This document shows, one piece after another, positions 1 through 64,000 of a stretch of 64,000 bases of DNA. The stretch's first letter is position 1. The number at the start of each line of letters is the position of its first letter. Below the pieces are notes generated by a model, which was not told where the DNA came from, did no database searches, and saw only the letters and a list, made by a program, of their open reading frames with translations. The translations under genes were made by a program, and so were the position numbers. The DNA comes from Pseudomonadota bacterium. GTDB taxonomy: Bacteria > Pseudomonadota > Gammaproteobacteria > Xanthomonadales > SZUA-38. The stretch spans positions 226,581 to 290,580 of the forward strand of contig JBCCCR010000002.1 in NCBI GenBank assembly GCA_039033415.1, in the 5' to 3' direction.

Positions 1-888
1 ATCACCGCCGCCCTGCAGGTCACCGACAGCGACAACGCTCTCGGTCGCCGCCACCGCAATGCCGAAGCGGGCCACGCTGACGTTTTCAGAGCGCTCAAGG
101 GTCCGGCGGAGCATCCAGCCGGTTGGGCCATTTTGATAGATGTAGGCCCGGCCTACCTCACCCAGATCCGCAACCCGATAACCCGGTAGACCAACCACTA
201 GCACGTCACCGCTGATCGACACTCGAGCCCCAAAACCGGCCAGCCGCTGGACGTCCGGCGCCGGGATTTCCAGCACCTGGCTCAGGCCCCAGTCGGCTCC
301 GTTTAGCTGATAAAGCAGCACCTGGCCCACGTCGTTGCCGTCATTGCTGCCGAGATCAATCCAATCGGTCCGCCCCGCGCCGATCGCCATCCAGTTGCCG
401 GAGATGGACACATCGTTATCCAGATCTCTGTCCCGGCGGTCGGCGCTGTCTTCCAGCACTACCTGCTGACTGAAGCCCCAGTTGTTTAGTCCGCCGGCGT
501 TTCGCTGATACAGCAATGTGCCGACATTGTTGCTCGCCACCGCCAGCCAGTCGCCGTCCAGCGCCAGCCGAGCGCCGAGGCGACGAAGATTACGGGGCTC
601 CGCCGCGCGATCGAGCGTCTTTACAAAGCGCCAGTTGGGTGCCGGACCTTCCTCATACCGCAGCAGGTAGACCTGCCCTTCCTGGCTGAAATGGAGAGAC
701 GCACCCACCATGGCGAAGTCGCCGTCCATGACCACAGCGTTGGCGAAACCCTGGGCGGTGCCGGGCAGCAGGTCGATATCGCTGCGAAAGATCTCGTCGG
801 TAGCGGCTAGATCCTGCGCCCGAAGGCTGCTGGGGTGTAACGTCAGCAGCATCGAGCCCAGGATCAGCGTCGAAAAAACACATTTCAT
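1..888 (-). CDS. Secreted FG-GAP/integrin-like beta-propeller protein (C-terminus outside window)
   Basis: The reading frame opens at ATG 888 and stays open for 296 codons to the window edge, so the C-terminus is missing. The protein starts with a signal peptide (MKCVFSTLILGSMLLTL, then SSLRAQ as the likely cleavage region). It continues as repeats of a recognisable blade core at roughly 50-residue intervals: MDGDFAMVGAS, LDGDWLAVASN, ISGNWMAIGAG, ISGDVLVVGLPG and ATESVVAVGD. Several are followed by G(Q/R)xYLY or QVLLYQ strands. This is the pattern of FG-GAP propeller proteins that are exported and often bind ligands or surfaces. No catalytic motif is visible in the part present. A shorter ORF in another frame of the same strand (653-913) is a shadow. 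Family assignment is good; the substrate or partner is unknown. Confidence 0.8.
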   Translation of the reverse strand, partial: MKCVFSTLILGSMLLTLHPSSLRAQDLAATDEIFRSDIDLLPGTAQGFANAVVMDGDFAMVGASLHFSQEGQVYLLRYEEGPAPNWRFVKTLDRAAEPRNLRRLGARLALDGDWLAVASNNVGTLLYQRNAGGLNNWGFSQQVVLEDSADRRDRDLDNDVSISGNWMAIGAGRTDWIDLGSNDGNDVGQVLLYQLNGADWGLSQVLEIPAPDVQRLAGFGARVSISGDVLVVGLPGYRVADLGEVGRAYIYQNGPTGWMLRRTLERSENVSVARFGIAVAATESVVAVGDLQGGGD

Positions 889-946
889 GATGGACCTCAA
901 ACACGGGTTGCATGCTTAAGGTACGAATCGCGGTGGGAAAACCCGA

Positions 947-969
947 CAGCCGGAACGGAGCACCGGCTG
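947..969 (-). terminator. Candidate terminator of the nitrilase-fold gene
   Basis: Seven-base perfect inverted repeat CAGCCGG / CCGGCTG with a 9-nt loop, 22 bp past the stop of the minus-strand gene ending at 991. Read on the minus strand it is followed within a few bases by GGGTTTT. The U-tract is short, so this is a moderate call. Confidence 0.4.
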
Positions 970-990
970 CCGAGGTGACAATCTTTTGGG

Positions 991-2139
991 TTATTCGCTC
1001 GAGTCTGTGCTGAGCCAGCGGCTTTGCTCATCCATCAGCGTTTTCATATCCGCCCGAGTCTTGGGCAGCTTCTCGGCCGGAATATCGAGATGGTTGAGCG
1101 GCAGCTCCTGCTGGTATTGCTCAAACACCGGCGCCACCACCTCCAGCGGATAGCGCGGGATATAGCGACCCTCGCGAAACTCCGCGATCGGAATCTCGGC
1201 CTGAATGATGGTTTCGTTGTTGGTCGGGTCCTCGGCAAGCACCTTGCCGTCCGGGGCGACGATCAGCGATCCGCCGCCATACTTGGCGTAGGGGCCGTCC
1301 GGCGGGAACGTAATGTTGGACATCGCCGAGTAGAAGCGGTTGAAAAACGCGGTAGCCCGCACGTCCTCTTTGGAGAAAAGGGTTGAGGTCCGGAACATGA
1401 TCTCAACGCCGCGCATGGCGTAAGCCGCGAAGACAAACGGATCGAGCTGCACCGTGCTCACCGCAATGTTGCCGTATTCGGTACGCAGCACCGGGAACAT
1501 GGCTTCGGTCCCGTACATTTCCTGGTAACGATCGCGTACGTTTTCGATAGTGGTTGTCGGGATCTCGCCGTCGCTGCCCAGGCGCTTGACGTTGCGGGTC
1601 TTCCAGTATCGCTCGGCAACCTTCCCGTCTCGGCCGATGACCGCGTTGATACTGAGGATATGGCCGGGCCAGTCGTTATCGTTCGCGTAGCTGCCAAAGA
1701 TGATGTACGTGTCGCAGTCTTTTGCCACCTCGCCGAGCGCGTCGGTCTCGGGACCTGGGATCTTGATTGTGAACTTCAGCTTCTCTTCCCGGGTCCCGGT
1801 CGAATAGCCCGTCAGGGGAAACTCGTTGAACAGCAGAAAGTCCGGCTTCATCCCGGTGCTGCAGGCCTTTTCCGACAGCTCCACCATGCGAGCGAGGTTG
1901 GTCTCCAGCCCCTTGGCCACCGTCTCAGCTTCCTGGAGGTTCTGCACGCCGTGCTGAATGACTTTCACCACCACCGAGTCTTTTTCCAGGGGAACGGTCG
2001 GATAGCTGCCGTCTTTGTTTACCAGCGTCGGGACGGCTGAGTCCTGCGCCATAGCAGCCGTCACGAAAAGGCTCAGCAACAGGCCAACGACGAGGGTAAT
2101 GGCGCGAGGTGCGCTCAGAGGCAAGGGTGAAGGCTTCAT
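991..2139 (-). CDS. Secreted nitrilase-superfamily (carbon-nitrogen hydrolase fold) protein, catalytic Cys apparently missing
   Basis: From ATG 2139 the protein has 382 residues. It begins with a Sec signal peptide (MKPSPLPLSAPRAITLVVGL, further hydrophobic residues, then AMAQDS). This ATG is preceded by GGAAA about 8 nt upstream; an alternative ATG at 2154 would add five residues. The nitrilase-fold landmarks are a candidate catalytic Glu (E106 in LLFNEFPLTGY) and a Lys (YWKTRNVK, about 180-184). The third motif, where a Cys normally follows the beta strand, reads IAVSTVQLDPFVFAAYAMRG. No cysteine lies there; the only cysteines of the mature protein are in KACSTG and AKDCDTY. It may therefore be a non-hydrolytic binding homologue. 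It follows the small cupin gene (2189-2560) after about 50 bp, probably in one transcript. Confidence 0.8.
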   Translation of the reverse strand: MKPSPLPLSAPRAITLVVGLLLSLFVTAAMAQDSAVPTLVNKDGSYPTVPLEKDSVVVKVIQHGVQNLQEAETVAKGLETNLARMVELSEKACSTGMKPDFLLFNEFPLTGYSTGTREEKLKFTIKIPGPETDALGEVAKDCDTYIIFGSYANDNDWPGHILSINAVIGRDGKVAERYWKTRNVKRLGSDGEIPTTTIENVRDRYQEMYGTEAMFPVLRTEYGNIAVSTVQLDPFVFAAYAMRGVEIMFRTSTLFSKEDVRATAFFNRFYSAMSNITFPPDGPYAKYGGGSLIVAPDGKVLAEDPTNNETIIQAEIPIAEFREGRYIPRYPLEVVAPVFEQYQQELPLNHLDIPAEKLPKTRADMKTLMDEQSRWLSTDSSE

Positions 2140-2188
2140 AAGCGTGGTTTCCATAGGTTTGATGGTAACTTTCTCGTACTGGCGACTA

Positions 2189-2560
2189 CTACAGCGGTCG
2201 ATACTGATTGTTGGGACCCGGCGTGGCGTACATGATCTCGCTGGGCTCCAGGATATCGACGCGGTGCCAGGTGCCTTTCGGCACAATCAGGCCGTTGCCC
2301 GGCGTCATTTCGATCGGCGGTTGATCCGTATCGAGCAGCACAACCCGCACGCGGCCGGAAATCAGGTAGAGCGTTTCGTCGCCGTCGGGATGCATCTCAC
2401 CCGCGTGCGGCGAGTTTTCCGACATGCGGGCAATGCCGATGGTCAGGCCTTCAACCGGGATCCCCGGATCATGCTGGGCCGGATGGACTTGGGCCTCCAG
2501 GCCGTGCGTGAGGCCCACCACCGCAGTCGCGGGATCGAACATTGTGGCTTTGCTGATCAT
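2189..2560 (-). CDS. Small single-domain cupin protein
   Basis: 123 residues, a compact one-domain cupin. Motif 1 is visible as HAGEMHPDGDETLYLISG and motif 2 as PGNGLIVPKGTWHRV, so the usual metal-binding residues (two motif-1 His, Glu, one motif-2 His) are present. No signal peptide, so cytoplasmic. ATG 2560 starts MISKATMFDP. The gene lies about 50 bp upstream of the secreted nitrilase-like gene on the same strand and diverges from the DUF1499 gene at 2709. Small cupins like this bind a metal and act as dioxygenases, isomerases or binding proteins; the sequence does not say which. Confidence 0.8.
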   Translation of the reverse strand: MISKATMFDPATAVVGLTHGLEAQVHPAQHDPGIPVEGLTIGIARMSENSPHAGEMHPDGDETLYLISGRVRVVLLDTDQPPIEMTPGNGLIVPKGTWHRVDILEPSEIMYATPGPNNQYRPL

Positions 2561-2708
2561 GAGTTGCGCCGTGGTTCCACCGGATCCTTAGTGTAAGCCC
2601 ACCTGGCCAGGGGGCAGAAGCATCCTGTCTAAGAAAAATACTTACGGCACACTTCTGCCGGGTCGACTATGCTTGTGCACCCAAAGTTGGGCAGGTCTGG
2701 AGGAAATC

Positions 2709-3170
2709 ATGAAAATTGTGTTCTACATCATCATCATTCTGGTGGCTCTCATCCTCGGCTCATCGGTCTACATGGCCTTCAGCTCGCGCAGCAACCCACC
2801 GGCCCTCGGCATCACCAACAATCAGTTTGCCGCCTGCCCGGACAGCCCTAACTGTGTGTCCAGCGACGCGGAAGGGCCCGACCACGGCTTTCCCACCCTG
2901 GCTTTGACCGCAGACGCCGAGTGGAGCGCGATTGTCGCTCAGGTGAAGCAAACGGACGGCGTCACCGTGACCGAAGAATCCGCTGACTACCTTCGCGCGG
3001 AGGCACGCACCCCGCTGTTTGGCTATGTCGACGACCTGGAGCTGCATCACCGCAGCGGCCAGCTGGCGCTGCGCTCCTCTTCCCGTGTCGGACACTCTGA
3101 CATGGGCGCCAATCGGAAGCGCCTGACCGACCTGCAGGATCGACTCAAGGCAGAGGGCCTGATCCAGTAA
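2709..3170 (+). CDS. DUF1499 family membrane-anchored protein
   Basis: 153 residues from ATG 2709, which has a good ribosome binding site (GGAGG at 2699-2703). One N-terminal membrane segment or signal anchor (KIVFYIIIILVALILGSSVY) is followed by the DUF1499 signature CPDSPNCVSS and a typical C-terminal half ending RLTDLQDRLKAEGL. The family is widespread in proteobacteria and has no established function. Translation could begin upstream at 2673, but that start lacks a comparable ribosome binding site. The patatin gene follows after 21 bp, so the pair is probably co-transcribed and may act at the membrane. Confidence 0.85.
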   Translation: MKIVFYIIIILVALILGSSVYMAFSSRSNPPALGITNNQFAACPDSPNCVSSDAEGPDHGFPTLALTADAEWSAIVAQVKQTDGVTVTEESADYLRAEARTPLFGYVDDLELHHRSGQLALRSSSRVGHSDMGANRKRLTDLQDRLKAEGLIQ

Positions 3171-3191
3171 GCCGTCCGAGTTTCGACAATC

Positions 3192-4625
3192 ATGACCCAG
3201 AAGGATCTGGCCCGGTGTGAAACCGCCATGGAGCGGGCGCTCACCTTTGAGGAGTGGCGGCAGGCTGCCGGCGAGTTCGACGAGCTTGCCGGTCACAACG
3301 AGTGGAAGCGCGAGAAGGAGTGCGTGCTCTACGACTACCGACTGATCGCCGCTCGGACGTCGCTGCTCCGGCGCTTGCGTCGCGAAAATGAGATTGACCG
3401 TCTCACCTTCTACCTGCGGGAGGAGCTGCACGGAAACCTCGGCAACATCGCCAACCCGGCGCTTTACCAGGTGGCGCGGGTTGGCACCAAGAAGGCGATT
3501 ACCGACTACCTGGACGAGGTCGTGTCAGCGCTCGACCATCTGTGCGACGGGCGCTTCGAAGGTTTGAGCGAAGACAGCAAGCGGGTCTTCTTCAAGCGGG
3601 CGGCGCAAAGCTTCGGGCGCTCGGCGCTGCTGCTCAGCGGCGGCGCTACGCTCGGGCTGTTTCACCTGGGCGTCATTCAGGAGCTATGGCTGCAGGGGTT
3701 GCTGCCCCGCGTTCTGTCTGGCTCCAGCGTCGGCAGTATCATCGCCGGCGTGGTCGGCTGTCATACGGATGAGGAGCTTGGCGACCTGTTCGACCCGGCC
3801 TACCTCGATCTCGAGTGGTCGCGCATCATGAAGCTCCAGCACATCATGAAGGGCCAGGGCGTGCTCGACCCGGCGGTCCTGCAGCGCTCCATCGACCGCA
3901 ACATTCCCAAGATGACGTTTGAGGACGCTTACGCCCGGACCGGCCGCAAGCTGAATATCTCGGTCTCACCCTCAGACCCGCATCAGTTTCCGCGCCTGCT
4001 CAACTACCTGACCGCACCGCATGTTTTTGTCCGGCGCGCTGCGCTGGCCTCCAGCGCCATTCCCGGGCTGTTTCCGCCGGTGGTTTTGACGGCCCGAAAC
4101 TTCAGCGGTCGAACCGTTCGCTATATGCCCCAAAGCACGTGGATCGATGGTTCGGTGCACAGCGACGTCCCCAAGACCCACATCAACCGAATGCACAACG
4201 TGAATCACTACATCGTCAGCCAGGCGAACCCGCACGTGGTGCCTTTTATGGGTGATGAGGACAAAGAGCGGGGAGTGGTTCCTTTCCTGAAGCAGCTCCT
4301 GATCTCCGGACCGATCCATCAGATCACCCACATCCTGGAAGCGGCCCAGCAGAATCTTGAGGTGCCGGGGCTACAGTCCCTGATCAACCACGCGCACGCA
4401 ATCTCCTCACAGACCTACAGCGGGGACGTGACCATTCATCCAAAAGCGCAGTGGCGAGACTACGTGCGGACCTTTTCCAACCCGAACCCTCGCCTGTTTC
4501 AGCGGCTGGTGCTGTCTGGACGTCGCGCCGTGTGGCCGGAGATCGAGCGCATCCGAAACACCACGCGCGTCAGCCTCGCCTTCGACCGCTGCCGCAAGAA
4601 GCTCGGCAAAGGCATCGACCTCTAA
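3192..4625 (+). CDS. Patatin-like phospholipase with N-terminal DUF3336 region
   Basis: 477 residues. The N-terminal ~150 residues match the DUF3336-type region that precedes the catalytic domain in bacterial and fungal triacylglycerol-lipase-like patatins. The patatin domain follows, with the oxyanion-hole loop GGATLGLFHLGV, the nucleophile elbow GSSVGS (Ser in GxSxG) and the Asp of the catalytic dyad in DGSVHSDVP. It should hydrolyse acyl esters of phospholipids or neutral lipids in or at the inner membrane. No signal peptide is seen. The start at 3192 lies 21 bp after the DUF1499 gene. It converges with the SDR gene at 4635. Confidence 0.9.
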   Translation: MTQKDLARCETAMERALTFEEWRQAAGEFDELAGHNEWKREKECVLYDYRLIAARTSLLRRLRRENEIDRLTFYLREELHGNLGNIANPALYQVARVGTKKAITDYLDEVVSALDHLCDGRFEGLSEDSKRVFFKRAAQSFGRSALLLSGGATLGLFHLGVIQELWLQGLLPRVLSGSSVGSIIAGVVGCHTDEELGDLFDPAYLDLEWSRIMKLQHIMKGQGVLDPAVLQRSIDRNIPKMTFEDAYARTGRKLNISVSPSDPHQFPRLLNYLTAPHVFVRRAALASSAIPGLFPPVVLTARNFSGRTVRYMPQSTWIDGSVHSDVPKTHINRMHNVNHYIVSQANPHVVPFMGDEDKERGVVPFLKQLLISGPIHQITHILEAAQQNLEVPGLQSLINHAHAISSQTYSGDVTIHPKAQWRDYVRTFSNPNPRLFQRLVLSGRRAVWPEIERIRNTTRVSLAFDRCRKKLGKGIDL

Positions 4626-4634
4626 ACGCCAGGG

Positions 4635-5390
4635 TCAGGCCGTGCGGCCGCCGTCGATTGGGAGGGTGACGCCGTTGACGTAGCCTGACGCGTCCGACAG
4701 CAGCCAAGTGACCAGTTCAGCAACATGCTGCATGTCGCCGAATTTTCCGATCGGCACGTCCGCCAATAGCTTGTCGAACATTGCCGGCGACTGCTCCCGA
4801 AAGACCTCCATCTTCTCAGTCTGGATAATTCCTGGAGCAATCACGTTAACCCGGATATTGTCCGGCCCAAGCTCCAGCGCCGCCGATCGAGAAAGCCCGA
4901 TCAGCCCCCACTTGGCGGCACTGTAGTCGGCCATGGTGGCAATACCCTGGACACCCGCTGTCGAGCTGTTGTTCACGATCGACCCGCCGCCGCTGGCTCT
5001 CATCAGCGGGATGGCCGCACGCAGCAGGTAGAACACGGAGCTCAGGTTCACCGCCAGGGTATTCTCCCAGCGCTCCAACGGCGTTTCGTCGATGGTTGAC
5101 GCACCCAGCGTGTCGCCGAGGTTGTTGAACAGACCATCGAGGCGGCCGTAGCTTGCCTCAACGTCGGCCAGCAGCTTGACAACGGAGGCCGGATCGACGC
5201 CGTCGAAAGGCAGCGCAGTCGCCTGGCCGCCGGCCGCCTGGATCTCTTTTGCTACCGCCTCACAGAGATCCACGCGCCGGGCCGCGCAGATGACGGTGGC
5301 ACCACAGGCACCGGCGTGGATAGCGGTTCGTCGCCCCATGCCGGTACTGGCGCCGGCGATGAGGCAGACCTTACCGGCCAGATCGGTCAT
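4635..5390 (-). CDS. SDR family NAD(P)-dependent oxidoreductase
   Basis: 251 residues, classical short-chain dehydrogenase length. Cofactor motif: GASTGMGRRTA. Structural motif: NNLGD. Catalytic Ser lies in NNSST, and the Tyr/Lys pair in YSAAKWG. The C-terminus SGYVNGVTLPIDGGRTA is typical of 3-oxoacyl-reductase-like SDRs. It is the last gene of a minus-strand operon; its ATG overlaps the stop of the aldehyde dehydrogenase gene by 4 bp (ATGA), indicating translational coupling. The substrate is presumably an alcohol or ketone intermediate of the same pathway. Identity within the SDR family cannot be refined from sequence. Confidence 0.92.
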   Translation of the reverse strand: MTDLAGKVCLIAGASTGMGRRTAIHAGACGATVICAARRVDLCEAVAKEIQAAGGQATALPFDGVDPASVVKLLADVEASYGRLDGLFNNLGDTLGASTIDETPLERWENTLAVNLSSVFYLLRAAIPLMRASGGGSIVNNSSTAGVQGIATMADYSAAKWGLIGLSRSAALELGPDNIRVNVIAPGIIQTEKMEVFREQSPAMFDKLLADVPIGKFGDMQHVAELVTWLLSDASGYVNGVTLPIDGGRTA

Positions 5391-6904
5391 AGAACCGCGC
5401 AGACCGTCTTGGTTTCCAGGTAGTTTTCCACGGCCTGCTGACCGCTTTCCCGTCCCCAGCCAGACTGCTTAAGCCCACCGATCGGCAGGGTTGCGTCGTA
5501 CATGGAGTGGCTGTTGATCCACACCGTGCCGGCCTGCAGATCCTCCGCCATGTGGTGGGCGGTGCTGAGCGATTCAGTCCAGATGCTCGCGGCGAGTCCG
5601 TAGTCGGAGTCGTTCGCCAGAGCCAGCACTTCATCCGTTTCGTCAAAAGGCGTCACCACGCAGACCGGGCCAAAGATCTCCTCGCGCACGATCGACATCT
5701 CCGGACCGACATTGGCCACGACCGTTGGCTGGACGAAGCTGCCCGGGTCGTCGAGCGCACTACCGCCGGTGACCACCTCAGCCCCATCCTCGCGGCCCTC
5801 TTTGATGTAGCCCAGAACGCGGGCCTGCTGTTTTTTGCTGACCAGCGGACCACATTGCGTCGTCTGGTCAAGACCATGTCCCAGCTTCAGCCCGTCAGCG
5901 TAGGCGCTCACACCTTCCACCAGCTGATCGTAGATCGATCGATGGGCGTACATGCGCGAGCCGGCCACACAAACCTGCCCGGCATTAAAAAAGATCGAGT
6001 TGGCCGCGCCGCCGATCGCCGCTTCCATGTCGGCGTCGCCCATGACAATCACCGGCGATTTGCCGCCCAGCTCGAGGGTGACGCGCTTCAGGTTGTGGCG
6101 GGCATATTTCAAAATCTGCTTACCGACCCCGGTGGAACCCGTGAAGGCCACCTTGTCGATGCCGGGATGTTTGGCCAGCGCTTTGCCCGTCTTTTCACCC
6201 CGGCCGGTCAGGATGTTGATCACACCCGGCGGGAAGCCCGCCTCGATGGCCAGCTCGCCGAGCCGCAGCGCGGTCAGTGAAGTGTCCTCCGCAGGCTTTA
6301 GAATCACCGTACAGCCGGCGGCCAGCGCAGGTGCCAGCTTCATGGCCGCCATAATGATCGGCGAATTCCAGGGCACGATGGCGGCGACTACACCCACCGG
6401 CTCCTTCCGGGTATAGGCATGGATACGCTTACCCGGCGGCTGGTACGCAATCGACGTTGGGATCTGCGTTCCCTCAAGCCGATTGCACTGGCCGGCGAAA
6501 AAGCGGAACTGCTCCACGGAACCCGGAATCTCGGCCCAGCGGCCAACCCCCAACGGCTTACCCTGATCGAGCGTCTCGAGCTCCGAGAGCTCGTCGATGT
6601 TCTCCTCCATCAGGTCGGCCATCCGCCACAGCAGGCGCGAGCGCGCTGAGCCCGTCAGTCCACGCCAGGCGTCGGAGGTAAGCGCTGCCCGGGCCGCGCT
6701 GACGGCCTGCTCCACTTCCGCTTTACCCGCTTCGGGGATGTCGCCAAGCACTTCTCCAGTTGCCGGATCGAGCGTGTCGATGCGGTCCAGGTTTGGCGGA
6801 TCGATCCACTCGTTGTTGATCAGCAGCTGGTGTCGACGCTTGCTGAGAAAAGCTGTGGTACCCGGCTTGAGATCAAAACTGGCTGCAGCCGTCAGGTCAT
6901 TCAT
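5387..6904 (-). CDS. NAD(P)-dependent aldehyde dehydrogenase
   Basis: 505 residues, the standard ALDH length. Motifs present: VPWNSPI (cofactor region), TGSTGVGK, the general-base motif ELGGKSP and the nucleophile motif NAGQVCVAGSR, with the catalytic Cys after GQV. The C-terminal ISSHSMYDATLPIGG-like segment is read here as WINSHSMYDATLPIGG, as in phenylacetaldehyde/betaine-aldehyde-type enzymes. It oxidises an aldehyde to the carboxylate in the cytoplasm. The start overlaps the end of the upstream PEP-mutase-like gene by 8 bp and its stop overlaps the SDR start, so it lies in the middle of a tightly coupled operon. Confidence 0.93.
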   Translation of the reverse strand: MNDLTAAASFDLKPGTTAFLSKRRHQLLINNEWIDPPNLDRIDTLDPATGEVLGDIPEAGKAEVEQAVSAARAALTSDAWRGLTGSARSRLLWRMADLMEENIDELSELETLDQGKPLGVGRWAEIPGSVEQFRFFAGQCNRLEGTQIPTSIAYQPPGKRIHAYTRKEPVGVVAAIVPWNSPIIMAAMKLAPALAAGCTVILKPAEDTSLTALRLGELAIEAGFPPGVINILTGRGEKTGKALAKHPGIDKVAFTGSTGVGKQILKYARHNLKRVTLELGGKSPVIVMGDADMEAAIGGAANSIFFNAGQVCVAGSRMYAHRSIYDQLVEGVSAYADGLKLGHGLDQTTQCGPLVSKKQQARVLGYIKEGREDGAEVVTGGSALDDPGSFVQPTVVANVGPEMSIVREEIFGPVCVVTPFDETDEVLALANDSDYGLAASIWTESLSTAHHMAEDLQAGTVWINSHSMYDATLPIGGLKQSGWGRESGQQAVENYLETKTVCAVL

Positions 6905-7775
6905 GGGTCAACTCCCATTGTTTTGCACGTTGAAGATGATCGGCAGCGCCGATCACGGTTGAGACGTCGGAGGTCGGCTCGGCGATGGCGGCCTGGACAC
7001 TGCCCTCGGGGCAACGATCGGCCAGCTCCGCAAGCGACCGGGTGATCGAGCCCACCGCCGCCGCGGTTACCCGTGTCGGCGCGAGAATCAGGCGATAGCC
7101 CTCGCCTGCCACCATCGAAACCGACTCGGCGTCGGGTTGTTTCAGGATTGCGGTGTTGAAGACCCTCGGCGTTTCAGCCGGAAGCGCGTCTCTGAGCGCC
7201 GCGCGCTCGGCGGCATCCCGCAAGCCCTCGACAAACACCAGGTCGGCGCCCGCCTCGGCATACGCTGCCGCGCGTTCGAAGGCGCTATCCACACCTTCGG
7301 TATAGCGGGCATCCGTGCGAGCGCTGATCAGCAGCTCAGAATCGCCGCGGGCGTCCTGCGCAGCGCGCAGCTTGGTCAGCATGTCGGCGAGCGGGATAAC
7401 CGGCCGCTCCAGCGCACGGTCACTAGGCTTTACGGTCTGCTGGTCTTCCATCTGGACGCAGGCAGCGCCGGCAAGGTTCATGGCTCGCACCGTCTGGTAA
7501 ACGTTAAAGGCGTTGCCGAAGCCGGTGTCGATGTCCGCGCACACCGGAATGCCGACTCGCTCAACAATTCGGCGCGTCACGTCGGTCAGGAGGGTCGCAT
7601 CGGTCAGCCCGATGTCGGGCCGCCCCAGGTGAACTTGGGCAACCGCCGAGCCCGACACAAAAATCGCCTCGAAGCCGGCCCGGTCCGCCGCCAGCGCGGC
7701 CAGAGTGTCAGCGACACCCGGCGCGATCACCGGCGAGCGCCGGTCGAGAAGGGTTTTTAAGCTGCGAGCGCCCAT
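6897..7775 (-). CDS. Isocitrate lyase/PEP mutase superfamily protein
   Basis: 292 residues from ATG 7775; a TTG at 7787 is possible but too close to its upstream GGTGGA. Family landmarks: N-terminal LLDRRSPVIAPGVADTLAA, FVSGSAVA, PDIGLTD, metal-binding DIDTGFGN, and VQMEDQ for the next acidic pair. Members cleave or rearrange 2-methylisocitrate, oxaloacetate, dimethylmalate or phosphonates. The usual lyase KKCGH motif is not seen: after the MEDQ strand the sequence runs QTVKPSDRALERPVIPL. This suggests an oxaloacetate-decarboxylase-like or carboxy-PEP-mutase-like subgroup and an unassigned substrate. It is coupled to the upstream ornithine-cyclodeaminase-like gene (2 bp gap). Confidence 0.85.
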   Translation of the reverse strand: MGARSLKTLLDRRSPVIAPGVADTLAALAADRAGFEAIFVSGSAVAQVHLGRPDIGLTDATLLTDVTRRIVERVGIPVCADIDTGFGNAFNVYQTVRAMNLAGAACVQMEDQQTVKPSDRALERPVIPLADMLTKLRAAQDARGDSELLISARTDARYTEGVDSAFERAAAYAEAGADLVFVEGLRDAAERAALRDALPAETPRVFNTAILKQPDAESVSMVAGEGYRLILAPTRVTAAAVGSITRSLAELADRCPEGSVQAAIAEPTSDVSTVIGAADHLQRAKQWELTHE

Positions 7776-7777
7776 CG

Positions 7778-8761
7778 TCAGGTCCAATCCACCACAACAC
7801 CGAGATCCTGTTCGCTCGCGCGCTGATAAGCCATGTGGGCCGCGGCCAGATCCTGCGCGGATACTCCGAGCGACTTATAGACGGTAATCTGCTCCTGGTC
7901 CTGCCGGCCGGCAACGTGACCCGCCAAAATCTGACCGATCTCGCCCGCCACCGCTTCGTCCTCGGTAAGGCCGTCAGCCAGCGCTGCCGCAAGCTCACCC
8001 GCCTGATCCCGGGCTGAAGGCCAGTAGTCGATCACAAAGCGGCTCCGCTTGACTACCTCAGCATCAGCCTCCGCAGCCTCGATGATGGCCGCCCCAACCA
8101 GATTGACATGCTGACCGGGTGTCAGCTGATCGCCCCCAAGAATCGGCGTTTTGGCTGACGTGGTGGTGCAGACGATGTCAGCGCCATCGAGCGCCTCATC
8201 AACGGTGCCAACCGTTGCAACGGAAACGCCGTCCGGGAGCGTAAGGCTTTGTGCGAGGGCGTCAGCATTAGCCATGCTGCGACCCCAGACTCGGACCTCG
8301 TCAATGGGGCGAACGGCGCGAATCGCGTGAATATGGTGGAGCGCCTGTAGCCCGGTCCCGAGGATCGCCAGCACGCGGCTATCTTCCCGCGCCAGCGCGC
8401 GAGTGGCCAAAGCGCTGGCCGCTGCCGTGCGGATGGCGGTGAGCTCCGAGCCGTCGATCAGCGCCAGCGGGATACCCAGCTCGGCGTCGAACAACATCAC
8501 CGCGCCGACGTGCGAGCCGTAGAGTGAGTCGGCCTCGCGAGGATACTTGCAGACAATCTTGACGCCGAAGCCTCGAGGGTCATCCAGGTAGCCGGGCATC
8601 AACGTGAATTTCCCGCCGCCGGTTTCCGGAATCTGCATATATTGGCGCAGCGGCATGTCGACGCGGCCGGCCGAAACCATCTGCATGGCTGGCGCTAACG
8701 CCTCGACACAATCGCTATGGCTCAGGCAGCTCGCGAGCGCCTGACGGTTGATGATGCGCAT
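7778..8761 (-). CDS. Ornithine cyclodeaminase / mu-crystallin family protein
   Basis: 327 residues. Contains the family core PLRQYMQIPETGGGKFTLMPGYL and the Rossmann motif AILGTGLQALHHIHAI, followed by VRVWGRS, DIVCTTTSAKTPILGG and HVNLVGA. These define the NAD(P)-binding imine-reductase/cyclodeaminase fold. Members include ornithine cyclodeaminase, alanine dehydrogenase and ketimine reductases, so the exact reaction is open. ATG 8761 directly abuts the stop of the cupin gene (TAAATG), and its stop is 2 bp from the next gene, so it is second in a five-gene operon. Confidence 0.9.
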   Translation of the reverse strand: MRIINRQALASCLSHSDCVEALAPAMQMVSAGRVDMPLRQYMQIPETGGGKFTLMPGYLDDPRGFGVKIVCKYPREADSLYGSHVGAVMLFDAELGIPLALIDGSELTAIRTAAASALATRALAREDSRVLAILGTGLQALHHIHAIRAVRPIDEVRVWGRSMANADALAQSLTLPDGVSVATVGTVDEALDGADIVCTTTSAKTPILGGDQLTPGQHVNLVGAAIIEAAEADAEVVKRSRFVIDYWPSARDQAGELAAALADGLTEDEAVAGEIGQILAGHVAGRQDQEQITVYKSLGVSAQDLAAAHMAYQRASEQDLGVVVDWT

Positions 8762-9295
8762 TTATTTGGCGTCGGGCGGCGGCGGCACAAACCGCAGCAT
8801 CTCCATGATGTTCTCCACGCCGTCTGGCCTGGGGAACGGATCGGGCATCGGATCACCCGCCTCCCGTGGTTTGCCGATGCCTCGAAACCAGTGCTCGAGA
8901 CCCGGCGGCATAAACACCCAAAACATTTTCATATCCACATCGCCGGTGTTTTCGATGACGTGGCAGGCGTAGCGACCGAACAGCACCGTCGCGCCCTTCT
9001 CGACCGGGTAGTTGTTGCCCTCAATCTCCACGCGCCCGGAGCCTTCATAGATAAACACCAGCTCGTGGTTCACGCGGTGGCCATGTTCACGAACGCGGTG
9101 TCCCGGCGGCAGTACCTGGATACCGCTGGTGAACCCGTCGTAGGGCATGGATTCCGGGGTGAGTTTCAGGGTGACGTAGCCGCTGGAAGGCATGGGCTGC
9201 CACCAGGATTCGCCCTCTTCCGGGCCGATCACCGCCCACCAGGGCTCATTGGGGTCTTTCGCCATGGCGCGATTCCATAACTGATGGCCGCCCAT
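8762..9295 (-). CDS. Cupin domain protein, first gene of catabolic operon
   Basis: 177 residues from ATG 9295. A TTG at 9310 and an ATG at 9265 (with TGGAA upstream) are alternative starts. The cupin core runs GIQVLPPGHRVREHGHRVNH, then ELVFIYEGSGRVEIEG (motif 1 with two His and Glu) and GATVLFGRYACHVIENTG (motif 2 His). A proline-rich C-terminus ends RFVPPPPDAK. It is probably a metal-binding dioxygenase or sensor-like cupin in the cytoplasm. It leads the operon cupin, cyclodeaminase-like, PEP-mutase-like, ALDH, SDR, and diverges from the PrpE-like gene across about 120 bp containing two palindromes. Confidence 0.85.
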   Translation of the reverse strand: MGGHQLWNRAMAKDPNEPWWAVIGPEEGESWWQPMPSSGYVTLKLTPESMPYDGFTSGIQVLPPGHRVREHGHRVNHELVFIYEGSGRVEIEGNNYPVEKGATVLFGRYACHVIENTGDVDMKMFWVFMPPGLEHWFRGIGKPREAGDPMPDPFPRPDGVENIMEMLRFVPPPPDAK

Positions 9296-9371
9296 ACTGA
9301 TCGTTCGCAATGCGGCGAGCTACTCATTTTCGAGAATGGCGCCATACACCAGGCGCATACGCCGGCCCCTG

Positions 9372-9385
9372 AGTATCATGATACT
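9372..9385. promoter_or_regulatory. Palindromic candidate operator in divergent region
   Basis: AGTATCATGATACT is a perfect 14-bp palindrome 31 bp upstream of the chosen GTG start of the PrpE-like gene. A second perfect 10-bp palindrome (ATGGCGCCAT) lies at 9336-9345. Together they occupy the space between two divergent metabolic operons, where an operator would be expected. No regulator gene is adjacent. Confidence 0.4.
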
Positions 9386-9416
9386 TTTCTCGCCTGTTCA
9401 ACGAAGGGTCCAGCCA

Positions 9417-11309
9417 GTGAGTTACGCAGACGTCCGCCAGCGTTGGCGCCGGGACCCCGAGGCTTTCTGGGCTGAGGCAGCCACCGGCATCGACTGGGTC
9501 GAGCCCTGGACGTCGGTGCTTGAACCAAGCCAGGGTGCCGGCCGTTGGTTCCCCGGCGCTCGGCTCAACACCTGCTACAACGCGGTCGACCGTCACGCTG
9601 ACGGTGGGCGCGGCGACCAGCCGGCGCTGCTGTTTGAATCCACCATGACCGGCCGGCAGGAAACCTACACCTACAGCGAACTGCAGACGGCCGTTGCGCG
9701 GCTGGCCGGTGCGATGCAGCGCAGCGGCGTGGTGACCGGCGACCGCGTACTCATCTACATGCCGATGGTGCCGGAAGCCGCGTTTGCCGTTCTGGCCTGC
9801 GCTCGCATCGGCGCCGTTCACTCGGTGGTGTTTGGCGGCTTCGCCGCGCGCGAGGTGGCAACCCGTATCGACGACGCGACCCCTAAGCTCATTATCAGCG
9901 CCAGCTGCGGCCTGGAGCCTGGCCGAACGGTGTTTTACAAGCCGCTGCTTGATGACGCGATCGACCTCGCAAGGCATACGCCGGAGCGGCACGTGGTGCT
10001 GCAGCGTGAGGAGCAGGCCGCCGAGCTGAACCGCGACATTGATCTGGACTGGCATGAGTTCCAGGACGGCGCTGAGCCCGCGGACTGCGTCCCGGTGGCG
10101 GCGACCGATCCGCTCTACCTGCTTTACACCTCGGGCACCACCGGCCAACCCAAAGGCATCGTTCGAGACAACGGCGGTCACGCAGTCGCACTGCACTGGT
10201 CGATGAAGGCCATCTACGACATCGATGCCGGCGACACCTTCTGGGCGGCGTCCGACATCGGCTGGGTCGTGGGCCACTCGTACATTATCTATGCGCCGCT
10301 GCTGCGGGGCGCGACCACCGTGATGTTCGAAGGAAAGCCGGTCGGCACGCCGGATGCCGGCGTGTTCTGGCGGATCATCGAACGCCATCGGGTCAAAGCG
10401 CTGTTTACGGCACCCACCGCCATTCGGGCGATCCGCCGCGAGGACCCGGACGGAGAATTCATCAAGGCGAGCGACCTGAGCCACTTCACCGGGCTTTTTG
10501 TCGCGGGCGAACGCTGCGATCCCCCGACCCTCAATTGGGCCGGCGAACAGCTTGGCGTGCCGGTCATCGATCACTGGTGGCAAACCGAAACCGGCTGGTC
10601 CGTAGCCGGCAACACGCTCGGCGCGGGGCTGGTCGACATCCGTCCCGGCTCAGCCGGCAAGCCGATGCCGGGCTGGGATGTCCAGGTGGTTGACCCCGAG
10701 GGGGAGCCCGTGCCCGCCGGCGATACCGGCGCGATTGTGGTCCGCCTGCCGCTGGGTCCTGGCGCGCTGGCCGGCCTGTGGCAGGCTGAAGACCGCTTCC
10801 AGGAGGCCTACCTGACAACGTTTCCGGGCTACTACGAAACGGGTGACGCGGGATACCTCGATGAAGAGGGTTATCTCTATGTCATGACACGCACCGACGA
10901 CATCATCAACGTCGCCGGGCACCGCCTCTCCACGGGAGCCATCGAAGAGGTGATCGCGCTGCATCCGGCGGTCGCCGAGTGCGCGGTCACAGGCATCAAA
11001 GACAAGCTCAAAGGTCAGCTTCCGATGGGATTCATCTGCACGCAGGCGGACAGCAGCACCGATCCGCAAACTTTGATCGACGAATGCGTGGCGCTTGTTC
11101 GTCAGCATGTGGGTGCCGTTGCCGCCTTTAAACGCGCGGTGGTCGTTAAGCGCCTGCCGAAAACCCGCTCGGGCAAGATTCTCCGCGGCACGCTGGCCAA
11201 GATTGCCGACGGTGAGCCTTATAGCGTGCCAGCCACGATCGACGACCCGGAGATTCTGAACGAGATCAGCACGCAGCTGCGTCATCCGGGCAACCCTAGT
11301 GTCGGATGA
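9417..11309 (+). CDS. prpE: PrpE-like propionyl/acetyl-CoA synthetase (AMP-forming)
   Basis: 630 residues from GTG 9417, chosen because GAAGGG (9403-9408) sits 8 nt upstream and because the sequence VSYADVRQRW then aligns with the known N-terminus of PrpE (about 628 residues). ATGs at 9336 or 9378 would give unmatched extensions. Motifs: RWFPGARLNTCYNAVDRH, P-loop YTSGTTGQPKG, DIGWVVGHSYI, DHWWQTETGW, RTDDIINVAGHRLSTG, and the C-terminal acetylation-type lysine in KTRSGKILRG. It activates a short-chain acid (propionate most likely, acetate or similar possible) to its CoA ester in the cytoplasm. The downstream MFS gene overlaps by 11 bp. Confidence 0.9.
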   Translation: MSYADVRQRWRRDPEAFWAEAATGIDWVEPWTSVLEPSQGAGRWFPGARLNTCYNAVDRHADGGRGDQPALLFESTMTGRQETYTYSELQTAVARLAGAMQRSGVVTGDRVLIYMPMVPEAAFAVLACARIGAVHSVVFGGFAAREVATRIDDATPKLIISASCGLEPGRTVFYKPLLDDAIDLARHTPERHVVLQREEQAAELNRDIDLDWHEFQDGAEPADCVPVAATDPLYLLYTSGTTGQPKGIVRDNGGHAVALHWSMKAIYDIDAGDTFWAASDIGWVVGHSYIIYAPLLRGATTVMFEGKPVGTPDAGVFWRIIERHRVKALFTAPTAIRAIRREDPDGEFIKASDLSHFTGLFVAGERCDPPTLNWAGEQLGVPVIDHWWQTETGWSVAGNTLGAGLVDIRPGSAGKPMPGWDVQVVDPEGEPVPAGDTGAIVVRLPLGPGALAGLWQAEDRFQEAYLTTFPGYYETGDAGYLDEEGYLYVMTRTDDIINVAGHRLSTGAIEEVIALHPAVAECAVTGIKDKLKGQLPMGFICTQADSSTDPQTLIDECVALVRQHVGAVAAFKRAVVVKRLPKTRSGKILRGTLAKIADGEPYSVPATIDDPEILNEISTQLRHPGNPSVG

Positions 11310-12633
11310 ACCGAACTACCCAGCCGAGCGGTTCGGCTGGTATGTAGTCTTTGTGCTCTGCGTCTGCGGCGTGGTCGCCAACATCGATCGGCAGATCATC
11401 AATCTGCTGGTGGAGGACATCCGCGCCGATCTGGTGGTCAGCGATACTCAGATCAGCCTCCTGCAGGGTTTTGCCTTTGCGATGTTTTACGCCATCGTGG
11501 CGATTCCCCTCGGGCGACTGGCAGACAGCAAGAATCGTCGCAACCTGATTGCCATCGGGATCGTCGCCTGGACGCTGGCCGCGATCGCCTGCGGCCTTGC
11601 CGAGACCTACGCCCAGCTGTTTGCCGCCCGCATGGCGGTCGGCATCGGCGAAGCCGTGCTGACCCCGGCGGGCTTTTCGCTCCTGGCGGACATGTTCAAA
11701 CCGCGCCGCCTGGCCCGACCTTTAAGCGTGTACACCGCGTCGAGCTTTCTGGGTGGCGGCATTGCCCTGATGGTAGGTGGGATCATCATCAGGGCGCTGG
11801 ACAACCCGGTGGATGACAGCATGCTGGCTTTCCTCGGCGATCGAGAGCCCTGGCAGTCAGCCTTCATCCTGGGTGCTCTCCCCGGTCTGCCGGTGGCGCT
11901 CTGGTTTTTTCTGTCGGTGAAGGAGCCGCCGCGGCGCGCAACCGCCAAGGCCCGGACAGACGCGGAGCAATATCGACAGGGATTCAGCCACGCCATCCGC
12001 TTTTGCCTGGATAACGGGCGACTGTTTCTAGCGGTGTTTGTGGGTATATCCATGATGGCTGCGGCGCAGTTTGCGCTCGGCGCCTGGGTGCCCGCCTACT
12101 TTATCCGCGTGCACGAATGGACGGCTGCCGAGATCGGTGCGGCTCAGGGGCTGCTGTTTATGATCGGCGGCACCGCTGGCGTGGTGGCCGGCGGCTGGGT
12201 CACCGATTTTCTCTTTAAGCGCGGCTACCACGACGCCAACCTGCGGACGGCCGCCATCGCCGCCCTCGGCTGTATTCCCTTTGCGCTGGCCGCCATGCTG
12301 GTTACCGACGGCACGTTGGCAATCTGGCTCCTGGCACCCGCCATGTTTTTTGGCACCATGCCGTTTGGGCCCGGCCCGGCAACAATCCCCATCATTGCGC
12401 CGCCCTACTTCCGGGCGCAGCTTGTGGCGCTTTACCTGCTGGTCGCAAATCTGGTGGGCCAATCTGGCGGCCCCTGGGTAGTCGCGATGCTCACCGACAA
12501 CCTTTTCAAGAGACCGGACGCCATCAACTACTCGCTGGCGATCACCGTACCGGTGCTTCTGCTCATCGGCGCCGGGCTGGCGACGGTCGGGTGGAAGCCG
12601 CTGCGGGAACGGCTGGCCGAAGATCAGCAGTGA
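11299..12633 (+). CDS. MFS transporter, Spinster-like
   Basis: 444 residues with about 12 predicted membrane segments. The N-terminal NIDRQIINLLVEDI, the block DTQISLLQGFAFAMFYAI and the A-loop motif GRLADSKNRR are characteristic of Spinster-type major facilitator carriers common in alpha- and gammaproteobacteria. The GTG start at 11299 overlaps the end of the acyl-CoA synthetase gene, and its stop overlaps the start of the serine hydrolase gene, so three genes form one coupled operon. Import of the acid activated by the PrpE-like enzyme is a reasonable inference but not shown. Confidence 0.88.
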   Translation: MSDEPNYPAERFGWYVVFVLCVCGVVANIDRQIINLLVEDIRADLVVSDTQISLLQGFAFAMFYAIVAIPLGRLADSKNRRNLIAIGIVAWTLAAIACGLAETYAQLFAARMAVGIGEAVLTPAGFSLLADMFKPRRLARPLSVYTASSFLGGGIALMVGGIIIRALDNPVDDSMLAFLGDREPWQSAFILGALPGLPVALWFFLSVKEPPRRATAKARTDAEQYRQGFSHAIRFCLDNGRLFLAVFVGISMMAAAQFALGAWVPAYFIRVHEWTAAEIGAAQGLLFMIGGTAGVVAGGWVTDFLFKRGYHDANLRTAAIAALGCIPFALAAMLVTDGTLAIWLLAPAMFFGTMPFGPGPATIPIIAPPYFRAQLVALYLLVANLVGQSGGPWVVAMLTDNLFKRPDAINYSLAITVPVLLLIGAGLATVGWKPLRERLAEDQQ

Positions 12634-13826
12634 GGATTTGGCGACTGACTGAACGTGGCGTCTGGCTCACGCCACTCCTGGCGGCGGCCGCGTTGGCCGT
12701 GGCCTGCAGTCCCGTCGAGCGACAGGACGCTGCCCCCAAGACCGAAGAGCAGCTAGACCCTTCCTCGTTTGCCAACGCTCGCTGGGTACAGAAGCCCCTG
12801 GGCACGGTATCCGGGGCGCTCCGCGTACTGCCGGACGCCAGCGGTGGGTCAGCGGAAACGCTGTTCGAGGATGCGCTGACCTACGCAAGGGACATGCAAA
12901 GCTACGCGCTGCTCATCTGGCATCGCGACTCGCTGCTGCTCGAACACTACTTCCCCGGCTTTGATGCTGAACTTCGCTCCGAGTCGGCCTCCATGCACAA
13001 ATCGGCGATGGCGTTGGCGCTGGCGGCGGCCATCGACCGAGGCTTAATTGAACATGCCGACGTTCCGGCCACCACCTTTCTGACCGAATGGCGGAACGAC
13101 CCACGCCAGGCAGTGACCCTTCGACACCTGCTGACCATGAGCAGCGGTCTCGAACCTCTTTCGGTCGAGGGCGGAGCCGAGTCGCCGCGATTCAAGTTTT
13201 TTACGGACGGTGAGAGCGCGCGAACTACCGTGCTCAGCCGACCGCTGGCGCGCGAACCCGGCAAACACTTCTCCTACTCAAACGCCGACAGCCAGACACT
13301 GGGGCTGATCCTGGAGCGGGCAAGTGGCCTCAAGTACGAGGCGTTCCTGTCGGAATATCTATGGCGCCCCATCGGCGCTGCGGACGCGTTTGTCTGGTAC
13401 AACGAGGCGGACGGTTTCCCGCGAACCTACACGGCGCTCCTGGCTCGGCCGCGCGATTGGCTACGCCTTGGGCTGCTACTCAAAGATCGGGGCCGGCTGT
13501 TTGATGAGCAGCTCATCAGCGAAACCGCCCTTGCTGAGCTGCTAACACCTTCTGCCGCGCAGGATGGATACGGCTGGCAGATCTGGCTCGGCCGCAATCG
13601 GATTCCAACGCGCTACTACAACGAAGAACAGCAGGGTCTCAACGTCGCCCAGAGTGAACCGTACCTAAAAGACGACTGGTTTTTTATGGACGGCATTGGC
13701 GGACAGCGCGTATACGTGAGCCGCGAAGAGGAGCTGGTGATCGTGCGGGTCGGTGAGATGCGCATGGATTGGGATGACGCCCAGCTGCCAAACCGGGTTG
13801 TCCGCGCCCTGGCATCGAGACGATAG
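12630..13826 (+). CDS. Beta-lactamase-family serine hydrolase, lipoprotein
   Basis: 398 residues from GTG 12630, which overlaps the MFS stop (GTGA). An upstream GTG at 12591 would place the signal peptide internally. The N-terminus has a hydrophobic stretch ending in the lipobox LAVAC (Cys 26), so the protein should be a lipoprotein. Class C beta-lactamase/esterase motifs: SMHK (S121, K124) and YSN (in YSNADSQTLG), with a conserved LTMSSGL segment. Such proteins are esterases, peptidases or amidases acting in the periplasm. As the third gene of the PrpE/MFS operon it may release a substrate from a conjugate before uptake. Confidence 0.88.
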   Translation: MRIWRLTERGVWLTPLLAAAALAVACSPVERQDAAPKTEEQLDPSSFANARWVQKPLGTVSGALRVLPDASGGSAETLFEDALTYARDMQSYALLIWHRDSLLLEHYFPGFDAELRSESASMHKSAMALALAAAIDRGLIEHADVPATTFLTEWRNDPRQAVTLRHLLTMSSGLEPLSVEGGAESPRFKFFTDGESARTTVLSRPLAREPGKHFSYSNADSQTLGLILERASGLKYEAFLSEYLWRPIGAADAFVWYNEADGFPRTYTALLARPRDWLRLGLLLKDRGRLFDEQLISETALAELLTPSAAQDGYGWQIWLGRNRIPTRYYNEEQQGLNVAQSEPYLKDDWFFMDGIGGQRVYVSREEELVIVRVGEMRMDWDDAQLPNRVVRALASRR

Positions 13827-13862
13827 CCAGGGCGCGAAACAGGGCGAAGCGTTTGCCTCCGC

Positions 13863-16316
13863 TTAACGGAACCGATAGGTGGCGGTGATGCCGTAGGTGC
13901 GGCGTTCGCCGTAGTAGGCTCCCTGAAGGTTTGAGCCGGCGGCCTGGATGATGGTCAGCGCGTTGGACGCGTACTTCTCATCGGTCAGGTTGCGGGCCCA
14001 GAGCGCCACATCGATGTTGCCAAACTCCAGTCCGGTGCGAAGGTTTGCGACCGTTCGGCTCGGGAACTGGGCGGCGTTGATCGTATCGCCGAAGAAAGAC
14101 GATTGATAGGCGACGTCAGCGCGCACGAAGTAGTCGGCACCCCACGCATCGAGCGATGAACGCCACTGGCCGCCGACGGCAATCTGTGTCGTTGGCGTAC
14201 GCGGAAGACGGTTGCCGCTCACGTCACCATCAGAGGAGCAGACGATGTCGTCGCAGGGCGGCGCGGTGAAGGGCCCGGCAATCCGAGCAAAAACCGTGTC
14301 AGTGGCGTTGTCATATTCCGCCTCGCTGTAGGCAAACGAGGCGTCCAGGCTTAGGTTGTCGTTGACCAGCCAGGAACCCTCCAGCTCCAGACCCCAGATT
14401 GACGCGTCACCGAAGTTGAGCGTGATGGCCGTGTTCAAAATGCTGCCGTTGGGGTCTGCCGCCGTCACCTGCATGTCGCTCCAGTCGGTGTAATAGAGCG
14501 CCGCGTTCAAGACGGCCGCGCCACCGAGCAGCGTGTTTTTGGCGCCAACTTCAAAGGTGGTATTGAACTCCGAATCGAAGGTGCGCTCGGGCTCCTCAAT
14601 GGCGCCGGAGTTGAAGCCGCCGGCCTTGGCGCCGCGAGCGATGGTGCCATACAGCAGCGTATCGTCACTCAGGTCGTGCTCGAGCGTGATCCGCGGCGTA
14701 ATGAAATCATCGTCCCGGGACAGCACCAGCCCGTTGCTAAGGCCCGTGGTGGTGATGTCCTCATTGGTGAACCGCGCCTCAAGCCCAAGGCGGGTTTTGC
14801 CGTTGGCAAACGCGTAATTCACCTCACCAAAAACCGAGGCCACCTCGGTCACCGTCTCGTCGTCGCGCACGACGAGGTTGCCAAACGCATCGGGGTTAAA
14901 AGGGAACCCGCCGAGGAGAAACCCGGTGGAGTCCCGGGTGATGTTCAGCGGCGAAATGGAGTCGGCCGGCTGGCTCACACTCACAAAAAAGTTGTTGTCC
15001 GTCCCGTCGCCGATAAACGCCCCGACCGACCCCGTCCACGGCCCGCCGTTGTCGATATCGAGGCGAAGCTCGTAAGAATCATAGTCCACCTCACCCAGGG
15101 GGCTGGCCTGGAAGTTACACAGGCTTACGCCGCCCTGGATGATGAACGGCGACAGGATGGTGCCGCAGTTGACCGGATCGGATTCGGCAGAAACCGCAGA
15201 CAGCGTGTCGGCGTCGACGTTGCCAAACAGGAAGTTGAACGAGAACGTCTCGTTGATCTGATAGTCGGCCTCGAAGCGAATGATGTCGCCACCGGATTGC
15301 CGGCTAAAGCCGCGCGGCTGAACCAGCACCGAGTCGGCGGGCGCCGGCGGCTGACCGCAGAACAGCCGAAACCCTCCGTTCAGAAAGGAGCCGCAGTTGC
15401 CCTGACCCAGACCGGTACTGCGCCACTGCGACGCACGCGCCTCTTCTTCGCGATCGAAGCCGTAGTAAGACAGATCCAGCGTCAGGTCTTCGGTGGCGTT
15501 GAACAGCACGTTGAGGCTGTAAGTGTCGGTGTCCCACCCCCCAACGTTGCCTTCGGTTCCCGGGCTGATGCCACGATTGGCATCCGGGTGATCATTTCTC
15601 CAGCTGCCGTCGAACTCGGTGTGATCGAAGCTCGCGCGAAGATAGAGCTTGTCCTCAATCACCGGAATGGAAATGGCGCCGCCGTAGTCGAAGCGCTCAT
15701 CGGAACCGCCCGTCAGCGTAAGCTCGCCATCCAGGTCGCCACCGGCTTTCTGCGGGATGTAGTTAATCGCGCCGGCAAAAGCGTTTCGCCCGTAGCGAGC
15801 GCTCTGCGGCCCTTTCACAATTTCGATCCGCTGCAGATTGCTCACACCGAGATCAACCAGCCAAGAGCGAGGCAGGTAAATCCCGTCAAGAAAGGTGGCC
15901 GTCGTTTGCTCGCGCGACGTGACGTTGATAGTGGGCTGGCTTCGGATCACCGGCCCGCCGTTGCCGCCGTCGAAATCCTCGAACGCGAAGCCGGCAGTGA
16001 AGCGGGCCACGTCGTCCAGCTCGGTGATGTTGCGGCGCTTGATGGCGTCGGCGTCAAACGCGGTGATGCCGAGCGGTACGTCCTGGAGACTTTCGGCCCG
16101 ACGTCGGGCGGTGACCAGGACGGTCTCCAGCGTACCTTCGGTGGCCACCTCCGCGCCTTCCTGAGCCATCGAGATGGTTGGCGTTAATCCACCGCCGAGC
16201 AGCGCCGCCCCAACGGCGCTTGCCAGCAGACCGGGCCGGAGAACGGATGAGCGACGGCGGCGATTTACCCTCTGCAGATCCCGGGATGATGATCGGTAAA
16301 GGCGTGTGGTTTTCAT
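13863..16316 (-). CDS. TonB-dependent outer-membrane receptor 1
   Basis: 817 residues from ATG 16316, preceded by GAGGTG about 7 nt upstream; a longer start at 16406 is unlikely. The signal peptide has a long basic region (RVNRRRRSSVLR) and ends near TISMAQEG. A TonB-box-like segment ETVLVTARRR follows, then the plug (DVPLGITAFDADAIKRRN, RIEIVKGPQSARYGRNAFAGAINYI) and a 22-strand-type barrel ending YGITATYRFR. It ends in Arg after the usual terminal aromatic, a small oddity. It imports a large or scarce ligand in a TonB-dependent way. The plug and strand style resembles the catabolic (non-siderophore) receptors of marine gammaproteobacteria and Sphingomonas. It converges with the serine-hydrolase gene at 13826. 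Confidence 0.93.
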   Translation of the reverse strand: MKTTRLYRSSSRDLQRVNRRRRSSVLRPGLLASAVGAALLGGGLTPTISMAQEGAEVATEGTLETVLVTARRRAESLQDVPLGITAFDADAIKRRNITELDDVARFTAGFAFEDFDGGNGGPVIRSQPTINVTSREQTTATFLDGIYLPRSWLVDLGVSNLQRIEIVKGPQSARYGRNAFAGAINYIPQKAGGDLDGELTLTGGSDERFDYGGAISIPVIEDKLYLRASFDHTEFDGSWRNDHPDANRGISPGTEGNVGGWDTDTYSLNVLFNATEDLTLDLSYYGFDREEEARASQWRSTGLGQGNCGSFLNGGFRLFCGQPPAPADSVLVQPRGFSRQSGGDIIRFEADYQINETFSFNFLFGNVDADTLSAVSAESDPVNCGTILSPFIIQGGVSLCNFQASPLGEVDYDSYELRLDIDNGGPWTGSVGAFIGDGTDNNFFVSVSQPADSISPLNITRDSTGFLLGGFPFNPDAFGNLVVRDDETVTEVASVFGEVNYAFANGKTRLGLEARFTNEDITTTGLSNGLVLSRDDDFITPRITLEHDLSDDTLLYGTIARGAKAGGFNSGAIEEPERTFDSEFNTTFEVGAKNTLLGGAAVLNAALYYTDWSDMQVTAADPNGSILNTAITLNFGDASIWGLELEGSWLVNDNLSLDASFAYSEAEYDNATDTVFARIAGPFTAPPCDDIVCSSDGDVSGNRLPRTPTTQIAVGGQWRSSLDAWGADYFVRADVAYQSSFFGDTINAAQFPSRTVANLRTGLEFGNIDVALWARNLTDEKYASNALTIIQAAGSNLQGAYYGERRTYGITATYRFR

Positions 16317-16591
16317 TATTGCACCTCGTTGGCGACGGACGGCAAAGCGGTGCCGGCCGGCATTTGCGAAGCCGCTATTCAGTCGCAAAGCGACGGCAAA
16401 TACCAATGCAAAGGGTGGAAGCCAGGATAAGCAGCACGCATGTATATGATCGCTGACAGTCCGGCTTCTGACTGCTTCAGTATGTTGACAGCGGCATTAT
16501 TCGTGGGGCTCGTTGCGCCATAGCTAAATTGCATGAGGCGCCCCGCGATCGCTGGGGTATGGTGTGGCGCTGCGTTCCTCGGAGTTACCCT

Positions 16592-17095
16592 ATGACCCTC
16601 ATGACAACAGCTCGCGCCAGACGAGCATTGGCACTCGTTGCCCTGTTGCTGGCGGGTTTCCTGTACGGATGCGCCAGCCAATCTGGCGACGCTGAGGACA
16701 GCTATGATCTGGACGCTGCCCGGGAAGAGATCTGGGGCAAAGAGCAGGCGATCTACGCCGCCCGCGGTGATGGTGACCTACAGACCTATATCAACAACAC
16801 GTCCGAGCACTACATGGGCTGGCCGCCGGGCTGGGATCAACCCAGCGGGCTGGAGAAGCTGCGCGAAGGCGCAAAAGGATTCATCCAATATAAAGAAGAA
16901 GAACTCACGATGACCTTCGGGGATATCACCTTCTCCGGTGATACCGCCGTCATCTACTACAGCACCCACCGGACGCGCATGCCGACGGGAGAAGCGGTGG
17001 ATCAGCGCTTCGAAATCATTCACGTGTGGACTCGGGAAGAAGGGGAATGGCGGCTGGTCGGCGCACTTGGTCGTACTAAACCACCCGAAGCCTAA
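16592..17095 (+). CDS. SnoaL/DUF4440-like (NTF2-fold) lipoprotein
   Basis: 167 residues from ATG 16592 (GGAG upstream); a start at 16529 would extend the signal peptide unnaturally. The signal peptide ends in the lipobox LYGCAS, so the protein is a lipoprotein. The mature part (AREEIWGKEQAIYAARGDGD, then an IHVWTREEGEWRLVG strand) has the pattern of the NTF2-like DUF4440/SnoaL fold, used as enzyme or binding pocket. It lies 26 bp upstream of the GPH transporter gene. A second NTF2-like lipoprotein occurs at 32351-32887. Function not known. Confidence 0.75.
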   Translation: MTLMTTARARRALALVALLLAGFLYGCASQSGDAEDSYDLDAAREEIWGKEQAIYAARGDGDLQTYINNTSEHYMGWPPGWDQPSGLEKLREGAKGFIQYKEEELTMTFGDITFSGDTAVIYYSTHRTRMPTGEAVDQRFEIIHVWTREEGEWRLVGALGRTKPPEA

Positions 17096-17121
17096 TCGCC
17101 TGTCAGCTGAGTTGATCGACC

Positions 17122-18489
17122 GTGGACACGACCGCTAGCGGAGCCCCCACCGACGCGCGCGCACTCGGGTTCGGGACGCGCCTGTCCTGGGGAATCGGGT
17201 CACTCGGCACGATCGGTTACCTCAACACGGTGACCGCGCTGATTCTCGTTTATCTGACCACCATCGTCGGTCTCGATGCCGCCGTAGCCGGAAGCATTGT
17301 TGCCGGCGCACGGATCATCGATGCATTCAGCGATCCGCTGATCGGCTGGGTGACAGACCGAACCAAAACCCAGATGGGTCGACGTCGACCCTACCTGTTG
17401 CTAGGCGCAATTGTCTGCGGCATTTCGCTGCCGCTGGTGTATTCAACGCATTTGCTGACGGCCAGCCTGCCGCCGGTGGCCGTTGCTACTGGCGTCCTCG
17501 TGCTTTATTCGTTGGGCTTTTCCATCTTCAACGTACCTTACCTGGCGATGCCGGTGGAGATGACCAGCGACCGCGCTCGCCGGATTCAGATCATGAGTTT
17601 TCGCGTTGTGTTCATGATGCTGGGTGGCCTTCTGGGAAACGCGGGCGCGCCGGCGCTGATTACCTGGCTCGGCGGCGATGCTGACGCTTACCAGCAGCTG
17701 GGCTTCATCGCCGGTGCGGTGATCTTCGTCGCCATGATGTGGACCTTTCTGGGAACCCGATCGGCCAACAGCACAGAACATACGCCCACCGAGACACCGT
17801 TCCGCGAGGAGGTCCGCTCGCTGCTGAGCAACAAGCCTTTTATGACGCTGGTGGCGGTCAAGGTACTGCAGTTCATTGCGATCGCCGCCTCCGCCAGCAC
17901 GTTTGCCTTCTTTGTCACGGTGGTGCTCAAGCAGACCTTCAACCTCTTGTCGGTTTTTGGCCTCGTCACAACCGCCTCGATTCTCACGTTTGTCCCGTTC
18001 TGGCGCTGGATGAGCGGTCGAATCTCCAAAAAGACCGGTTTCATGATTGGCCTGGTCGGAGACATCTTTGCCACGCTCTTGTGGCTGGTAGCCACGCCGG
18101 AGAACGCTTACCCCATTGTCATCGTGCGGGGGATATTGGTCGGCGTATTTTCCTCAGCCATTTTGCTGAACAGTCAGACCATGTGGCTGGATACCATCGA
18201 CTATGACCGGAAGATCACCGGTCGCAACCGCGAGGGGCTTTACACGTCGGTCTATGTTTTTGTTGAACGTCTTGGCTATTCCGTCGGCCCGCTGGCGCTT
18301 GGGTTACTGCTCAGCAACATGGGTTTCGACAAGACGCTGCCGCTCGACCAGCAGCCCGACAGCGCGGCTTTGGCGGTTAGCATCGGAATGATCTGGCTGC
18401 CGGCGGCGGTCTACGTACTAGCGTTTTTCTTTCTGAGTCGCTATACCTTGCCCGATAATCCGCCACAGTCCGCGAAGGTAAGTTCATGA
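17122..18489 (+). CDS. GPH-family (MFS_2) cation symporter
   Basis: 455 residues with 12 predicted membrane segments. The family signature is exact: ARIIDAFSDPLIGWVTDRTK, followed by GRRRPYLLLGAI. Members couple Na+ or H+ to uptake of glycosides, pentoses or hexuronides, and many uncharacterised members sit in marine catabolic clusters. GTG 17122 is the start with only weak upstream complementarity to 16S rRNA. Its stop overlaps the methyltransferase start by 4 bp (ATGA), which ties the carrier to the methyltransferase/FAD-oxidase module that follows. Confidence 0.88.
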   Translation: MDTTASGAPTDARALGFGTRLSWGIGSLGTIGYLNTVTALILVYLTTIVGLDAAVAGSIVAGARIIDAFSDPLIGWVTDRTKTQMGRRRPYLLLGAIVCGISLPLVYSTHLLTASLPPVAVATGVLVLYSLGFSIFNVPYLAMPVEMTSDRARRIQIMSFRVVFMMLGGLLGNAGAPALITWLGGDADAYQQLGFIAGAVIFVAMMWTFLGTRSANSTEHTPTETPFREEVRSLLSNKPFMTLVAVKVLQFIAIAASASTFAFFVTVVLKQTFNLLSVFGLVTTASILTFVPFWRWMSGRISKKTGFMIGLVGDIFATLLWLVATPENAYPIVIVRGILVGVFSSAILLNSQTMWLDTIDYDRKITGRNREGLYTSVYVFVERLGYSVGPLALGLLLSNMGFDKTLPLDQQPDSAALAVSIGMIWLPAAVYVLAFFFLSRYTLPDNPPQSAKVSS

Positions 18490-19571
18490 ACGTTGATCAG
18501 CGCGCCAGGGCCGGCCTGCAGTTTCTGGGTTCACTCCAGGTGTTTTCCTCGACCGAATTGCAGCAGCAGGCGGAGACGGATTTTGATGACGCAGTCGAAG
18601 CGCCGGTGCTGACGCGCGATTTCCAGCAAGACACCGATCGGAATGGCTGGCTGCAGCGAATCGACCAAGCCCGCGAGGTGGTGGAGCGATCCCCCGCGTT
18701 CCGCTTCAATCGGCTTTATCAGCGCTACGTGGCTGAAGAAAACTGGGTGCGGGCGATCACCGGCGTGGAACGCCGGCGAGAGGTCTTCACCAAGGTTGCA
18801 CCCACGGCGCCGCCCGCGAGCGATCCACGGCTTCATCTGAATCCTGAGCTCGAGATGCCCGATTATTACCAGGGCGTGGAATGGCACCTGCAGCCGGGAG
18901 GTCTCGACGGTTACGATCTATCCGCCGCGATGGCGTTCTCCGGTTTTATCCCCTACGTCTTCGCCCGCGGCGGCTTTGCCGCGGTGGCCGTCGGCGACAA
19001 TTTGCTGCAGCAGCGTCGGGACGTGATCCAGCAATTTCGCAGCGACAACCTAAAGTGCATCTACGACCCTGGCTGCGGCGGGTCGGGCACGCTGGGGCTC
19101 TGTCGAGAGCGTTTCCCCGACGCCAAACTGATCGGCGGCGATCTATCAGCACAGGTCCTGATCAACGGGCTAAAATTCAGCGACAAAACCGGCATCCCGG
19201 TGGAGCTGTGGCAGGAGGATGCTCGGCAAACATCGCAGGCCGGCGGCAGCGTCGACGGTGTCATCTCTTACGCACTGCATCATGAGCTGCCGCCCGAAGT
19301 CAGCGTCGACGTGCTCAAGGAGATGTTTCGCATTCTTGAACCTGGGGGTGAGATGGTCATTTCCGACCCGCCGCCGTTTCGTGCGGTTGGACCCTTTCAG
19401 GCGGTCATGCTGGACTGGGAAACGGAAAATCGATCCGAGCCTTATTTCACCGAGGCCGGGATCTTTAACCTGGCGCAAGCCATGTCGGAAATTGGGTTCG
19501 TGGACGTTGAGGAGTATCCGCTGCAGGACACCCGCTATCCCTGGGTCACCCGAGGCCGCAAGCCGCGATGA
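18486..19571 (+). CDS. Class I SAM-dependent methyltransferase (module A)
   Basis: 361 residues. The N-terminal ~190 residues are a family-specific helical region containing HLQPGG (134-139). The Rossmann methyltransferase domain follows with motif I IYDPGCGGSGTLGLC (about 192-206), acidic motif II region LIGGDLSA, and ISYALHHELP and MFRILEPGGEMVISDPP as motifs III and IV. It is clearly paralogous to the gene at 26496-27560: both carry HLQPGG at position 134-135 and the same domain order. It is coupled by ATGA overlaps to the transporter upstream and to the small gene downstream. The acceptor is unknown; O- or C-methylation of a small molecule is likely. Confidence 0.88.
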   Translation: MNVDQRARAGLQFLGSLQVFSSTELQQQAETDFDDAVEAPVLTRDFQQDTDRNGWLQRIDQAREVVERSPAFRFNRLYQRYVAEENWVRAITGVERRREVFTKVAPTAPPASDPRLHLNPELEMPDYYQGVEWHLQPGGLDGYDLSAAMAFSGFIPYVFARGGFAAVAVGDNLLQQRRDVIQQFRSDNLKCIYDPGCGGSGTLGLCRERFPDAKLIGGDLSAQVLINGLKFSDKTGIPVELWQEDARQTSQAGGSVDGVISYALHHELPPEVSVDVLKEMFRILEPGGEMVISDPPPFRAVGPFQAVMLDWETENRSEPYFTEAGIFNLAQAMSEIGFVDVEEYPLQDTRYPWVTRGRKPR

Positions 19572-19894
19572 GCGATGACCTGAAGAACGGCACCATGCCG
19601 GAGGCCGCAAAGCGGCCCGACAAACCCTACCTGTCGACGCCGGAACTCGACGCGCTTGCCCTCAGCCAAACCGAGCTTCTGTCGGAGCTCTGGATTTTGC
19701 GGGACCGGGTCACCGTGCTGGAGTATCTGCTGACGCAGGCCGGTATTCTCAAAGCGGGTGCCATTGATGATTTTGAGCTGCCGGCGGACCTGGCCGAAGA
19801 CCTGGATCGCGAGCGCGACCAGCTGGTCGCGCGCATCGTCGGCGCCGGCCACCGAAAGAAGCTCGATCTGGACACGCTGAAAAAGCAACCCTGA
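19568..19894 (+). CDS. Small helical protein, paralogue A (unrecognised family)
   Basis: 108 residues, no known domain recognised. Helical and charged, no signal peptide or membrane segment. The central block ELWILRDRVTVLEYLLTQAG aligns without gaps to ELWIERDRRRTLEALLQEKG of the gene at 25077-25406. About 21 identities occur over about 51 residues, so the two are paralogues. The ATG overlaps the methyltransferase stop (ATGA), and the FAD-oxidase gene follows after 3 bp. Placement between a methyltransferase and an oxidase suggests a partner or assembly subunit. Ordering and coupling make it a real gene rather than a chance ORF. Confidence 0.75.
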   Translation: MSDDLKNGTMPEAAKRPDKPYLSTPELDALALSQTELLSELWILRDRVTVLEYLLTQAGILKAGAIDDFELPADLAEDLDRERDQLVARIVGAGHRKKLDLDTLKKQP

Positions 19895-19897
19895 CCT

Positions 19898-22424
<2,527 letters not shown>

Positions 22425-22501
22425 TCACCTGCTATATTGCCGAGCGCAACCATTCCAAGTGCCAACCTTAAGCGAAACCGGATACAACCCCTTACCTCTT
22501 C

Positions 22502-23089
22502 ATGTCGAAAGCATCTGACAACCGGACACCCAAGCAGCAAAAGATCCTGGACTGCGCGCTACAGATCATGAAAGAACAGGGAGACGCCGGGCTGACGATG
22601 CGCAAGCTCGCCGAATCCTCCGGGATGCGGCTGAGCAATGTGCAGTACTACTTCAAAGCGAAAGACGATGTGCTGACAGCGATGGTTGGGGTGTACTTCA
22701 AGCAGTGTGAAAACGAGCTTGCGAAGATCACCGAGGGAGGCTCCGAACTCAACCAACGCGATCGAATCCACCGCTTGCTCACCGAAGTCCTGCACCACGG
22801 AACCGAATTGTCGGATATGTGCCGCGTCTTTCGGGAACTATGGGCCATCGCAACACGTAATGAGGCGGTTCGGGTCGAAATGGAGAGGTACTACCAAAAC
22901 CTCTGTTCGCTGCTAGGGCAAGCGGTGCTGGGCTCCGACGGCTCAAAAGAACGGGAGCAGCGCATCGTCAGCCTCCTGCTGCCGTACATCGAAGGTTATT
23001 CAATCACGGCATCGTCGCTGCCGCTGAACGTGGAGAGTGTCACCGACGTCATCACCAGTCTGACGATGGCCCTTACCGACGACACCTGA
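22502..23089 (+). CDS. TetR-family transcriptional regulator 1
   Basis: 195 residues. The N-terminal helix-turn-helix reads KILDCALQIMKEQGDAGLTM, then RKLAESSGMRLSNVQYYFKAK, as in TetR proteins. The C-terminal ~130 residues form the variable ligand-binding domain (VLHHGTELSDMCRVFRELWAI, SLLLPYIEGYSITA). Divergent from the haloalkane dehalogenase gene, with palindromes in the gap; it most likely represses that gene and itself. The ligand is presumably the dehalogenase substrate or a pathway metabolite. Its DNA-reading helix (SNVQYYF) closely resembles that of the second TetR protein (SAIQYYF), yet the two operator sequences differ. Confidence 0.9.
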   Translation: MSKASDNRTPKQQKILDCALQIMKEQGDAGLTMRKLAESSGMRLSNVQYYFKAKDDVLTAMVGVYFKQCENELAKITEGGSELNQRDRIHRLLTEVLHHGTELSDMCRVFRELWAIATRNEAVRVEMERYYQNLCSLLGQAVLGSDGSKEREQRIVSLLLPYIEGYSITASSLPLNVESVTDVITSLTMALTDDT

Positions 23090-23093
23090 AAGA

Positions 23094-23903
23094 CTAGCCG
23101 CTGATGGCGTCGATTAGATCCGACAGCTCCTGGTTGTAGCGCTCCGTCACCGTCATCGGGCAAAAATGGCCACCTTCGGGCAGCATCACCTGCTTGGCGC
23201 CGGGGATGAGCGTGGCCAGCTCGTCCGACATATCCGGTGAGGTCAGGCAGTCGTCCCGCGCCGAAATCACGCCGGTAGGTACCGTGATGTCTTTCAGCCG
23301 GTACCGAAGATCGTGGGTCATCACCGCATTCAGTCGGGCGAGCTCAATCTCCAGGCCGGGAAACGTTTCGATTCTCTGCTTCAGGTATTCATCGATGCCC
23401 GGATAGGTCGGCGCAATCGACCACGCCGGTGATGCCAGCAGGCTGCCCACCATCATGTACTGGCGCACACCGCAATTGATCAGGATATCCCGGCGGGTGC
23501 GAAAGGTGTCGACAAACAGCTGCGTGGGACCCGGCCAGCTGGCGCTCAGCACCAGCGACTTGACCCGATGTGGCTGCATCAGGGCCATGTGTTGACCGAT
23601 AGCGCCGCCGGTGGAGTGCCCGACAACGTGGGCGGATTCCAGACCCATCGCGTCCATCAGTGCCAGGACATCCTGCGCCATTTCCTGCGAACTGGTGACA
23701 ACCGGTGCCGGCGAACTGTTGCCGACGCCGCGATGGTCGTGGAGGATCACGCTGAACCGATCTGCAAGCATCGATACCTGCTTGTGCCAGAACGACCCTT
23801 TTCCACCCAGGCCGGCGATGAGCAGCAAAGGCTCACCTTCACCATGGGTTTCGGTATAGATCTCGGCCTCCCCCACATCCACCATGTTCGCGCGATCGGT
23901 CAC
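23094..23903 (-). CDS. Alpha/beta hydrolase (RutD/enol-lactonase-like)
   Basis: 269 residues from GTG 23903, chosen for AGGA 6 nt upstream; TTG 23963 and ATG 23885 are alternatives. Alpha/beta fold landmarks: LLLIAGLGGKGSFW (oxyanion region), HDHRGVGNS, nucleophile elbow GHSTGG, acid in SARDDCLTSP and the catalytic His in PEGGHFCPMT. The pattern is that of 3-oxoadipate enol-lactonase or RutD-like hydrolases. It lies between TetR 1 (convergent, 4 bp) and the dioxygenase gene (divergent). It probably hydrolyses an ester, lactone or C-C bond produced by the cluster oxidases. Confidence 0.88.
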   Translation of the reverse strand: MTDRANMVDVGEAEIYTETHGEGEPLLLIAGLGGKGSFWHKQVSMLADRFSVILHDHRGVGNSSPAPVVTSSQEMAQDVLALMDAMGLESAHVVGHSTGGAIGQHMALMQPHRVKSLVLSASWPGPTQLFVDTFRTRRDILINCGVRQYMMVGSLLASPAWSIAPTYPGIDEYLKQRIETFPGLEIELARLNAVMTHDLRYRLKDITVPTGVISARDDCLTSPDMSDELATLIPGAKQVMLPEGGHFCPMTVTERYNQELSDLIDAISG

Positions 23904-23981
23904 CTGTTGTCCTGCTGAGTACCTAAAAGGTGCAGGTTGACTCGGGCCGCGCCGTTGAACCAATCAAAATTACCTGTTTCG

Positions 23982-24000
23982 CCATACGCTAGGCGCATGG
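23982..24000. promoter_or_regulatory. Near-palindrome upstream of the dioxygenase gene
   Basis: CCATACGC-TAG-GCGCATGG is an inverted repeat with 8-bp arms and one mismatch. It lies in the 235-bp gap between the divergent alpha/beta hydrolase and PhyH-like genes. It may be an operator; nothing else marks it. Confidence 0.3.
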
Positions 24001-24138
24001 ATCAATCGGCGGCAATCATCCATGTTGGCGAGGGAGTTCCATGCACTTAACCTATGGCACAACCCGACATATGAATTGGAGCTTCTTGGCGTCGCTAGCT
24101 ACATTAGCACCCGGAAAAATTCTGGCTATGGTGAAACG

Positions 24139-25080
24139 ATGAACACCACACCCCAGGCCTGCCGGCCAATCACAGAAGAAGAGATCACTACCTACGAGCG
24201 CGACGGTGTCGTTTGCCTGCGCCAGGTGTTTGACAGCACCTGGGTTAACCGCCTGCTGCCGGTCGCTCGACGCATTACGATCGACAAAGAGGACTTCGGC
24301 CTGCTGCCCAGCTACCCAGGCCGCTATATGTCGCGCACCGTGCCAGAGTTCCGCGACTTTGTATTTAGCTCGCCGGTCGCCGAGGCTGCGGCCCGCGTCA
24401 TGCGATCCAGCTACGCGAAATTTTTCTTCGACGAAATCTTCGCCAAAGGACCACGCTCGAACGAGGCCACGATCTGGCATAACGACCGGATGGGCTGGCC
24501 CACCAGTGGCGTTATGGTGCCCTCAATCTGGATCCCGCTCACGCCGGTCGCCGAGGAAAACTCGCTGGAGTGCATCTTGGGTACCCAGCATGAGGACGTT
24601 CCCTACTGGCTGTTTTCACCCAACGGGCGCCAGATGATCCGGCCGGAAGACCGGCCGCTGCATCCTGACGGCGAAGCGCGACGCGGTGATCCGAACTTCA
24701 CGTTCAAGCAGTGGGCGATGGAGCCAGGCGATATCCTGATTGTCCATCCGTGGACCCTGCACTACTCCCACGGCAACACCGCCGACGACTGGCGAATCGC
24801 CATTTCCGTGCGGGTGTTTGGCGATGACATCCGCTGGAAGCCCCGGCCCGATTGCCTGAGCCTCGCCGGCGTTAGCGTCGACGAGATGATTGTCGGTGAG
24901 GTGCCAGCCGGACCCTGCATCCCAACGCTTTGGTCCGAAGACGGGCAGCGAGATGGTGATGCTCACTTCCCGCGAGGCTTTGCGACCAGCTGGTCCAAGA
25001 CCCGCCGCGACGACGTCAACGAGTTCGAAGAGTTCAAGCGGCTTCAGGCGAAGCACAAAAGCGAGGCGGTGGCAGGGTGA
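24139..25080 (+). CDS. Phytanoyl-CoA dioxygenase (PhyH) family Fe(II)/2-oxoglutarate oxygenase
   Basis: 313 residues from ATG 24139, preceded by GGTGAA; an upstream ATG at 24022 would add 39 residues without family similarity. The N-terminal ITEEEITTYERDGVVCLRQV is the PhyH opening motif. The iron triad is visible as H114 and D116 (IWHNDRMGWP) and H208 (LHYSHGN), and the 2-oxoglutarate Arg as R219 (DDWRIAISVRVFGDD). It should hydroxylate, or possibly halogenate or oxidise, a small molecule. The metal Asp is present, so halogenation is unlikely. Its stop overlaps the start of small-protein paralogue B (GTGA). Confidence 0.9.
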   Translation: MNTTPQACRPITEEEITTYERDGVVCLRQVFDSTWVNRLLPVARRITIDKEDFGLLPSYPGRYMSRTVPEFRDFVFSSPVAEAAARVMRSSYAKFFFDEIFAKGPRSNEATIWHNDRMGWPTSGVMVPSIWIPLTPVAEENSLECILGTQHEDVPYWLFSPNGRQMIRPEDRPLHPDGEARRGDPNFTFKQWAMEPGDILIVHPWTLHYSHGNTADDWRIAISVRVFGDDIRWKPRPDCLSLAGVSVDEMIVGEVPAGPCIPTLWSEDGQRDGDAHFPRGFATSWSKTRRDDVNEFEEFKRLQAKHKSEAVAG

Positions 25081-25406
25081 CGCCGGAGGACAAAGCCAGC
25101 GCGGCAGCCGAACAGGTAGCCGCTATCGGGATGCCGGAGGCCGGACAGGAACCGTCGTTTCTGCCGCATCCACTGATGGACGCCATGATGGAGTCAGTCC
25201 TGGCGCTGGGTGGCGAGCTTTGGATTGAGCGCGATCGGCGCCGCACCTTAGAGGCTCTGCTGCAGGAGAAGGGTCTGGTGACGGCCGACGAAATCGAGAG
25301 CTACCAGCTCACGCCAGAGCAGCGGGAGAGCCGCGACGAGGCGCTGGCAGAGATGACAAAACGGGTTTTTGAGTCGCTGAAGAAAATCGGCGCGGCTTCA
25401 GCCTAG
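25077..25406 (+). CDS. Small helical protein, paralogue B (unrecognised family)
   Basis: 109 residues from GTG 25077, which overlaps the dioxygenase stop by 4 bp. Homologous to 19568-19894: the shared core is ELWI-RDR---LE-LL---G, then A--I and a downstream Leu, with no gaps over about 51 residues. Soluble, charged and helical, with no known domain recognised. Paralogue A is coupled to a methyltransferase and an FAD oxidase; this one is coupled to a 2-oxoglutarate oxygenase. That suggests a common accessory role beside oxidative enzymes, such as subunit, scaffold or redox-partner adaptor. It converges with LysR at 25418. Confidence 0.75.
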   Translation: MTPEDKASAAAEQVAAIGMPEAGQEPSFLPHPLMDAMMESVLALGGELWIERDRRRTLEALLQEKGLVTADEIESYQLTPEQRESRDEALAEMTKRVFESLKKIGAASA

Positions 25407-25417
25407 TCGGCCCGCGT

Positions 25418-26344
25418 TCAGGCTGATTCCGCGGCCTGCACCTCGTCCACTTCCAGCTTGATGGACTGACGAATCTCTTCCGCCAGGGCGTTGGCCACCG
25501 GCCGCTGAAAGGCTTCTTTCCGGGTGATCAATCCGGCGCTGCGGATGAGGGGCACCCCGCGCACGTTGAGGCGGGTCACCGTCCCATCTGCCAGCTCCTG
25601 GCGCACGAGATGGTCGGGGATCAGCCCGACAAAACCGCCGGACATCACCAGCGATTTGATCAACGTCAGCGAGTTGGCCTGCAGCGCCGGCCGCGGCGCC
25701 GCAATCCCTGCGGAAATAAACAGCGAGTCGAGCACCTCCAGCGCATGAGGCTGGTCTACCGACGCCCAGCGGGCGTCCCGTAGCTCCTCCAGCGGTGGAT
25801 CTTCCTGCGCTGCGAGCGGATGAGTGCTGGCGGCAAAGACGCTGGTGTACACCTGCACCAGCGGCTCAAATTCCATCGAGTCAGGAAGCGCCAGCAGCGG
25901 GAAGTTGCTGAACGCCACCTCAATCTGACCCAGATCCAGGGCGTTAATGAGGTCTTCGAAGTATCCCTGCTGAAGATGCACGCGCACCTTGGGATGGCTG
26001 CCGCAAAAACGACCGATCATGTCGTCGATAATCCGAGTCGCAAATAGAGCACCAACCCCCAGCGCCACGGACCCGGCAAGTTCACCAACCGGCTGCTGCG
26101 CGTCGCGGCGCGCTCGCGCGCACTCGGCGAGAATCGACTTGGCGTGATGGTATAGCCGTTCCCCGGCCGCGGTGGGCGTGGCGCCGCGGGCATGACGCTC
26201 GAACAGCTCAACGCCCAGCTGATCTTCGAGGGTTTTCATGCTGCGGGTAAGTGCAGGCTGACTCAGGGGAATCGCTTCAGCCGCCTTTGACAGGTTGCGC
26301 TGTTCAAAAACCGCAACAAAGTGTTTTAGCTGGCGAATATCCAT
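25418..26344 (-). CDS. LysR-type transcriptional regulator
   Basis: 308 residues from ATG 26344 (AAGG about 6 nt upstream); a start at 26497 would add a non-family leader. The winged helix DIRQLKHFVAVFEQRNLSKA, then AIPLSQPALTRSMKTLEDQL, is canonical, followed by a two-lobed periplasmic-binding-like effector domain (GSVALGVGALFATRIIDDMI, FSNFPLLALP, GGFVGLIPDHLV). It diverges from the second methyltransferase gene across 151 bp, the usual arrangement for a LysR protein activating its neighbour. It probably controls the methyltransferase, FAD oxidase, monooxygenase and alcohol dehydrogenase operon at 26.5-31.4 kb. Confidence 0.9.
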   Translation of the reverse strand: MDIRQLKHFVAVFEQRNLSKAAEAIPLSQPALTRSMKTLEDQLGVELFERHARGATPTAAGERLYHHAKSILAECARARRDAQQPVGELAGSVALGVGALFATRIIDDMIGRFCGSHPKVRVHLQQGYFEDLINALDLGQIEVAFSNFPLLALPDSMEFEPLVQVYTSVFAASTHPLAAQEDPPLEELRDARWASVDQPHALEVLDSLFISAGIAAPRPALQANSLTLIKSLVMSGGFVGLIPDHLVRQELADGTVTRLNVRGVPLIRSAGLITRKEAFQRPVANALAEEIRQSIKLEVDEVQAAESA

Positions 26345-26459
26345 CTTGGCCTTACCTCGGTTAGGGCGGTTCAACAGGCCCGCAACGATCGCTCCATCGA
26401 CGCCGGGTATGGTCTCATACAGCCCATCAATTGGCTGGGTTCTGGCGCTTTTAGTAGTC

Positions 26460-26471
26460 TGTCGAACGACA
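26460..26471. promoter_or_regulatory. Inverted repeat between LysR gene and module B operon
   Basis: TGTCG-AA-CGACA, a perfect 5-2-5 inverted repeat, lies 25 bp before the ATG of the second methyltransferase gene and is flanked by an A-rich run. It could be part of a LysR site, but the T-N11-A signature is not clear. Confidence 0.3.
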
Positions 26472-26495
26472 AAAAAATTGAGTGGAAAGCCTACC

Positions 26496-27560
26496 ATGGA
26501 ACGAAATAGCGTGGGTAAAGCACCCCGCCAGCCGCGGCTGGAAGACGACAGCTACGCCGACTACCTGACCCAGGTCCGAAACTTTGCGATCCGCGAGTGG
26601 TTTCCGGAGGTTGCCGGACAGCTGGTAGCGGGCGCGGGCGCTGCCGGCCTGCCGGACGCAGGAGCTTCCTGCGACTATTCAGAACTCGCGCCTGTCGTCG
26701 ACTCGCTGCCTGCGGCAAACAGCTGGAAGCGGGTGATGCGAAGCCAGCAGCGGATGACCTGGGACAAGAGCTTTGAAAGCTACAGCCGCGACCGCCAGCA
26801 TTGGGTAGACCTGCTCGATCGCGCGGAGCAAAACTTCCCGGGACGCCTGCACCGCGACGAGTCGCTCGTGGTTCCCGACTCCGCCTGCGAAAACATTCAT
26901 TTGCAGCCCGGTGGCTACTGCCGAGACGAGCTGGCGGGGTTTGTGTTCCACCACGGCACCAACGTCTTTTACCAGGGTGACAACGATCACGACGAGCTGC
27001 ATGATCTGTACGCCGATATGCTCCGCCAGCCCGCCGACGGCCAGCTGAGTCGTATCGTCGACCTGGGCTGCTCCATCGGGCAGTGCACCACAGCACTCAA
27101 GACCCGCCACCCCGATGCGGACATCTGGGGCCTGGATATCGGTTTGCCGCTGCTCCGTTACGCTCACCTGCGGGCCACCGAACTCGGCAGCGACGTACAC
27201 TTCCAGCACGCGTTGGCTGAGGCGACGCCCTTTGAGGACAGCAGCGTCGACGCCGTCTTTGCCTACATCCTGTTTCACGAGGTCCCGCAGTTCAGTTTTG
27301 AGGAAATTGTGGCGGAAGTCCGACGCATCCTGCGCCCGGGCGGCACCTTCACGGTGATCGACGCGCCGAACGGCACGAATTTTCCGGCACCCAATCGTAT
27401 GTGGCTGGCGTTTGACGCGCAGTACAACTGTGAACCTTATTCGCCGGCGTTTGTGGCCAGCGACTTCAAGGGGCTGCTCGAGTCGCAGCACTTTGAGCAG
27501 ATCGAGCAGGGGCCAACCCCCACGTTCCTCTCCATGACCACCGCCGTAAAACCGGAGTAA
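26496..27560 (+). CDS. Class I SAM-dependent methyltransferase (module B)
   Basis: 354 residues from ATG 26496 (GGAAAG upstream); a longer start at 26295 would cross the intergenic region. Architecture equals that of 18486-19571: a helical N-terminal half with HLQPGG at 135-140, then motif I IVDLGCSIGQCTTAL, acidic motif IWGLDIGLPLLRYA, AEATPFEDSSVDAVFAYILF (motif III) and VRRILRPGGTFTVIDAP. Overall similarity to module A is moderate, so the duplication is not recent. The FAD-oxidase paralogue follows within 10 bp. The acceptor is unknown. Confidence 0.88.
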   Translation: MERNSVGKAPRQPRLEDDSYADYLTQVRNFAIREWFPEVAGQLVAGAGAAGLPDAGASCDYSELAPVVDSLPAANSWKRVMRSQQRMTWDKSFESYSRDRQHWVDLLDRAEQNFPGRLHRDESLVVPDSACENIHLQPGGYCRDELAGFVFHHGTNVFYQGDNDHDELHDLYADMLRQPADGQLSRIVDLGCSIGQCTTALKTRHPDADIWGLDIGLPLLRYAHLRATELGSDVHFQHALAEATPFEDSSVDAVFAYILFHEVPQFSFEEIVAEVRRILRPGGTFTVIDAPNGTNFPAPNRMWLAFDAQYNCEPYSPAFVASDFKGLLESQHFEQIEQGPTPTFLSMTTAVKPE

Positions 27561-27567
27561 CGGCACA

Positions 27568-29157
27568 GTGAACCAGCCCGTCGATCCGATGGGGTCGGAT
27601 ACCGATCAGCTGCTCAAGGCCTTGGCCTCGTGCATGGAGCGCGGCTCGCTCGATTTGAGCCCCGAGACGCTGGAACTTATGTCCCAGGACGTGTATCGAG
27701 CCGGCGCTGAACCGTTGGCGGTTGCCCGACCCCAGACAACGCAGGAGGTGTCTGCGCTGGTCAAGGTCGCCAACGCGCATCAGCTTCCGCTCTACGTCCG
27801 CGGCGGCGGCATGTCGTATACCGACGCCTACTACCCGGAAGAAGCTGGCGCCCTCACGCTGGACATGGCGAGCATGGATCAGGTGCGGGAAATCAACGCG
27901 CACGACCTGTACGTCACGGTCGAAGCCGGCTGCACCTGGAAGAGCCTGAACGCAGCGCTGGAGCCCCACGGCGTCCGGCCGATTTTCTGGGGCCCGATGT
28001 CGGGCAAGCTGTCGACGGTGGGCGGCGCCATGGCCCAGGGTGCCGTGACCTTCGGATCCTCCAGAAACGGCCCTTCCATGGCCGCGGCGCTCGGCATTGA
28101 GCTGGTGCTCGGATCCGGCGAGATTCTGCACACCGGCTCAGGCGGCCAGCCGGGCCACAGCGCCTTCTATCGGGAGTACGGTCCGGACCTGACCGGGTTG
28201 GTGTGCGGTGACGCTGGCGCGCTGGGTATCAAAACCGCCATCACGATGCGGCTTGAGCCCATTCCCGCCACGGGGCGCGGCCTGTCGTTTTCCTTTACAC
28301 AATTCAGCGATCTGGTGGAAGCCGTACGGCGAGTCTCCCGCTACAAGCTGGCGACCGAAATCTTCGGCGCCGAAACCGGGCTGGTGAAACGCGTGGCGGG
28401 CCCGCCCGATCTGAAGAGCGACCTGGGCCAGCTACTGACGCTTTTCCGCTCTGCGTCTAACCCGATCGCCGGCTTGCGCAAGATTCTGAAGGTCGCGCTA
28501 AACGGGCGACGCTTCATGGACCGCTCCCAGTTTCTGGTCAATTTTCTGACCGAGGGAACAGACAGCGCGGAGCTAAAGTGGATGCTAGGAAGAATTCGCC
28601 AGGAGATCGGCGACCTTGGCATCGAGGTAGCCGATACCGTGGCGGAATTCACCCGTGCTGAGCCGTTCCCTGATCCGATGCTGCTCGGTCCGGAAAACCG
28701 CCGACTGCTCCCGCTGCATGGGGTGGTGCCCTACTCCAGCGCCGACCCTTTGCACAACGATTATCGAGCGTACCTGGACAGCATTCAGGACCGCTGCAGC
28801 GAGCACGGGGTAGAGGTGTACATCGTCTACGCCACCACCGGCTCAGCCGGCTTCCTCTACGAGTGTGTGATCTACTGGCCGGACTCCTGGCCGCAGCTGC
28901 ATCAAAAACATACGGCCGACGAAATCTTATCGTCGGTGGCCGAACCAGAGGACAATCCCGAAGGTCGGGCGCTGGTCGAGGAAATCCGCCAGGAGACCAT
29001 CGAGATTTTCTATCGGCATGGCGCCATCCACTTCCAGATCGGCCGGGCCTACCCGTTTACGAAAGATCGAAATCCAGCGGCGCTCAAGCTGCTGACCGAT
29101 CTTCGCGATGGCCTGGACCCGAATCGACTGGTTAACCCGGGAGCACTCGGACTATGA
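27568..29157 (+). CDS. FAD-binding oxidase of the VAO/PCMH family (module B)
   Basis: 529 residues from GTG 27568 (GGAG 9 nt upstream). Paralogue of 19898-21472 over the whole length: PLAVARPQTTQEVSALV, VRGGGMSYTDAYYPEEAG, VTVEAGCTWKSLNAAL, TVGGAMAQGAVTFGSS, YGPDLTGL, HFQIGRAYPFTKDRNPAALK and the end DPNRLVNPGALGL. An FAD-dependent alcohol/phenol-type oxidase or dehydrogenase with no export signal. Its stop overlaps the monooxygenase start (ATGA). The order methyltransferase then oxidase repeats module A. Confidence 0.88.
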   Translation: MNQPVDPMGSDTDQLLKALASCMERGSLDLSPETLELMSQDVYRAGAEPLAVARPQTTQEVSALVKVANAHQLPLYVRGGGMSYTDAYYPEEAGALTLDMASMDQVREINAHDLYVTVEAGCTWKSLNAALEPHGVRPIFWGPMSGKLSTVGGAMAQGAVTFGSSRNGPSMAAALGIELVLGSGEILHTGSGGQPGHSAFYREYGPDLTGLVCGDAGALGIKTAITMRLEPIPATGRGLSFSFTQFSDLVEAVRRVSRYKLATEIFGAETGLVKRVAGPPDLKSDLGQLLTLFRSASNPIAGLRKILKVALNGRRFMDRSQFLVNFLTEGTDSAELKWMLGRIRQEIGDLGIEVADTVAEFTRAEPFPDPMLLGPENRRLLPLHGVVPYSSADPLHNDYRAYLDSIQDRCSEHGVEVYIVYATTGSAGFLYECVIYWPDSWPQLHQKHTADEILSSVAEPEDNPEGRALVEEIRQETIEIFYRHGAIHFQIGRAYPFTKDRNPAALKLLTDLRDGLDPNRLVNPGALGL

Positions 29158-30326
29158 GCGGTACACAGGGGGAAATCGCGATCGTGGGGGGCGGTATCGG
29201 CGGGCTCACGCTCGCCCTTGGGCTGGCCCGGGCCGGCGAAAAGCCGGTGGTCTACGAGCAGGCGATTGAGCATAGCGAAGTTGGCGCGGGGATCTCACTG
29301 GCGCCCAATGCGGTCAAGGGACTGCGCTTCCTGGGCGTTGAGCCGGCGATCGTTGAGCTCGCCGACGAGCCGATGGAGCAGTACACCCGCCACTACCAGA
29401 CGGGTCAGCCGCTGGTGACCATCGATCGGCACAACACCGCCAGCCAGTTCGGCGCAAGCTACCTGCAGATGCATCGAGCGGATCTACAGGCCATTTTGCT
29501 GGACGCGCTCAAAGCTCATGCACCCGACTGCGTGCGCTTGGGTCACCGGCTAGCCGACATCAGCCAGTCGGGTGATGGCGTCACGCTGTCGTTTGAGGAG
29601 CGGGCACCCGTCGACGCAGCGCTGGTGGTTGCCTCCGACGGGCTGCGATCGGTGACTCGCGGCCAGGTGTTCGGCGAGCTCGGGGCCAACTACTCGGGCA
29701 TCGTGGCTTGGCGTGGCCTGATTCCCACCGAACGGCTCGCCGGCTGTGACCTGCTGCCGGAGTCCAACGTGTTTGTCGGGCCCGATCGGATCTTTGTGCG
29801 TTACCCGGTGCGCAAAGGGCAGATCCAGAACTGCGTGGCCTTCACCCGGGAATCGGAGTGGCAGGCGGAAGGCTGGATGGAGAAAGGCGATCTGAGCGAG
29901 CTAAGAGCCGCGTTTGCGGATTTTCATCCGGATGTGACGCAGGTGCTGGACTCATTCTTACAAGAAGAGTGTTTCCGCTGGGGTCTGTTCGAACGCCAGC
30001 CGCTGCCTCGCTGGGTGGACGGCCGGGTAGCGGTGCTCGGTGACGCCGCCCATCCGATGCTGCCATGGTTTGGCCTGGGTGCAGCCACCGCCATCGAGGA
30101 TGCGGTGATTCTGGCCCGAGCACTGACCGAGTTTGCTAGCCTCGACGAGGCCCTGCAGCGCTACCAGGCGGCACGCTACGAGCGAGTCACCGAGATCCAC
30201 CGCGAGTCGCTCGCAGGCGGTGAGCGACTCATGACCGCCCACAAAACGCTTTACAAGAGTGAGCCTGTGGTAACCGAGGACACGCTCGGAATGACGCTTT
30301 ATGATCCTGGCACCGTTGCGCTGTAG
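29154..30326 (+). CDS. FAD-dependent aromatic-type monooxygenase (salicylate-hydroxylase-like)
   Basis: 390 residues, single-component flavin monooxygenase length. FAD motif: IAIVGGGIGGLTLALGLARAG. The DG motif lies in ALVVASDGLRSVTRG, and the GD motif in RVAVLGDAAHPMLPWFGLGA. The nearest recognisable group is salicylate 1-hydroxylase / 6-hydroxynicotinate 3-monooxygenase, using NAD(P)H and O2 to hydroxylate an aromatic or enol. Coupled to the FAD oxidase by an ATGA overlap and followed after 9 bp by the alcohol dehydrogenase. Substrate undetermined. Confidence 0.88.
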   Translation: MSGTQGEIAIVGGGIGGLTLALGLARAGEKPVVYEQAIEHSEVGAGISLAPNAVKGLRFLGVEPAIVELADEPMEQYTRHYQTGQPLVTIDRHNTASQFGASYLQMHRADLQAILLDALKAHAPDCVRLGHRLADISQSGDGVTLSFEERAPVDAALVVASDGLRSVTRGQVFGELGANYSGIVAWRGLIPTERLAGCDLLPESNVFVGPDRIFVRYPVRKGQIQNCVAFTRESEWQAEGWMEKGDLSELRAAFADFHPDVTQVLDSFLQEECFRWGLFERQPLPRWVDGRVAVLGDAAHPMLPWFGLGAATAIEDAVILARALTEFASLDEALQRYQAARYERVTEIHRESLAGGERLMTAHKTLYKSEPVVTEDTLGMTLYDPGTVAL

Positions 30327-30335
30327 GCCCTCCTG

Positions 30336-31427
30336 ATGCAGATCAAAGCCGCCGTCTTCGAGCAACGAGAGCAGCCGCTGGCGTTTCGGGAGCTGGAATT
30401 GGCCGATCCCGGAGCCGGCGAATTGCTCGTCGAAATCCTGGCCTGCGGGATATGCCATACCGATATCGGCATGCAGGCCTTTCACCCTTTACCCTCGGTG
30501 TTAGGCCACGAGGGCTGCGGCCGAGTCTTAAGCTGCGGGCCGAATGTGAAAGGCCTCAGCCCCGGAGATCTTGTGGTCCTGACGTTTGGTTCGTGCGGGG
30601 ACTGCGGCAACTGCGAGCGCGATCTACCGTCGCACTGCCACCACATGATGGACCTGAACTTCAGCGGCAAGAACCCTCAGGGTGAGCTGACGCTCGCCAC
30701 CACAGAAGGTGATGGCGTACACGGTTCGTTTTTCTGCCAGTCGAGCTTTGCCACCCACGCGCTGGTCACCGAGCGAAATGCGATCCGCATTGACGACCCG
30801 GCGGCTCCACCCGATCTGCTGGCGCCGCTGGGCTGCGGGGTACAGACCGGCGCCGGCGCGGTCACCAACACGCTGGACGTTGAACCAGGTTCGAGCTTCG
30901 TTTGCTTCGGCAGCGGTGCGGTGGGCCTCAGCGGGATCATGGCGGCCAAGCTGCGCGGCTGCGAAACCATTATTGCGGTCGATATCAATCCCGATCGCCT
31001 GACTCTGGCAAAGGAGCTCGGCGCCACCCACTGCCTGGACGGTCGGGACAACCCCACAGAACACATCCTCGAAATCACCCGCGGCGGCGCTGACTACGCG
31101 CTCGAAACCGCGGGTACGGTCGATACCTTCCACGCGTCTATCAGCTGCACCCGCATGGGGGGTCATACCGGCATTGTCACCATCCCAAACTGGATGGAGG
31201 GTTTTCACTTCAAAGGTGCCGATCTGGCGCTGGGCCGAACCGTGACGGGCGTGTTGGAGGGATCAAGCCGTCCTCAGGAATATATTCCCCAGCTTTACGA
31301 CTGGTACCGCGACGGCCGGCTGCCGCTCGACAAGCTCGTCACTCGATACCCGTTCGAGGAAATCAACCAGGCACTCAAGGATCTGGAACAGGGCACCTCG
31401 GTGAAGCCGGTCCTGCTGATGCAATAA
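30336..31427 (+). CDS. Zinc-dependent alcohol dehydrogenase (aryl-alcohol/class III-like)
   Basis: 363 residues, medium-chain dehydrogenase. Catalytic-zinc Cys in CGICHTD with GHEGCGRV; structural-zinc loop with four cysteines in CGDCGNCERDLPSHC. Coenzyme motif FVCFGSGAVGLSG is followed by the acidic IIAVDINPDRL, so NAD is likely. The sequence is closest in style to benzyl-alcohol or S-hydroxymethylglutathione dehydrogenases. Last gene of the module B operon. It would oxidise an alcohol made by the cluster, possibly also the product of the haloalkane dehalogenase. Confidence 0.92.
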   Translation: MQIKAAVFEQREQPLAFRELELADPGAGELLVEILACGICHTDIGMQAFHPLPSVLGHEGCGRVLSCGPNVKGLSPGDLVVLTFGSCGDCGNCERDLPSHCHHMMDLNFSGKNPQGELTLATTEGDGVHGSFFCQSSFATHALVTERNAIRIDDPAAPPDLLAPLGCGVQTGAGAVTNTLDVEPGSSFVCFGSGAVGLSGIMAAKLRGCETIIAVDINPDRLTLAKELGATHCLDGRDNPTEHILEITRGGADYALETAGTVDTFHASISCTRMGGHTGIVTIPNWMEGFHFKGADLALGRTVTGVLEGSSRPQEYIPQLYDWYRDGRLPLDKLVTRYPFEEINQALKDLEQGTSVKPVLLMQ

Positions 31428-31431
31428 ACAT

Positions 31432-31490
31432 GGGGTCAGAGTAAAGGGTCAGAGTAAGCAGCGCTTACTCTGACCCTTTACTCTGACCCC
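31432..31490. repeat. 59-bp perfect hairpin with GGGTCAGAGTAA repeats
   Basis: Arms of 28 bp (31432-31459 and 31463-31490) are perfectly complementary around a 3-nt loop. Each arm itself contains two copies of GGGTCAGAGTAA or its complement. It sits between the convergent alcohol dehydrogenase and TetR 2 genes. The GGGGTCAGAGTAAA-type motif is one I recall as a dispersed REP-like palindrome in gammaproteobacteria associated with IS200-like (RAYT) transposases; no transposase is present here. It may also terminate both transcripts. Confidence 0.7.
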
Positions 31491-31499
31491 GGGCAATTT

Positions 31500-31531
31500 T
31501 GACCCCGGAGAGCCCTGACCCCGGAGAGCCC
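31500..31531. repeat. Tandem 16-bp direct repeat
   Basis: TGACCCCGGAGAGCCC occurs twice head to tail (31500-31515 and 31516-31531), 10 bp after the 59-bp hairpin. The TGACCCC start is also the outer end of the hairpin arm, so the repeats look like degenerated pieces of the same element. Confidence 0.65.
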
Positions 31532-31546
31532 GTTAACCATCCAAAG

Positions 31547-32260
31547 CTAGCTCGGCGCGTTCACCACCGCCAGCGCGTTCGCCAGCAGAAGCTTTTTGAA
31601 GTCGGCTAGATACCTTTTGCTGTGCTGGCCGGGAAAGACCACCACCAACGCTCCTTCGATTGCCGCGTTGACGAGCTGAGCGCGCTGCTCAGCTTTGCGG
31701 TTGCTGAGCGCCGGATTGACCTCCGCGATCAGCGTGGCGACCTGCTTCCGATAGTACGCATAGATATCGGACAGCGCAGACTCGAGCCCCTCGCTTGCGG
31801 CAATCGACCATAGGTGGACGAAAAATGCCCGCCGCTGAGGATCCACCGCGTCATCAAAAAGAAAATCGACGACGGCGGTAAATCGTTCCGTTGGCTCGTC
31901 GGGCCAACGATCCCGAAGTTTTTGAAACTCATCGCTGTAGCGGCGGGACGTGTCGGCAAAAATCGCCCCAAGCAGATCGGCACGGGTTGGGAAGTAGTAC
32001 TGGATCGCGGAGATTCGCAGCTTGGCCCGACTCGCTATCGCGTTCATGGAAAACTGGCTGGCGCCACATTCCATAATGTGGGCAATCGCAGCCTGCAGGA
32101 TCAGCTGGATCTTCGCCTGCCCCCGTGCGCGTGTGCCCGTGCCGATTCGCTGACCCGAATCTGCATGACCTGCACCTGTTGTTGCTGTCCGTTCGATGAT
32201 CTTTACCTCCGGCTCTGGACGTCGCTTGCCGCTGACCGCGCTAATTGGTAATGTTACCAA
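31547..32260 (-). CDS. TetR-family transcriptional regulator 2 (start uncertain)
   Basis: The open frame from TTG 32260 encodes 237 residues. The helix-turn-helix KIQLILQAAIAHIMECGASQ, then FSMNAIASRAKLRISAIQYYF, and a ligand domain are clear. The N-terminal extension before it is long and lacks an ATG or GTG; TTG 32260 lies inside the operator. A strong Shine-Dalgarno (GGAGGT, 32210-32205 read on the minus strand) is followed 4-7 nt later only by ATC ATC codons (32200 and 32197). That would give a more normal protein of about 216 residues if ATC is used. It probably represses itself and the divergent lipoprotein/flavoenzyme genes. Confidence 0.85.
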   Translation of the reverse strand: MVTLPISAVSGKRRPEPEVKIIERTATTGAGHADSGQRIGTGTRARGQAKIQLILQAAIAHIMECGASQFSMNAIASRAKLRISAIQYYFPTRADLLGAIFADTSRRYSDEFQKLRDRWPDEPTERFTAVVDFLFDDAVDPQRRAFFVHLWSIAASEGLESALSDIYAYYRKQVATLIAEVNPALSNRKAEQRAQLVNAAIEGALVVVFPGQHSKRYLADFKKLLLANALAVVNAPS

Positions 32261-32277
32261 ATTGGTTAGGTTACCAA
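32245..32277. promoter_or_regulatory. Paired TetR 2 operators
   Basis: Two 16-bp palindromes sit 17 bp apart centre to centre: TTGGTAA-TG-TTACCAA (32245-32260, perfect) and TTGGT-TAGGTT-ACCAA (32262-32277). They lie immediately upstream of the TetR 2 coding region and about 75 bp upstream of the lipoprotein ATG at 32351. The repeated TTGGT/ACCAA arms and one-and-a-half-turn spacing fit cooperative TetR binding. Confidence 0.7.
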
Positions 32278-32350
32278 CAAACGATTTATCACCGGAGTGT
32301 GGTCACAAGGTCGGGCCTTCGCGCCCAACAAACCACGGGAGAGGACCGCC

Positions 32351-32887
32351 ATGTCGGGTCAATTTCTTCGCGCAGGTTCAATCCTGCTGCTCTTAACGTC
32401 ACTAGCTCTGCTGGTCAGCGCCTGCGGTCAACAGCCAGCCGGGCAAGGCGGTGCACAGGCGGCGCCAGCTTCCATGGATTCCCCGTCCAGCGAGGAGCAG
32501 CTGGCTGCATTCAAGGGGGCGATCCGCGAAAAGTACGACATGAAAGAGCAGGCGTTTCGCGACAACACCCCCGAACCGATCCTCACGCGCTTTTACACCG
32601 AGTCGGTGATCTCTACCGATCCGGAGGGCAATACCAAAGTTGGGAGGGCGGCGCTGGCGCCGGTCTATGATGAAGTGATTGGGTCGTTGGTCAAAATTGA
32701 GTCCTACAACACTTTTGTCAACGGCGACGCCGGCTGGGACTGGGTCAATTTTCACGTCAGTTTCCCGCCGGGCATCGAAGAGGAACCCTTTACCTTTAAG
32801 ATGCTCTTTCTGTGGGAGCGCATCGACGGTGAATGGTGGTCCCACGGCGAGATGTACGTCATGGGCGAGTTCACTATGAATGGCTGA
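32351..32887 (+). CDS. SnoaL-like (NTF2-fold) lipoprotein 2
   Basis: 178 residues from ATG 32351 (GAGAGGA upstream). Signal peptide GSILLLLTSLALL ends in the lipobox LLVSAC, so a lipoprotein. The mature part (TRFYTESVISTDPEGNTKVG, and the strands FTFKMLFLWERIDGEWWSHG) has the NTF2-like layout of a conical pocket protein. It begins a plus-strand run with the Tat flavoenzyme (19 bp later) and a GlcD-like oxidase, under the TetR 2 operator. The first NTF2-like lipoprotein is at 16592-17095. It may bind or process a periplasmic substrate. Confidence 0.75.
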   Translation: MSGQFLRAGSILLLLTSLALLVSACGQQPAGQGGAQAAPASMDSPSSEEQLAAFKGAIREKYDMKEQAFRDNTPEPILTRFYTESVISTDPEGNTKVGRAALAPVYDEVIGSLVKIESYNTFVNGDAGWDWVNFHVSFPPGIEEEPFTFKMLFLWERIDGEWWSHGEMYVMGEFTMNG

Positions 32888-32906
32888 GCATCGCGAGGAA
32901 TTCTGA

Positions 32907-34865
32907 ATGAAAAAAGAGACACCGAAATCGAAGCCAGCCATCACGCGCCGCGATTTTGTCGGCGGCACGCTGGTGGGAAGCGGCGCAGCGCTGCTGACCG
33001 CAGGCGCGCCGGCGATGATGAAGAAGGCCAGTGCTCAGACGCCGACCGATCCCTTCCCGCAATCGATCCCGATGCCGCTCAACGACCGAGACTCGAGCTG
33101 GACCGGTCCGGCGGGTGTCGGCGACTACGCCAAGGCGAATGGCAACACGCATGAGGTCATCAACGCCGCTCACACGTTCCGCAATCGCGACTTCGAGGCC
33201 CGGGTGCGGCTGGCCGAAGATACCGGCGAGCACTATGACCTCGCTTGTGTGGGCGCCGGCTTTGCCGGCATCACCGCCGCCTACACCTTTCTGAAGGAAA
33301 AGCCCGACGCCAAGGTCTTGGTGCTCGACAATCACGCCATGTTTGGCGGCGAAGCTCGCCAGAATGAGTTTGAGGTGGACGGCTACCGCCTCTGGGGACC
33401 ACAGGGCTCCACCGGCGCGGTTTGGCCGCTCGAAGGTGCGAAGAAGATCGAGATGTTCTCCCACATGTGGGATGAGCTGGATCTACCCCAGGAGTTCACC
33501 TGGCAGGAGCCGGTCAACAGTAGCCTCAAGATCCCCAAAGACACCTACTCCCCCATGCACCTGACCTGGGAGGACACCGATCTAGGCTGGTTCCACGAAG
33601 GCCACAAGATGGCTCGGAACCCCTGGTCCAACCGCTTCAAAGACGTTCCGATCGACGACAAGACCAAAAACGATCTGATCTGGATGGAGGTCTACCGGCA
33701 GCCGCCGGAACGAGAAGACTGGGCGGAGTGGCTCGACTCGATGACCTACAAACAGTTTCTGAAGCAGGAAATGGGGATCGACAATCCGGCCATCGATGAC
33801 TATCTGAATCCCTTTGCGGCCGCCATGGGCTGCGGGCTCGGCACGGACGTGATCTCCGCCTACCAGGCGTTCAACTTCATTCAGCCCGGCGTGATGCAGT
33901 ACGGCAGGCAGTTTGGCATCGGTGACCCCACGGACTACGTCCACCTGGCCAGCTTCCCCGGCGGCAACACGGGCATCCTGCGCCACATCGTGCATCGGCT
34001 GATTCCCGGGGTGTTTGGCAAAGCCAGCAAGCTGACGGAAATCCTCGCCAACCCGGTGGACTGGGAACAGATCGACAACCCGGCCAATCATGCCCGAATG
34101 CGGCTGAGTTCACTGGTGGTGAATGTTCGCCACGACGGTTCGCCGAAGACGGCTAAGCAGGTCAGCGTGACCTACCTTAACGAGGGCAAAATGTATCGGA
34201 TCACCGCCGACAAGGTGGTCATGGCGGGCCAGCAGCATATGAACAAGCGGGTGGTGACCGACCTGCCCGAGTCTTACACGCGGGCGATGGATCAATTTAT
34301 CCATTCGCCGATGATGGTCATCAACGTTGCGCTCAGGAACTGGAAGTTCATGGACAAGCTGGGAGTTGCGTCGGTGCGCTGGTTTGGCTCCGACATGGGC
34401 TGGTTCACCACCTTGCGGCGTCAGATGATTCTGGACGGCGAAGAGCCAATGCCGCTCGATCCCGAAAAGCCCACGGTCCTGACCATGTATAACTCGTTCT
34501 GTATGCCCGGTATGCCGGCCAAAGAGCAGACCGTCGCTGCGCGCATGCAATTGTTTGCCATGCCGTATGCGCAGATTGAGCAGCAGATCATCGACCAGTT
34601 CACCAAGATGTTTGGTCCCGGTGGCTTTGACGCTAAGCGAGACATTGCCGGCATCACGGTCAACCGCCAGGGCCACGCCTACCTGGTGACCACGCCCGGC
34701 TTCTTCTTTGGCAAAGACGGCGAGCCCGCCCCCAGCGACGTGATCAGACAGCCGCATGGGCGCATCGCTTTTGCACACGCTGAGCTAAAGGGGTATCAGA
34801 TGTGGGAAGGAGCGGTCGACGAGGCTGAACGCGCAGTGGGGCAGCTCCTGAAGAGCACATCGTAA
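32907..34865 (+). CDS. Tat-exported flavoenzyme, spermidine-dehydrogenase-like
   Basis: 652 residues. The ATG has GAGGAA about 7 nt upstream. A twin-arginine signal (ITRRDFVGGTLVGSG, ending KKASAQ) directs a folded protein to the periplasm. After it lie an FAD Rossmann motif DLACVGAGFAGITAAYTFL, VLDNHAMFGGEARQNEF, YRLWGPQGSTGAVWP and, near the C-terminus, HGRIAFAHAELKGYQMWEGA. The overall plan and size match the periplasmic FAD amine oxidoreductases typified by Pseudomonas spermidine dehydrogenase, but the substrate is unknown. It is co-transcribed with a lipoprotein and followed by a GlcD-like oxidase. It should pass electrons to a periplasmic or membrane acceptor. Confidence 0.8.
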   Translation: MKKETPKSKPAITRRDFVGGTLVGSGAALLTAGAPAMMKKASAQTPTDPFPQSIPMPLNDRDSSWTGPAGVGDYAKANGNTHEVINAAHTFRNRDFEARVRLAEDTGEHYDLACVGAGFAGITAAYTFLKEKPDAKVLVLDNHAMFGGEARQNEFEVDGYRLWGPQGSTGAVWPLEGAKKIEMFSHMWDELDLPQEFTWQEPVNSSLKIPKDTYSPMHLTWEDTDLGWFHEGHKMARNPWSNRFKDVPIDDKTKNDLIWMEVYRQPPEREDWAEWLDSMTYKQFLKQEMGIDNPAIDDYLNPFAAAMGCGLGTDVISAYQAFNFIQPGVMQYGRQFGIGDPTDYVHLASFPGGNTGILRHIVHRLIPGVFGKASKLTEILANPVDWEQIDNPANHARMRLSSLVVNVRHDGSPKTAKQVSVTYLNEGKMYRITADKVVMAGQQHMNKRVVTDLPESYTRAMDQFIHSPMMVINVALRNWKFMDKLGVASVRWFGSDMGWFTTLRRQMILDGEEPMPLDPEKPTVLTMYNSFCMPGMPAKEQTVAARMQLFAMPYAQIEQQIIDQFTKMFGPGGFDAKRDIAGITVNRQGHAYLVTTPGFFFGKDGEPAPSDVIRQPHGRIAFAHAELKGYQMWEGAVDEAERAVGQLLKSTS

Positions 34866-34933
34866 AGCACTGAACATCGCAACGGACTGCGCTTGCAATC
34901 GACAGGCCCACCTAATAGCGTAACGGTGACTCA

Positions 34934-36343
34934 ATGCGGGCCCCGTCAATGGCAGAAGTTCAGGCGCTCATCGGTGATCTAACGCCGGTTTACGGCGATC
35001 GGATCACGACCAATACCACCGTTCGGGAACACCACGGTCAGGACGAAAGCTGGCACACCATGCAGCCTCCGGACGCGGTGTGTTTCCCAACCACCACGGA
35101 GGAAGTGGCCGCCGCTGTGAAGGCCTGCGCTGAACGTAAGGTTCCTATTATCCCCTTCGGCACCGGCACGAACGTCGAGGGGCAGGTGGTCGCCGTGCAG
35201 GGCGGGCTGTGTATCGACCTTTCGCGAATGCAGAAAATTGTTCGGGTTTCGGCGGAAGACATGGACTGCACGGTTGAGGCAGGTGTCACCCGCAGCCAGC
35301 TGAACAGCTTTCTGCGCGACACGGGGCTGCAGTTTCCCATCGACCCAGGCGCTGACGCTTCAATCGGCGGCATGGCTGCAACGCGGGCCTCCGGAACCAA
35401 CGCGGTTCGCTACGGCACCATGCGGGACAACGTATTGTCACTTCGGGTGGTCCTGCCGTCGGGGGAGATCATCGAAACCGGCGGCCGTGCCCGGAAGTCT
35501 TCCGCCGGCTACGACCTGACCCACCTGCTGGTGGGTTCGGAGGGAACGCTGGGTATCATCACAGAGGTCACCCTGAAGCTGCATCCAAGGCTTGAGGCAG
35601 TTTCCGCCGCCAGAGTTCAGTTTGCATCGGTTGAGGCGGCGGCCAATGCGGTTATCGAAACTCTTCAGTGCGCCATCCCGGTAGCGCGTATCGAGCTGCT
35701 CGATGCGGCGCAGGTCGCGGCAATCAACGCCTATTCCAAAACGTCGTTCGCGGAGTCGCCGACCTTATTTGTCGAGTTTCACGGCACGCAAGCCGGCGTT
35801 GCTGAGCAGGCGCAGACTTTTGGTGAAATCTGCGAGGACCACCAGTGTGCAGCTTTTGATTGGACGGTGGACGCCGATGAGCGTCGAGAAATGTGGAAGG
35901 CCCGCCACGACGCTGCCTATGCCGCCAGCGCGATCCGGCCCGGCTGCAGCGCGGTGGCAACCGACGTCTGCGTGCCAATCTCGCGCCTTGCCGAGTGCAT
36001 CGGCGAAACCCGCGCTGACGCGGACAAGCACTGCGATTTTCCCACCATGCTGGCAGGGCACGTCGGCGACGGCAACTTCCACTTTGTCTACGTTATCGAC
36101 CCAGACAATCCTGCGGAGGTCCAAACCATGCACGACTGCCACGAGAGGCTGATCGAGCGGGTCCTGGCCATGGGCGGCACCTGCACCGGTGAGCACGGTG
36201 TGGGTCTGGGCAAACAGAAATACCTGCTGTCCGAATTCGGCGCGGCCACGCTGCGGGCCATGCAGGCCGTCAAGGCCGCGCTCGACCCCGATCTGATTAT
36301 GAACCCGGGTAAGAAGCTGCCGGACCCGGCGAGCTATCACTAA
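34934..36343 (+). CDS. FAD-binding GlcD/D-lactate-dehydrogenase-type oxidase
   Basis: 469 residues, GlcD family length. PCMH domain: PFGTGTNVEGQV, SIGGMAATRASGTNAVRYG, GYDLTHLLVGSEGTLGIITE. FAD-oxidase C domain: LAGHVGDGNFHF and the terminal TGEHGVGLGKQKYL, ending NPGKKLPDPASYH. The family oxidises D-lactate, glycolate or other 2-hydroxy acids to 2-oxo acids. It follows the Tat flavoenzyme gene with 68 bp between them and has no export signal, so it is cytoplasmic. It is only distantly related to the two VAO-type oxidases of modules A and B. Confidence 0.9.
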   Translation: MRAPSMAEVQALIGDLTPVYGDRITTNTTVREHHGQDESWHTMQPPDAVCFPTTTEEVAAAVKACAERKVPIIPFGTGTNVEGQVVAVQGGLCIDLSRMQKIVRVSAEDMDCTVEAGVTRSQLNSFLRDTGLQFPIDPGADASIGGMAATRASGTNAVRYGTMRDNVLSLRVVLPSGEIIETGGRARKSSAGYDLTHLLVGSEGTLGIITEVTLKLHPRLEAVSAARVQFASVEAAANAVIETLQCAIPVARIELLDAAQVAAINAYSKTSFAESPTLFVEFHGTQAGVAEQAQTFGEICEDHQCAAFDWTVDADERREMWKARHDAAYAASAIRPGCSAVATDVCVPISRLAECIGETRADADKHCDFPTMLAGHVGDGNFHFVYVIDPDNPAEVQTMHDCHERLIERVLAMGGTCTGEHGVGLGKQKYLLSEFGAATLRAMQAVKAALDPDLIMNPGKKLPDPASYH

Positions 36344-36346
36344 GCC

Positions 36347-37657
36347 TTAGCCGGCTGCCTGTTCAGGGGACGCCTCTGCTTCGAACTGCTGATGGTAGCG
36401 ATCGTAGCGCCCCATCGTGACAAACATCAGCGCCACCACAATCATCACGCCAACCAGCCCGTAGAGCGCTTCGTCGTAGGTGCCTAAGACCTCCTGCGCC
36501 CGCGACAGCAGGAACGGACCACCAGCCGTGCCGATCAAAAACCCGACAAAAATACTGCCGTAGATCGCGCCAAACGCGCGCAAGCCGAAATAGCGGCTGA
36601 CCATAAACCCGATGAGCTCGATCTCGGCACCGAGGCCGGTGCCAAGCAGGGCTGCAGCCGGATAAAGCGCAAATCCGGTTCCCCCGGTGGCGAGCAGCCA
36701 GAAGCCCACCGCGCTGCCGAGGAACACCACCAGCGCAACAATCGGCGCGAACACCCGATCGAGCGTCCAGCCGATGATCAGCCGGGAGCCGGCCATCGAC
36801 AGACCCAGAGCCGTTGCAACCTTGGCCGCATCCACGCTGCTCATGCCGCGATCGCCGAGCAGCAGCGCCAGCTGATTGGTAATGCCCCACAGCGCAAATG
36901 ATGCAAGCAAAATCCCGATCGCCAGCACCCAGAATACACGGGTACGCAGCGCCAGCGTCAGCGTCAGACCGGACAGCCCCTGCGTTTGATCGGGGCCACC
37001 CTCACTGGCGGCTTCATCGCCGTCGGGCCGCAAGCCCAGATCGCGCGGGTGATCCTGTGCGAACAGCACAATAATCGGCACGGTGATAAACGCGATGTAG
37101 ATGCCGTACCAGACAAAGCCACCCTTCCAGCCGTAGTCGTTGATTACCTCAGCAGTGATACGGGGCAAAATAGCGAGACCCAGTCCCGTGGCAGAGGCGA
37201 CGATGCCAATCATCAGCCCCCGTTTCCGATCAAACCAGGCCGCGGCGAGACGGATAAACGACATCGTGTTGTTGGCGACGCCAAGCACCGCCGCCAATAT
37301 AAAGCCCACCCACAGGTGCCAAACTTCAGTCACAAAGAGCGGCATGGTCGCCAGCGTGATCGCCATCAGCAGCAGCGACAGCGCTGTCGGCCAGCGCACG
37401 CCGAAACGATCGACGATTGCGCCGAAACCCGGCTGAGCCAGCGCGGTAAAGAAGGTCAAAAAAGAAATCGAGAGCGTGAGGTCCGAACGCGCCCAGTCGG
37501 TCGTCCGCTGGATATCCTGAACGACGAAGGCGAAGCTCGAGTAGATGAGCGGACCGACGTTACCAAACATCCCCATAAAACCGGCCACGACCACCGGCAG
37601 TCCGAAGATGGGTTTCCGATACCAACCGTCGGGAACAAAACGCACGTTACGCGCCAT
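36347..37657 (-). CDS. MFS transporter, monocarboxylate/oxalate-formate-antiporter-like
   Basis: 436 residues from ATG 37657; a start at 37693 lacks a ribosome binding site, whereas GGAG lies 9 nt from 37657. About 12 membrane segments; NVGPLIYSSFAFVVQDIQRTT, QPGFGAIVDRFGVR and AAAWFDRKRGLMIGIVASATG match OFA-type and monocarboxylate carriers. Its end is 3 bp from the GlcD-like gene (convergent) and it diverges from TonB receptor 2. Uptake of a hydroxy acid or aromatic acid that the neighbouring oxidases use is likely but unproven. Confidence 0.88.
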   Translation of the reverse strand: MARNVRFVPDGWYRKPIFGLPVVVAGFMGMFGNVGPLIYSSFAFVVQDIQRTTDWARSDLTLSISFLTFFTALAQPGFGAIVDRFGVRWPTALSLLLMAITLATMPLFVTEVWHLWVGFILAAVLGVANNTMSFIRLAAAWFDRKRGLMIGIVASATGLGLAILPRITAEVINDYGWKGGFVWYGIYIAFITVPIIVLFAQDHPRDLGLRPDGDEAASEGGPDQTQGLSGLTLTLALRTRVFWVLAIGILLASFALWGITNQLALLLGDRGMSSVDAAKVATALGLSMAGSRLIIGWTLDRVFAPIVALVVFLGSAVGFWLLATGGTGFALYPAAALLGTGLGAEIELIGFMVSRYFGLRAFGAIYGSIFVGFLIGTAGGPFLLSRAQEVLGTYDEALYGLVGVMIVVALMFVTMGRYDRYHQQFEAEASPEQAAG

Positions 37658-37959
37658 GTAAAGATCACTCCAGCTTAAGAAACGCCAAGACATGACGCGC
37701 TGGCACCACCGGTGCCCGGACCAAAACTGAGGAGGTAGAAATCACCGCAACAGGCCGAACTTACTGGCCAGATTTCCCTCGATCAGCATGGCTGAAATGT
37801 ATGCGCAGCGTCTATTAGACACGCGCGATATTTTAAGACTAAGATAATTCTGCGGGTTGCACAATCAACCGAAAAACGCAATTGAATAGGGGGCTCTCTG
37901 TGTCATTCTCACCCGCCAATCCCGGCGCTGAGATCCTTCCGTAAACCGAGGAGAGCACG
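37658..37959. other. 302-bp divergent intergenic region (MFS / TonB receptor 2)
   Basis: No coding sequence is evident. It contains the candidate operator at 37828-37847 and an AT-richer stretch around 37830-37890 where the promoter of the TonB receptor gene would be expected. No convincing -35/-10 pair could be fixed by eye. Confidence 0.6.
37828..37847. promoter_or_regulatory. Candidate operator ATATTTTA-AGAC-TAAGATAA
   Basis: The same 15-base core ATATTTTAAGACTAA occurs at 45716-45730, where the palindrome is perfect. Here the right half differs at two positions. It lies 112 bp before the ATG of TonB receptor 2. Sharing this motif suggests one regulator controls uptake and the acyl-CoA genes. 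Confidence 0.6.
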
Positions 37960-40371
37960 ATGAATCGACCGCCGTTTTTCCAGTCACGCAAGAACCGGCT
38001 CGCGCTCGCAATTTGCGCCGGGCTGGCGTCCGTCATGACCCTGCCGGCGCTCGCTCAGGTCGGTGAGGACGACAGTTCTGAAGATATCGAAGAAATCCTG
38101 ATTATCGGCAAGCGCGCCACCCGGGTCGATCCCCAGAGTTACGGTGGCGGCCTGGACCTGGTTACCGGCGAGACGATCGCGGAACAGAACATCATCGATT
38201 TTGAGGAGCTGATCACTCAGCTACCCTCGGTCAACCTGCAAAGCTTCGGGCCCGGCGACAGCAGCTACATCATCCGCGGCATCTTTTCCGGCGCTGAGGA
38301 GTCGACGGTCGGCGTTTACTTTGACGAATCGCCAATCAGCGGGCGATTCCAGCAAAACGGCGGCGGCCGCCAGGCTGGCTTTGTGCTCACCGACCTCCAG
38401 ACCGTCGAGGTCTACAAAGGCCCGCAGGGCACGCTCTTCGGCGCGAACTCGCTGTCGGGCACCGTGCGCTTCGTCACCAATAAGCCCAAACTCGATGTGG
38501 TTGAAGGCAGCGTCAATGCCGCCATGACCACCATGAAAGAGTCCGACGATCTCGGCTTCCGTATGGACGGCATGTTCAACCTGCCGCTGATCGAGGACAA
38601 GCTCGGTCTGCGGGCGGTCGTCTGGGGCCAGGAAGCGCAGGGCTTTCTCGACCAGCCCGTGCTGGGCCTGACGGACGTCAACGACAGCTCCATCAAAGGC
38701 GGCCGCCTGCACCTTCTGGCAGAACCGACCGATCGCCTGTCGATCCTGGCCACGATCAACTACCAGGAGCGAGAGATGGGCAACAACAGTCGGCAGACGC
38801 CTTCCGGTCGCTTTGGGCCGTCGCAGCCTCAGACCGACACCCCCGGGCAGTTTGCCACTTATCAATTCATCGGCTCTGATATTCTCGGCGGACCGGTTGC
38901 CGGCGACGACTGGATCAGCACCGAGGCGGTCCGCACGCCGCTGGACGAAGAGTTTACGCTGGCCTCAATAACCGCCAACTACGAGCTGGACTCCGGCATC
39001 ATCACCGCCGCGTTTTCGCGCTTCGAACGAGACTTTGAGTACATCTATGACTCGACACCCACCAATACCAGCCCCGGGCTATCGGGGTTCTTTCTCGGCG
39101 CGCTGGGATATTCAATACCGCCCACCAGCGTGGTAAACCAGCCGCAGCAGCGCGACATCGATTCGGGTGAGCTTCGCTTTGCGTCGACCCTCGACGGGCC
39201 GTTCAACTTTCTTGTTGGTGGCTTCATCGCCAATGAGGACAGCCGGTTCGATCTGAACGTGATCAACACAAACGCGTCGGGCTTTGCCGTGGAAGAGTTT
39301 GTGCCGGCAGCACCCACGCCGGTCACCGGCGCAGGTGCGCCCGGCTCCACCAACAGCGTCTTCGGTCGGTTTCTGGTCAACGAACGCGATCGCTGGGCCG
39401 TCTTCGGTGAGGTCTATTACCAGATCAATGAAAAAACCGAGCTGACCGTCGGCGCCCGGTATTTCGACTTTGACGTGACCGATACCCAGAACAACACCGG
39501 ACCGGACTTCCTGAGCGGCGGTCCAAACAGCCTGTTCCAGAACGAAGAAAGTGAGGTCACCTATCGCTTCAACCTCACCTATCAGCCCACCGAAGACCTG
39601 ACCACGTATGCGGAAATTGCCTCCGGCTTCCGGCCCGGGGCTACCAACATCTCGGCCGGTGTGGCGGCGATCGGCGGCGGGACCGTCCCCGGGTTCTTCG
39701 AGTCCGACACCCTGTGGAACTACGAGGTCGGCGGCAAATACAACAGCCCCGACGGCCGCTGGTCCGGGAGCGCGGCTTTCTTCTACATGGACTGGGACGA
39801 CGTGCAGATCGTGCAGGGCAACAACTTCACCTACACCACCAATGGTCCCGCGGCCGACGTGCTCGGACTCGAGGTCAGCGGCACCTATCGGACAGAGGGG
39901 CCCTTCGAGTTTGGCGCCGCCTTCACCTATCTCGATACCGGCTTCGCCGAGGACCAGACCATCGTCCCAGGTGTTACCGACCGGTTCTTAGTCTTCGAGG
40001 ACGACGAGCTCGCCAAGACCCCCTCGTTTTCGGCCAACCTCAACGCCACATCGCGCTTCCAGCTCGACGTAGCCGGCGGGCTGGACGGATTTGCGCGCCT
40101 GGACTACACCTATCGAGGGAGCTCAGACACGGTTTCGCAGAACCGGGACGTCGACAACATCCTGAACCCGTTCTTCGAAGATATCCCGTCGTTCAACATC
40201 CTAAACCTCAACGTGTCTGTTGGCAGGGATAACTGGTCGGCAGGCATATTCGTCAAGAACATCACCAACGAAACCGCGGTGGTTGACGCGCTTGCCTCAG
40301 AGCAGGACCCGTACTTCTTCGTGACGCTGGCGCCGCGAACGGTTGGGGTAACGTTTTCAAGCAGATTCTAA
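37960..40371 (+). CDS. TonB-dependent outer-membrane receptor 2
   Basis: 803 residues, starting after GAGGAG. Signal peptide ends near LPALAQVG; TonB-box-like IEEILIIGKRA follows. Plug motifs: NLQSFGPGDSSYIIRGIF and TVEVYKGPQGTLFGANSLSG. The barrel ends with the canonical aromatic (VTFSSRF). It imports a specific substrate at the expense of TonB energy. It lacks siderophore-synthesis neighbours and sits between an MFS carrier and acyl-CoA genes, so a carbon source is more likely than iron. A strong hairpin (40389-40418) follows. Its upstream region shares a palindrome with the thiolase/acyl-CoA genes. Confidence 0.93.
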   Translation: MNRPPFFQSRKNRLALAICAGLASVMTLPALAQVGEDDSSEDIEEILIIGKRATRVDPQSYGGGLDLVTGETIAEQNIIDFEELITQLPSVNLQSFGPGDSSYIIRGIFSGAEESTVGVYFDESPISGRFQQNGGGRQAGFVLTDLQTVEVYKGPQGTLFGANSLSGTVRFVTNKPKLDVVEGSVNAAMTTMKESDDLGFRMDGMFNLPLIEDKLGLRAVVWGQEAQGFLDQPVLGLTDVNDSSIKGGRLHLLAEPTDRLSILATINYQEREMGNNSRQTPSGRFGPSQPQTDTPGQFATYQFIGSDILGGPVAGDDWISTEAVRTPLDEEFTLASITANYELDSGIITAAFSRFERDFEYIYDSTPTNTSPGLSGFFLGALGYSIPPTSVVNQPQQRDIDSGELRFASTLDGPFNFLVGGFIANEDSRFDLNVINTNASGFAVEEFVPAAPTPVTGAGAPGSTNSVFGRFLVNERDRWAVFGEVYYQINEKTELTVGARYFDFDVTDTQNNTGPDFLSGGPNSLFQNEESEVTYRFNLTYQPTEDLTTYAEIASGFRPGATNISAGVAAIGGGTVPGFFESDTLWNYEVGGKYNSPDGRWSGSAAFFYMDWDDVQIVQGNNFTYTTNGPAADVLGLEVSGTYRTEGPFEFGAAFTYLDTGFAEDQTIVPGVTDRFLVFEDDELAKTPSFSANLNATSRFQLDVAGGLDGFARLDYTYRGSSDTVSQNRDVDNILNPFFEDIPSFNILNLNVSVGRDNWSAGIFVKNITNETAVVDALASEQDPYFFVTLAPRTVGVTFSSRF

Positions 40372-40388
40372 GCGGCAAAACTGAGAGT

Positions 40389-40418
40389 GATGGCCGGCGA
40401 CGCTGTGCGCCGGCCATC
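40389..40418. terminator. Bidirectional terminator hairpin
   Basis: GATGGCCGGCG and its exact complement CGCCGGCCATC form an 11-bp stem with an 8-nt loop, between the convergent receptor and GST genes. There is no long T-run, but the stem is very GC-rich. Confidence 0.6.
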
Positions 40419-40426
40419 CCATACGC

Positions 40427-41023
40427 CTAACGCGCCGCAGCGAGCTGCGACGTTACCCGAGAGGCCAGCGCACGGGTCTCAGCGCATTTCGGCCCCTGAA
40501 CCAGGTCAGCAGCAACCGCCGTCATCGTGTTCAGCAGCGATGTCGTCGTGATATCCGCCAAGGTCAATTCATTACCGCACAGGTAAGCGCCCGGCAAACA
40601 GCTTGCACCAAGCCAATGGAGAGCATCGCGCATTTGTGTCTCGTAGCCACCAATGGTTATCGGGCACCGTAGCGCCGGATCACGCCGATGTTTTTCGTAA
40701 AACCAAAGGACCAGCTTCTCCATCCCCGCTATGGCAACGGAGTCGGCAAAGAGCATTTTCATCCTGCGCTCTTGTTCCTGCGGAAACAGCGGTGTCGCGG
40801 GGCCGCTCCTTTCCAGGTAATCCAAGATGGCGTGAGAGTCGATAATCACCCGCTCGTCGTCGAGCACTAAGACTGGTACCCGACCAACGGGGTTATAGCG
40901 GCGAATCAGCTCACCGTCCTGGTCGGTACGGACCACCTCCTGGTCATAGCCGAGGCCAAGCGCCTCGAGAACCATCGCGATACGCCGCACAAAAGGCGAC
41001 TGACTACCGCCGATGAGTTTCAT
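40427..41023 (-). CDS. Glutathione S-transferase family protein
   Basis: 198 residues. The thioredoxin-like N-domain runs MKLIGGSQSPFVRRIAMVLE, with RYNPVGRVPVLVLDD (cis-Pro loop) and IIDSHAILDYLE (glutathione-binding Ser after Asp). An all-helical C-domain follows with the conserved LTLADITTTSLL. Ser in SQSP may be the catalytic residue. Its ATG overlaps the stop of the large oxidoreductase gene (ATGA), so it is translationally coupled to it. Possible roles are detoxification, ring or thioether cleavage, or double-bond isomerisation in the same pathway. Confidence 0.9.
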   Translation of the reverse strand: MKLIGGSQSPFVRRIAMVLEALGLGYDQEVVRTDQDGELIRRYNPVGRVPVLVLDDERVIIDSHAILDYLERSGPATPLFPQEQERRMKMLFADSVAIAGMEKLVLWFYEKHRRDPALRCPITIGGYETQMRDALHWLGASCLPGAYLCGNELTLADITTTSLLNTMTAVAADLVQGPKCAETRALASRVTSQLAAAR

Positions 41024-44000
41024 GCGGTCCGAGTCTCAGCCGTGGCGGAAAGCACCTGTTTCACACACTGCGTAAGCTGCGGCTCGATGCGGTCACCGTT
41101 GGCCTTTTTGACGTGCCCAAACCCCTTGATATCCAGAGCCAGCTCGGCATAGCAAACCGCCACTCCGTAGCTTGCGTCACTCAGCGCTGGCAGCATGGAG
41201 CGAAAATCGTCGATGACCCGAGCCCTGAGCGCCCGCTCCCAGCGACGCTCGGCCGTGCGTCCAAAAATATCCAGTGGTGTTTCTCGAAGAGAACGAAACC
41301 TCGCCAGCATTCGAAACGCCAACAGCACCCAGCTGCCGAAGCGTCGCTTCAGCAACTCTCCGGTGACGGGATCTTTTTTTGAGAACAGCGGCGGGGCAAG
41401 GTGGAAAACCGGTCGGGTCCTGCCACGGAAGTTTGCCTTGGCCCGGTTCAAAAAGTCTGTTTCGGCGTAAAGCCTTGCTACCTCGTACTCGTCTTTGATC
41501 GCCATGTGTTTAAACACCGCTTCTGCGGCAGACCGGGTCAAGGCCTGCTGGCGTTCAGGAAACTGACGATCCGCCTCAGCAATTTCCGCTAGCAGGCTTC
41601 GATAAGTCTCGGCGTACGCAGCGTTCTGGTACTGCTCCAAAAATCTGGCCCGATGATCGATCTGGGCCTGCGTATTGTCTCGTGCGCCAGCCGATTCGGG
41701 CTTAGCCGTCTCGGACTTATGGTCATCGCCGCCAAGCTCGCCCAGGCGGGCCGGATCGGCAACCGCGAGGCGGCCCAGATCAAAGGCCAGCAGTGACTTC
41801 TCCACAGCGGCGCCATTCAATGTGATGGCCGTACGCAGCGCGTCATCACTCAGCGGTACAACCGCGCTTTGCCAGGCAGCACCCAGCAGGATCAGGTTCG
41901 AAAAAATCTGGTCCCCCAGGAGCCGCTCAGCCCGCATTCCCGCATCGATGATTTCCAGCATCCGCGACCGGTCGCGCAGCCGCTGCTGCAGGCGCGCCTC
42001 CCCAAACGCCTGGTCTCCGTCGTCGATAAAGTCGGCTGACGGGGTAAACACGCTGTTCAGAAACGTGCGGGTGCGGTCTTCGAACATCGCTTTTGCGGCG
42101 CCGTCGCCGGCGGCGGCGATCAGATCAAAGCCGAGCACCACGTCAGCCGTGGCTTCCGGAATGCGGCCGGCGGCGAGTCGTTCGGCGCTGCGGCTGAGCC
42201 GGATATGGCTGTAAACGGCGCCATTTTTCTGGGCGAGGCCCGTGACGTCGAGCACGCTGGCCTGGAGCCCTTCGATATGGGCCGCCATCCCCATGATCGC
42301 GGCGACGCTCACCACCCCGCCGCCGCCGATGCCGGCCAGCGCAATGTTGAACACTTCCTCCAGCTCGCAGGAGTCCGGCGCAGGAAGACCCGCTCGCCAG
42401 CTCTCGTCGAGCACGTCAGCCTGCTGCGGAACGTATTCACCGCCCTCAAAACTTACAAAGCTCGGACAGAAGCCCCGAACGCAGGAGATATCTTTATTAC
42501 AGGCGGACTGGTTGATGCGGCGTTTGCGACCCAGGGGCGTTTCCAGCGGCTGGATCGCCACGCAGTTGGATTTGCGACCGCAGTCGCCGCAGCCCTCGCA
42601 GACCAGGTCATTGATCATGACCCGGACCGCCGGATCGTCCAGCTGCTTGCGCTTGCGCTTGCGACGTTTTTCGGCGGCGCAGCCCTGAGCGTAGATCAGC
42701 ACCGTGACTCCCGGCGTGTCCTTGAGCTGCTCCTGCACCCGATCGAGCTCCTCGCGAGGCAGCAGTGTGACCGACCCTGGCAACGGCTCCGAGTCGAAGC
42801 GACTGACGTCGTCGGTCACAACCGCCACCTCGGCGACGCGTTCTGCCAGCACCAGCTCACAGATTTGACCTACCGACAGGCCGCCCTCCACCGGCTGCCC
42901 GCCGGTCATCGCCACCGCCTCGTTATAGAGGATTTTAAACGTCATGGTGGCCTTGGCAGCAACCGCGGCCCGGATGTTCAGCGAGGCGGAATGGGCGTAG
43001 GTGCCGTCGCCCACGTTTTGAAAGATGTGCGGCTCGCTGGTAAACGGGGCCCGGCCAAGCCAGTGCATGCCCTCACCACCCATGTGGGTCATCGATACAA
43101 TCGACCGGCTGGGAATCCACGAGGCCATGCCGTGACAGCCGATGCCCGCCATCGCCTGGGAGCCCTCGGGGACGCGGGTCGAAGTGTTGTGCGGGCACCC
43201 GGAGCAGTAAAACGGCTTCCGTGGCGCGGGCGCGGGAATCTCCTGGTCGCGCGGCTGAAGGCGCGACCGGAGCTCAGCCAGGCAGGCCCTGCTCCGCTCG
43301 CTGAGCGCGTCCTTTTCCGCGAGCCAGTCGCCGAGTGTGATCGCCAGCTCACCCGCCTGGAGGTCACCCGCTTCCGGGATCATAGCCTGGTCCTCGGCGT
43401 CCCGCTTGCCCGCAATGGCTGGTGCGCCCGCCCTGCCATAGAGCAGCCGCGTCGCCTGATCCTCGATCACCGGACGCTTCTCCTCGACGATCAGCAGCTC
43501 TTGGAGCCCCAGCGCAAACGCCCGCAGCCGCGCCGCATCCAGCGGCCAGATCAGGCCGGGTTTGAAGAGCGCGAGCCCCACCTTTACGGCTTCCGCCTCT
43601 CCGATGCCGAGCAGAGCCAGCGCCTCGCGGACGTCCAGCCAGGTTTTTCCAGGCGCCACGATTCCCAGGCGGCTGTCGCCGTTGCGCCACAGCTCGCGGT
43701 CGAAGCTATTGAGCGCGCTGAATTGCTGCACGGCCGGGTGCCGAATTTCCAGCAGACGCCGCTCCATCTGCAGCGGCGGGTCGGGCCAGCGCACCTCTCC
43801 GTCGGGTTCGAAAGGCGGCGGCCTGAACGTATGGCGCTCGAGACCAACAGGGGTTACACGCGAGGTCTCGGCAACTTCAGAAACCAGCTTGATTCCAACC
43901 CAACATCCGGTAAACCGCGACAAGGCCCAGCCCCGGATACCGAAGTCGATCAACTCTTCTAGCGTTGCCGGATACAGCGTCGGTATGCCGGCGCCGATAA

Positions 44001-44481
44001 ACATGTGGTCCGACTGGTGAGCCAGGGAGGAAGAAAACGCACCGTGATCATCTCCCGCTATGGCCAGCACCCCGCCGAAGCGACTGGTGCCCGCCATGCT
44101 GGCGTGCTTGAGGGCATCCATCGAGCGATCGACGCCCGGCCCTTTGCCGTACCAGAGGCCAAATACCCCGTCGACGGTGCGCTTCGGGTCGATGCCCGCC
44201 AGCTGTGAACCCCAAACGGCGGTGGCGGCAAGATCTTCGTTGAGCCCAGACATGAAGGTGATGTGCGCTTCCTCGAGCAGCTGTGACTCGGACCACAGCG
44301 CTTTGTCGAGCCCGCCGAGCGGCGAGCCGCGATAGCCCGAGATGAAGCCCGCGGTGTTTCTACCCGCCGCAGCGTCGAGCTGGGCCTGCGTCAGCGCAAG
44401 GCGTACAAGCGCCTGCATGGGATTGAGAAACACCATCCCTTCCTGCTGCTCGTAGCGGTCCCTTAGGGAAACGGCCTGCAT
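41020..44481 (-). CDS. Fused indolepyruvate ferredoxin oxidoreductase family protein
   Basis: 1153 residues, the length of the fused proteobacterial IOR family. The N-terminal part is the ThDP-dependent alpha-like region (SGYRGSPLGGLDKAL, then GIGCHGMASW and YCSGCPHNTSTRVPEGSQ). A cysteine-rich stretch follows (CEGCGDCGRKSNC, ACNKDISCVRGFCPSF), which should hold iron-sulfur clusters. The gamma-like domain (AGIGGGGVVSVAAIMGMAAH) and a C-terminal extension come last. It oxidatively decarboxylates an aryl- or acylpyruvate to an acyl-CoA using ferredoxin. Flanked by GST (overlap) and a thiolase (about 40 bp), in an acyl-CoA unit. Confidence 0.9.
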   Translation of the reverse strand: MQAVSLRDRYEQQEGMVFLNPMQALVRLALTQAQLDAAAGRNTAGFISGYRGSPLGGLDKALWSESQLLEEAHITFMSGLNEDLAATAVWGSQLAGIDPKRTVDGVFGLWYGKGPGVDRSMDALKHASMAGTSRFGGVLAIAGDDHGAFSSSLAHQSDHMFIGAGIPTLYPATLEELIDFGIRGWALSRFTGCWVGIKLVSEVAETSRVTPVGLERHTFRPPPFEPDGEVRWPDPPLQMERRLLEIRHPAVQQFSALNSFDRELWRNGDSRLGIVAPGKTWLDVREALALLGIGEAEAVKVGLALFKPGLIWPLDAARLRAFALGLQELLIVEEKRPVIEDQATRLLYGRAGAPAIAGKRDAEDQAMIPEAGDLQAGELAITLGDWLAEKDALSERSRACLAELRSRLQPRDQEIPAPAPRKPFYCSGCPHNTSTRVPEGSQAMAGIGCHGMASWIPSRSIVSMTHMGGEGMHWLGRAPFTSEPHIFQNVGDGTYAHSASLNIRAAVAAKATMTFKILYNEAVAMTGGQPVEGGLSVGQICELVLAERVAEVAVVTDDVSRFDSEPLPGSVTLLPREELDRVQEQLKDTPGVTVLIYAQGCAAEKRRKRKRKQLDDPAVRVMINDLVCEGCGDCGRKSNCVAIQPLETPLGRKRRINQSACNKDISCVRGFCPSFVSFEGGEYVPQQADVLDESWRAGLPAPDSCELEEVFNIALAGIGGGGVVSVAAIMGMAAHIEGLQASVLDVTGLAQKNGAVYSHIRLSRSAERLAAGRIPEATADVVLGFDLIAAAGDGAAKAMFEDRTRTFLNSVFTPSADFIDDGDQAFGEARLQQRLRDRSRMLEIIDAGMRAERLLGDQIFSNLILLGAAWQSAVVPLSDDALRTAITLNGAAVEKSLLAFDLGRLAVADPARLGELGGDDHKSETAKPESAGARDNTQAQIDHRARFLEQYQNAAYAETYRSLLAEIAEADRQFPERQQALTRSAAEAVFKHMAIKDEYEVARLYAETDFLNRAKANFRGRTRPVFHLAPPLFSKKDPVTGELLKRRFGSWVLLAFRMLARFRSLRETPLDIFGRTAERRWERALRARVIDDFRSMLPALSDASYGVAVCYAELALDIKGFGHVKKANGDRIEPQLTQCVKQVLSATAETRTA

Positions 44482-44523
44482 TTAACTCCTCGCATTGTGC
44501 CGAACGATGGCGCGGCCGGCGGT

Positions 44524-45717
44524 TTAGCCTACCTTGATCACAACCGCCATCGCCGTATCACCGGCTGCGCAGCCCTGGAACAGGCCGTAGCCGCCGCCGA
44601 GAATCACCAGCTCCTCGATCAGCTCGATGATAGCGCGAAGACCGGTTGGACCCTGGGGATGTCCCCAGATCAGGGAGCAGCCGTAGTTGTTGAGCTTTTC
44701 GACGCTGAGATCAAAGGCCCGCGCGAAGGCGATGTCGTTGACCGCAAACGGATTATGCGACTTGATCGCCGTGACCTGCTCAATGCCGATCCCAGCCGCC
44801 GCCAGCGCCTTTTGGCTCGCACCGATCGGAGCGGCGGGCATATAGGCCTTTCGCTCCCGGTGCTGCCCGAAGCTGATAAGTCGAATCGTCACCGCCGGAT
44901 CCTGGGAGAAGTCCGCAGCCACCTGCTCGTTGGTCACGACCATACCGGCGGCACCGTCCGCGGGATGCGTCTGGGTGGCAAAGGTGACCGTACCGTCGGG
45001 CAGCGCGGGCTTGAGCTTCTCAATAGCGGCCCGCTCCACCGGACGAATGCCTTCATCGCCGCTGCAGCTTGCTCTGACCCGACCGCGGCGGTCAACGAGC
45101 TCGATGGGCTCGACCATATATCGACGCTGAAAGGCCCTATCGTCGGCAAGCGCCTGCTGATACTGCTCAGAACGCAGCACCAGCACGTCGTTCTGTTCCC
45201 CGGTGGTGATCTTGAACTCTGAAGCTACATTTTCGGCAGTTTCCACCATGGCGCAGTCAGCCCAGGGATCTTTCTTGAAGTTGTCGAGCACCCACACTTC
45301 CTGTTTCCCGGCGCCGCCCATGCCGCTGGGGTCCGGGTAGTAGATGTGCGGGCCGTTGGATACGCGGTCGGTGGCGATGGCGAGCGACGCGGTGGCCTCC
45401 TTGGAACGCACCGCACTGGCCGCTTCGGCCAGGATTCGGGCGCTGGTGGCGCAGGCCTGACTGATGGTCGGCCCCGCCAGCTGCGGTGCACCGATTTCCG
45501 CCGCCAGCCACGGCAGGCCGTAGAACGCACCCTGCTGCGGCACCGTCATACCGAGCACGCCAAAGTCGAGCTGATCGAGCGGCAAGCTTCGGCTTTCGGC
45601 AGCCTTCCGGGCCGCCTGCGCAGCCAACTTAAACGAGTGAAGCCCCGACAAACTCATCTGCCAGCGGCTAAAGGGCGTGGACCAGTAAGCCCCGTAGGGC
45701 ACATAGATCTGGGACAT
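44524..45717 (-). CDS. Thiolase-family acyl-CoA acetyltransferase (lipid-transfer type)
   Basis: 397 residues. Nucleophile Cys at C89 in SQACATSAR, the His of the CoA pocket in IKSHNPFAVND, the second His in GCSLIWGHPQGPTG and the C-terminal Cys in FQGCAAGDTAMA. It should split a 3-oxoacyl-CoA or run the reverse. The start at 45717 overlaps a perfect palindrome (45716-45735) and has no visible Shine-Dalgarno, so transcription may be leaderless or the true start may lie downstream. It diverges from the dehydrogenase/hydratase fusion gene. Confidence 0.88.
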   Translation of the reverse strand: MSQIYVPYGAYWSTPFSRWQMSLSGLHSFKLAAQAARKAAESRSLPLDQLDFGVLGMTVPQQGAFYGLPWLAAEIGAPQLAGPTISQACATSARILAEAASAVRSKEATASLAIATDRVSNGPHIYYPDPSGMGGAGKQEVWVLDNFKKDPWADCAMVETAENVASEFKITTGEQNDVLVLRSEQYQQALADDRAFQRRYMVEPIELVDRRGRVRASCSGDEGIRPVERAAIEKLKPALPDGTVTFATQTHPADGAAGMVVTNEQVAADFSQDPAVTIRLISFGQHRERKAYMPAAPIGASQKALAAAGIGIEQVTAIKSHNPFAVNDIAFARAFDLSVEKLNNYGCSLIWGHPQGPTGLRAIIELIEELVILGGGYGLFQGCAAGDTAMAVVIKVG

Positions 45718-45735
45718 ATTTTAAGACTAAAATAT
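45716..45735. promoter_or_regulatory. Perfect palindrome ATATTTTA-AGAC-TAAAATAT
   Basis: A 20-bp element with 8-bp arms and a 4-nt spacer, between the divergent thiolase and dehydrogenase/hydratase genes. A two-mismatch copy is upstream of TonB receptor 2 (37828-37847). It overlaps the first two bases of the thiolase start codon, so a bound protein would block expression. Confidence 0.7.
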
Positions 45736-45853
45736 TCGCGGTGAGCAAACAATGAAACGTGCTCGCGGAAAGCCCTTGGCCGCTGCTCGGTAACGTCCTT
45801 AACGCTTCGTTGTTTTTGGTGGCCACCCCAACCACGAGAGAGTCCCGCACGCC

Positions 45854-47851
45854 ATGTCCGTTAGTTACACATTCAACCCGGCCCTGTCCCCGGCTCCGGA
45901 AAAGATGCCCCGGCGTGTCGGGATTATCGGCTGCGGCACGATCGGTCCGGATATCGGCTACTACCTCAAGAGCGCCATTCCCGGGCTCGAGCTCGTCATG
46001 GTCGACGTGGTCGAGGACGCCCTAGGCCGGGCGATCGAACGCATCGAGGCCTACGCTCAAAAGGGCCTGGACCGGCGCAAGCTTAGCCCCGCGCAGGCCG
46101 AGGACGTCGTCAAACACCTGACCGCCAGCACCGACTACGGCAAGCTGGCCGGCTGCGACTGGGTGATCGAAGCCGCCACGGAAAACCTGGAGCTGAAGCG
46201 CCGGATCTTTTCTGACATCGAGGCGGTGGTTGAGCCTGACGCTATGATCACTTCGAATACCAGCTCACTGCCGGCCGAACGGATGTTCTCCCGCCTCGAC
46301 CATCCCGAGCGGGCCACGGTGACTCACTTTTTTGCCCCGGCCTTCAAGAACCCCGCGGTCGAAGTGATCGACTGGCACGGGGCTGATCCAGAAGTGATCA
46401 CCGCGCTGCGCTGGATTTTCTATGCCACCAGCAAGACGCCGATGATGACCTCCGACGACGTCTGCTTCATGCTCGACCGGATTTTCGACAACTGGTGCAA
46501 CGAGGCGGCTCTGCTGCTGGACGAGGCAACACCCTCACAGATTGACAGCGTGGCGATGGCGTACGTTCACGCCGGTCCGTTTCACGTGCTGAACCTCGCC
46601 AACGGCAACCCGATCATTATCGAGACAAACCGGCTGCAGCAGGAAGAGGAAGGCGACCACTACGCGCCCGCTGCGGTGTTCGAGTCGGATCCGCGGTGGG
46701 AGACGGTGCCGCCGGCGGGGCCCATCGAGGTGGACCCGGTGCTGGCCCGCCGGATTAGCGATCGCCTGCTCGGCATTCTGTTTTCCCAGAGCGCCGACAT
46801 ACTGAGCCGCAACATCGGCGCGCCCGAAGATCTCGACCTTGGGTGCCGCCTGGCCTTTGGCTTCCGCGATGGCCCCCTCGCGATGATGCAGCAGCTCGGC
46901 GGAGACGAAGTCACGCGCATCGCCGACGAGTTTGCGCAATGGAAGCCCGCGATGCCGCGCGGTGACTCAGCGCTTGAGACGGCCATGAAGGCGCGCCGCT
47001 TTATTGGCGTGGATCACTTTCGCGATGCGGCGCTGATCACGCTGCGCCGGCCCGACGCGCTCAACGCGCTGCACGACGAGATGACCGACGAAATCCTGGT
47101 GGAGCTGGAGCGCGCGGAGGCCGACCCGGAGATCAACGCCATCATTATCACCGGCTACGGGACCCAGGCCTTCTGTTCCGGCGCGGATATCGGGCGCTTT
47201 CCACAGCTCTTAGGCGACCACGACGCGTGCGTGGAATACGCCCGGGCCTGCTCGCGCCTACTGCTACGCATGGACACCTGCAGCAAGCCGATCATTGCCG
47301 CGCTCAACGGGTTCGCTCTCGGCGGCGGACTGGAGCTTGCGCTGCGGTGCGACGCAATGGTCATGATGGACAGCGCGTACCTGCAGTTTCCCGAGATCTC
47401 GCTCGGTATTGCCCCGGGCATCGGCGCCCTGGCCGTGCCCTATCGGCGCCACCCGAGCGCTGCCACCACGTTCCACGACATGATCATGAGGGCCGAGCGG
47501 CTGTCGGCCGAGAAAGCCGAGAGCCTGGGCGTCGTGCAATCGCTGGCCGGCACGCCGAGCGAGCTTTTTGACCAGGCGCTGGCTGCAGCAACTATCATCA
47601 ACGAGCAGGGCAAGCCCTCGCTGGATGCGCCGGTCTCGGTGGAAACCGTCAGCGCGGAGACTCGCTTCAGCGCCGAGGTGGCCCAGATCATGGCCAGGGC
47701 CATCACCGATGCTGCGGGAGCCAGCAGCCTCAACGACGCGCTTGAAATCGGCTATCACGCTTTCGGGGACACCGGCATGACCGCCGCCGCGCGCGAAGGT
47801 ATTGATGCCTTCCTGGAACGGCGCAAGCCCGACTTCGCCAAGACCGGATGA
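45854..47851 (+). CDS. 3-hydroxyacyl-CoA dehydrogenase / enoyl-CoA hydratase fusion (reversed FadB/FadJ order)
   Basis: 665 residues. The N-terminal half is the dehydrogenase: NAD motif VGIIGCGTIGPDIGYYL (about 22-38), NTSSLPAERM, the catalytic His in THFFAPAF and the C-terminal dehydrogenase domain to about 390. The C-terminal half is a crotonase: VDHFRDAALITLRRPDALNA, GADIGRF, ALNGFALGGGLELALRCDAM and PEISLGIAPGIGA, with both catalytic-site Glu present. FadB and FadJ place the hydratase first, so the order here is reversed, as in some archaeal enzymes. It oxidises and hydrates an acyl-CoA. Its stop overlaps the VOC gene (ATGA). Confidence 0.92.
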   Translation: MSVSYTFNPALSPAPEKMPRRVGIIGCGTIGPDIGYYLKSAIPGLELVMVDVVEDALGRAIERIEAYAQKGLDRRKLSPAQAEDVVKHLTASTDYGKLAGCDWVIEAATENLELKRRIFSDIEAVVEPDAMITSNTSSLPAERMFSRLDHPERATVTHFFAPAFKNPAVEVIDWHGADPEVITALRWIFYATSKTPMMTSDDVCFMLDRIFDNWCNEAALLLDEATPSQIDSVAMAYVHAGPFHVLNLANGNPIIIETNRLQQEEEGDHYAPAAVFESDPRWETVPPAGPIEVDPVLARRISDRLLGILFSQSADILSRNIGAPEDLDLGCRLAFGFRDGPLAMMQQLGGDEVTRIADEFAQWKPAMPRGDSALETAMKARRFIGVDHFRDAALITLRRPDALNALHDEMTDEILVELERAEADPEINAIIITGYGTQAFCSGADIGRFPQLLGDHDACVEYARACSRLLLRMDTCSKPIIAALNGFALGGGLELALRCDAMVMMDSAYLQFPEISLGIAPGIGALAVPYRRHPSAATTFHDMIMRAERLSAEKAESLGVVQSLAGTPSELFDQALAAATIINEQGKPSLDAPVSVETVSAETRFSAEVAQIMARAITDAAGASSLNDALEIGYHAFGDTGMTAAAREGIDAFLERRKPDFAKTG

Positions 47852-48309
47852 GCAGCGGGCCGCAGATCCTCAAACCTCTGGAGCTGGGCATCATCGTCAG
47901 CAATCTCGAGACATCGAAGACCTTCTACGGCGACTATCTGGGCCTTGAGCCTCAGCGGGAAATCTCGATCAGCGCCGACGTCGGCGCACGAACCGGCGTA
48001 GCGAGAGAGGGCTTCACTATCTACCGCTTCATCGCCCCTTGCGGAACGGTGATTAAGCTTTTGAAACGATCCGGCCCTCAGTCGGACCGGGCTGCCGTCA
48101 GATCAGAGCAATGTTCACGGCTGGCTGATACGTTTCTGACATTGGTGGTTGACGATCTGGAGGCGCTAACCGAACGGCTAACCAGCGAGGGCGTCGCTGG
48201 GCCGGAGGGCGAAGCTCAGATCAAGATCGTTCGCCCGGGCATGCGGCTCGCTTTTGTCCACGACCCCGACGGTTATCCCATCGAGCTGGTGGAGTACAGC
48301 GACGCCTGA
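47848..48309 (+). CDS. VOC-superfamily (glyoxalase-fold) protein
   Basis: 153 residues. Two beta-alpha-beta-beta-beta modules: the first starts LELGIIVSNLETSKTFYGDY with LGLEP, and the second ends PGMRLAFVHDPDGYPIELVEY with the C-terminal Glu used as metal ligand. Members are lyases, epimerases, dioxygenases or binding proteins. ATG overlaps the stop of the fusion gene (ATGA), suggesting a role in the same acyl-CoA pathway, for example as methylmalonyl-CoA-epimerase-like. Converges with the aminotransferase gene. Confidence 0.85.
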   Translation: MSSGPQILKPLELGIIVSNLETSKTFYGDYLGLEPQREISISADVGARTGVAREGFTIYRFIAPCGTVIKLLKRSGPQSDRAAVRSEQCSRLADTFLTLVVDDLEALTERLTSEGVAGPEGEAQIKIVRPGMRLAFVHDPDGYPIELVEYSDA

Positions 48310-48322
48310 CGGCCCGGCGGCA

Positions 48323-49516
48323 CTAGCCTCCCGCCCTGACCTGGGCGAAACCGCTGTTTAGATATTTCGCCATTCGGTCGAGCGCTTCTTCGATACGCTC
48401 ATGGGGCTCAGACCCGAAGCACAGGCGCACGTGGCCTTCCCCCATGGGTCCATAGAAGGTGCCGGACTCAACCACCACGTGGGCATGATCGAGCATCTCG
48501 TCGGCAAAATCCTGCGAGGACAGGCCCGTGCCTCGAATGTCGGGGAAGGCATAGACCGATCCTTCGGGCGCGCGGCACTCGACGCCGGTCAACGCGTTCA
48601 GTCCAGCAACCGTCAGATCTCGGCGCCGCGTGTCCTCGGCATGGATCGCGGCGCGCGGTGCCGGGTCGCCGGTCAGCGCCGCCAGCGCGCCGTACTGGGA
48701 AAACACGTTTACATGGGTCACGTCGGCGATGGTGATCTGCAGCAGCGCCGGAATGAAGCTCGGGTTGGCAGCGATATAGCCGAGGCGCCAGCCGTCCATC
48801 GCGTGGGACTTCGTGAAGGCAAACAGGCTAAACGTCCGCTCAGCCATGCCGGGCAGCGAGGCGATGCTGACGTGCTCAACGTCGTCGAAGACAATTTCCT
48901 CGTAGACCTCGTCGCTCAGCACAAGCAGGTCGTGCTTGATGGCCAGATCAGCAACCGACTGCAGCTCCTCGCGGGTGTAGACCCGGCCGGTCGGATTCGA
49001 CGGGTTCACCAGCAGGATCATGCGCGTGCGCGGTGTGATTCTGGCTTCGATGGCCGCGGCGTCGATGGTATACCCGTTTTCCCGGTCCAGCGGCGCAAAC
49101 ACCGGCACGCCGCCGGCAAGCTCGATCTTGCTAATGTGCTGCGGATAATAGGGTTCCAGGATAATGGCTTCGTCACCGGGATCAATCGCCGCGAAAAACA
49201 CCGCGAACGACGCGTGGGTGAGGCCATTGGTGACGATGATCTGACCCGGGTCGACATCAAGCTTTTTCTCATTTCGCAGGCGATCGGCAATCGCCTCGCG
49301 CAGCACCGTCTCGCCGGGAAACTCCCCATAGTGGACCACGCCGTCGTCCAGGGCCTTCTTGGTAGCCTCCTTAATGTGGGTTGGCGTATCGAAATTCGGC
49401 TTGCCGACCTCGAGATGAATCAGATCGACGCCGGCGTATTTTGGCTGACGAGCTTTTTGATACATGCCGAAACTGGACGGCGTGCTCTCGGCAATACGGT
49501 TGGCTGGCCACTTCAT
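48323..49516 (-). CDS. PLP-dependent aminotransferase, class I/II
   Basis: 397 residues, the aspartate-aminotransferase fold. HLEVGKPNFDTP, VTNGLTHASFAVFFAA, NPSNPTGRVYTREEL and the PLP Lys in FTKSHAMDGWRLGY are canonical; the substrate Arg is near GHVRLCFGSEP. It moves an amino group between an amino acid and a 2-oxo acid. It lies 44 bp after the CDGSH-bicupin gene on the same strand, probably one operon. The divergent sodium:amino-acid symporter and the class V aminotransferase next to it suggest an amino-acid theme for this section. Confidence 0.92.
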   Translation of the reverse strand: MKWPANRIAESTPSSFGMYQKARQPKYAGVDLIHLEVGKPNFDTPTHIKEATKKALDDGVVHYGEFPGETVLREAIADRLRNEKKLDVDPGQIIVTNGLTHASFAVFFAAIDPGDEAIILEPYYPQHISKIELAGGVPVFAPLDRENGYTIDAAAIEARITPRTRMILLVNPSNPTGRVYTREELQSVADLAIKHDLLVLSDEVYEEIVFDDVEHVSIASLPGMAERTFSLFAFTKSHAMDGWRLGYIAANPSFIPALLQITIADVTHVNVFSQYGALAALTGDPAPRAAIHAEDTRRRDLTVAGLNALTGVECRAPEGSVYAFPDIRGTGLSSQDFADEMLDHAHVVVESGTFYGPMGEGHVRLCFGSEPHERIEEALDRMAKYLNSGFAQVRAGG

Positions 49517-49560
49517 AGCGAGTTTCCCTGGACGGTGCCCCCGGCGTTCCCGGCCGACGG

Positions 49561-50667
49561 TCAGTAGTTAATCGAAGGATTGTCACCGGGATAGATGACC
49601 CCGACAACGTCCATCCCGGCTTCGTTCGTTGCCTGCAGCGAGTGCTCGCACTTGGCCGGTAGAAAAATGACGTCGCCGGCCTCCACCGGTGCCCGCCCGG
49701 TTTCGGTCCACATCATTCCTTCTCCGCGCAAAATGATCAGCGCCTCCTCATAGAGATGCCGGTGCGGTGCAGCCTTGGACTCGGGGATGTGGCCGATGAA
49801 CTGCGTGGCCACGTCTGAGCCAATCGTTTTGTCGACCAGCATCTGGAAATAGCGCGGCCCCATCTCATCGCGTTTCCCGGCGTCGACCGACACACGACGC
49901 TGGGGGTGATCAGCGTCAAAAACCGACGCCTGTGTCGGTGAAAACTGCGGCTCATCGGCAGCCGAGCAGGCGGAGATGTAAACCTCCAGCTGGATCTCAG
50001 GGTGCAGCTGAAAATCTTCTCCGGGGCGGATATAGACGCCGCTGTCGGCCTCGATGTCCATCAGTTTCCCGCCGATGTTGATCGTGCCGCGACCCGCCGA
50101 GATGAACAGCACGACATGCCGATCCCCGAAGCTGATGAAGTCGGTTCGCTGGTCGGCCAGCGCGTGAAACTGGGACTGATAAACGGCGCCCTGGGCCGGT
50201 GAGATCACCCGGCAGTAGCTTAAGCCCGTCTCCTTGAACCGACCCGCGCGGGAGGTGGAAAAAACGTAGCAGTTGTCGTCGAGCGCTGAGGCCGACGTTG
50301 CGGCATCGAAGCGCCGCAGCGGGATCGCTCGATTTTCAGGGCTGCCCGGATCATCGAGCAGGTAAGCACCGGGAATGGCGTTGTGGCTGCCGTCGCAGTG
50401 GGGGCCATCTTGGGTCTTTTTGCAGTTGCAGAACAGCACCTCTTCACCATCATGCTGCCCCTCGTACATCACCGGTTCAATGCCCGTGCCCTTGTGGGAA
50501 CCGTCACAGAACGGCTGCCGCTTCGACAGACCGCACGCGCACCAGAAATACTTCCGCCCTTGGCGAAGCTCCTGATAGCTTGGCTTGACGTCGGCGATCG
50601 CCGGCAGTTCAGCGGTAGACAGGTTTTCCTCGACGGGTTTTTCTGGTGCTTCCGACGTCTGTCCCAC
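49561..50667 (-). CDS. Double CDGSH iron-sulfur domain fused to a bicupin
   Basis: 368 residues from GTG 50667, chosen for GAGGGA 8 nt upstream; TTG 50739 is a possible longer start. Two complete CDGSH motifs lie near the N-terminus: CACGLSKRQPFCDGSH (C43, C45, C54, H58) and CNCKKTQDGPHCDGSH (C80, C82, C91, H95). Each can hold a [2Fe-2S] cluster with three Cys and one His. Two cupin barrels follow, at about 150-235 and 290-360, the second with HRHLYEEALIILRGEG. It may be a redox-gated or iron-loaded dioxygenase/binding protein. No homologous fusion with known function comes to mind. Confidence 0.85.
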   Translation of the reverse strand: MGQTSEAPEKPVEENLSTAELPAIADVKPSYQELRQGRKYFWCACGLSKRQPFCDGSHKGTGIEPVMYEGQHDGEEVLFCNCKKTQDGPHCDGSHNAIPGAYLLDDPGSPENRAIPLRRFDAATSASALDDNCYVFSTSRAGRFKETGLSYCRVISPAQGAVYQSQFHALADQRTDFISFGDRHVVLFISAGRGTINIGGKLMDIEADSGVYIRPGEDFQLHPEIQLEVYISACSAADEPQFSPTQASVFDADHPQRRVSVDAGKRDEMGPRYFQMLVDKTIGSDVATQFIGHIPESKAAPHRHLYEEALIILRGEGMMWTETGRAPVEAGDVIFLPAKCEHSLQATNEAGMDVVGVIYPGDNPSINY

Positions 50668-50868
50668 GACGAGTCCCTCGGGTGTTGCAGCATCCCAGAA
50701 TACGCGGATTAGCCGGCCCGGAAAACCCTTGTAAAGCAACGCCGCGCCAACCCATCACCATCCGCGGCCTGCTACCATGCGCGCTCTGCGCCGCGGTCAC
50801 CGCAGGGGTTCTTAATCACCCCTACGCGCCCGCCGCATCGCTTTAGGCCCAGACCACACATAAAAGGC

Positions 50869-52188
50869 ATGCAGGAAAAATCGGAAAAAGCCCGCTTCTC
50901 TTCTTTTCTCACGACCGTCATGACGCTGCTCGGCGTCGCGCTGGGTCTGGGCAACGTTTGGCGCTTTCCTTACATGATGGGCACCAACGGGGGCAGCGCG
51001 TTTCTGCTCGTGTTTATCGTGCTGATGGTGGTGATTGCCGTCCCGGCCATGATGTGTGAACTGGCGCTGGCTCGCAGCAAGCGGGGCGCAACAATCACGG
51101 TGCTCACGGAGAGCTTTGGCCCGTTTGGCCGGTTCCTCGGCTACGTGCTGGTGGCCTCGGTTTTTGTCGCCGGCTCTTATTACACGCTTGTGGTGGCCAA
51201 CGTCTTTTACAGCGCCTGGTTTTCGATGATCTACGGCTTTAGCGACGGCAACCTGGGTGAATTCGCCGCGAGCCTGGCGAGCGAGGGACAGCAATATCTC
51301 GTGGCAGTGGCCGTCCTCTGGGCCGCACTGTTCGTAATCTGGCGCGGCCTGAAGGGCGGCATCGAGCGGGTCAGTGACACGTTTGTGCCCTTTTTTTTCC
51401 TGGTCGCAGTGTATCTCGGCTACGTGGCGCTGACGTTGCCGGGCGCCAGGGAAGCCGTAGCCGAGTTCATGCGACCCGACTTCTCCCAGATCGGCATCCG
51501 GGAACTGTCGGCGGCGCTGGGCCAGTGCTTCTTCTCGCTCGGGCTTGGCGCCACCTTCGCCATGGTCTATGGGAAATTCATCAGCGAGAACCAGAAGGTC
51601 GGGTCGCTGGCGCTGATCGCCGCCGCCGGCGACACCTCAGCCTCCGTGCTGGCCGCGGTGTTCATCGTGCCGACCATCATGGTGTTCGGCCTGCCGCTCG
51701 ATTCAGGCCCGACTCTGCTTTTTGACACGGTACCGACCCTGCTGGCGCAGATGGACAACGGCCGCTGGGTGGGGTCGCTGCTGCTGCTCGCGCTGTCGCT
51801 CGTGGCTTTCCTGTCGGTTGTCGCGGTATTTCAGGTCGTCACCGTATCGTTGGGCGAGCAGCGCATTGGCGCGCGGCTGGGCCGGGCGCGACTGCTGATC
51901 CTGATCGGACTGGCTGAGACGGCGCTCATCGCCTGGCCGGCCTGGCGTCCCGAAATTATCGGCCCGCTCGATCTGATTATCGGCTCGTGGTTCATGGTGA
52001 CCGGCGGGATGCTGGCGGTCATCGCGATCACCTGGTCGTACACGCGCTCTGACGCGCTGGCGGAGATCTTCAGCGGCGGTCAGGCAGGACGGCGTCATCA
52101 CATGCTTTTTCTCTGGATGCGCTACCTTATTCCGATCGCCCTGTTTTCGATTGTTGCGGGTTCTATCTATGACACCATCACCAGCTAG
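50869..52188 (+). CDS. Sodium:neurotransmitter symporter (NSS) family transporter
   Basis: 439 residues, with about 12 membrane segments. The TM1 Na+ and substrate motif is VALGLGNVWRFPYMMGTNGG, and NSS features include AVPAMMCELALARSKRG. It imports an amino acid or related small amine with Na+. It diverges from the CDGSH-bicupin gene and its end overlaps the start of a class V aminotransferase by 20 bp, so carrier and enzyme are coupled. The substrate is probably an amino acid used by that enzyme, or by the class I aminotransferase. Confidence 0.9.
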   Translation: MQEKSEKARFSSFLTTVMTLLGVALGLGNVWRFPYMMGTNGGSAFLLVFIVLMVVIAVPAMMCELALARSKRGATITVLTESFGPFGRFLGYVLVASVFVAGSYYTLVVANVFYSAWFSMIYGFSDGNLGEFAASLASEGQQYLVAVAVLWAALFVIWRGLKGGIERVSDTFVPFFFLVAVYLGYVALTLPGAREAVAEFMRPDFSQIGIRELSAALGQCFFSLGLGATFAMVYGKFISENQKVGSLALIAAAGDTSASVLAAVFIVPTIMVFGLPLDSGPTLLFDTVPTLLAQMDNGRWVGSLLLLALSLVAFLSVVAVFQVVTVSLGEQRIGARLGRARLLILIGLAETALIAWPAWRPEIIGPLDLIIGSWFMVTGGMLAVIAITWSYTRSDALAEIFSGGQAGRRHHMLFLWMRYLIPIALFSIVAGSIYDTITS

Positions 52189-53353
52189 CTCTCTGGCCGC
52201 TGCACCGGCCGACGCCGTGGAAGTGCTGCGCGCCCATTTCCCGATCCTCGCCAGCAAAACATACTTCAACGCGTGCTCCTACGGGCCGCTGTCCGTCGAG
52301 GTTGAAGCGGCGCTTCAGGAATACATGAACATCCGCCACGCGCAGGGTGCGCGCTGGGATATTTACGTCGACAAAGCTGAGAACACCCGTCAGATGCTGG
52401 GTGAGCTGCTCGGCTGTGACCCTAACGACGTGTCGATCTCAACGTCGGTCAGTCAGTCGCTCAATACGCTGCTGTCGGCGTTTGATTTTGACGGCCCCCG
52501 CCGGAATATTGTTACGACCGACTTCGATTTCCCGACCACCGCCCAGATCCTGCTGGCGCAGGAAGGGCGCGGCGCGAAGGTGAAGCGGGTGAAGGCTGAC
52601 GATTCCGGCACAGCGCTGAACATGGCGCGGTTCGATGAACTGATCGACAAGCAGACGCTCCTGGTCCAGGTCCCGCTGGTCTGCTACCGCAACGGCGTCT
52701 GGACCGATATCGATCCGATCATCGAACTGGCGCATGCCCGGGGCGCCCTCGTGTTGGTCGATGCCTACCAGGCGATCGGGACACGCGCCTATGACGTCAG
52801 CGCGTCCGGCGCAGATTTTCTGGTCGGCGGCTGTACCAAGTATCTGCTGGCCGGCGCGGGCACTGGCTTCATGTACGTCCGGGACGCCCGAGGAAACGGG
52901 CTGCAGCCAATCGCCACCGGCTGGTTCGCGCAGTCCAATCCCTACGCCATGGACATTTATCATCACGAGCCGCACGATACGGCGCGCCGCTTCGAGGCGG
53001 GCACGCCAAACGCCGTTGGCCTATTTGCGGCGGAGGCTGGACTCAAGCTGCTGCTGGATGTCGGCATGGAGACGGTGGAGGCCAACATCGCGGCCGTAAC
53101 CGATCTGCTCAAAGAAATGGTGGCTCGCAACGGCTGGCACCTTGTGACTCCGGATCATCACCATGGCGCCATGCTTGCCATCCGCTCTACGGATGCCCCG
53201 GCCCTGGTCGAGCGTCTCGAAGCGCGCGGCGTGATTCTCACCGAGCGCGATAACAATATCCGAGTCGCACCACACTTTTACAACAACGCCGCGGACGTCG
53301 AGCAGCTGGAACTGGCGCTGCAGGCCGAAGCATCGCTGCTGGCGAAAGGCTGA
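52169..53353 (+). CDS. Aminotransferase class V (cysteine-desulfurase/kynureninase-like fold)
   Basis: 394 residues from ATG 52169; an upstream TTG at 52151 is possible. The fold is shown by FPILASKTYFNACSYGPLS, VDAYQAIGTRAYDVSASGAD and the PLP Lys in VGGCTKYLLAG, with APHFYNNAADVEQL at the C-terminus. Members include isopenicillin-N epimerase-like and kynureninase-like enzymes; the reaction is not determined. Co-transcribed and overlapping with the NSS transporter, so it probably acts on the imported compound. Confidence 0.87.
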   Translation: MTPSPASSLAAAPADAVEVLRAHFPILASKTYFNACSYGPLSVEVEAALQEYMNIRHAQGARWDIYVDKAENTRQMLGELLGCDPNDVSISTSVSQSLNTLLSAFDFDGPRRNIVTTDFDFPTTAQILLAQEGRGAKVKRVKADDSGTALNMARFDELIDKQTLLVQVPLVCYRNGVWTDIDPIIELAHARGALVLVDAYQAIGTRAYDVSASGADFLVGGCTKYLLAGAGTGFMYVRDARGNGLQPIATGWFAQSNPYAMDIYHHEPHDTARRFEAGTPNAVGLFAAEAGLKLLLDVGMETVEANIAAVTDLLKEMVARNGWHLVTPDHHHGAMLAIRSTDAPALVERLEARGVILTERDNNIRVAPHFYNNAADVEQLELALQAEASLLAKG

Positions 53354-53654
53354 CTAAGTAGATCGGGCACCAGCAGAACCAATTTGTGGCTGGCGGCTGG
53401 CAACGTGACCAGCGTTATGACGAGCAGCAGGAACCGACGACACGTCACCCTAATTCTGCCAAAACGGCAGTTTGAAAGTGTCGACCGGCAGCGGTGAAGT
53501 TTGAGCGCCTGAGAGCGAGGGGTCGTTGGCTCTTGCCATGCGGCCTTTGCGAAATTGAGGCCCCAAGTCGCTTGATCCGGCAACCGACCCCCCTCAGCTT
53601 TGCCTCAGCCCCAATACGCGTTAGCTTGGGCAGCAGGTTTAGGGGAGTGGTCGT
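53354..53654. other. 301-bp intergenic region
   Basis: No coding potential beyond short chance ORFs. A weak hairpin CTGCC-aaaac-GGCAG followed by TTTG at 53456-53473 may terminate the aminotransferase transcript. The stretch ends in a strong GGGGAG ribosome binding site for the next gene. Confidence 0.55.
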
Positions 53655-55577
53655 TTGACGAAGCGTTTTTTCGGGCTGGTTTGCACCCTGCTGTTCCTGA
53701 CGGAACCGGCAGCCAGCTATCAAATTGGCACGATTCAGGAAAACGGATCGGCCCAGTTTCGGGGTCAGGTGTTTGTGCCGTCCAGCCCCGGCGTAACGCC
53801 GGACGACCGCATCCTCCCGTCCGAGCAGTTCCCGCCGCTAGGGCTTAACGGGCAGGCCTATCTGAGCGGCATTGCGCTAAGGATTGCGACGGACGCCCAG
53901 GCGCCGGCGATGATTCATTTCTTCGCCCAGCTGCCGAGCGCGTCCCAGGCCACGTCTGGCGAGGGAGCGCTTGCCAGCGCAACGCTCAGGATTTGTCGCG
54001 GCGACGGTGGGCCGGGCCAGGCGTGCGACTATGGCATCGATCCGCTTGAGCTGCCGTTCGATCAACCGGTGTTTGCCGTGTTCAGCGAATGCGCCACCGC
54101 GGTGGTCAGTGCCGCGTCGGGCGACGATGATTATCCGGCCGGCCAACCGATCCTGGACAGCAACTGCGCAGCGCCAGAGTCGGGTTCGCTGTCATTGGCG
54201 TCCGGTCCTGGCGACGTTGCTTTTGTCGCCAGTTTTCTGAATCCAACGCCAAACCGGATCGCCGACTATCAGGCTGGCAACGGCGGCCAGGGCAACGGCG
54301 ACAACGTGCCTCCGCTGTCGGGCCCCAGCCTCGGCAGTACCAGCAATGAGCTGATCGACGGCAGATTGGTACCCACCCACGATATGGCAGGCGGGGTTGC
54401 CTTGCCGACCTCTGTACTCATCCCCGCCGGCAATTTTGTGCTTTCCGCCCTGCTGCGGCTGGACGACACTCAGGGGTTCCGCAAGCTACTCGACTTCAAG
54501 AACCTGAAATCGGACAACGGCATCTATGCCAACAACGGGGAGCTCAGCTTCTTCCCGTTCACCAGCAGCGGTCAATCAGATCTGGCCGAGGGCGCATGGC
54601 AGTCGCTGGTCGTGGAGCGGATCGACAACCTCGTTAGGATCCGGCTGGACGCCGAGTTCAAACTTTTTGTGATCGATAATGCGCAAGACGCGCTGCCCGA
54701 TGCCGATCAGCTGTTGAACTTTTTTGTCGATGACCAAACCACAGGCGGCGTTGAAGACCCACTGGGTCGTTGGGCGCGCATCCAGCTTTTCCAGAACATC
54801 AGCGGCCTGCAGGGACCGCCACCCAGACTGAGCGCTGACGGGGCTGACCCATTCGAAAACGACAATTTGCCCAGCCGGGCCGACCTTGGTCAAAACGGGC
54901 CGGCCGGGAGCTTTCGCACCTTTCACGTGCCGGATGACGAAGACTGGCTCTACGGCGGCGTCCCCTGCGATATCCCCAACTACTGGGGCGAAACCGGCAA
55001 CGCTGCGCTGGTCGTTTCCTCCGATGATCCGCGTTTTGCGCCCATTGTCGAATACTACCCGCAGGCCGCGCTGGCTGATCCCATGGCGCAGCCCACCGAG
55101 ACATTCGGCTCCTGCGCGACACGCGAGCGACTGGTGATTCCGCCGATCATCGACAGCTTTGTCCGTCTGCGAAACTGCGAGAACCCGACCGTTTCGCCGG
55201 CAGCCCCCATTCGCTACGAGATTAACTCGCTGCAGCCGGACGCGGTGGTCTGCTCGCCGGCGTTGCTGATCCGGGGAACGGTGACCGAAGCGGGTAGCGG
55301 GAACCCGGTCGGCGGTGTTTTTATCCTTGGCGAGGACAACTCGGCGGGTTTCTCCTCACCCACAGATGGCGCATATCGGATACTCGTCACAGACTTTGAT
55401 CAGATGACGCTCAACGTGATCTCGACGGCCTGGACGGCGCCCACAACAGTGGTCGAATCCATCGATCTGCTGAACGGCGCCGAGGTCAACTTCGAGGTGT
55501 CTCGGCGAAGCGTTCTCTTCGGTGACGGATTTGAGGACCGAGAAAACCCGTTTGCTGGTGCCGGCGCCTCCCCCTGA
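53655..55577 (+). CDS. Secreted multidomain protein with LamG-like, PPC-like and carboxypeptidase-regulatory-like regions
   Basis: 640 residues from TTG 53655, supported by GGGGAG just upstream. Sec signal peptide (FFGLVCTLLFL, cleavage near PAASYQ). In the middle a LamG/concanavalin-like strand set (FVLSALLRLDDTQGFRK, WQSLVVERIDNLVRIRLD). It is followed by a pre-peptidase C-terminal-type motif (DPFENDN, then FHVPDDEDWLYGG). Near the end a carboxypeptidase-regulatory-like segment (LIRGTVTEAGSGNPVGGVF) and the terminal motif VLFGDGFEDREN, which is common at the ends of exported proteins in related gammaproteobacteria. No catalytic motif is recognised; probably a surface or secreted binding protein. 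Confidence 0.65.
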   Translation: MTKRFFGLVCTLLFLTEPAASYQIGTIQENGSAQFRGQVFVPSSPGVTPDDRILPSEQFPPLGLNGQAYLSGIALRIATDAQAPAMIHFFAQLPSASQATSGEGALASATLRICRGDGGPGQACDYGIDPLELPFDQPVFAVFSECATAVVSAASGDDDYPAGQPILDSNCAAPESGSLSLASGPGDVAFVASFLNPTPNRIADYQAGNGGQGNGDNVPPLSGPSLGSTSNELIDGRLVPTHDMAGGVALPTSVLIPAGNFVLSALLRLDDTQGFRKLLDFKNLKSDNGIYANNGELSFFPFTSSGQSDLAEGAWQSLVVERIDNLVRIRLDAEFKLFVIDNAQDALPDADQLLNFFVDDQTTGGVEDPLGRWARIQLFQNISGLQGPPPRLSADGADPFENDNLPSRADLGQNGPAGSFRTFHVPDDEDWLYGGVPCDIPNYWGETGNAALVVSSDDPRFAPIVEYYPQAALADPMAQPTETFGSCATRERLVIPPIIDSFVRLRNCENPTVSPAAPIRYEINSLQPDAVVCSPALLIRGTVTEAGSGNPVGGVFILGEDNSAGFSSPTDGAYRILVTDFDQMTLNVISTAWTAPTTVVESIDLLNGAEVNFEVSRRSVLFGDGFEDRENPFAGAGASP

Positions 55578-55816
55578 GCTGCGCCAAGCGGCGCGGGCCA
55601 CGCGGCCACACTCACATCGGCAACCCACCAAAAGGATTTCCTTAAACCAGCGCTTGCTGAGACACCACATTTTTGGGCAGACGCCGCTTTTTGCGTGCAA
55701 ACCGCCGAAATTAACCCTCCACCACTTTTTCTCCTCGTTGCTCAATCGATTCTCGAACGCTCGAAAGCCGTTGTTTTTGATTGATTTTTTTCGTTTCTGC
55801 CCAGTAGATGGATTGT

Positions 55817-55832
55817 TGGCACAGGCCTTGCG
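55817..55832 (+). promoter_or_regulatory. Sigma-54 (RpoN) promoter upstream of the subtilase
   Basis: TGGCAC-N5-TTGCG matches the sigma-54 consensus TGGCAC-N5-TTGCW except for the last base. GG of the -24 element is at 55818-55819 and GC of the -12 element at 55830-55831. The start codon at 55871 lies about 40 bp downstream with its ribosome binding site AGGAAG at 55859-55864. An AT-rich tract at about 55770-55800 could bind IHF. Confidence 0.6.
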
Positions 55833-55870
55833 ACATGTCGGACAGCATCGACACCGACAGGAAGTCAGTC

Positions 55871-58705
55871 ATGAATTGTTATCTGGTCACCGCCACCGCA
55901 GCCGTCGCGCTCTCGGTCGCCTACCAGGCGCTAAAGCCGCAGTCCGAAGGAGCCGCTGACCCGCGGACCACCATCGCCGCCGCCAAGCAGCTACAGACAC
56001 CAGGTCCGGTGGCTTCCCGGCAAACGGCCCTTAGCGCTGCCGTTGAGGCTTCGACCAAGGCGGCGACCGAGCGGCCGGCATCGTCTTTAGTCGTGAGCCC
56101 GGTTGAGTTCACGGCGCCGGCGATTGCGGCACCTGAGCGGCCCAGCGTCCCGGCTATTCCAGCGCCGCCGGCCGGCCAGTTTCATGCCGTTTCGCAGCCG
56201 GAGCAGGCGGAACTGGTGGTTTCCTACAAGGCAGAATCTTTCGATGCCATCGCTTGTCAGGTCAACGATCTCGGCGGTGAGGTCATCCGCCAGTTCGGCA
56301 CGCTGAACATGGTTGAGGTCAGGCTGCCGGCACAAACCGAAGAGCTGCTGCTGGCCAGCAATGACGTGGTCGGCTTTAGCGCCAACGATTCGGTGGCAGC
56401 CATGTCGCGCAGCGCTCGCGCTGCCGTTAACCTGCCCTCAGCGTCCAGTCCCAATGCGTTTCCGGCCAGCAATGTCGGGGTAGCGGTCTTGGATTCTGGC
56501 GTTGCGCAGCACAGCGATCTCGACGTGGAGGATCCGGTCGAGATTATTCCGGCCACCAACGCCCTGCAGCGCTTCGATAGCTTCGCCAGCAATGGCTACG
56601 AAGCCAACGAAGGGGACGCACTGTTCAATTGGCGGTGGCATGAGGATCATGACGACAACAGTCCGCACAGCGGCGACGTACGCCTGGTCTACGATCCGGA
56701 TCACGACTACGTCGCGCGGCTAAAAGTCGACGATGGCTATACCACCCTGAGCCGGCTGGTAAACCTGGACGGCGCGCGCACCGCGTATCTCAGCTTTGAC
56801 TGGCGCGCTCATCATCCCGAAGGTGCCCGAGACGGCATGCTCGACGTCTGGCAGTGGTCGGCGAACGCCGGCTGGTCGGTGATCTACCAGTTCCCGATCG
56901 ATAAGAGCACCGACTTCACCAACGCGGAAATCGACCTGACACCCTACATTGCCGAAGAAACCAACATCGGTTTCGGTTTTAACGGCTTTGACGACCAGTA
57001 CGTCGAGATCGACAACGTGGCCGTGGTGTCCACTCAGCTGAGCGGTGGCTTTTCCGATCGCTTCGACAACCGCTCCTACAGCAACCAGGACGGCGTCATG
57101 AACTGGTCATATTCCTGGGAGGAAGACCAGGACGACAACCATCACAATCGTGGCGACATCCGTCTGGTCAGTGACGGCAACGGCGGGTTTTTTGCACGCC
57201 TGGGCCATTCACCCGACTGGAATGCGATTAAGCGCGCGGTCAACCTGAGTGGCGTGCAGTCGGTGACCCTGCGCTTCGACTGGCGCGGCACTGCACCGAG
57301 CGGCAGCAACAATCAGGCTGGCGTCGACATCTGGGGCTGGTCCAACCAGCACGGCTGGACGCCGCTGGACCGCGTCTATCCCCAGGGCAACAGCGACTGG
57401 ACGACTCACGTGGTCGACGCTTCGCAGTTCGCCGGCGAGCACTACGTCCAGTTCGGCTTCAGCGCCTGGAACATGGTGCCTGGTCAAAGCTTCGATCTGG
57501 ACAACGTCTCGGTTGACGTAGACGTCGCCAGCAGCTCGCAGCACGATGGTTTTGGACACGGCACCCACGTCGCCGGCGTGATCAGCGGCAAGGGTGACTA
57601 CGCGCCCAGCCAGGACTTCAAGGGTGTTGCGCCCGGCGCCAAGATCCATCCGGTGCGCGTGCTGGACAGCACGGGCCGAGGAACCGTTGCTGAGGTGATC
57701 TCGGGGCTGGAATGGGTGCTCGAAAACGCTGACGACCGCAACATTCGTGTCGTCAATCTGTCGCTCGGCAAGCCGGTCAACGAATCGGCGGAAACCGATC
57801 CGCTGGTTCAAGCCGTGGAGCGCGTCTGGGACGCCGGCATCACCGTGGTGGTCTCCGCGGGCAACTTCGGCCGGGAGGGTCACTTCACGATTACCAGCCC
57901 GGGTAACTCCCCGAAGGTGATCACCGTGGGATCCATTACGGATAACGGTACCACCAGCTTCGGTGACGACTACACCTCAACCTATTCGTCGCGAGGCCCG
58001 ACGGCCATCGACCACTTTCTCAAGCCCGATCTGGTGGCTCCCGGGAACAAGTGGGTGGCCTCGGTCAGCCTCGGGGACAAGCTGACGTCCGACCTGTCGG
58101 AGCGCCTCGAGGGATGCTCGGACTGCGACGACAACTACATGGAGCTCTCCGGCACCAGCATGGCGGCCGCAGCCGTCTCCGGCGCCGCTGCCCTGATGCT
58201 ATCGAAGGACCCGAGCCTGGAGCCTGCGACCGTCAAAGCTCGCCTGATGCGCTCTGCCCGCAAGGTGAATGAGGACCCGACTTACGCCGGCGCCGGGGTG
58301 CTGGACGTGCAGGCAGCCCTGAACGAAGGCGGGTTTGTCTTCAGTGACGCACTGTCACCCAAGATGGGCCGCTCTGACGAGGGTGAGGTGATCACCATTC
58401 AGGACACCGCCCTGCTGTGGGGTGACGAGGTCTGGGGCAACGGCTACCTGTGGGCCAACGGTTACCTCTGGGCCAACGGCTACTCAGCCTCTGACGGCTA
58501 CGTCTGGTCCGACGGTTATCTCTGGGCCAACGGCTATCTGTGGGCTAACGGCTATCTCTGGGCCAATGGCTATCTCTGGGCCAACGGCTACCTTTGGGCC
58601 AACGGTTACCTCTGGGCCAATGGCTACCTTTGGGCCAACAACGTGGTCAACGCCAACGCGCTGTATCAGCACCGCGGCAACGGCCTGGAGCTCAACGACG
58701 ATTGA
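55871..58705 (+). CDS. S8 (subtilase) serine peptidase with two inserted beta-sandwich domains and GYLWAN repeat tail
   Basis: 944 residues from ATG 55871. Short N-terminal hydrophobic segment, then an inhibitor-I9-like propeptide (about 112-180). Catalytic residues: D208 (VGVAVLDSG), H566 (GHGTHVAGVISG), oxyanion N665 (VVSAGNFG) and S763 (ELSGTSMAAAAVSG). Normally Asp and His are about 35-45 residues apart; here 358 residues separate them. Two tandem, mutually similar beta-sandwich domains (about 232-388 and 392-552; both with DDN...GD(V/I)RLV and FDWR) fill the gap. The tail has eleven six-residue units, mostly GYLWAN (858-923). Secreted endopeptidase; a sigma-54 promoter lies upstream. Confidence 0.9.
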   Translation: MNCYLVTATAAVALSVAYQALKPQSEGAADPRTTIAAAKQLQTPGPVASRQTALSAAVEASTKAATERPASSLVVSPVEFTAPAIAAPERPSVPAIPAPPAGQFHAVSQPEQAELVVSYKAESFDAIACQVNDLGGEVIRQFGTLNMVEVRLPAQTEELLLASNDVVGFSANDSVAAMSRSARAAVNLPSASSPNAFPASNVGVAVLDSGVAQHSDLDVEDPVEIIPATNALQRFDSFASNGYEANEGDALFNWRWHEDHDDNSPHSGDVRLVYDPDHDYVARLKVDDGYTTLSRLVNLDGARTAYLSFDWRAHHPEGARDGMLDVWQWSANAGWSVIYQFPIDKSTDFTNAEIDLTPYIAEETNIGFGFNGFDDQYVEIDNVAVVSTQLSGGFSDRFDNRSYSNQDGVMNWSYSWEEDQDDNHHNRGDIRLVSDGNGGFFARLGHSPDWNAIKRAVNLSGVQSVTLRFDWRGTAPSGSNNQAGVDIWGWSNQHGWTPLDRVYPQGNSDWTTHVVDASQFAGEHYVQFGFSAWNMVPGQSFDLDNVSVDVDVASSSQHDGFGHGTHVAGVISGKGDYAPSQDFKGVAPGAKIHPVRVLDSTGRGTVAEVISGLEWVLENADDRNIRVVNLSLGKPVNESAETDPLVQAVERVWDAGITVVVSAGNFGREGHFTITSPGNSPKVITVGSITDNGTTSFGDDYTSTYSSRGPTAIDHFLKPDLVAPGNKWVASVSLGDKLTSDLSERLEGCSDCDDNYMELSGTSMAAAAVSGAAALMLSKDPSLEPATVKARLMRSARKVNEDPTYAGAGVLDVQAALNEGGFVFSDALSPKMGRSDEGEVITIQDTALLWGDEVWGNGYLWANGYLWANGYSASDGYVWSDGYLWANGYLWANGYLWANGYLWANGYLWANGYLWANGYLWANNVVNANALYQHRGNGLELNDD
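58442..58639 (+). repeat. Eleven in-frame 18-bp units encoding GYLWAN
   Basis: Units in order: GYLWAN x2, GYSASD, GYVWSD, GYLWAN x7. The 198 bp are exactly 11 x 18. Synonymous codons vary between units (TAC/TAT, CTG/CTC/CTT, AAC/AAT), which points to an old array kept by selection on the protein rather than fresh slippage. Confidence 0.9.
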
Positions 58706-58714
58706 TCAACTTTG

Positions 58715-58770
58715 GGTGCATTCATGCACCTCACCAGGCGCAGCGGAGCATCACCCCGCACCGCTGCGCC
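58715..58770 (+). terminator. Two stacked hairpins after the subtilase gene
   Basis: GGTGCA-TTCA-TGCACC (58715-58730) and GGCGCAGCGG with its exact complement (58737-58746 and 58761-58770) follow the stop codon within 65 bp. Neither is followed by a T-run. They may protect the 3' end or assist the strong terminator at 58843-58875. Confidence 0.45.
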
Positions 58771-58842
58771 GCCTTTCTGAGAGGAGGCGCTGGCGAGCGC
58801 ATATGAACTAGGAGGAGGCACTGGCAAGTGCCGCAGCAACAG

Positions 58843-58875
58843 CGCCGCGAGCTTTAACGCTCGCGGCGTTTTTTT
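58843..58875 (+). terminator. Rho-independent terminator
   Basis: Perfect 10-bp stem CGCCGCGAGC / GCTCGCGGCG with a 6-nt loop, followed directly by seven T (58869-58875). This is the clearest terminator in the window. It ends the subtilase transcript; the convergent hydrolase gene ends at 58874, so its stop codon overlaps the T-run. Confidence 0.85.
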
Positions 58876-59695
58876 ATGCCAGCCAGCGCACCAGCGTCTT
58901 CGCCTCGGTGCCCGGCGTTGGGTCCGACAGGTCCAGCACCTCAACCTGCGACACCCGCGCGGAGACCGTCTCGGTTGCATCCCGCAGCGGATCGTCAGCG
59001 TGGGTCAGCAGGCAGGCGGGTACTCCCAGCAGCGCCAGCCGCTCGATGATGGGGTGGCGGAACACGGCGTGATAGGTTTTGTGGTAGTGGGTCAGGTTTT
59101 TCAGCAGCCCAACCACCAGCGTGTGCAGAAACTCAGGCTCGAGGTGACCACCGAATCGGATATGGGCGGGCGTCTTGCGGAAGTGAGGATAGAAGATCAT
59201 CTGGTCCCGAACGTAGTGAAACGCCCAATTGAACTGTCCCCCGATGTCGTCGGGCGCCTGCGGCGGCGCGTAGTGTGTTAAGAATTCTTCGCGCTCCTCG
59301 TCCGAGAGAACCGCAATTCCGTGCATCGCCAGGTGAGCCACACGCTCGGGCTGCGCCAGGGCTAGCTCGACGCCGATGTGAGAACCCGTATGCGTTCCGT
59401 AGACGTCACAGCGTTCAATATGGAGGGCAGCTAGGAATCGCGCCATGCTGTCGGCGTAGTCCGGGAGCGCGGGTGAGTCCTGCAGGGGCGGGGCCGAGTC
59501 GCCGTTGCCCAGGGTGTCGGGCGCAATCACGCGACGGGTCTGGCCCAGCTCCATCATCAGCGGCTCGAGAAACACCGAGCTGGCGGGTGAAGCGTGCATC
59601 ATCAGGATCGGCAGGCCTGGCTGATCTGCGCCAGCCTCGCGGTAGTGCACCAAGCCCTCTGCGAGCCGGACAAAGTGACGATCGATGGTGGTCAT
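58874..59695 (-). CDS. Alpha/beta-hydrolase-fold protein with His in place of the nucleophile Ser
   Basis: 273 residues. The fold is clear: LPILMMHASPASSVFL, RRVIAPDTLGNGDSAPP and the helix VELALAQPERV. At the nucleophile elbow the sequence is VYGTHTGSHIG, so the usual GxSxG reads GTHTG with H102 where Ser should be. No clear C-terminal GH motif is found, though an Asp-rich LLTHADDPLRDA loop is present. It may be a pseudo-hydrolase or use other chemistry, such as a dehalogenase- or oxygenase-like variant of the fold. No signal peptide. Divergent from the AceE gene. Confidence 0.82.
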   Translation of the reverse strand: MTTIDRHFVRLAEGLVHYREAGADQPGLPILMMHASPASSVFLEPLMMELGQTRRVIAPDTLGNGDSAPPLQDSPALPDYADSMARFLAALHIERCDVYGTHTGSHIGVELALAQPERVAHLAMHGIAVLSDEEREEFLTHYAPPQAPDDIGGQFNWAFHYVRDQMIFYPHFRKTPAHIRFGGHLEPEFLHTLVVGLLKNLTHYHKTYHAVFRHPIIERLALLGVPACLLTHADDPLRDATETVSARVSQVEVLDLSDPTPGTEAKTLVRWLA

Positions 59696-59848
59696 GAGGA
59701 TGTCTCCTTAAGCGCGGCGTCAGTTTAGGGGCAATCGCAGCAGCTCGGCATGATTTTGCTGCATGGAATCATCCGTAGAATTCGTTTGTCAGAGGACCTG
59801 GGGAGAGTTACAACACCCTGGGGCTCTGCGCCCGAGCAAGGTTATGTT

Positions 59849-62545
59849 GTGAAACAATTCGATCCGCTGTTTGAAAATACTGACGATACCGATCCAGAAG
59901 AGACGCAGGACTGGCTGGACTCATTGGCGTCGGTCATCCGCCACGCCGGACCTGAGCGTGCCCGCTTTCTCATGGGCACGCTGGACGCCTACGCCCGCGA
60001 GCAGGGTGTGGACGGGCCGCCCGCCCGCTTTTCCGCTTACCTGAACTCTATCGACCTGCACGACCAGCCGCCCTACCCGGGCGACCTCGCGATCGAGCAA
60101 CGGCTCACCGCCATGATGCGGTGGAACGCGCTGTGTATGGTCAGTCGGGCCAACAAGGCCCACGCCGAGCTCGGCGGGCATATCGCCACCTATGCGTCGG
60201 CAGCGGAAATCTTCGAGACCGGTTTCCATCATTTTTTCCGCGGCCCGGAAGCCGCCGGCGGCGGCGACCTGGTGTTCTACCAGCCGCATTCCTCGCCCGG
60301 CATTTATGCACGCTCTTTTGTCGAGCGACGTTTCGATGAGGACAAGCTGCTCAAGTTTCGCCGGGAAGCCGCCGGCCAGGGCCTGAGCGCGTATCCCCAT
60401 CCGTGGCTGATGCCGGACTACTGGCAGTTCCCCACCGGCTCCATGGGCATCGGCCCGCTGGCAGCGATTTACCAGGCGCGCTTCATGCGCTACCTGCACG
60501 CGCGCGGCCTGGCCGACACCACTGGACGGCACGTGTGGGGTGTCTTCGGTGACGGCGAAATGGACGAACCGGAGTCGCTTGCGGGGCTCTCCATAGCCGC
60601 CCGCGAGCGGCTGGACAACGTGACCTTCATCGTCAACTGCAACCTGCAGCGGCTGGACGGACCGGTGCGCGGCAACGGTCAGATCATTCAGGAGCTGGAG
60701 GCAACGTTTACCGGCGCCGGCTGGCGGGTGATCAAGGTTCTGTGGGGCTCAGACTGGGATACCTTGTTTGCCGCCGACACCGATCACGTGCTGGCCAAAC
60801 ATTTTGCCAACACGGTCGACGGTCAGTACCAGACGCTGGGCGCCAACGACGGCCAGTACAACGTCGAGCACTTTTTCTCCCTCGATCCAGCGCTTCGCGA
60901 GCTGGTCGCCCACCTGTCCCCGGACGAGATCAACCAGCTCCACCGCGGCGGTCACGACCCGAAGAAGCTTTTTGCCGCCATGGCGCAGGCGCGCTTGCCT
61001 TCGGATCAGCCGACGGTGATCCTGGCCAAGACCAAGAAAGGTTTTGGTATGGGCACGGTCGGCGAATCGAGGATGACCAGCCACCAGCAGAAGAAACTGG
61101 GCTCGGAAGACCTCCTGGCCTATCGGGATCGCTTCGATCTGCCCCTGACCGACGATCAGGCGGCCAGCATGACCTTTTACCGCCCCGAAGCGGGTACCGC
61201 CGAGTACGAATACCTGATGGAGCGACGCCGCAGCCTCGGCGGGTTCCTGCCGCAGCGCCGCCGCCGCTCGGTGCCGCTGCCGGTACCGGAGCTCAAGGCC
61301 ACCGCCGACTTTGCGCTGGCCGGCAGTAAACGTCCGGTATCGACCACGAGCGTCCTGGTGCGGCACCTTTCCAAGCTGTTAAAAGACCCAGAGCTCGGCC
61401 CGAAGATCGTCCCGATTGTGGCCGACGAGGCGCGCACCTTCGGCATGGCCGGTTTGTTCAGGCAAATCGGCATCTACTCACCGGACGGCCAGCAGTATCA
61501 GCCGGAAGATCAGCAGTCGCTGATGGTGTATCGCGAGTCGCGCGACGGCCAGCTGCTCGAGGAGGGCATCACCGAGGCTGGCGCGCTGTCATCCTGGAGC
61601 GCCGCGGCCACCGCTTACAGCACCCACGACCTGGCGCTCCTGCCGATCTACATCTTTTACAGCGTGTTCGGCTTCCAGCGGGTGGGGGACCTCATCTGGG
61701 CCGCCGCCGACCAGCGGGCCCGCGGTTTTCTGATCGGTGCCACGGCGGGTCGCACCACCCTGTCGGGCGAGGGGCTGCAGCACCAGGACGGCACCAGCCA
61801 GCTCATCGCGGCAACGGTACCAGCGTGCCGGGCTTACGACCCAGCGTTCGGCTACGAGGTGGCCGCAATCTTCGATTACGGCGCGCGCCGCATGCTGGAG
61901 CAGACCGTCGACGAGTTTTACTACCTGACCGTCGGCAACGAGAACGTCGAACAGCCCGCTATGCCGAAGCACGTCTCTCCCGAGCGGGTCATTTCCGGCC
62001 TCTACCGTTATGCGCGCCTCGGACCCGAAGGCGAAACGCAGGTGAGGGTTGTGGCCAGCGGGACCATTTTTATCGAGGCGTTGGCCAGCGCTCGCTGGCT
62101 GGCCGAGGCTGGGATTCGCGTTGAGCTATTCAGCCTCACCTCAGCCAGCGAAGTGGTTCGCGATGCCGCCGAGGTGGCGCGACAGCGTCGGCACGGCGGG
62201 CCCAAAGATCTGACGAGCACGCTGGAACGGGAGCTGGCGGGTTCAGCTCCGGTGGTCGCGGTAACTGACTACGTGAGAGCGGTCGTGGAGCCGCTCGGGG
62301 CCTATCTGGAGTGCCCGTTTGTCGCGCTGGGTACCGACGGTTATGGCCGCAGCGACACGCGCCGCGATCTGCGAACCTTCTTTGAAGTCAGCCGGGACCA
62401 CCTGTCGCTCTGCGCGCTGGATGCCGCCCGCCGATCGGGCTCGCTCAGCGGGGCGAATTTTGAGCGACTGACCCGCGACCTGACCCTTTCCGACGCCGAA
62501 GCTGCACCGTGGCAGGAACGGTCCGGGCCCGATCAGTCTGGCTAG
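59849..62545 (+). CDS. aceE: Pyruvate dehydrogenase E1 component, homodimeric (AceE-type)
   Basis: 898 residues from GTG 59849 (AAGG 7 nt upstream); the AceE length is about 887. N-terminal DPEETQDWLDSLASVIRHAG matches AceE. The ThDP-binding motif is GDGEMDEPESLAGLS with the second half IVNCNLQRLDGPVRGNGQ. FGMAGLFRQIGIYSPDGQQY, GEGLQHQDG and ALGTDGYGRSDTRRDLRTFF match AceE closely. It would decarboxylate pyruvate or another 2-oxo acid and pass the acyl group to a lipoyl-E2. No E2 or E3 gene follows: the next gene is a HAD hydrolase on the other strand. It may be a second E1 paralogue with a different 2-oxo acid substrate. Confidence 0.93.
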   Translation: MKQFDPLFENTDDTDPEETQDWLDSLASVIRHAGPERARFLMGTLDAYAREQGVDGPPARFSAYLNSIDLHDQPPYPGDLAIEQRLTAMMRWNALCMVSRANKAHAELGGHIATYASAAEIFETGFHHFFRGPEAAGGGDLVFYQPHSSPGIYARSFVERRFDEDKLLKFRREAAGQGLSAYPHPWLMPDYWQFPTGSMGIGPLAAIYQARFMRYLHARGLADTTGRHVWGVFGDGEMDEPESLAGLSIAARERLDNVTFIVNCNLQRLDGPVRGNGQIIQELEATFTGAGWRVIKVLWGSDWDTLFAADTDHVLAKHFANTVDGQYQTLGANDGQYNVEHFFSLDPALRELVAHLSPDEINQLHRGGHDPKKLFAAMAQARLPSDQPTVILAKTKKGFGMGTVGESRMTSHQQKKLGSEDLLAYRDRFDLPLTDDQAASMTFYRPEAGTAEYEYLMERRRSLGGFLPQRRRRSVPLPVPELKATADFALAGSKRPVSTTSVLVRHLSKLLKDPELGPKIVPIVADEARTFGMAGLFRQIGIYSPDGQQYQPEDQQSLMVYRESRDGQLLEEGITEAGALSSWSAAATAYSTHDLALLPIYIFYSVFGFQRVGDLIWAAADQRARGFLIGATAGRTTLSGEGLQHQDGTSQLIAATVPACRAYDPAFGYEVAAIFDYGARRMLEQTVDEFYYLTVGNENVEQPAMPKHVSPERVISGLYRYARLGPEGETQVRVVASGTIFIEALASARWLAEAGIRVELFSLTSASEVVRDAAEVARQRRHGGPKDLTSTLERELAGSAPVVAVTDYVRAVVEPLGAYLECPFVALGTDGYGRSDTRRDLRTFFEVSRDHLSLCALDAARRSGSLSGANFERLTRDLTLSDAEAAPWQERSGPDQSG

Positions 62546-62567
62546 CCTGCTGGTCCTGGGAGGCTAG
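62542..62567. terminator. Hairpin between AceE and HAD genes
   Basis: CTAGCCT (62542-62548) and AGGCTAG (62561-62567) form a perfect 7-bp stem with a 12-nt loop spanning the stops of the convergent genes. No T-run, so only a modest terminator. Confidence 0.4.
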
Positions 62568-63304
62568 ACGCCGTCCGGGTTCGACTGGGCTAGCTCTGCA
62601 CGGTGGGCGTCCGCGAGCTCAGCCAGCGAGTTGAACATGAAATCCGGCTGTGGTGCGTCGGCGAGATCCAGCGTCGCACCGGGCCCGGTCTTGTCGAAAC
62701 GGCGGTGGATCCAGCATCGCGCTAACCCCAGCTTCGCCGCCGGCTCATGGTCGTGATACAGGCTCTGAGCCGTGTGCAGAATCTGATCCCGACGGGTACC
62801 CATGGCCTCGAGGTGCTCCAGCATGTACTGGAAATTCCGCTCGTCCGGCTTGTAAGAGCCGATATCCTGGGCCGTAAACACGGCGGTGAACGACGCCCGT
62901 AGCTTTTTTTCCGTCTCCGCAAACAGGTTGTTGTCGACGTTTGACAGGATCACTAGCTGGTAGTGTTCCGCCAGCTGGGTCAGCGCGTCCACGGTGTCGG
63001 AAAACGGGTCCCAGCGGCCAACGCTGCGGCCGTATTCGAGACACTCGTCCCAGCTGACTCGGATTCGCCAGCGTTCCGCCAGGCGCCGGTAAACCACCGC
63101 GAGCGTCTCGGCATACGACATCGTTGGATTAGCCTGCTGCTGCCGCGTTTCCTCTTCACCGTGCGCCGCCAGAATGTCGTTGCGGTCCGGCGCGGGCGAC
63201 ACTTGATAGGTCAGCGGCATCAGCGCGTCGAGCATGCCGGTCTCCCAGTCGATCAGCGTGCCGTAGCAGTCAAAACTTAACGTTGTGAAGTCACTGAGCT
63301 TCAT
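62564..63304 (-). CDS. HAD-superfamily hydrolase, haloacid-dehalogenase type II-like
   Basis: 246 residues. HAD motif I FDCYGTLIDWETG carries the nucleophile Asp; motif II is LVILSNVDNNLF and motif III contains the Lys in SYKPDERNFQYML. The overall layout and length match 2-haloacid dehalogenases and related phosphatases. Substrate not decidable from sequence. Its ATG overlaps the stop of the aldolase-like gene by one base (TGATG), so the two are coupled. It is the second potential dehalogenase in the window after the DhlA-like enzyme. Confidence 0.85.
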   Translation of the reverse strand: MKLSDFTTLSFDCYGTLIDWETGMLDALMPLTYQVSPAPDRNDILAAHGEEETRQQQANPTMSYAETLAVVYRRLAERWRIRVSWDECLEYGRSVGRWDPFSDTVDALTQLAEHYQLVILSNVDNNLFAETEKKLRASFTAVFTAQDIGSYKPDERNFQYMLEHLEAMGTRRDQILHTAQSLYHDHEPAAKLGLARCWIHRRFDKTGPGATLDLADAPQPDFMFNSLAELADAHRAELAQSNPDGV

Positions 63305-64000
63305 CAGGCCACCCTCGCCTCGGCGGCGCTCAAGACGTCTCGGATCTTGTCGATAGCCGAAGCCAGCGCTTCGCTCGTCACATCGAGATGCGTCACCGCC
63401 CGGATCTCTGCTCCTGCGTCTCCCAGCGCTACCCCCTGTTGCATCAGCGTAGCGATCAGCTCGCCGTGGCTAATCAGACCCGGGTCGACGCGAAAGAACA
63501 CCATGTTGGTTTCCGGCTGAGGGTTTGTGACGAGAACGCCCGGCATCCCGGCCAGGGCCTGCGCCAGCACTCGAGCGTGATGGTGATCCTCAGCCAGCCG
63601 CTCGACGTGGTGTTCCAGCGCATGCAGGCAGCCCGCGGCGGCAATCCCCGCCTGACGCATGGCGCCGCCAAACGCCTGCTTATATCGTCGAGCCTGGTCC
63701 ACGAAAGATTGGCTGCCCGCGAGCACTGCACCGATCGGTGCACCAAGCCCTTTGGTGAAATCGATCCAGACGCTGTCCATCAGCCCGCCGAATCGGCTGG
63801 CCGGCACGCCGCTGGCCACCGCCGCGTTCAGCAGCCGCGCCCCGTCCATATGGATGGGCATGCCGAGGGTCTTCGCCGCTCCGGCAACTGAGGTCAGCTG
63901 GTCTTCGGTCCAGACACAGCCGCCACCAAAGTTATGCGTCTGCTCGACGCAGACCAGCCCAAGGGGCGCCGCGTAGGGTTCGGGACAGGCCTGGGCCCGG
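63304..64000 (-). CDS. Low-specificity threonine aldolase / beta-eliminating lyase family (N-terminus outside window)
   Basis: 232 codons are present, reading in from the window edge with no start; the 5' part is missing. Conserved features: VCVEQTHNFGGG, MPIHMDGARLLNAA (Asp pairing with the PLP ring) and the PLP Lys in WIDFTKGLGAPIGAVLAG. C-terminal part PQPETNMVFFRVDP. The family cleaves L-threonine and related beta-hydroxy amino acids to glycine and an aldehyde. It overlaps the HAD gene by one base and is probably transcribed with it. Confidence 0.88.
   Translation of the reverse strand, partial: RAQACPEPYAAPLGLVCVEQTHNFGGGCVWTEDQLTSVAGAAKTLGMPIHMDGARLLNAAVASGVPASRFGGLMDSVWIDFTKGLGAPIGAVLAGSQSFVDQARRYKQAFGGAMRQAGIAAAGCLHALEHHVERLAEDHHHARVLAQALAGMPGVLVTNPQPETNMVFFRVDPGLISHGELIATLMQQGVALGDAGAEIRAVTHLDVTSEALASAIDKIRDVLSAAEARVA

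Follow-up and report, generated by a model that had tools for sequence, protein, structure and literature searches.

Two short genes in the window, the 64,000-nucleotide stretch of DNA analysed here, encode the small helical proteins A and B (Table 1). As an earlier preliminary description of this DNA had stated, both start codons overlap the stop codon of the preceding enzyme gene, within ATGA at 19568–19571 and GTGA at 25077–25080. The same description had coupled both small genes to oxidative enzymes. This holds for the gene at 25077, which overlaps the stop of a PhyH-type dioxygenase gene, but not for that at 19568, which is preceded by a methyltransferase gene; the oxidase gene at 19898 stands after small gene A, not before it. 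A second methyltransferase gene lies downstream of small gene B, and its real start is probably near 26496, as in its congener orthologue (L050).

Table 1 Genes at the two small-protein loci, in window coordinates
Feature	Position	Strand	Basis and remarks
Class I SAM-dependent methyltransferase A (361 aa)	18486..19571	+	Methyltransf_25, E 2.6e-13
Small helical protein A (108 aa)	19568..19894	+	Family profile; 4-base overlap with the methyltransferase A stop
FAD-linked oxidase (FAD_binding_4), next after small protein A	19898..21472	+	E 7.4e-36
PhyH-type dioxygenase	24022..25080	+	PF05721, E 1.5e-16; stop overlaps the small protein B start
Small helical protein B (109 aa, GTG start)	25077..25406	+	BLASTP to A; family profile
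LysR-type regulator (by eye from sequence)	25418..26497	-	ORF; between small protein B and methyltransferase B
Class I SAM-dependent methyltransferase B	ORF 26295..27560	+	Methyltransf_25, E 4.8e-18; 437 bits
FAD-linked oxidase (FAD_binding_4), after methyltransferase B	27568..29157	+	E 6.3e-33

The small proteins and their probable methyltransferase partners

Judged from their sequences, A and B are homologous. The gapless alignment reported earlier was reproduced, with 21 identities in the best 51-residue window, whereas 300 shuffles of one sequence gave a mean of 10.8 and a maximum of 16 identities for the best such window. A single BLASTP comparison of the two proteins returned 29 identical columns out of 82 (E = 2e-13). 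Profile searches identified 11 copies of the family in the source genome, nine besides A and B and all at E ≤ 2.3e-14, and 13 copies in a congener; a twelfth match in the source genome (E = 0.24) was dropped. Three columns, E40, R47 and E52 in the numbering of the 19568 protein, show conservation of at least 90% across 30 sequences. Cysteine occurs in eight of these 30 proteins, at most once in each, and is absent from A and B. The AlphaFold2 model of A contains two long helices, spanning residues 25–57 and 73–105, and predicts a helical hairpin; the overall helix arrangement is uncertain owing to the confidence scores (mean pLDDT 73.9, pTM 0.48).

The preliminary description could name no domain in either protein, and our searches agree, with nothing convincing in Pfam or NCBIfam and nothing significant in the PDB. 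NCBIfam gave 0 families at E ≤ 1 for A and B, and Pfam gave only scattered, chance-like matches for the 30 members (at most three members each, best E = 0.0028). Sequence searches of the PDB with A, B and the family profile returned no significant match, and Foldseek found no match to the hairpin model in the PDB. Profile searching, which the earlier account had named as the check that might refute it, placed neither protein in any well-described family. PDB matches to Vps24 and a uteroglobin construct were too weak and were discarded. A match to the N-terminus of the nitrile hydratase alpha subunit (4ob1) was non-significant (E = 0.88 over 23 positions), and that family is absent from the Pfam list of the 30 members. 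We also excluded L066, a protein of genome G020 that is CbpM-like by eye (E = 2.2e-5); no family methyltransferase lies beside it, and the fuller small-family profile has no match in its genome. Both L066 and 4ob1 are weakly similar to the small-protein helix that bears the conserved E, R and E.

By sequence, the partner enzymes are class I SAM-dependent methyltransferases. The source genome encodes 11 members of this family at 355–500 bits, including methyltransferase A at 385 bits, and the next match scores 54 bits. Methyltransf_25 lies above its curated cut-off in both window proteins and in eight other source-genome members scanned, L047 and L048 being left out of the Pfam scan of the family. 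The SAM-site residues, which comprise motif I and the acidic residue that follows strand 2, are almost invariant at positions 194 (D/E), 196 (G), 200 (G) and 219 (D/E) in 165 aligned sequences; methyltransferase A has S at position 200, not G. There are 14 invariant columns among 11 sequences and 10 among 29, H266 and E267 included.

The model of methyltransferase A (mean pLDDT 84.1) predicts N-terminal helices (residues 3–104) joined to a methyltransferase fold. In structural comparison, which with VIA-align covers mainly residues 108–361 of the model, the catalytic fold is the same as that of the geranyl diphosphate C-methyltransferase 4f86 (Z 20.5, rmsd 3.0, 218 residues, 16% identity) and of SpnF-type 4pne (Z 18.1), whose entry title names a [4+2]-cyclase. 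Foldseek matched Rv2258c (5f8c, 5f8e and 5f8f; E = 8e-11), and the small-molecule class I methyltransferases 3vc1 (a geranyl diphosphate C-methyltransferase) and RebM (3bus) share the catalytic fold as well. Among the 60 PDB matches listed of 154, none is a sequence relative of the N-terminal ~100 residues; all start at profile position 153 or later.

Gene pairing, co-occurrence and co-divergence

The source genome has 11 small genes and 11 family methyltransferase genes, every small gene being matched by position to its own methyltransferase on the same strand, and 10 of the 11 pairs abut or overlap. Seven pairs allow a small-gene start that overlaps the methyltransferase stop, four of them by 4 bases, two by 1 base and one by 8 bases; these are possible starts, the start codon nearest a 4-base overlap having been picked for each gene. 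One small gene starts with GTG 2 bases past the methyltransferase stop, and two lie 13–19 bp upstream of their methyltransferase. In the eleventh pair, the gene at 25077 sits 888 bp upstream of methyltransferase B, with the LysR-like gene between them on the opposite strand, and methyltransferase B is the sole family member of this genome without an abutting small gene. The congener retains this arrangement with a spacing of 1,105 bp. Eleven of its 13 small genes abut or overlap a methyltransferase; the other two are 1.1 kb and 4.3 kb away from one. No ORF matching both profiles, as a fused gene would, was found among the ORFs examined, those of the named loci included.

In the source genome, 25077 is the only one of the 11 copies with translational coupling to an oxidative gene. 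The redox enzymes near small genes vary (FAD_binding_4, FAD_binding_2, amine oxidase and PhyH), and because they are common in the surroundings, the oxidative link is real as pathway context. Neighbours in the source genome (taken from the first 25 of the 69 families seen in 80 scanned proteins) include MFS transporters, FAD-linked oxidases, alpha/beta hydrolases, aldehyde dehydrogenases and TonB receptors, while SnoaL-like, DUF3598 or glyoxalase-like genes lie downstream of some single-copy pairs. Such varied uptake and oxidation genes suggest conversion of small organic molecules, probably a different molecule for each paralogue, and are too varied for the substrate to be inferred.

Across 250 genomes of the order, the small family occurs in 16 and the full-length methyltransferase in 17, with 16 in common; in the seventeenth (G157), the methyltransferase runs into the contig end. 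Genomes G030 and G065 match part of the methyltransferase catalytic domain only (~5e-31). The 14 small-family genomes beyond the source genome and the congener carry one copy each. At the level of the class, searched for the small family only, 9 of 369 genomes were positive, and at the level of the phylum the same four genomes have both families, out of 398 searched for the small family and 299 for the methyltransferase. Per-genome methyltransferase counts from the order and phylum searches, in which at most 6–7 candidates were scored in each genome, are lower bounds, and presence alone was used.

Among named genomes, 72 of 77 loci have a methyltransferase scoring > 270 bits near the small gene. 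These loci span Xanthomonadales, other Gammaproteobacteria, Alpha- and Betaproteobacteria, Bacteroidota, Cyanobacteria, Kapaibacterium and Marinimicrobia, with Proteobacteria predominating; the sample leans to the single-copy subgroup because its query was built from five single-copy relatives. Of the five loci without a methyltransferase, two (L160 and L172) have the small gene at a contig start, and three (L184, L186 and L197) are orphans in the stretch examined. Six plasmid records together hold 17 methyltransferases and 18 small genes. Five sphingomonad plasmids have equal counts (1:1, 6:6, 3:3, 3:3 and 4:4; 17:17 overall), and plasmid ES2-1 carries a lone small gene and none of the methyltransferases. 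By match coordinates, the two genes are no more than about 0.14 kb from each other in 16 of the 17 plasmid pairs and 2.3 kb in the remaining one. The pJE1 record annotates its pair as 'class I SAM-dependent methyltransferase' and 'hypothetical protein', amid genes for a TonB receptor, dehydrogenases, MmgE/PrpD, two flavin oxidoreductases and hydantoinase subunits.

The two families also diverge together. Distance matrices of the 11 source-genome pairs correlate with r = 0.49 (21 of 20,000 permutations as high), and those of 29 pairs with r = 0.89 (0 of 20,000), a value that includes shared species history. In leave-one-out distance profiles against all 11 source-genome methyltransferases, the own partner ranked first for just 4 of 11 small proteins; co-duplication is therefore supported overall and not resolved pair by pair. 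For 25077, the enzyme at 26295 falls outside the first three of the 11. Because the distance profiles miss this partner, the pairing of 25077 with 26295 rests on position, count and congener synteny.

Covariation across 106 pairs (effective number 54, duplicate loci included) exceeded that of shuffled pairings, a shuffle that keeps phylogeny in. Four of the 11 strongest covarying pairs link small-protein residue 28 to methyltransferase residues 83, 86, 87 and 90, all on one N-terminal helix, hinting at a candidate interface. The top 40 pairs show no clear enrichment in the methyltransferase N-terminal part (14 of 40 pairs, compared with 99 of 346 columns). Because some loci were counted twice (L062/L122, L063/L129, L060/L182, L061/L185, L059/L187 and L195/L223), the totals of 106 in the covariation analysis, 116 in the start-overlap tally and 172 methyltransferase ORFs do not represent independent genes.

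Strict pairing breaks down in genomes with many copies. The alphaproteobacterial MAG G988 (VGEM01) has 59 methyltransferase matches at E ≤ 1e-40, and the other genomes searched alongside it have 33, 27, 12, 8, 4, 1 and 1. In 39 stretches of G988 we counted 60 methyltransferase ORFs versus 27 small ORFs, 23 of which are adjacent to a methyltransferase. Thirty-four of the 60 methyltransferases have no same-strand small gene within 200 bp, several of them at contig ends, and on contig L222 eight methyltransferases are accompanied by a single small gene. Given this shortfall, strict one-to-one pairing characterizes genomes that have fewer copies. Orphan small genes (L184, L186, L197 and L200) lie beside MFS-like, SDR-like or TonB-receptor genes, with no adjacent methyltransferase; the genomes of the first three carry 27, 59 and 12 family methyltransferase matches elsewhere.

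A methyltransferase branch with twin-arginine signals

At the N-terminus of 27 of 172 methyltransferase ORFs (duplicates included), a twin arginine is followed by an uncharged hydrophobic stretch. These Tat calls come from a simple ad hoc rule rather than a published predictor, and one of them (L130) was a false positive and was removed from the tallies. Without it, the signal occurs in 14 of 20 methyltransferases whose small gene is upstream, in 5 of 112 whose small gene is downstream and in 7 of 40 that have none near. In a FastTree phylogeny built from methyltransferase residue 105 onwards, which excludes the signal, the trait changes four times (160 rows, 25 bearers; L195 was the only locus left out as a duplicate). 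An independent-pairs test of signal against gene order yielded one pair only and was uninformative. Tat bearers keep the SAM-site residues and H266/E267. From sequence, one branch of the methyltransferases is predicted to be exported via Tat. By eye, no signal sequence was seen in the nine small partners of Tat-type methyltransferases inspected. Three Tat bearers (L012, L218 and L220) have a FAD_binding_2 protein nearby whose N-terminus is Tat-like by eye, and the bearer in the source genome has ApbE and FMN_bind genes nearby too.

This branch raises the question of what role a methyltransferase fold with an intact SAM site would have outside the cytoplasm. One speculative answer, to which we give rather little credence, casts the pair as a versatile enzyme scaffold in two parts that has expanded, in one 4 Mb genome, to about 60 methyltransferases handling many environmental organic compounds. 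The Tat branch would be exported folded, carrying tightly bound SAM or another nucleoside as a fixed cofactor for non-methylating chemistry beside exported flavoproteins, and the hairpin would be a co-exported subunit or a loading chaperone. A fixed, bound cofactor is invoked because SAM is not expected in the periplasm. SpnF has a methyltransferase fold, yet is non-methylating; the likeness to it bears only on this reading of the Tat-signal branch.

Role of the small protein

We consider it probable that each small protein is a dedicated, non-catalytic subunit of one member of this class I SAM-dependent methyltransferase family. Because small genes usually stand one-for-one beside this family, their products most likely serve as a dedicated second component of the methyltransferase. 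The underlying observations are the homology of the small proteins, near one-to-one pairing at low copy number, frequent start/stop overlaps, shared presence and absence, and correlated divergence. The hairpin would bind its methyltransferase, perhaps via the N-terminal helical part of the enzyme, and may be needed for folding, oligomerization or a complete substrate pocket; in the simplest view, it would pack on the N-terminal helices and complete the enzyme. The methyltransferases may act on small organic molecules imported and converted by the nearby transporters, hydrolases and flavoenzymes, and the pair may have been duplicated as a unit when new substrates were gained. The enzyme family would then be a diversifying one that has entered gene clusters for uptake and oxidation again and again.

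The subunit idea of the preliminary description, an accessory protein common to several clusters, survives here with a different partner: the steady neighbour is the methyltransferase family, while the redox enzymes vary. A general subunit of oxidative enzymes such as the FAD oxidase and PhyH, as first envisaged, now seems highly improbable. The coupling of 25077 to PhyH speaks for it, as do FAD-type enzymes near small genes in the window, at L009 and L011 and on pJE1, but the oxidases differ or are non-adjacent between loci, whereas the methyltransferase family is nearly constant. An unlikely alternative is a transient assembly chaperone that aids methyltransferase folding or cofactor uptake and then leaves, so that one copy serves several enzymes. 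The large sets, in which methyltransferases outnumber small genes, would be compatible with a chaperone or a shared subunit, and a chaperone also suits the Tat-signal branch with its nine signal-less small partners. Set against this, numbers are equal in low-copy genomes, and every enzyme there has a diverged partner of its own, something that would be superfluous with a general chaperone. We regard as improbable a small protein that is linked by pathway and operon but acts alone, for example as a substrate carrier or regulator. The four orphan small genes speak for such a role, but three of their genomes do have family methyltransferases elsewhere, and if neither family depended on the other, their shared presence and absence across the order would be difficult to account for.

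A dedicated methyltransferase subunit would have a functional parallel in the Trm112 activators, small non-catalytic partners of class I methyltransferases, of which Bud23–Trm112 (4qtu) and Hvo_0019–Trm112 (6f5z) surfaced as methyltransferase-fold matches in our structure comparison; the comparison concerns how the proteins may work. Trm112 binds zinc through cysteines and serves several unrelated methyltransferases. By contrast, the small protein is predicted to be a cysteine-poor helical hairpin, lacks the zinc-binding cysteines and is encoded beside its own enzyme. A literature search that covered few subscription journals found no description of this small protein–methyltransferase pair.

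The gene pair is real, widespread and of a recognizable kind, a methyltransferase with a probable dedicated small partner. Two 'hypothetical proteins' are thereby assigned to a defined unit of two genes, with a partner that can be tested, and studies of these methyltransferases may fail if the small gene is left out. Clusters of the uptake and degradation type contain the unit in Xanthomonadales and sphingomonads, and some uncultured Alphaproteobacteria have dozens of copies of it, on a scale that recalls the expansions of catabolic paralogues reported for SAR202 (PMC5395668, PMC6946804, PMC10444878).

Methyltransferases with Tat-type N-termini and expansion of the methyltransferase family

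Family methyltransferases with Tat-type N-termini were found at L012, L053 and L196 and in 23 further ORFs of L205-L241, all with intact SAM-site residues. A small gene often lies upstream, and Tat-like FAD_binding_2 proteins are often close by. The 4.1-Mb alphaproteobacterial MAG G988 (L205-L243) is hyper-expanded, with 59 family methyltransferase matches. One of its contigs carries eight in a tandem array (L222:1667-13240), within which there is only one small gene.

Lone and doubtful small-family matches

On a plasmid of Novosphingobium sp. ES2-1, a TonB receptor gene and an ORF of 59 residues immediately precede a small-family gene (L200:9953-10327); a search of this plasmid found no family methyltransferase. 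The small-family profile finds a weak match (E 2.2e-5) in the last helices of the L066:4766-5155 protein. By eye, this protein appears CbpM-like, and the fuller profile, used on 250 genomes of the order, did not match it.

Neighbouring genes

A ~220-residue protein, probably a membrane protein, recurs close to small genes across unrelated bacteria (six loci) and has no Pfam match.

Neighbouring genes and Tat-type methyltransferases (L numbers, loci in this or other genomes)
Feature	Location	Strand	Basis or assignment
TonB-receptor-like gene, just before first pair	within window 13863-18489		by eye
SnoaL-like gene, just before first pair	within window 13863-18489		family match
MFS-like transporter, just before first pair	within window 13863-18489		by eye
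Gene directly 3' of single-copy pair	L135:8363-8794		ligand-binding-type fold
Gene directly 3' of single-copy pair	L126:8308-8913		ligand-binding-type fold
Gene directly 3' of single-copy pair	L143:8372-9244		ligand-binding-type fold
Tat-type family methyltransferase	L012:4464-5666	-	N-terminus and SAM-site residues in sequence
Tat-type family methyltransferase	L053:4024-5226	-	N-terminus and SAM-site residues in sequence
Tat-type family methyltransferase	L196:3190-4404	+	N-terminus and SAM-site residues in sequence
~220-residue putative membrane protein	L011:6287-6943
~220-residue putative membrane protein	L197:87-758
~220-residue putative membrane protein	L183:8507-9199
~220-residue putative membrane protein	L186:6499-7443
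~220-residue putative membrane protein	L190:4965-5657
~220-residue putative membrane protein	L192:4904-5527

Directly after single-copy small gene–methyltransferase pairs (L135, L126, L143), the product is SnoaL_3, DUF3598_N or glyoxalase, varying with lineage. In the window, the gene set before the first pair resembles an uptake/degradation island.
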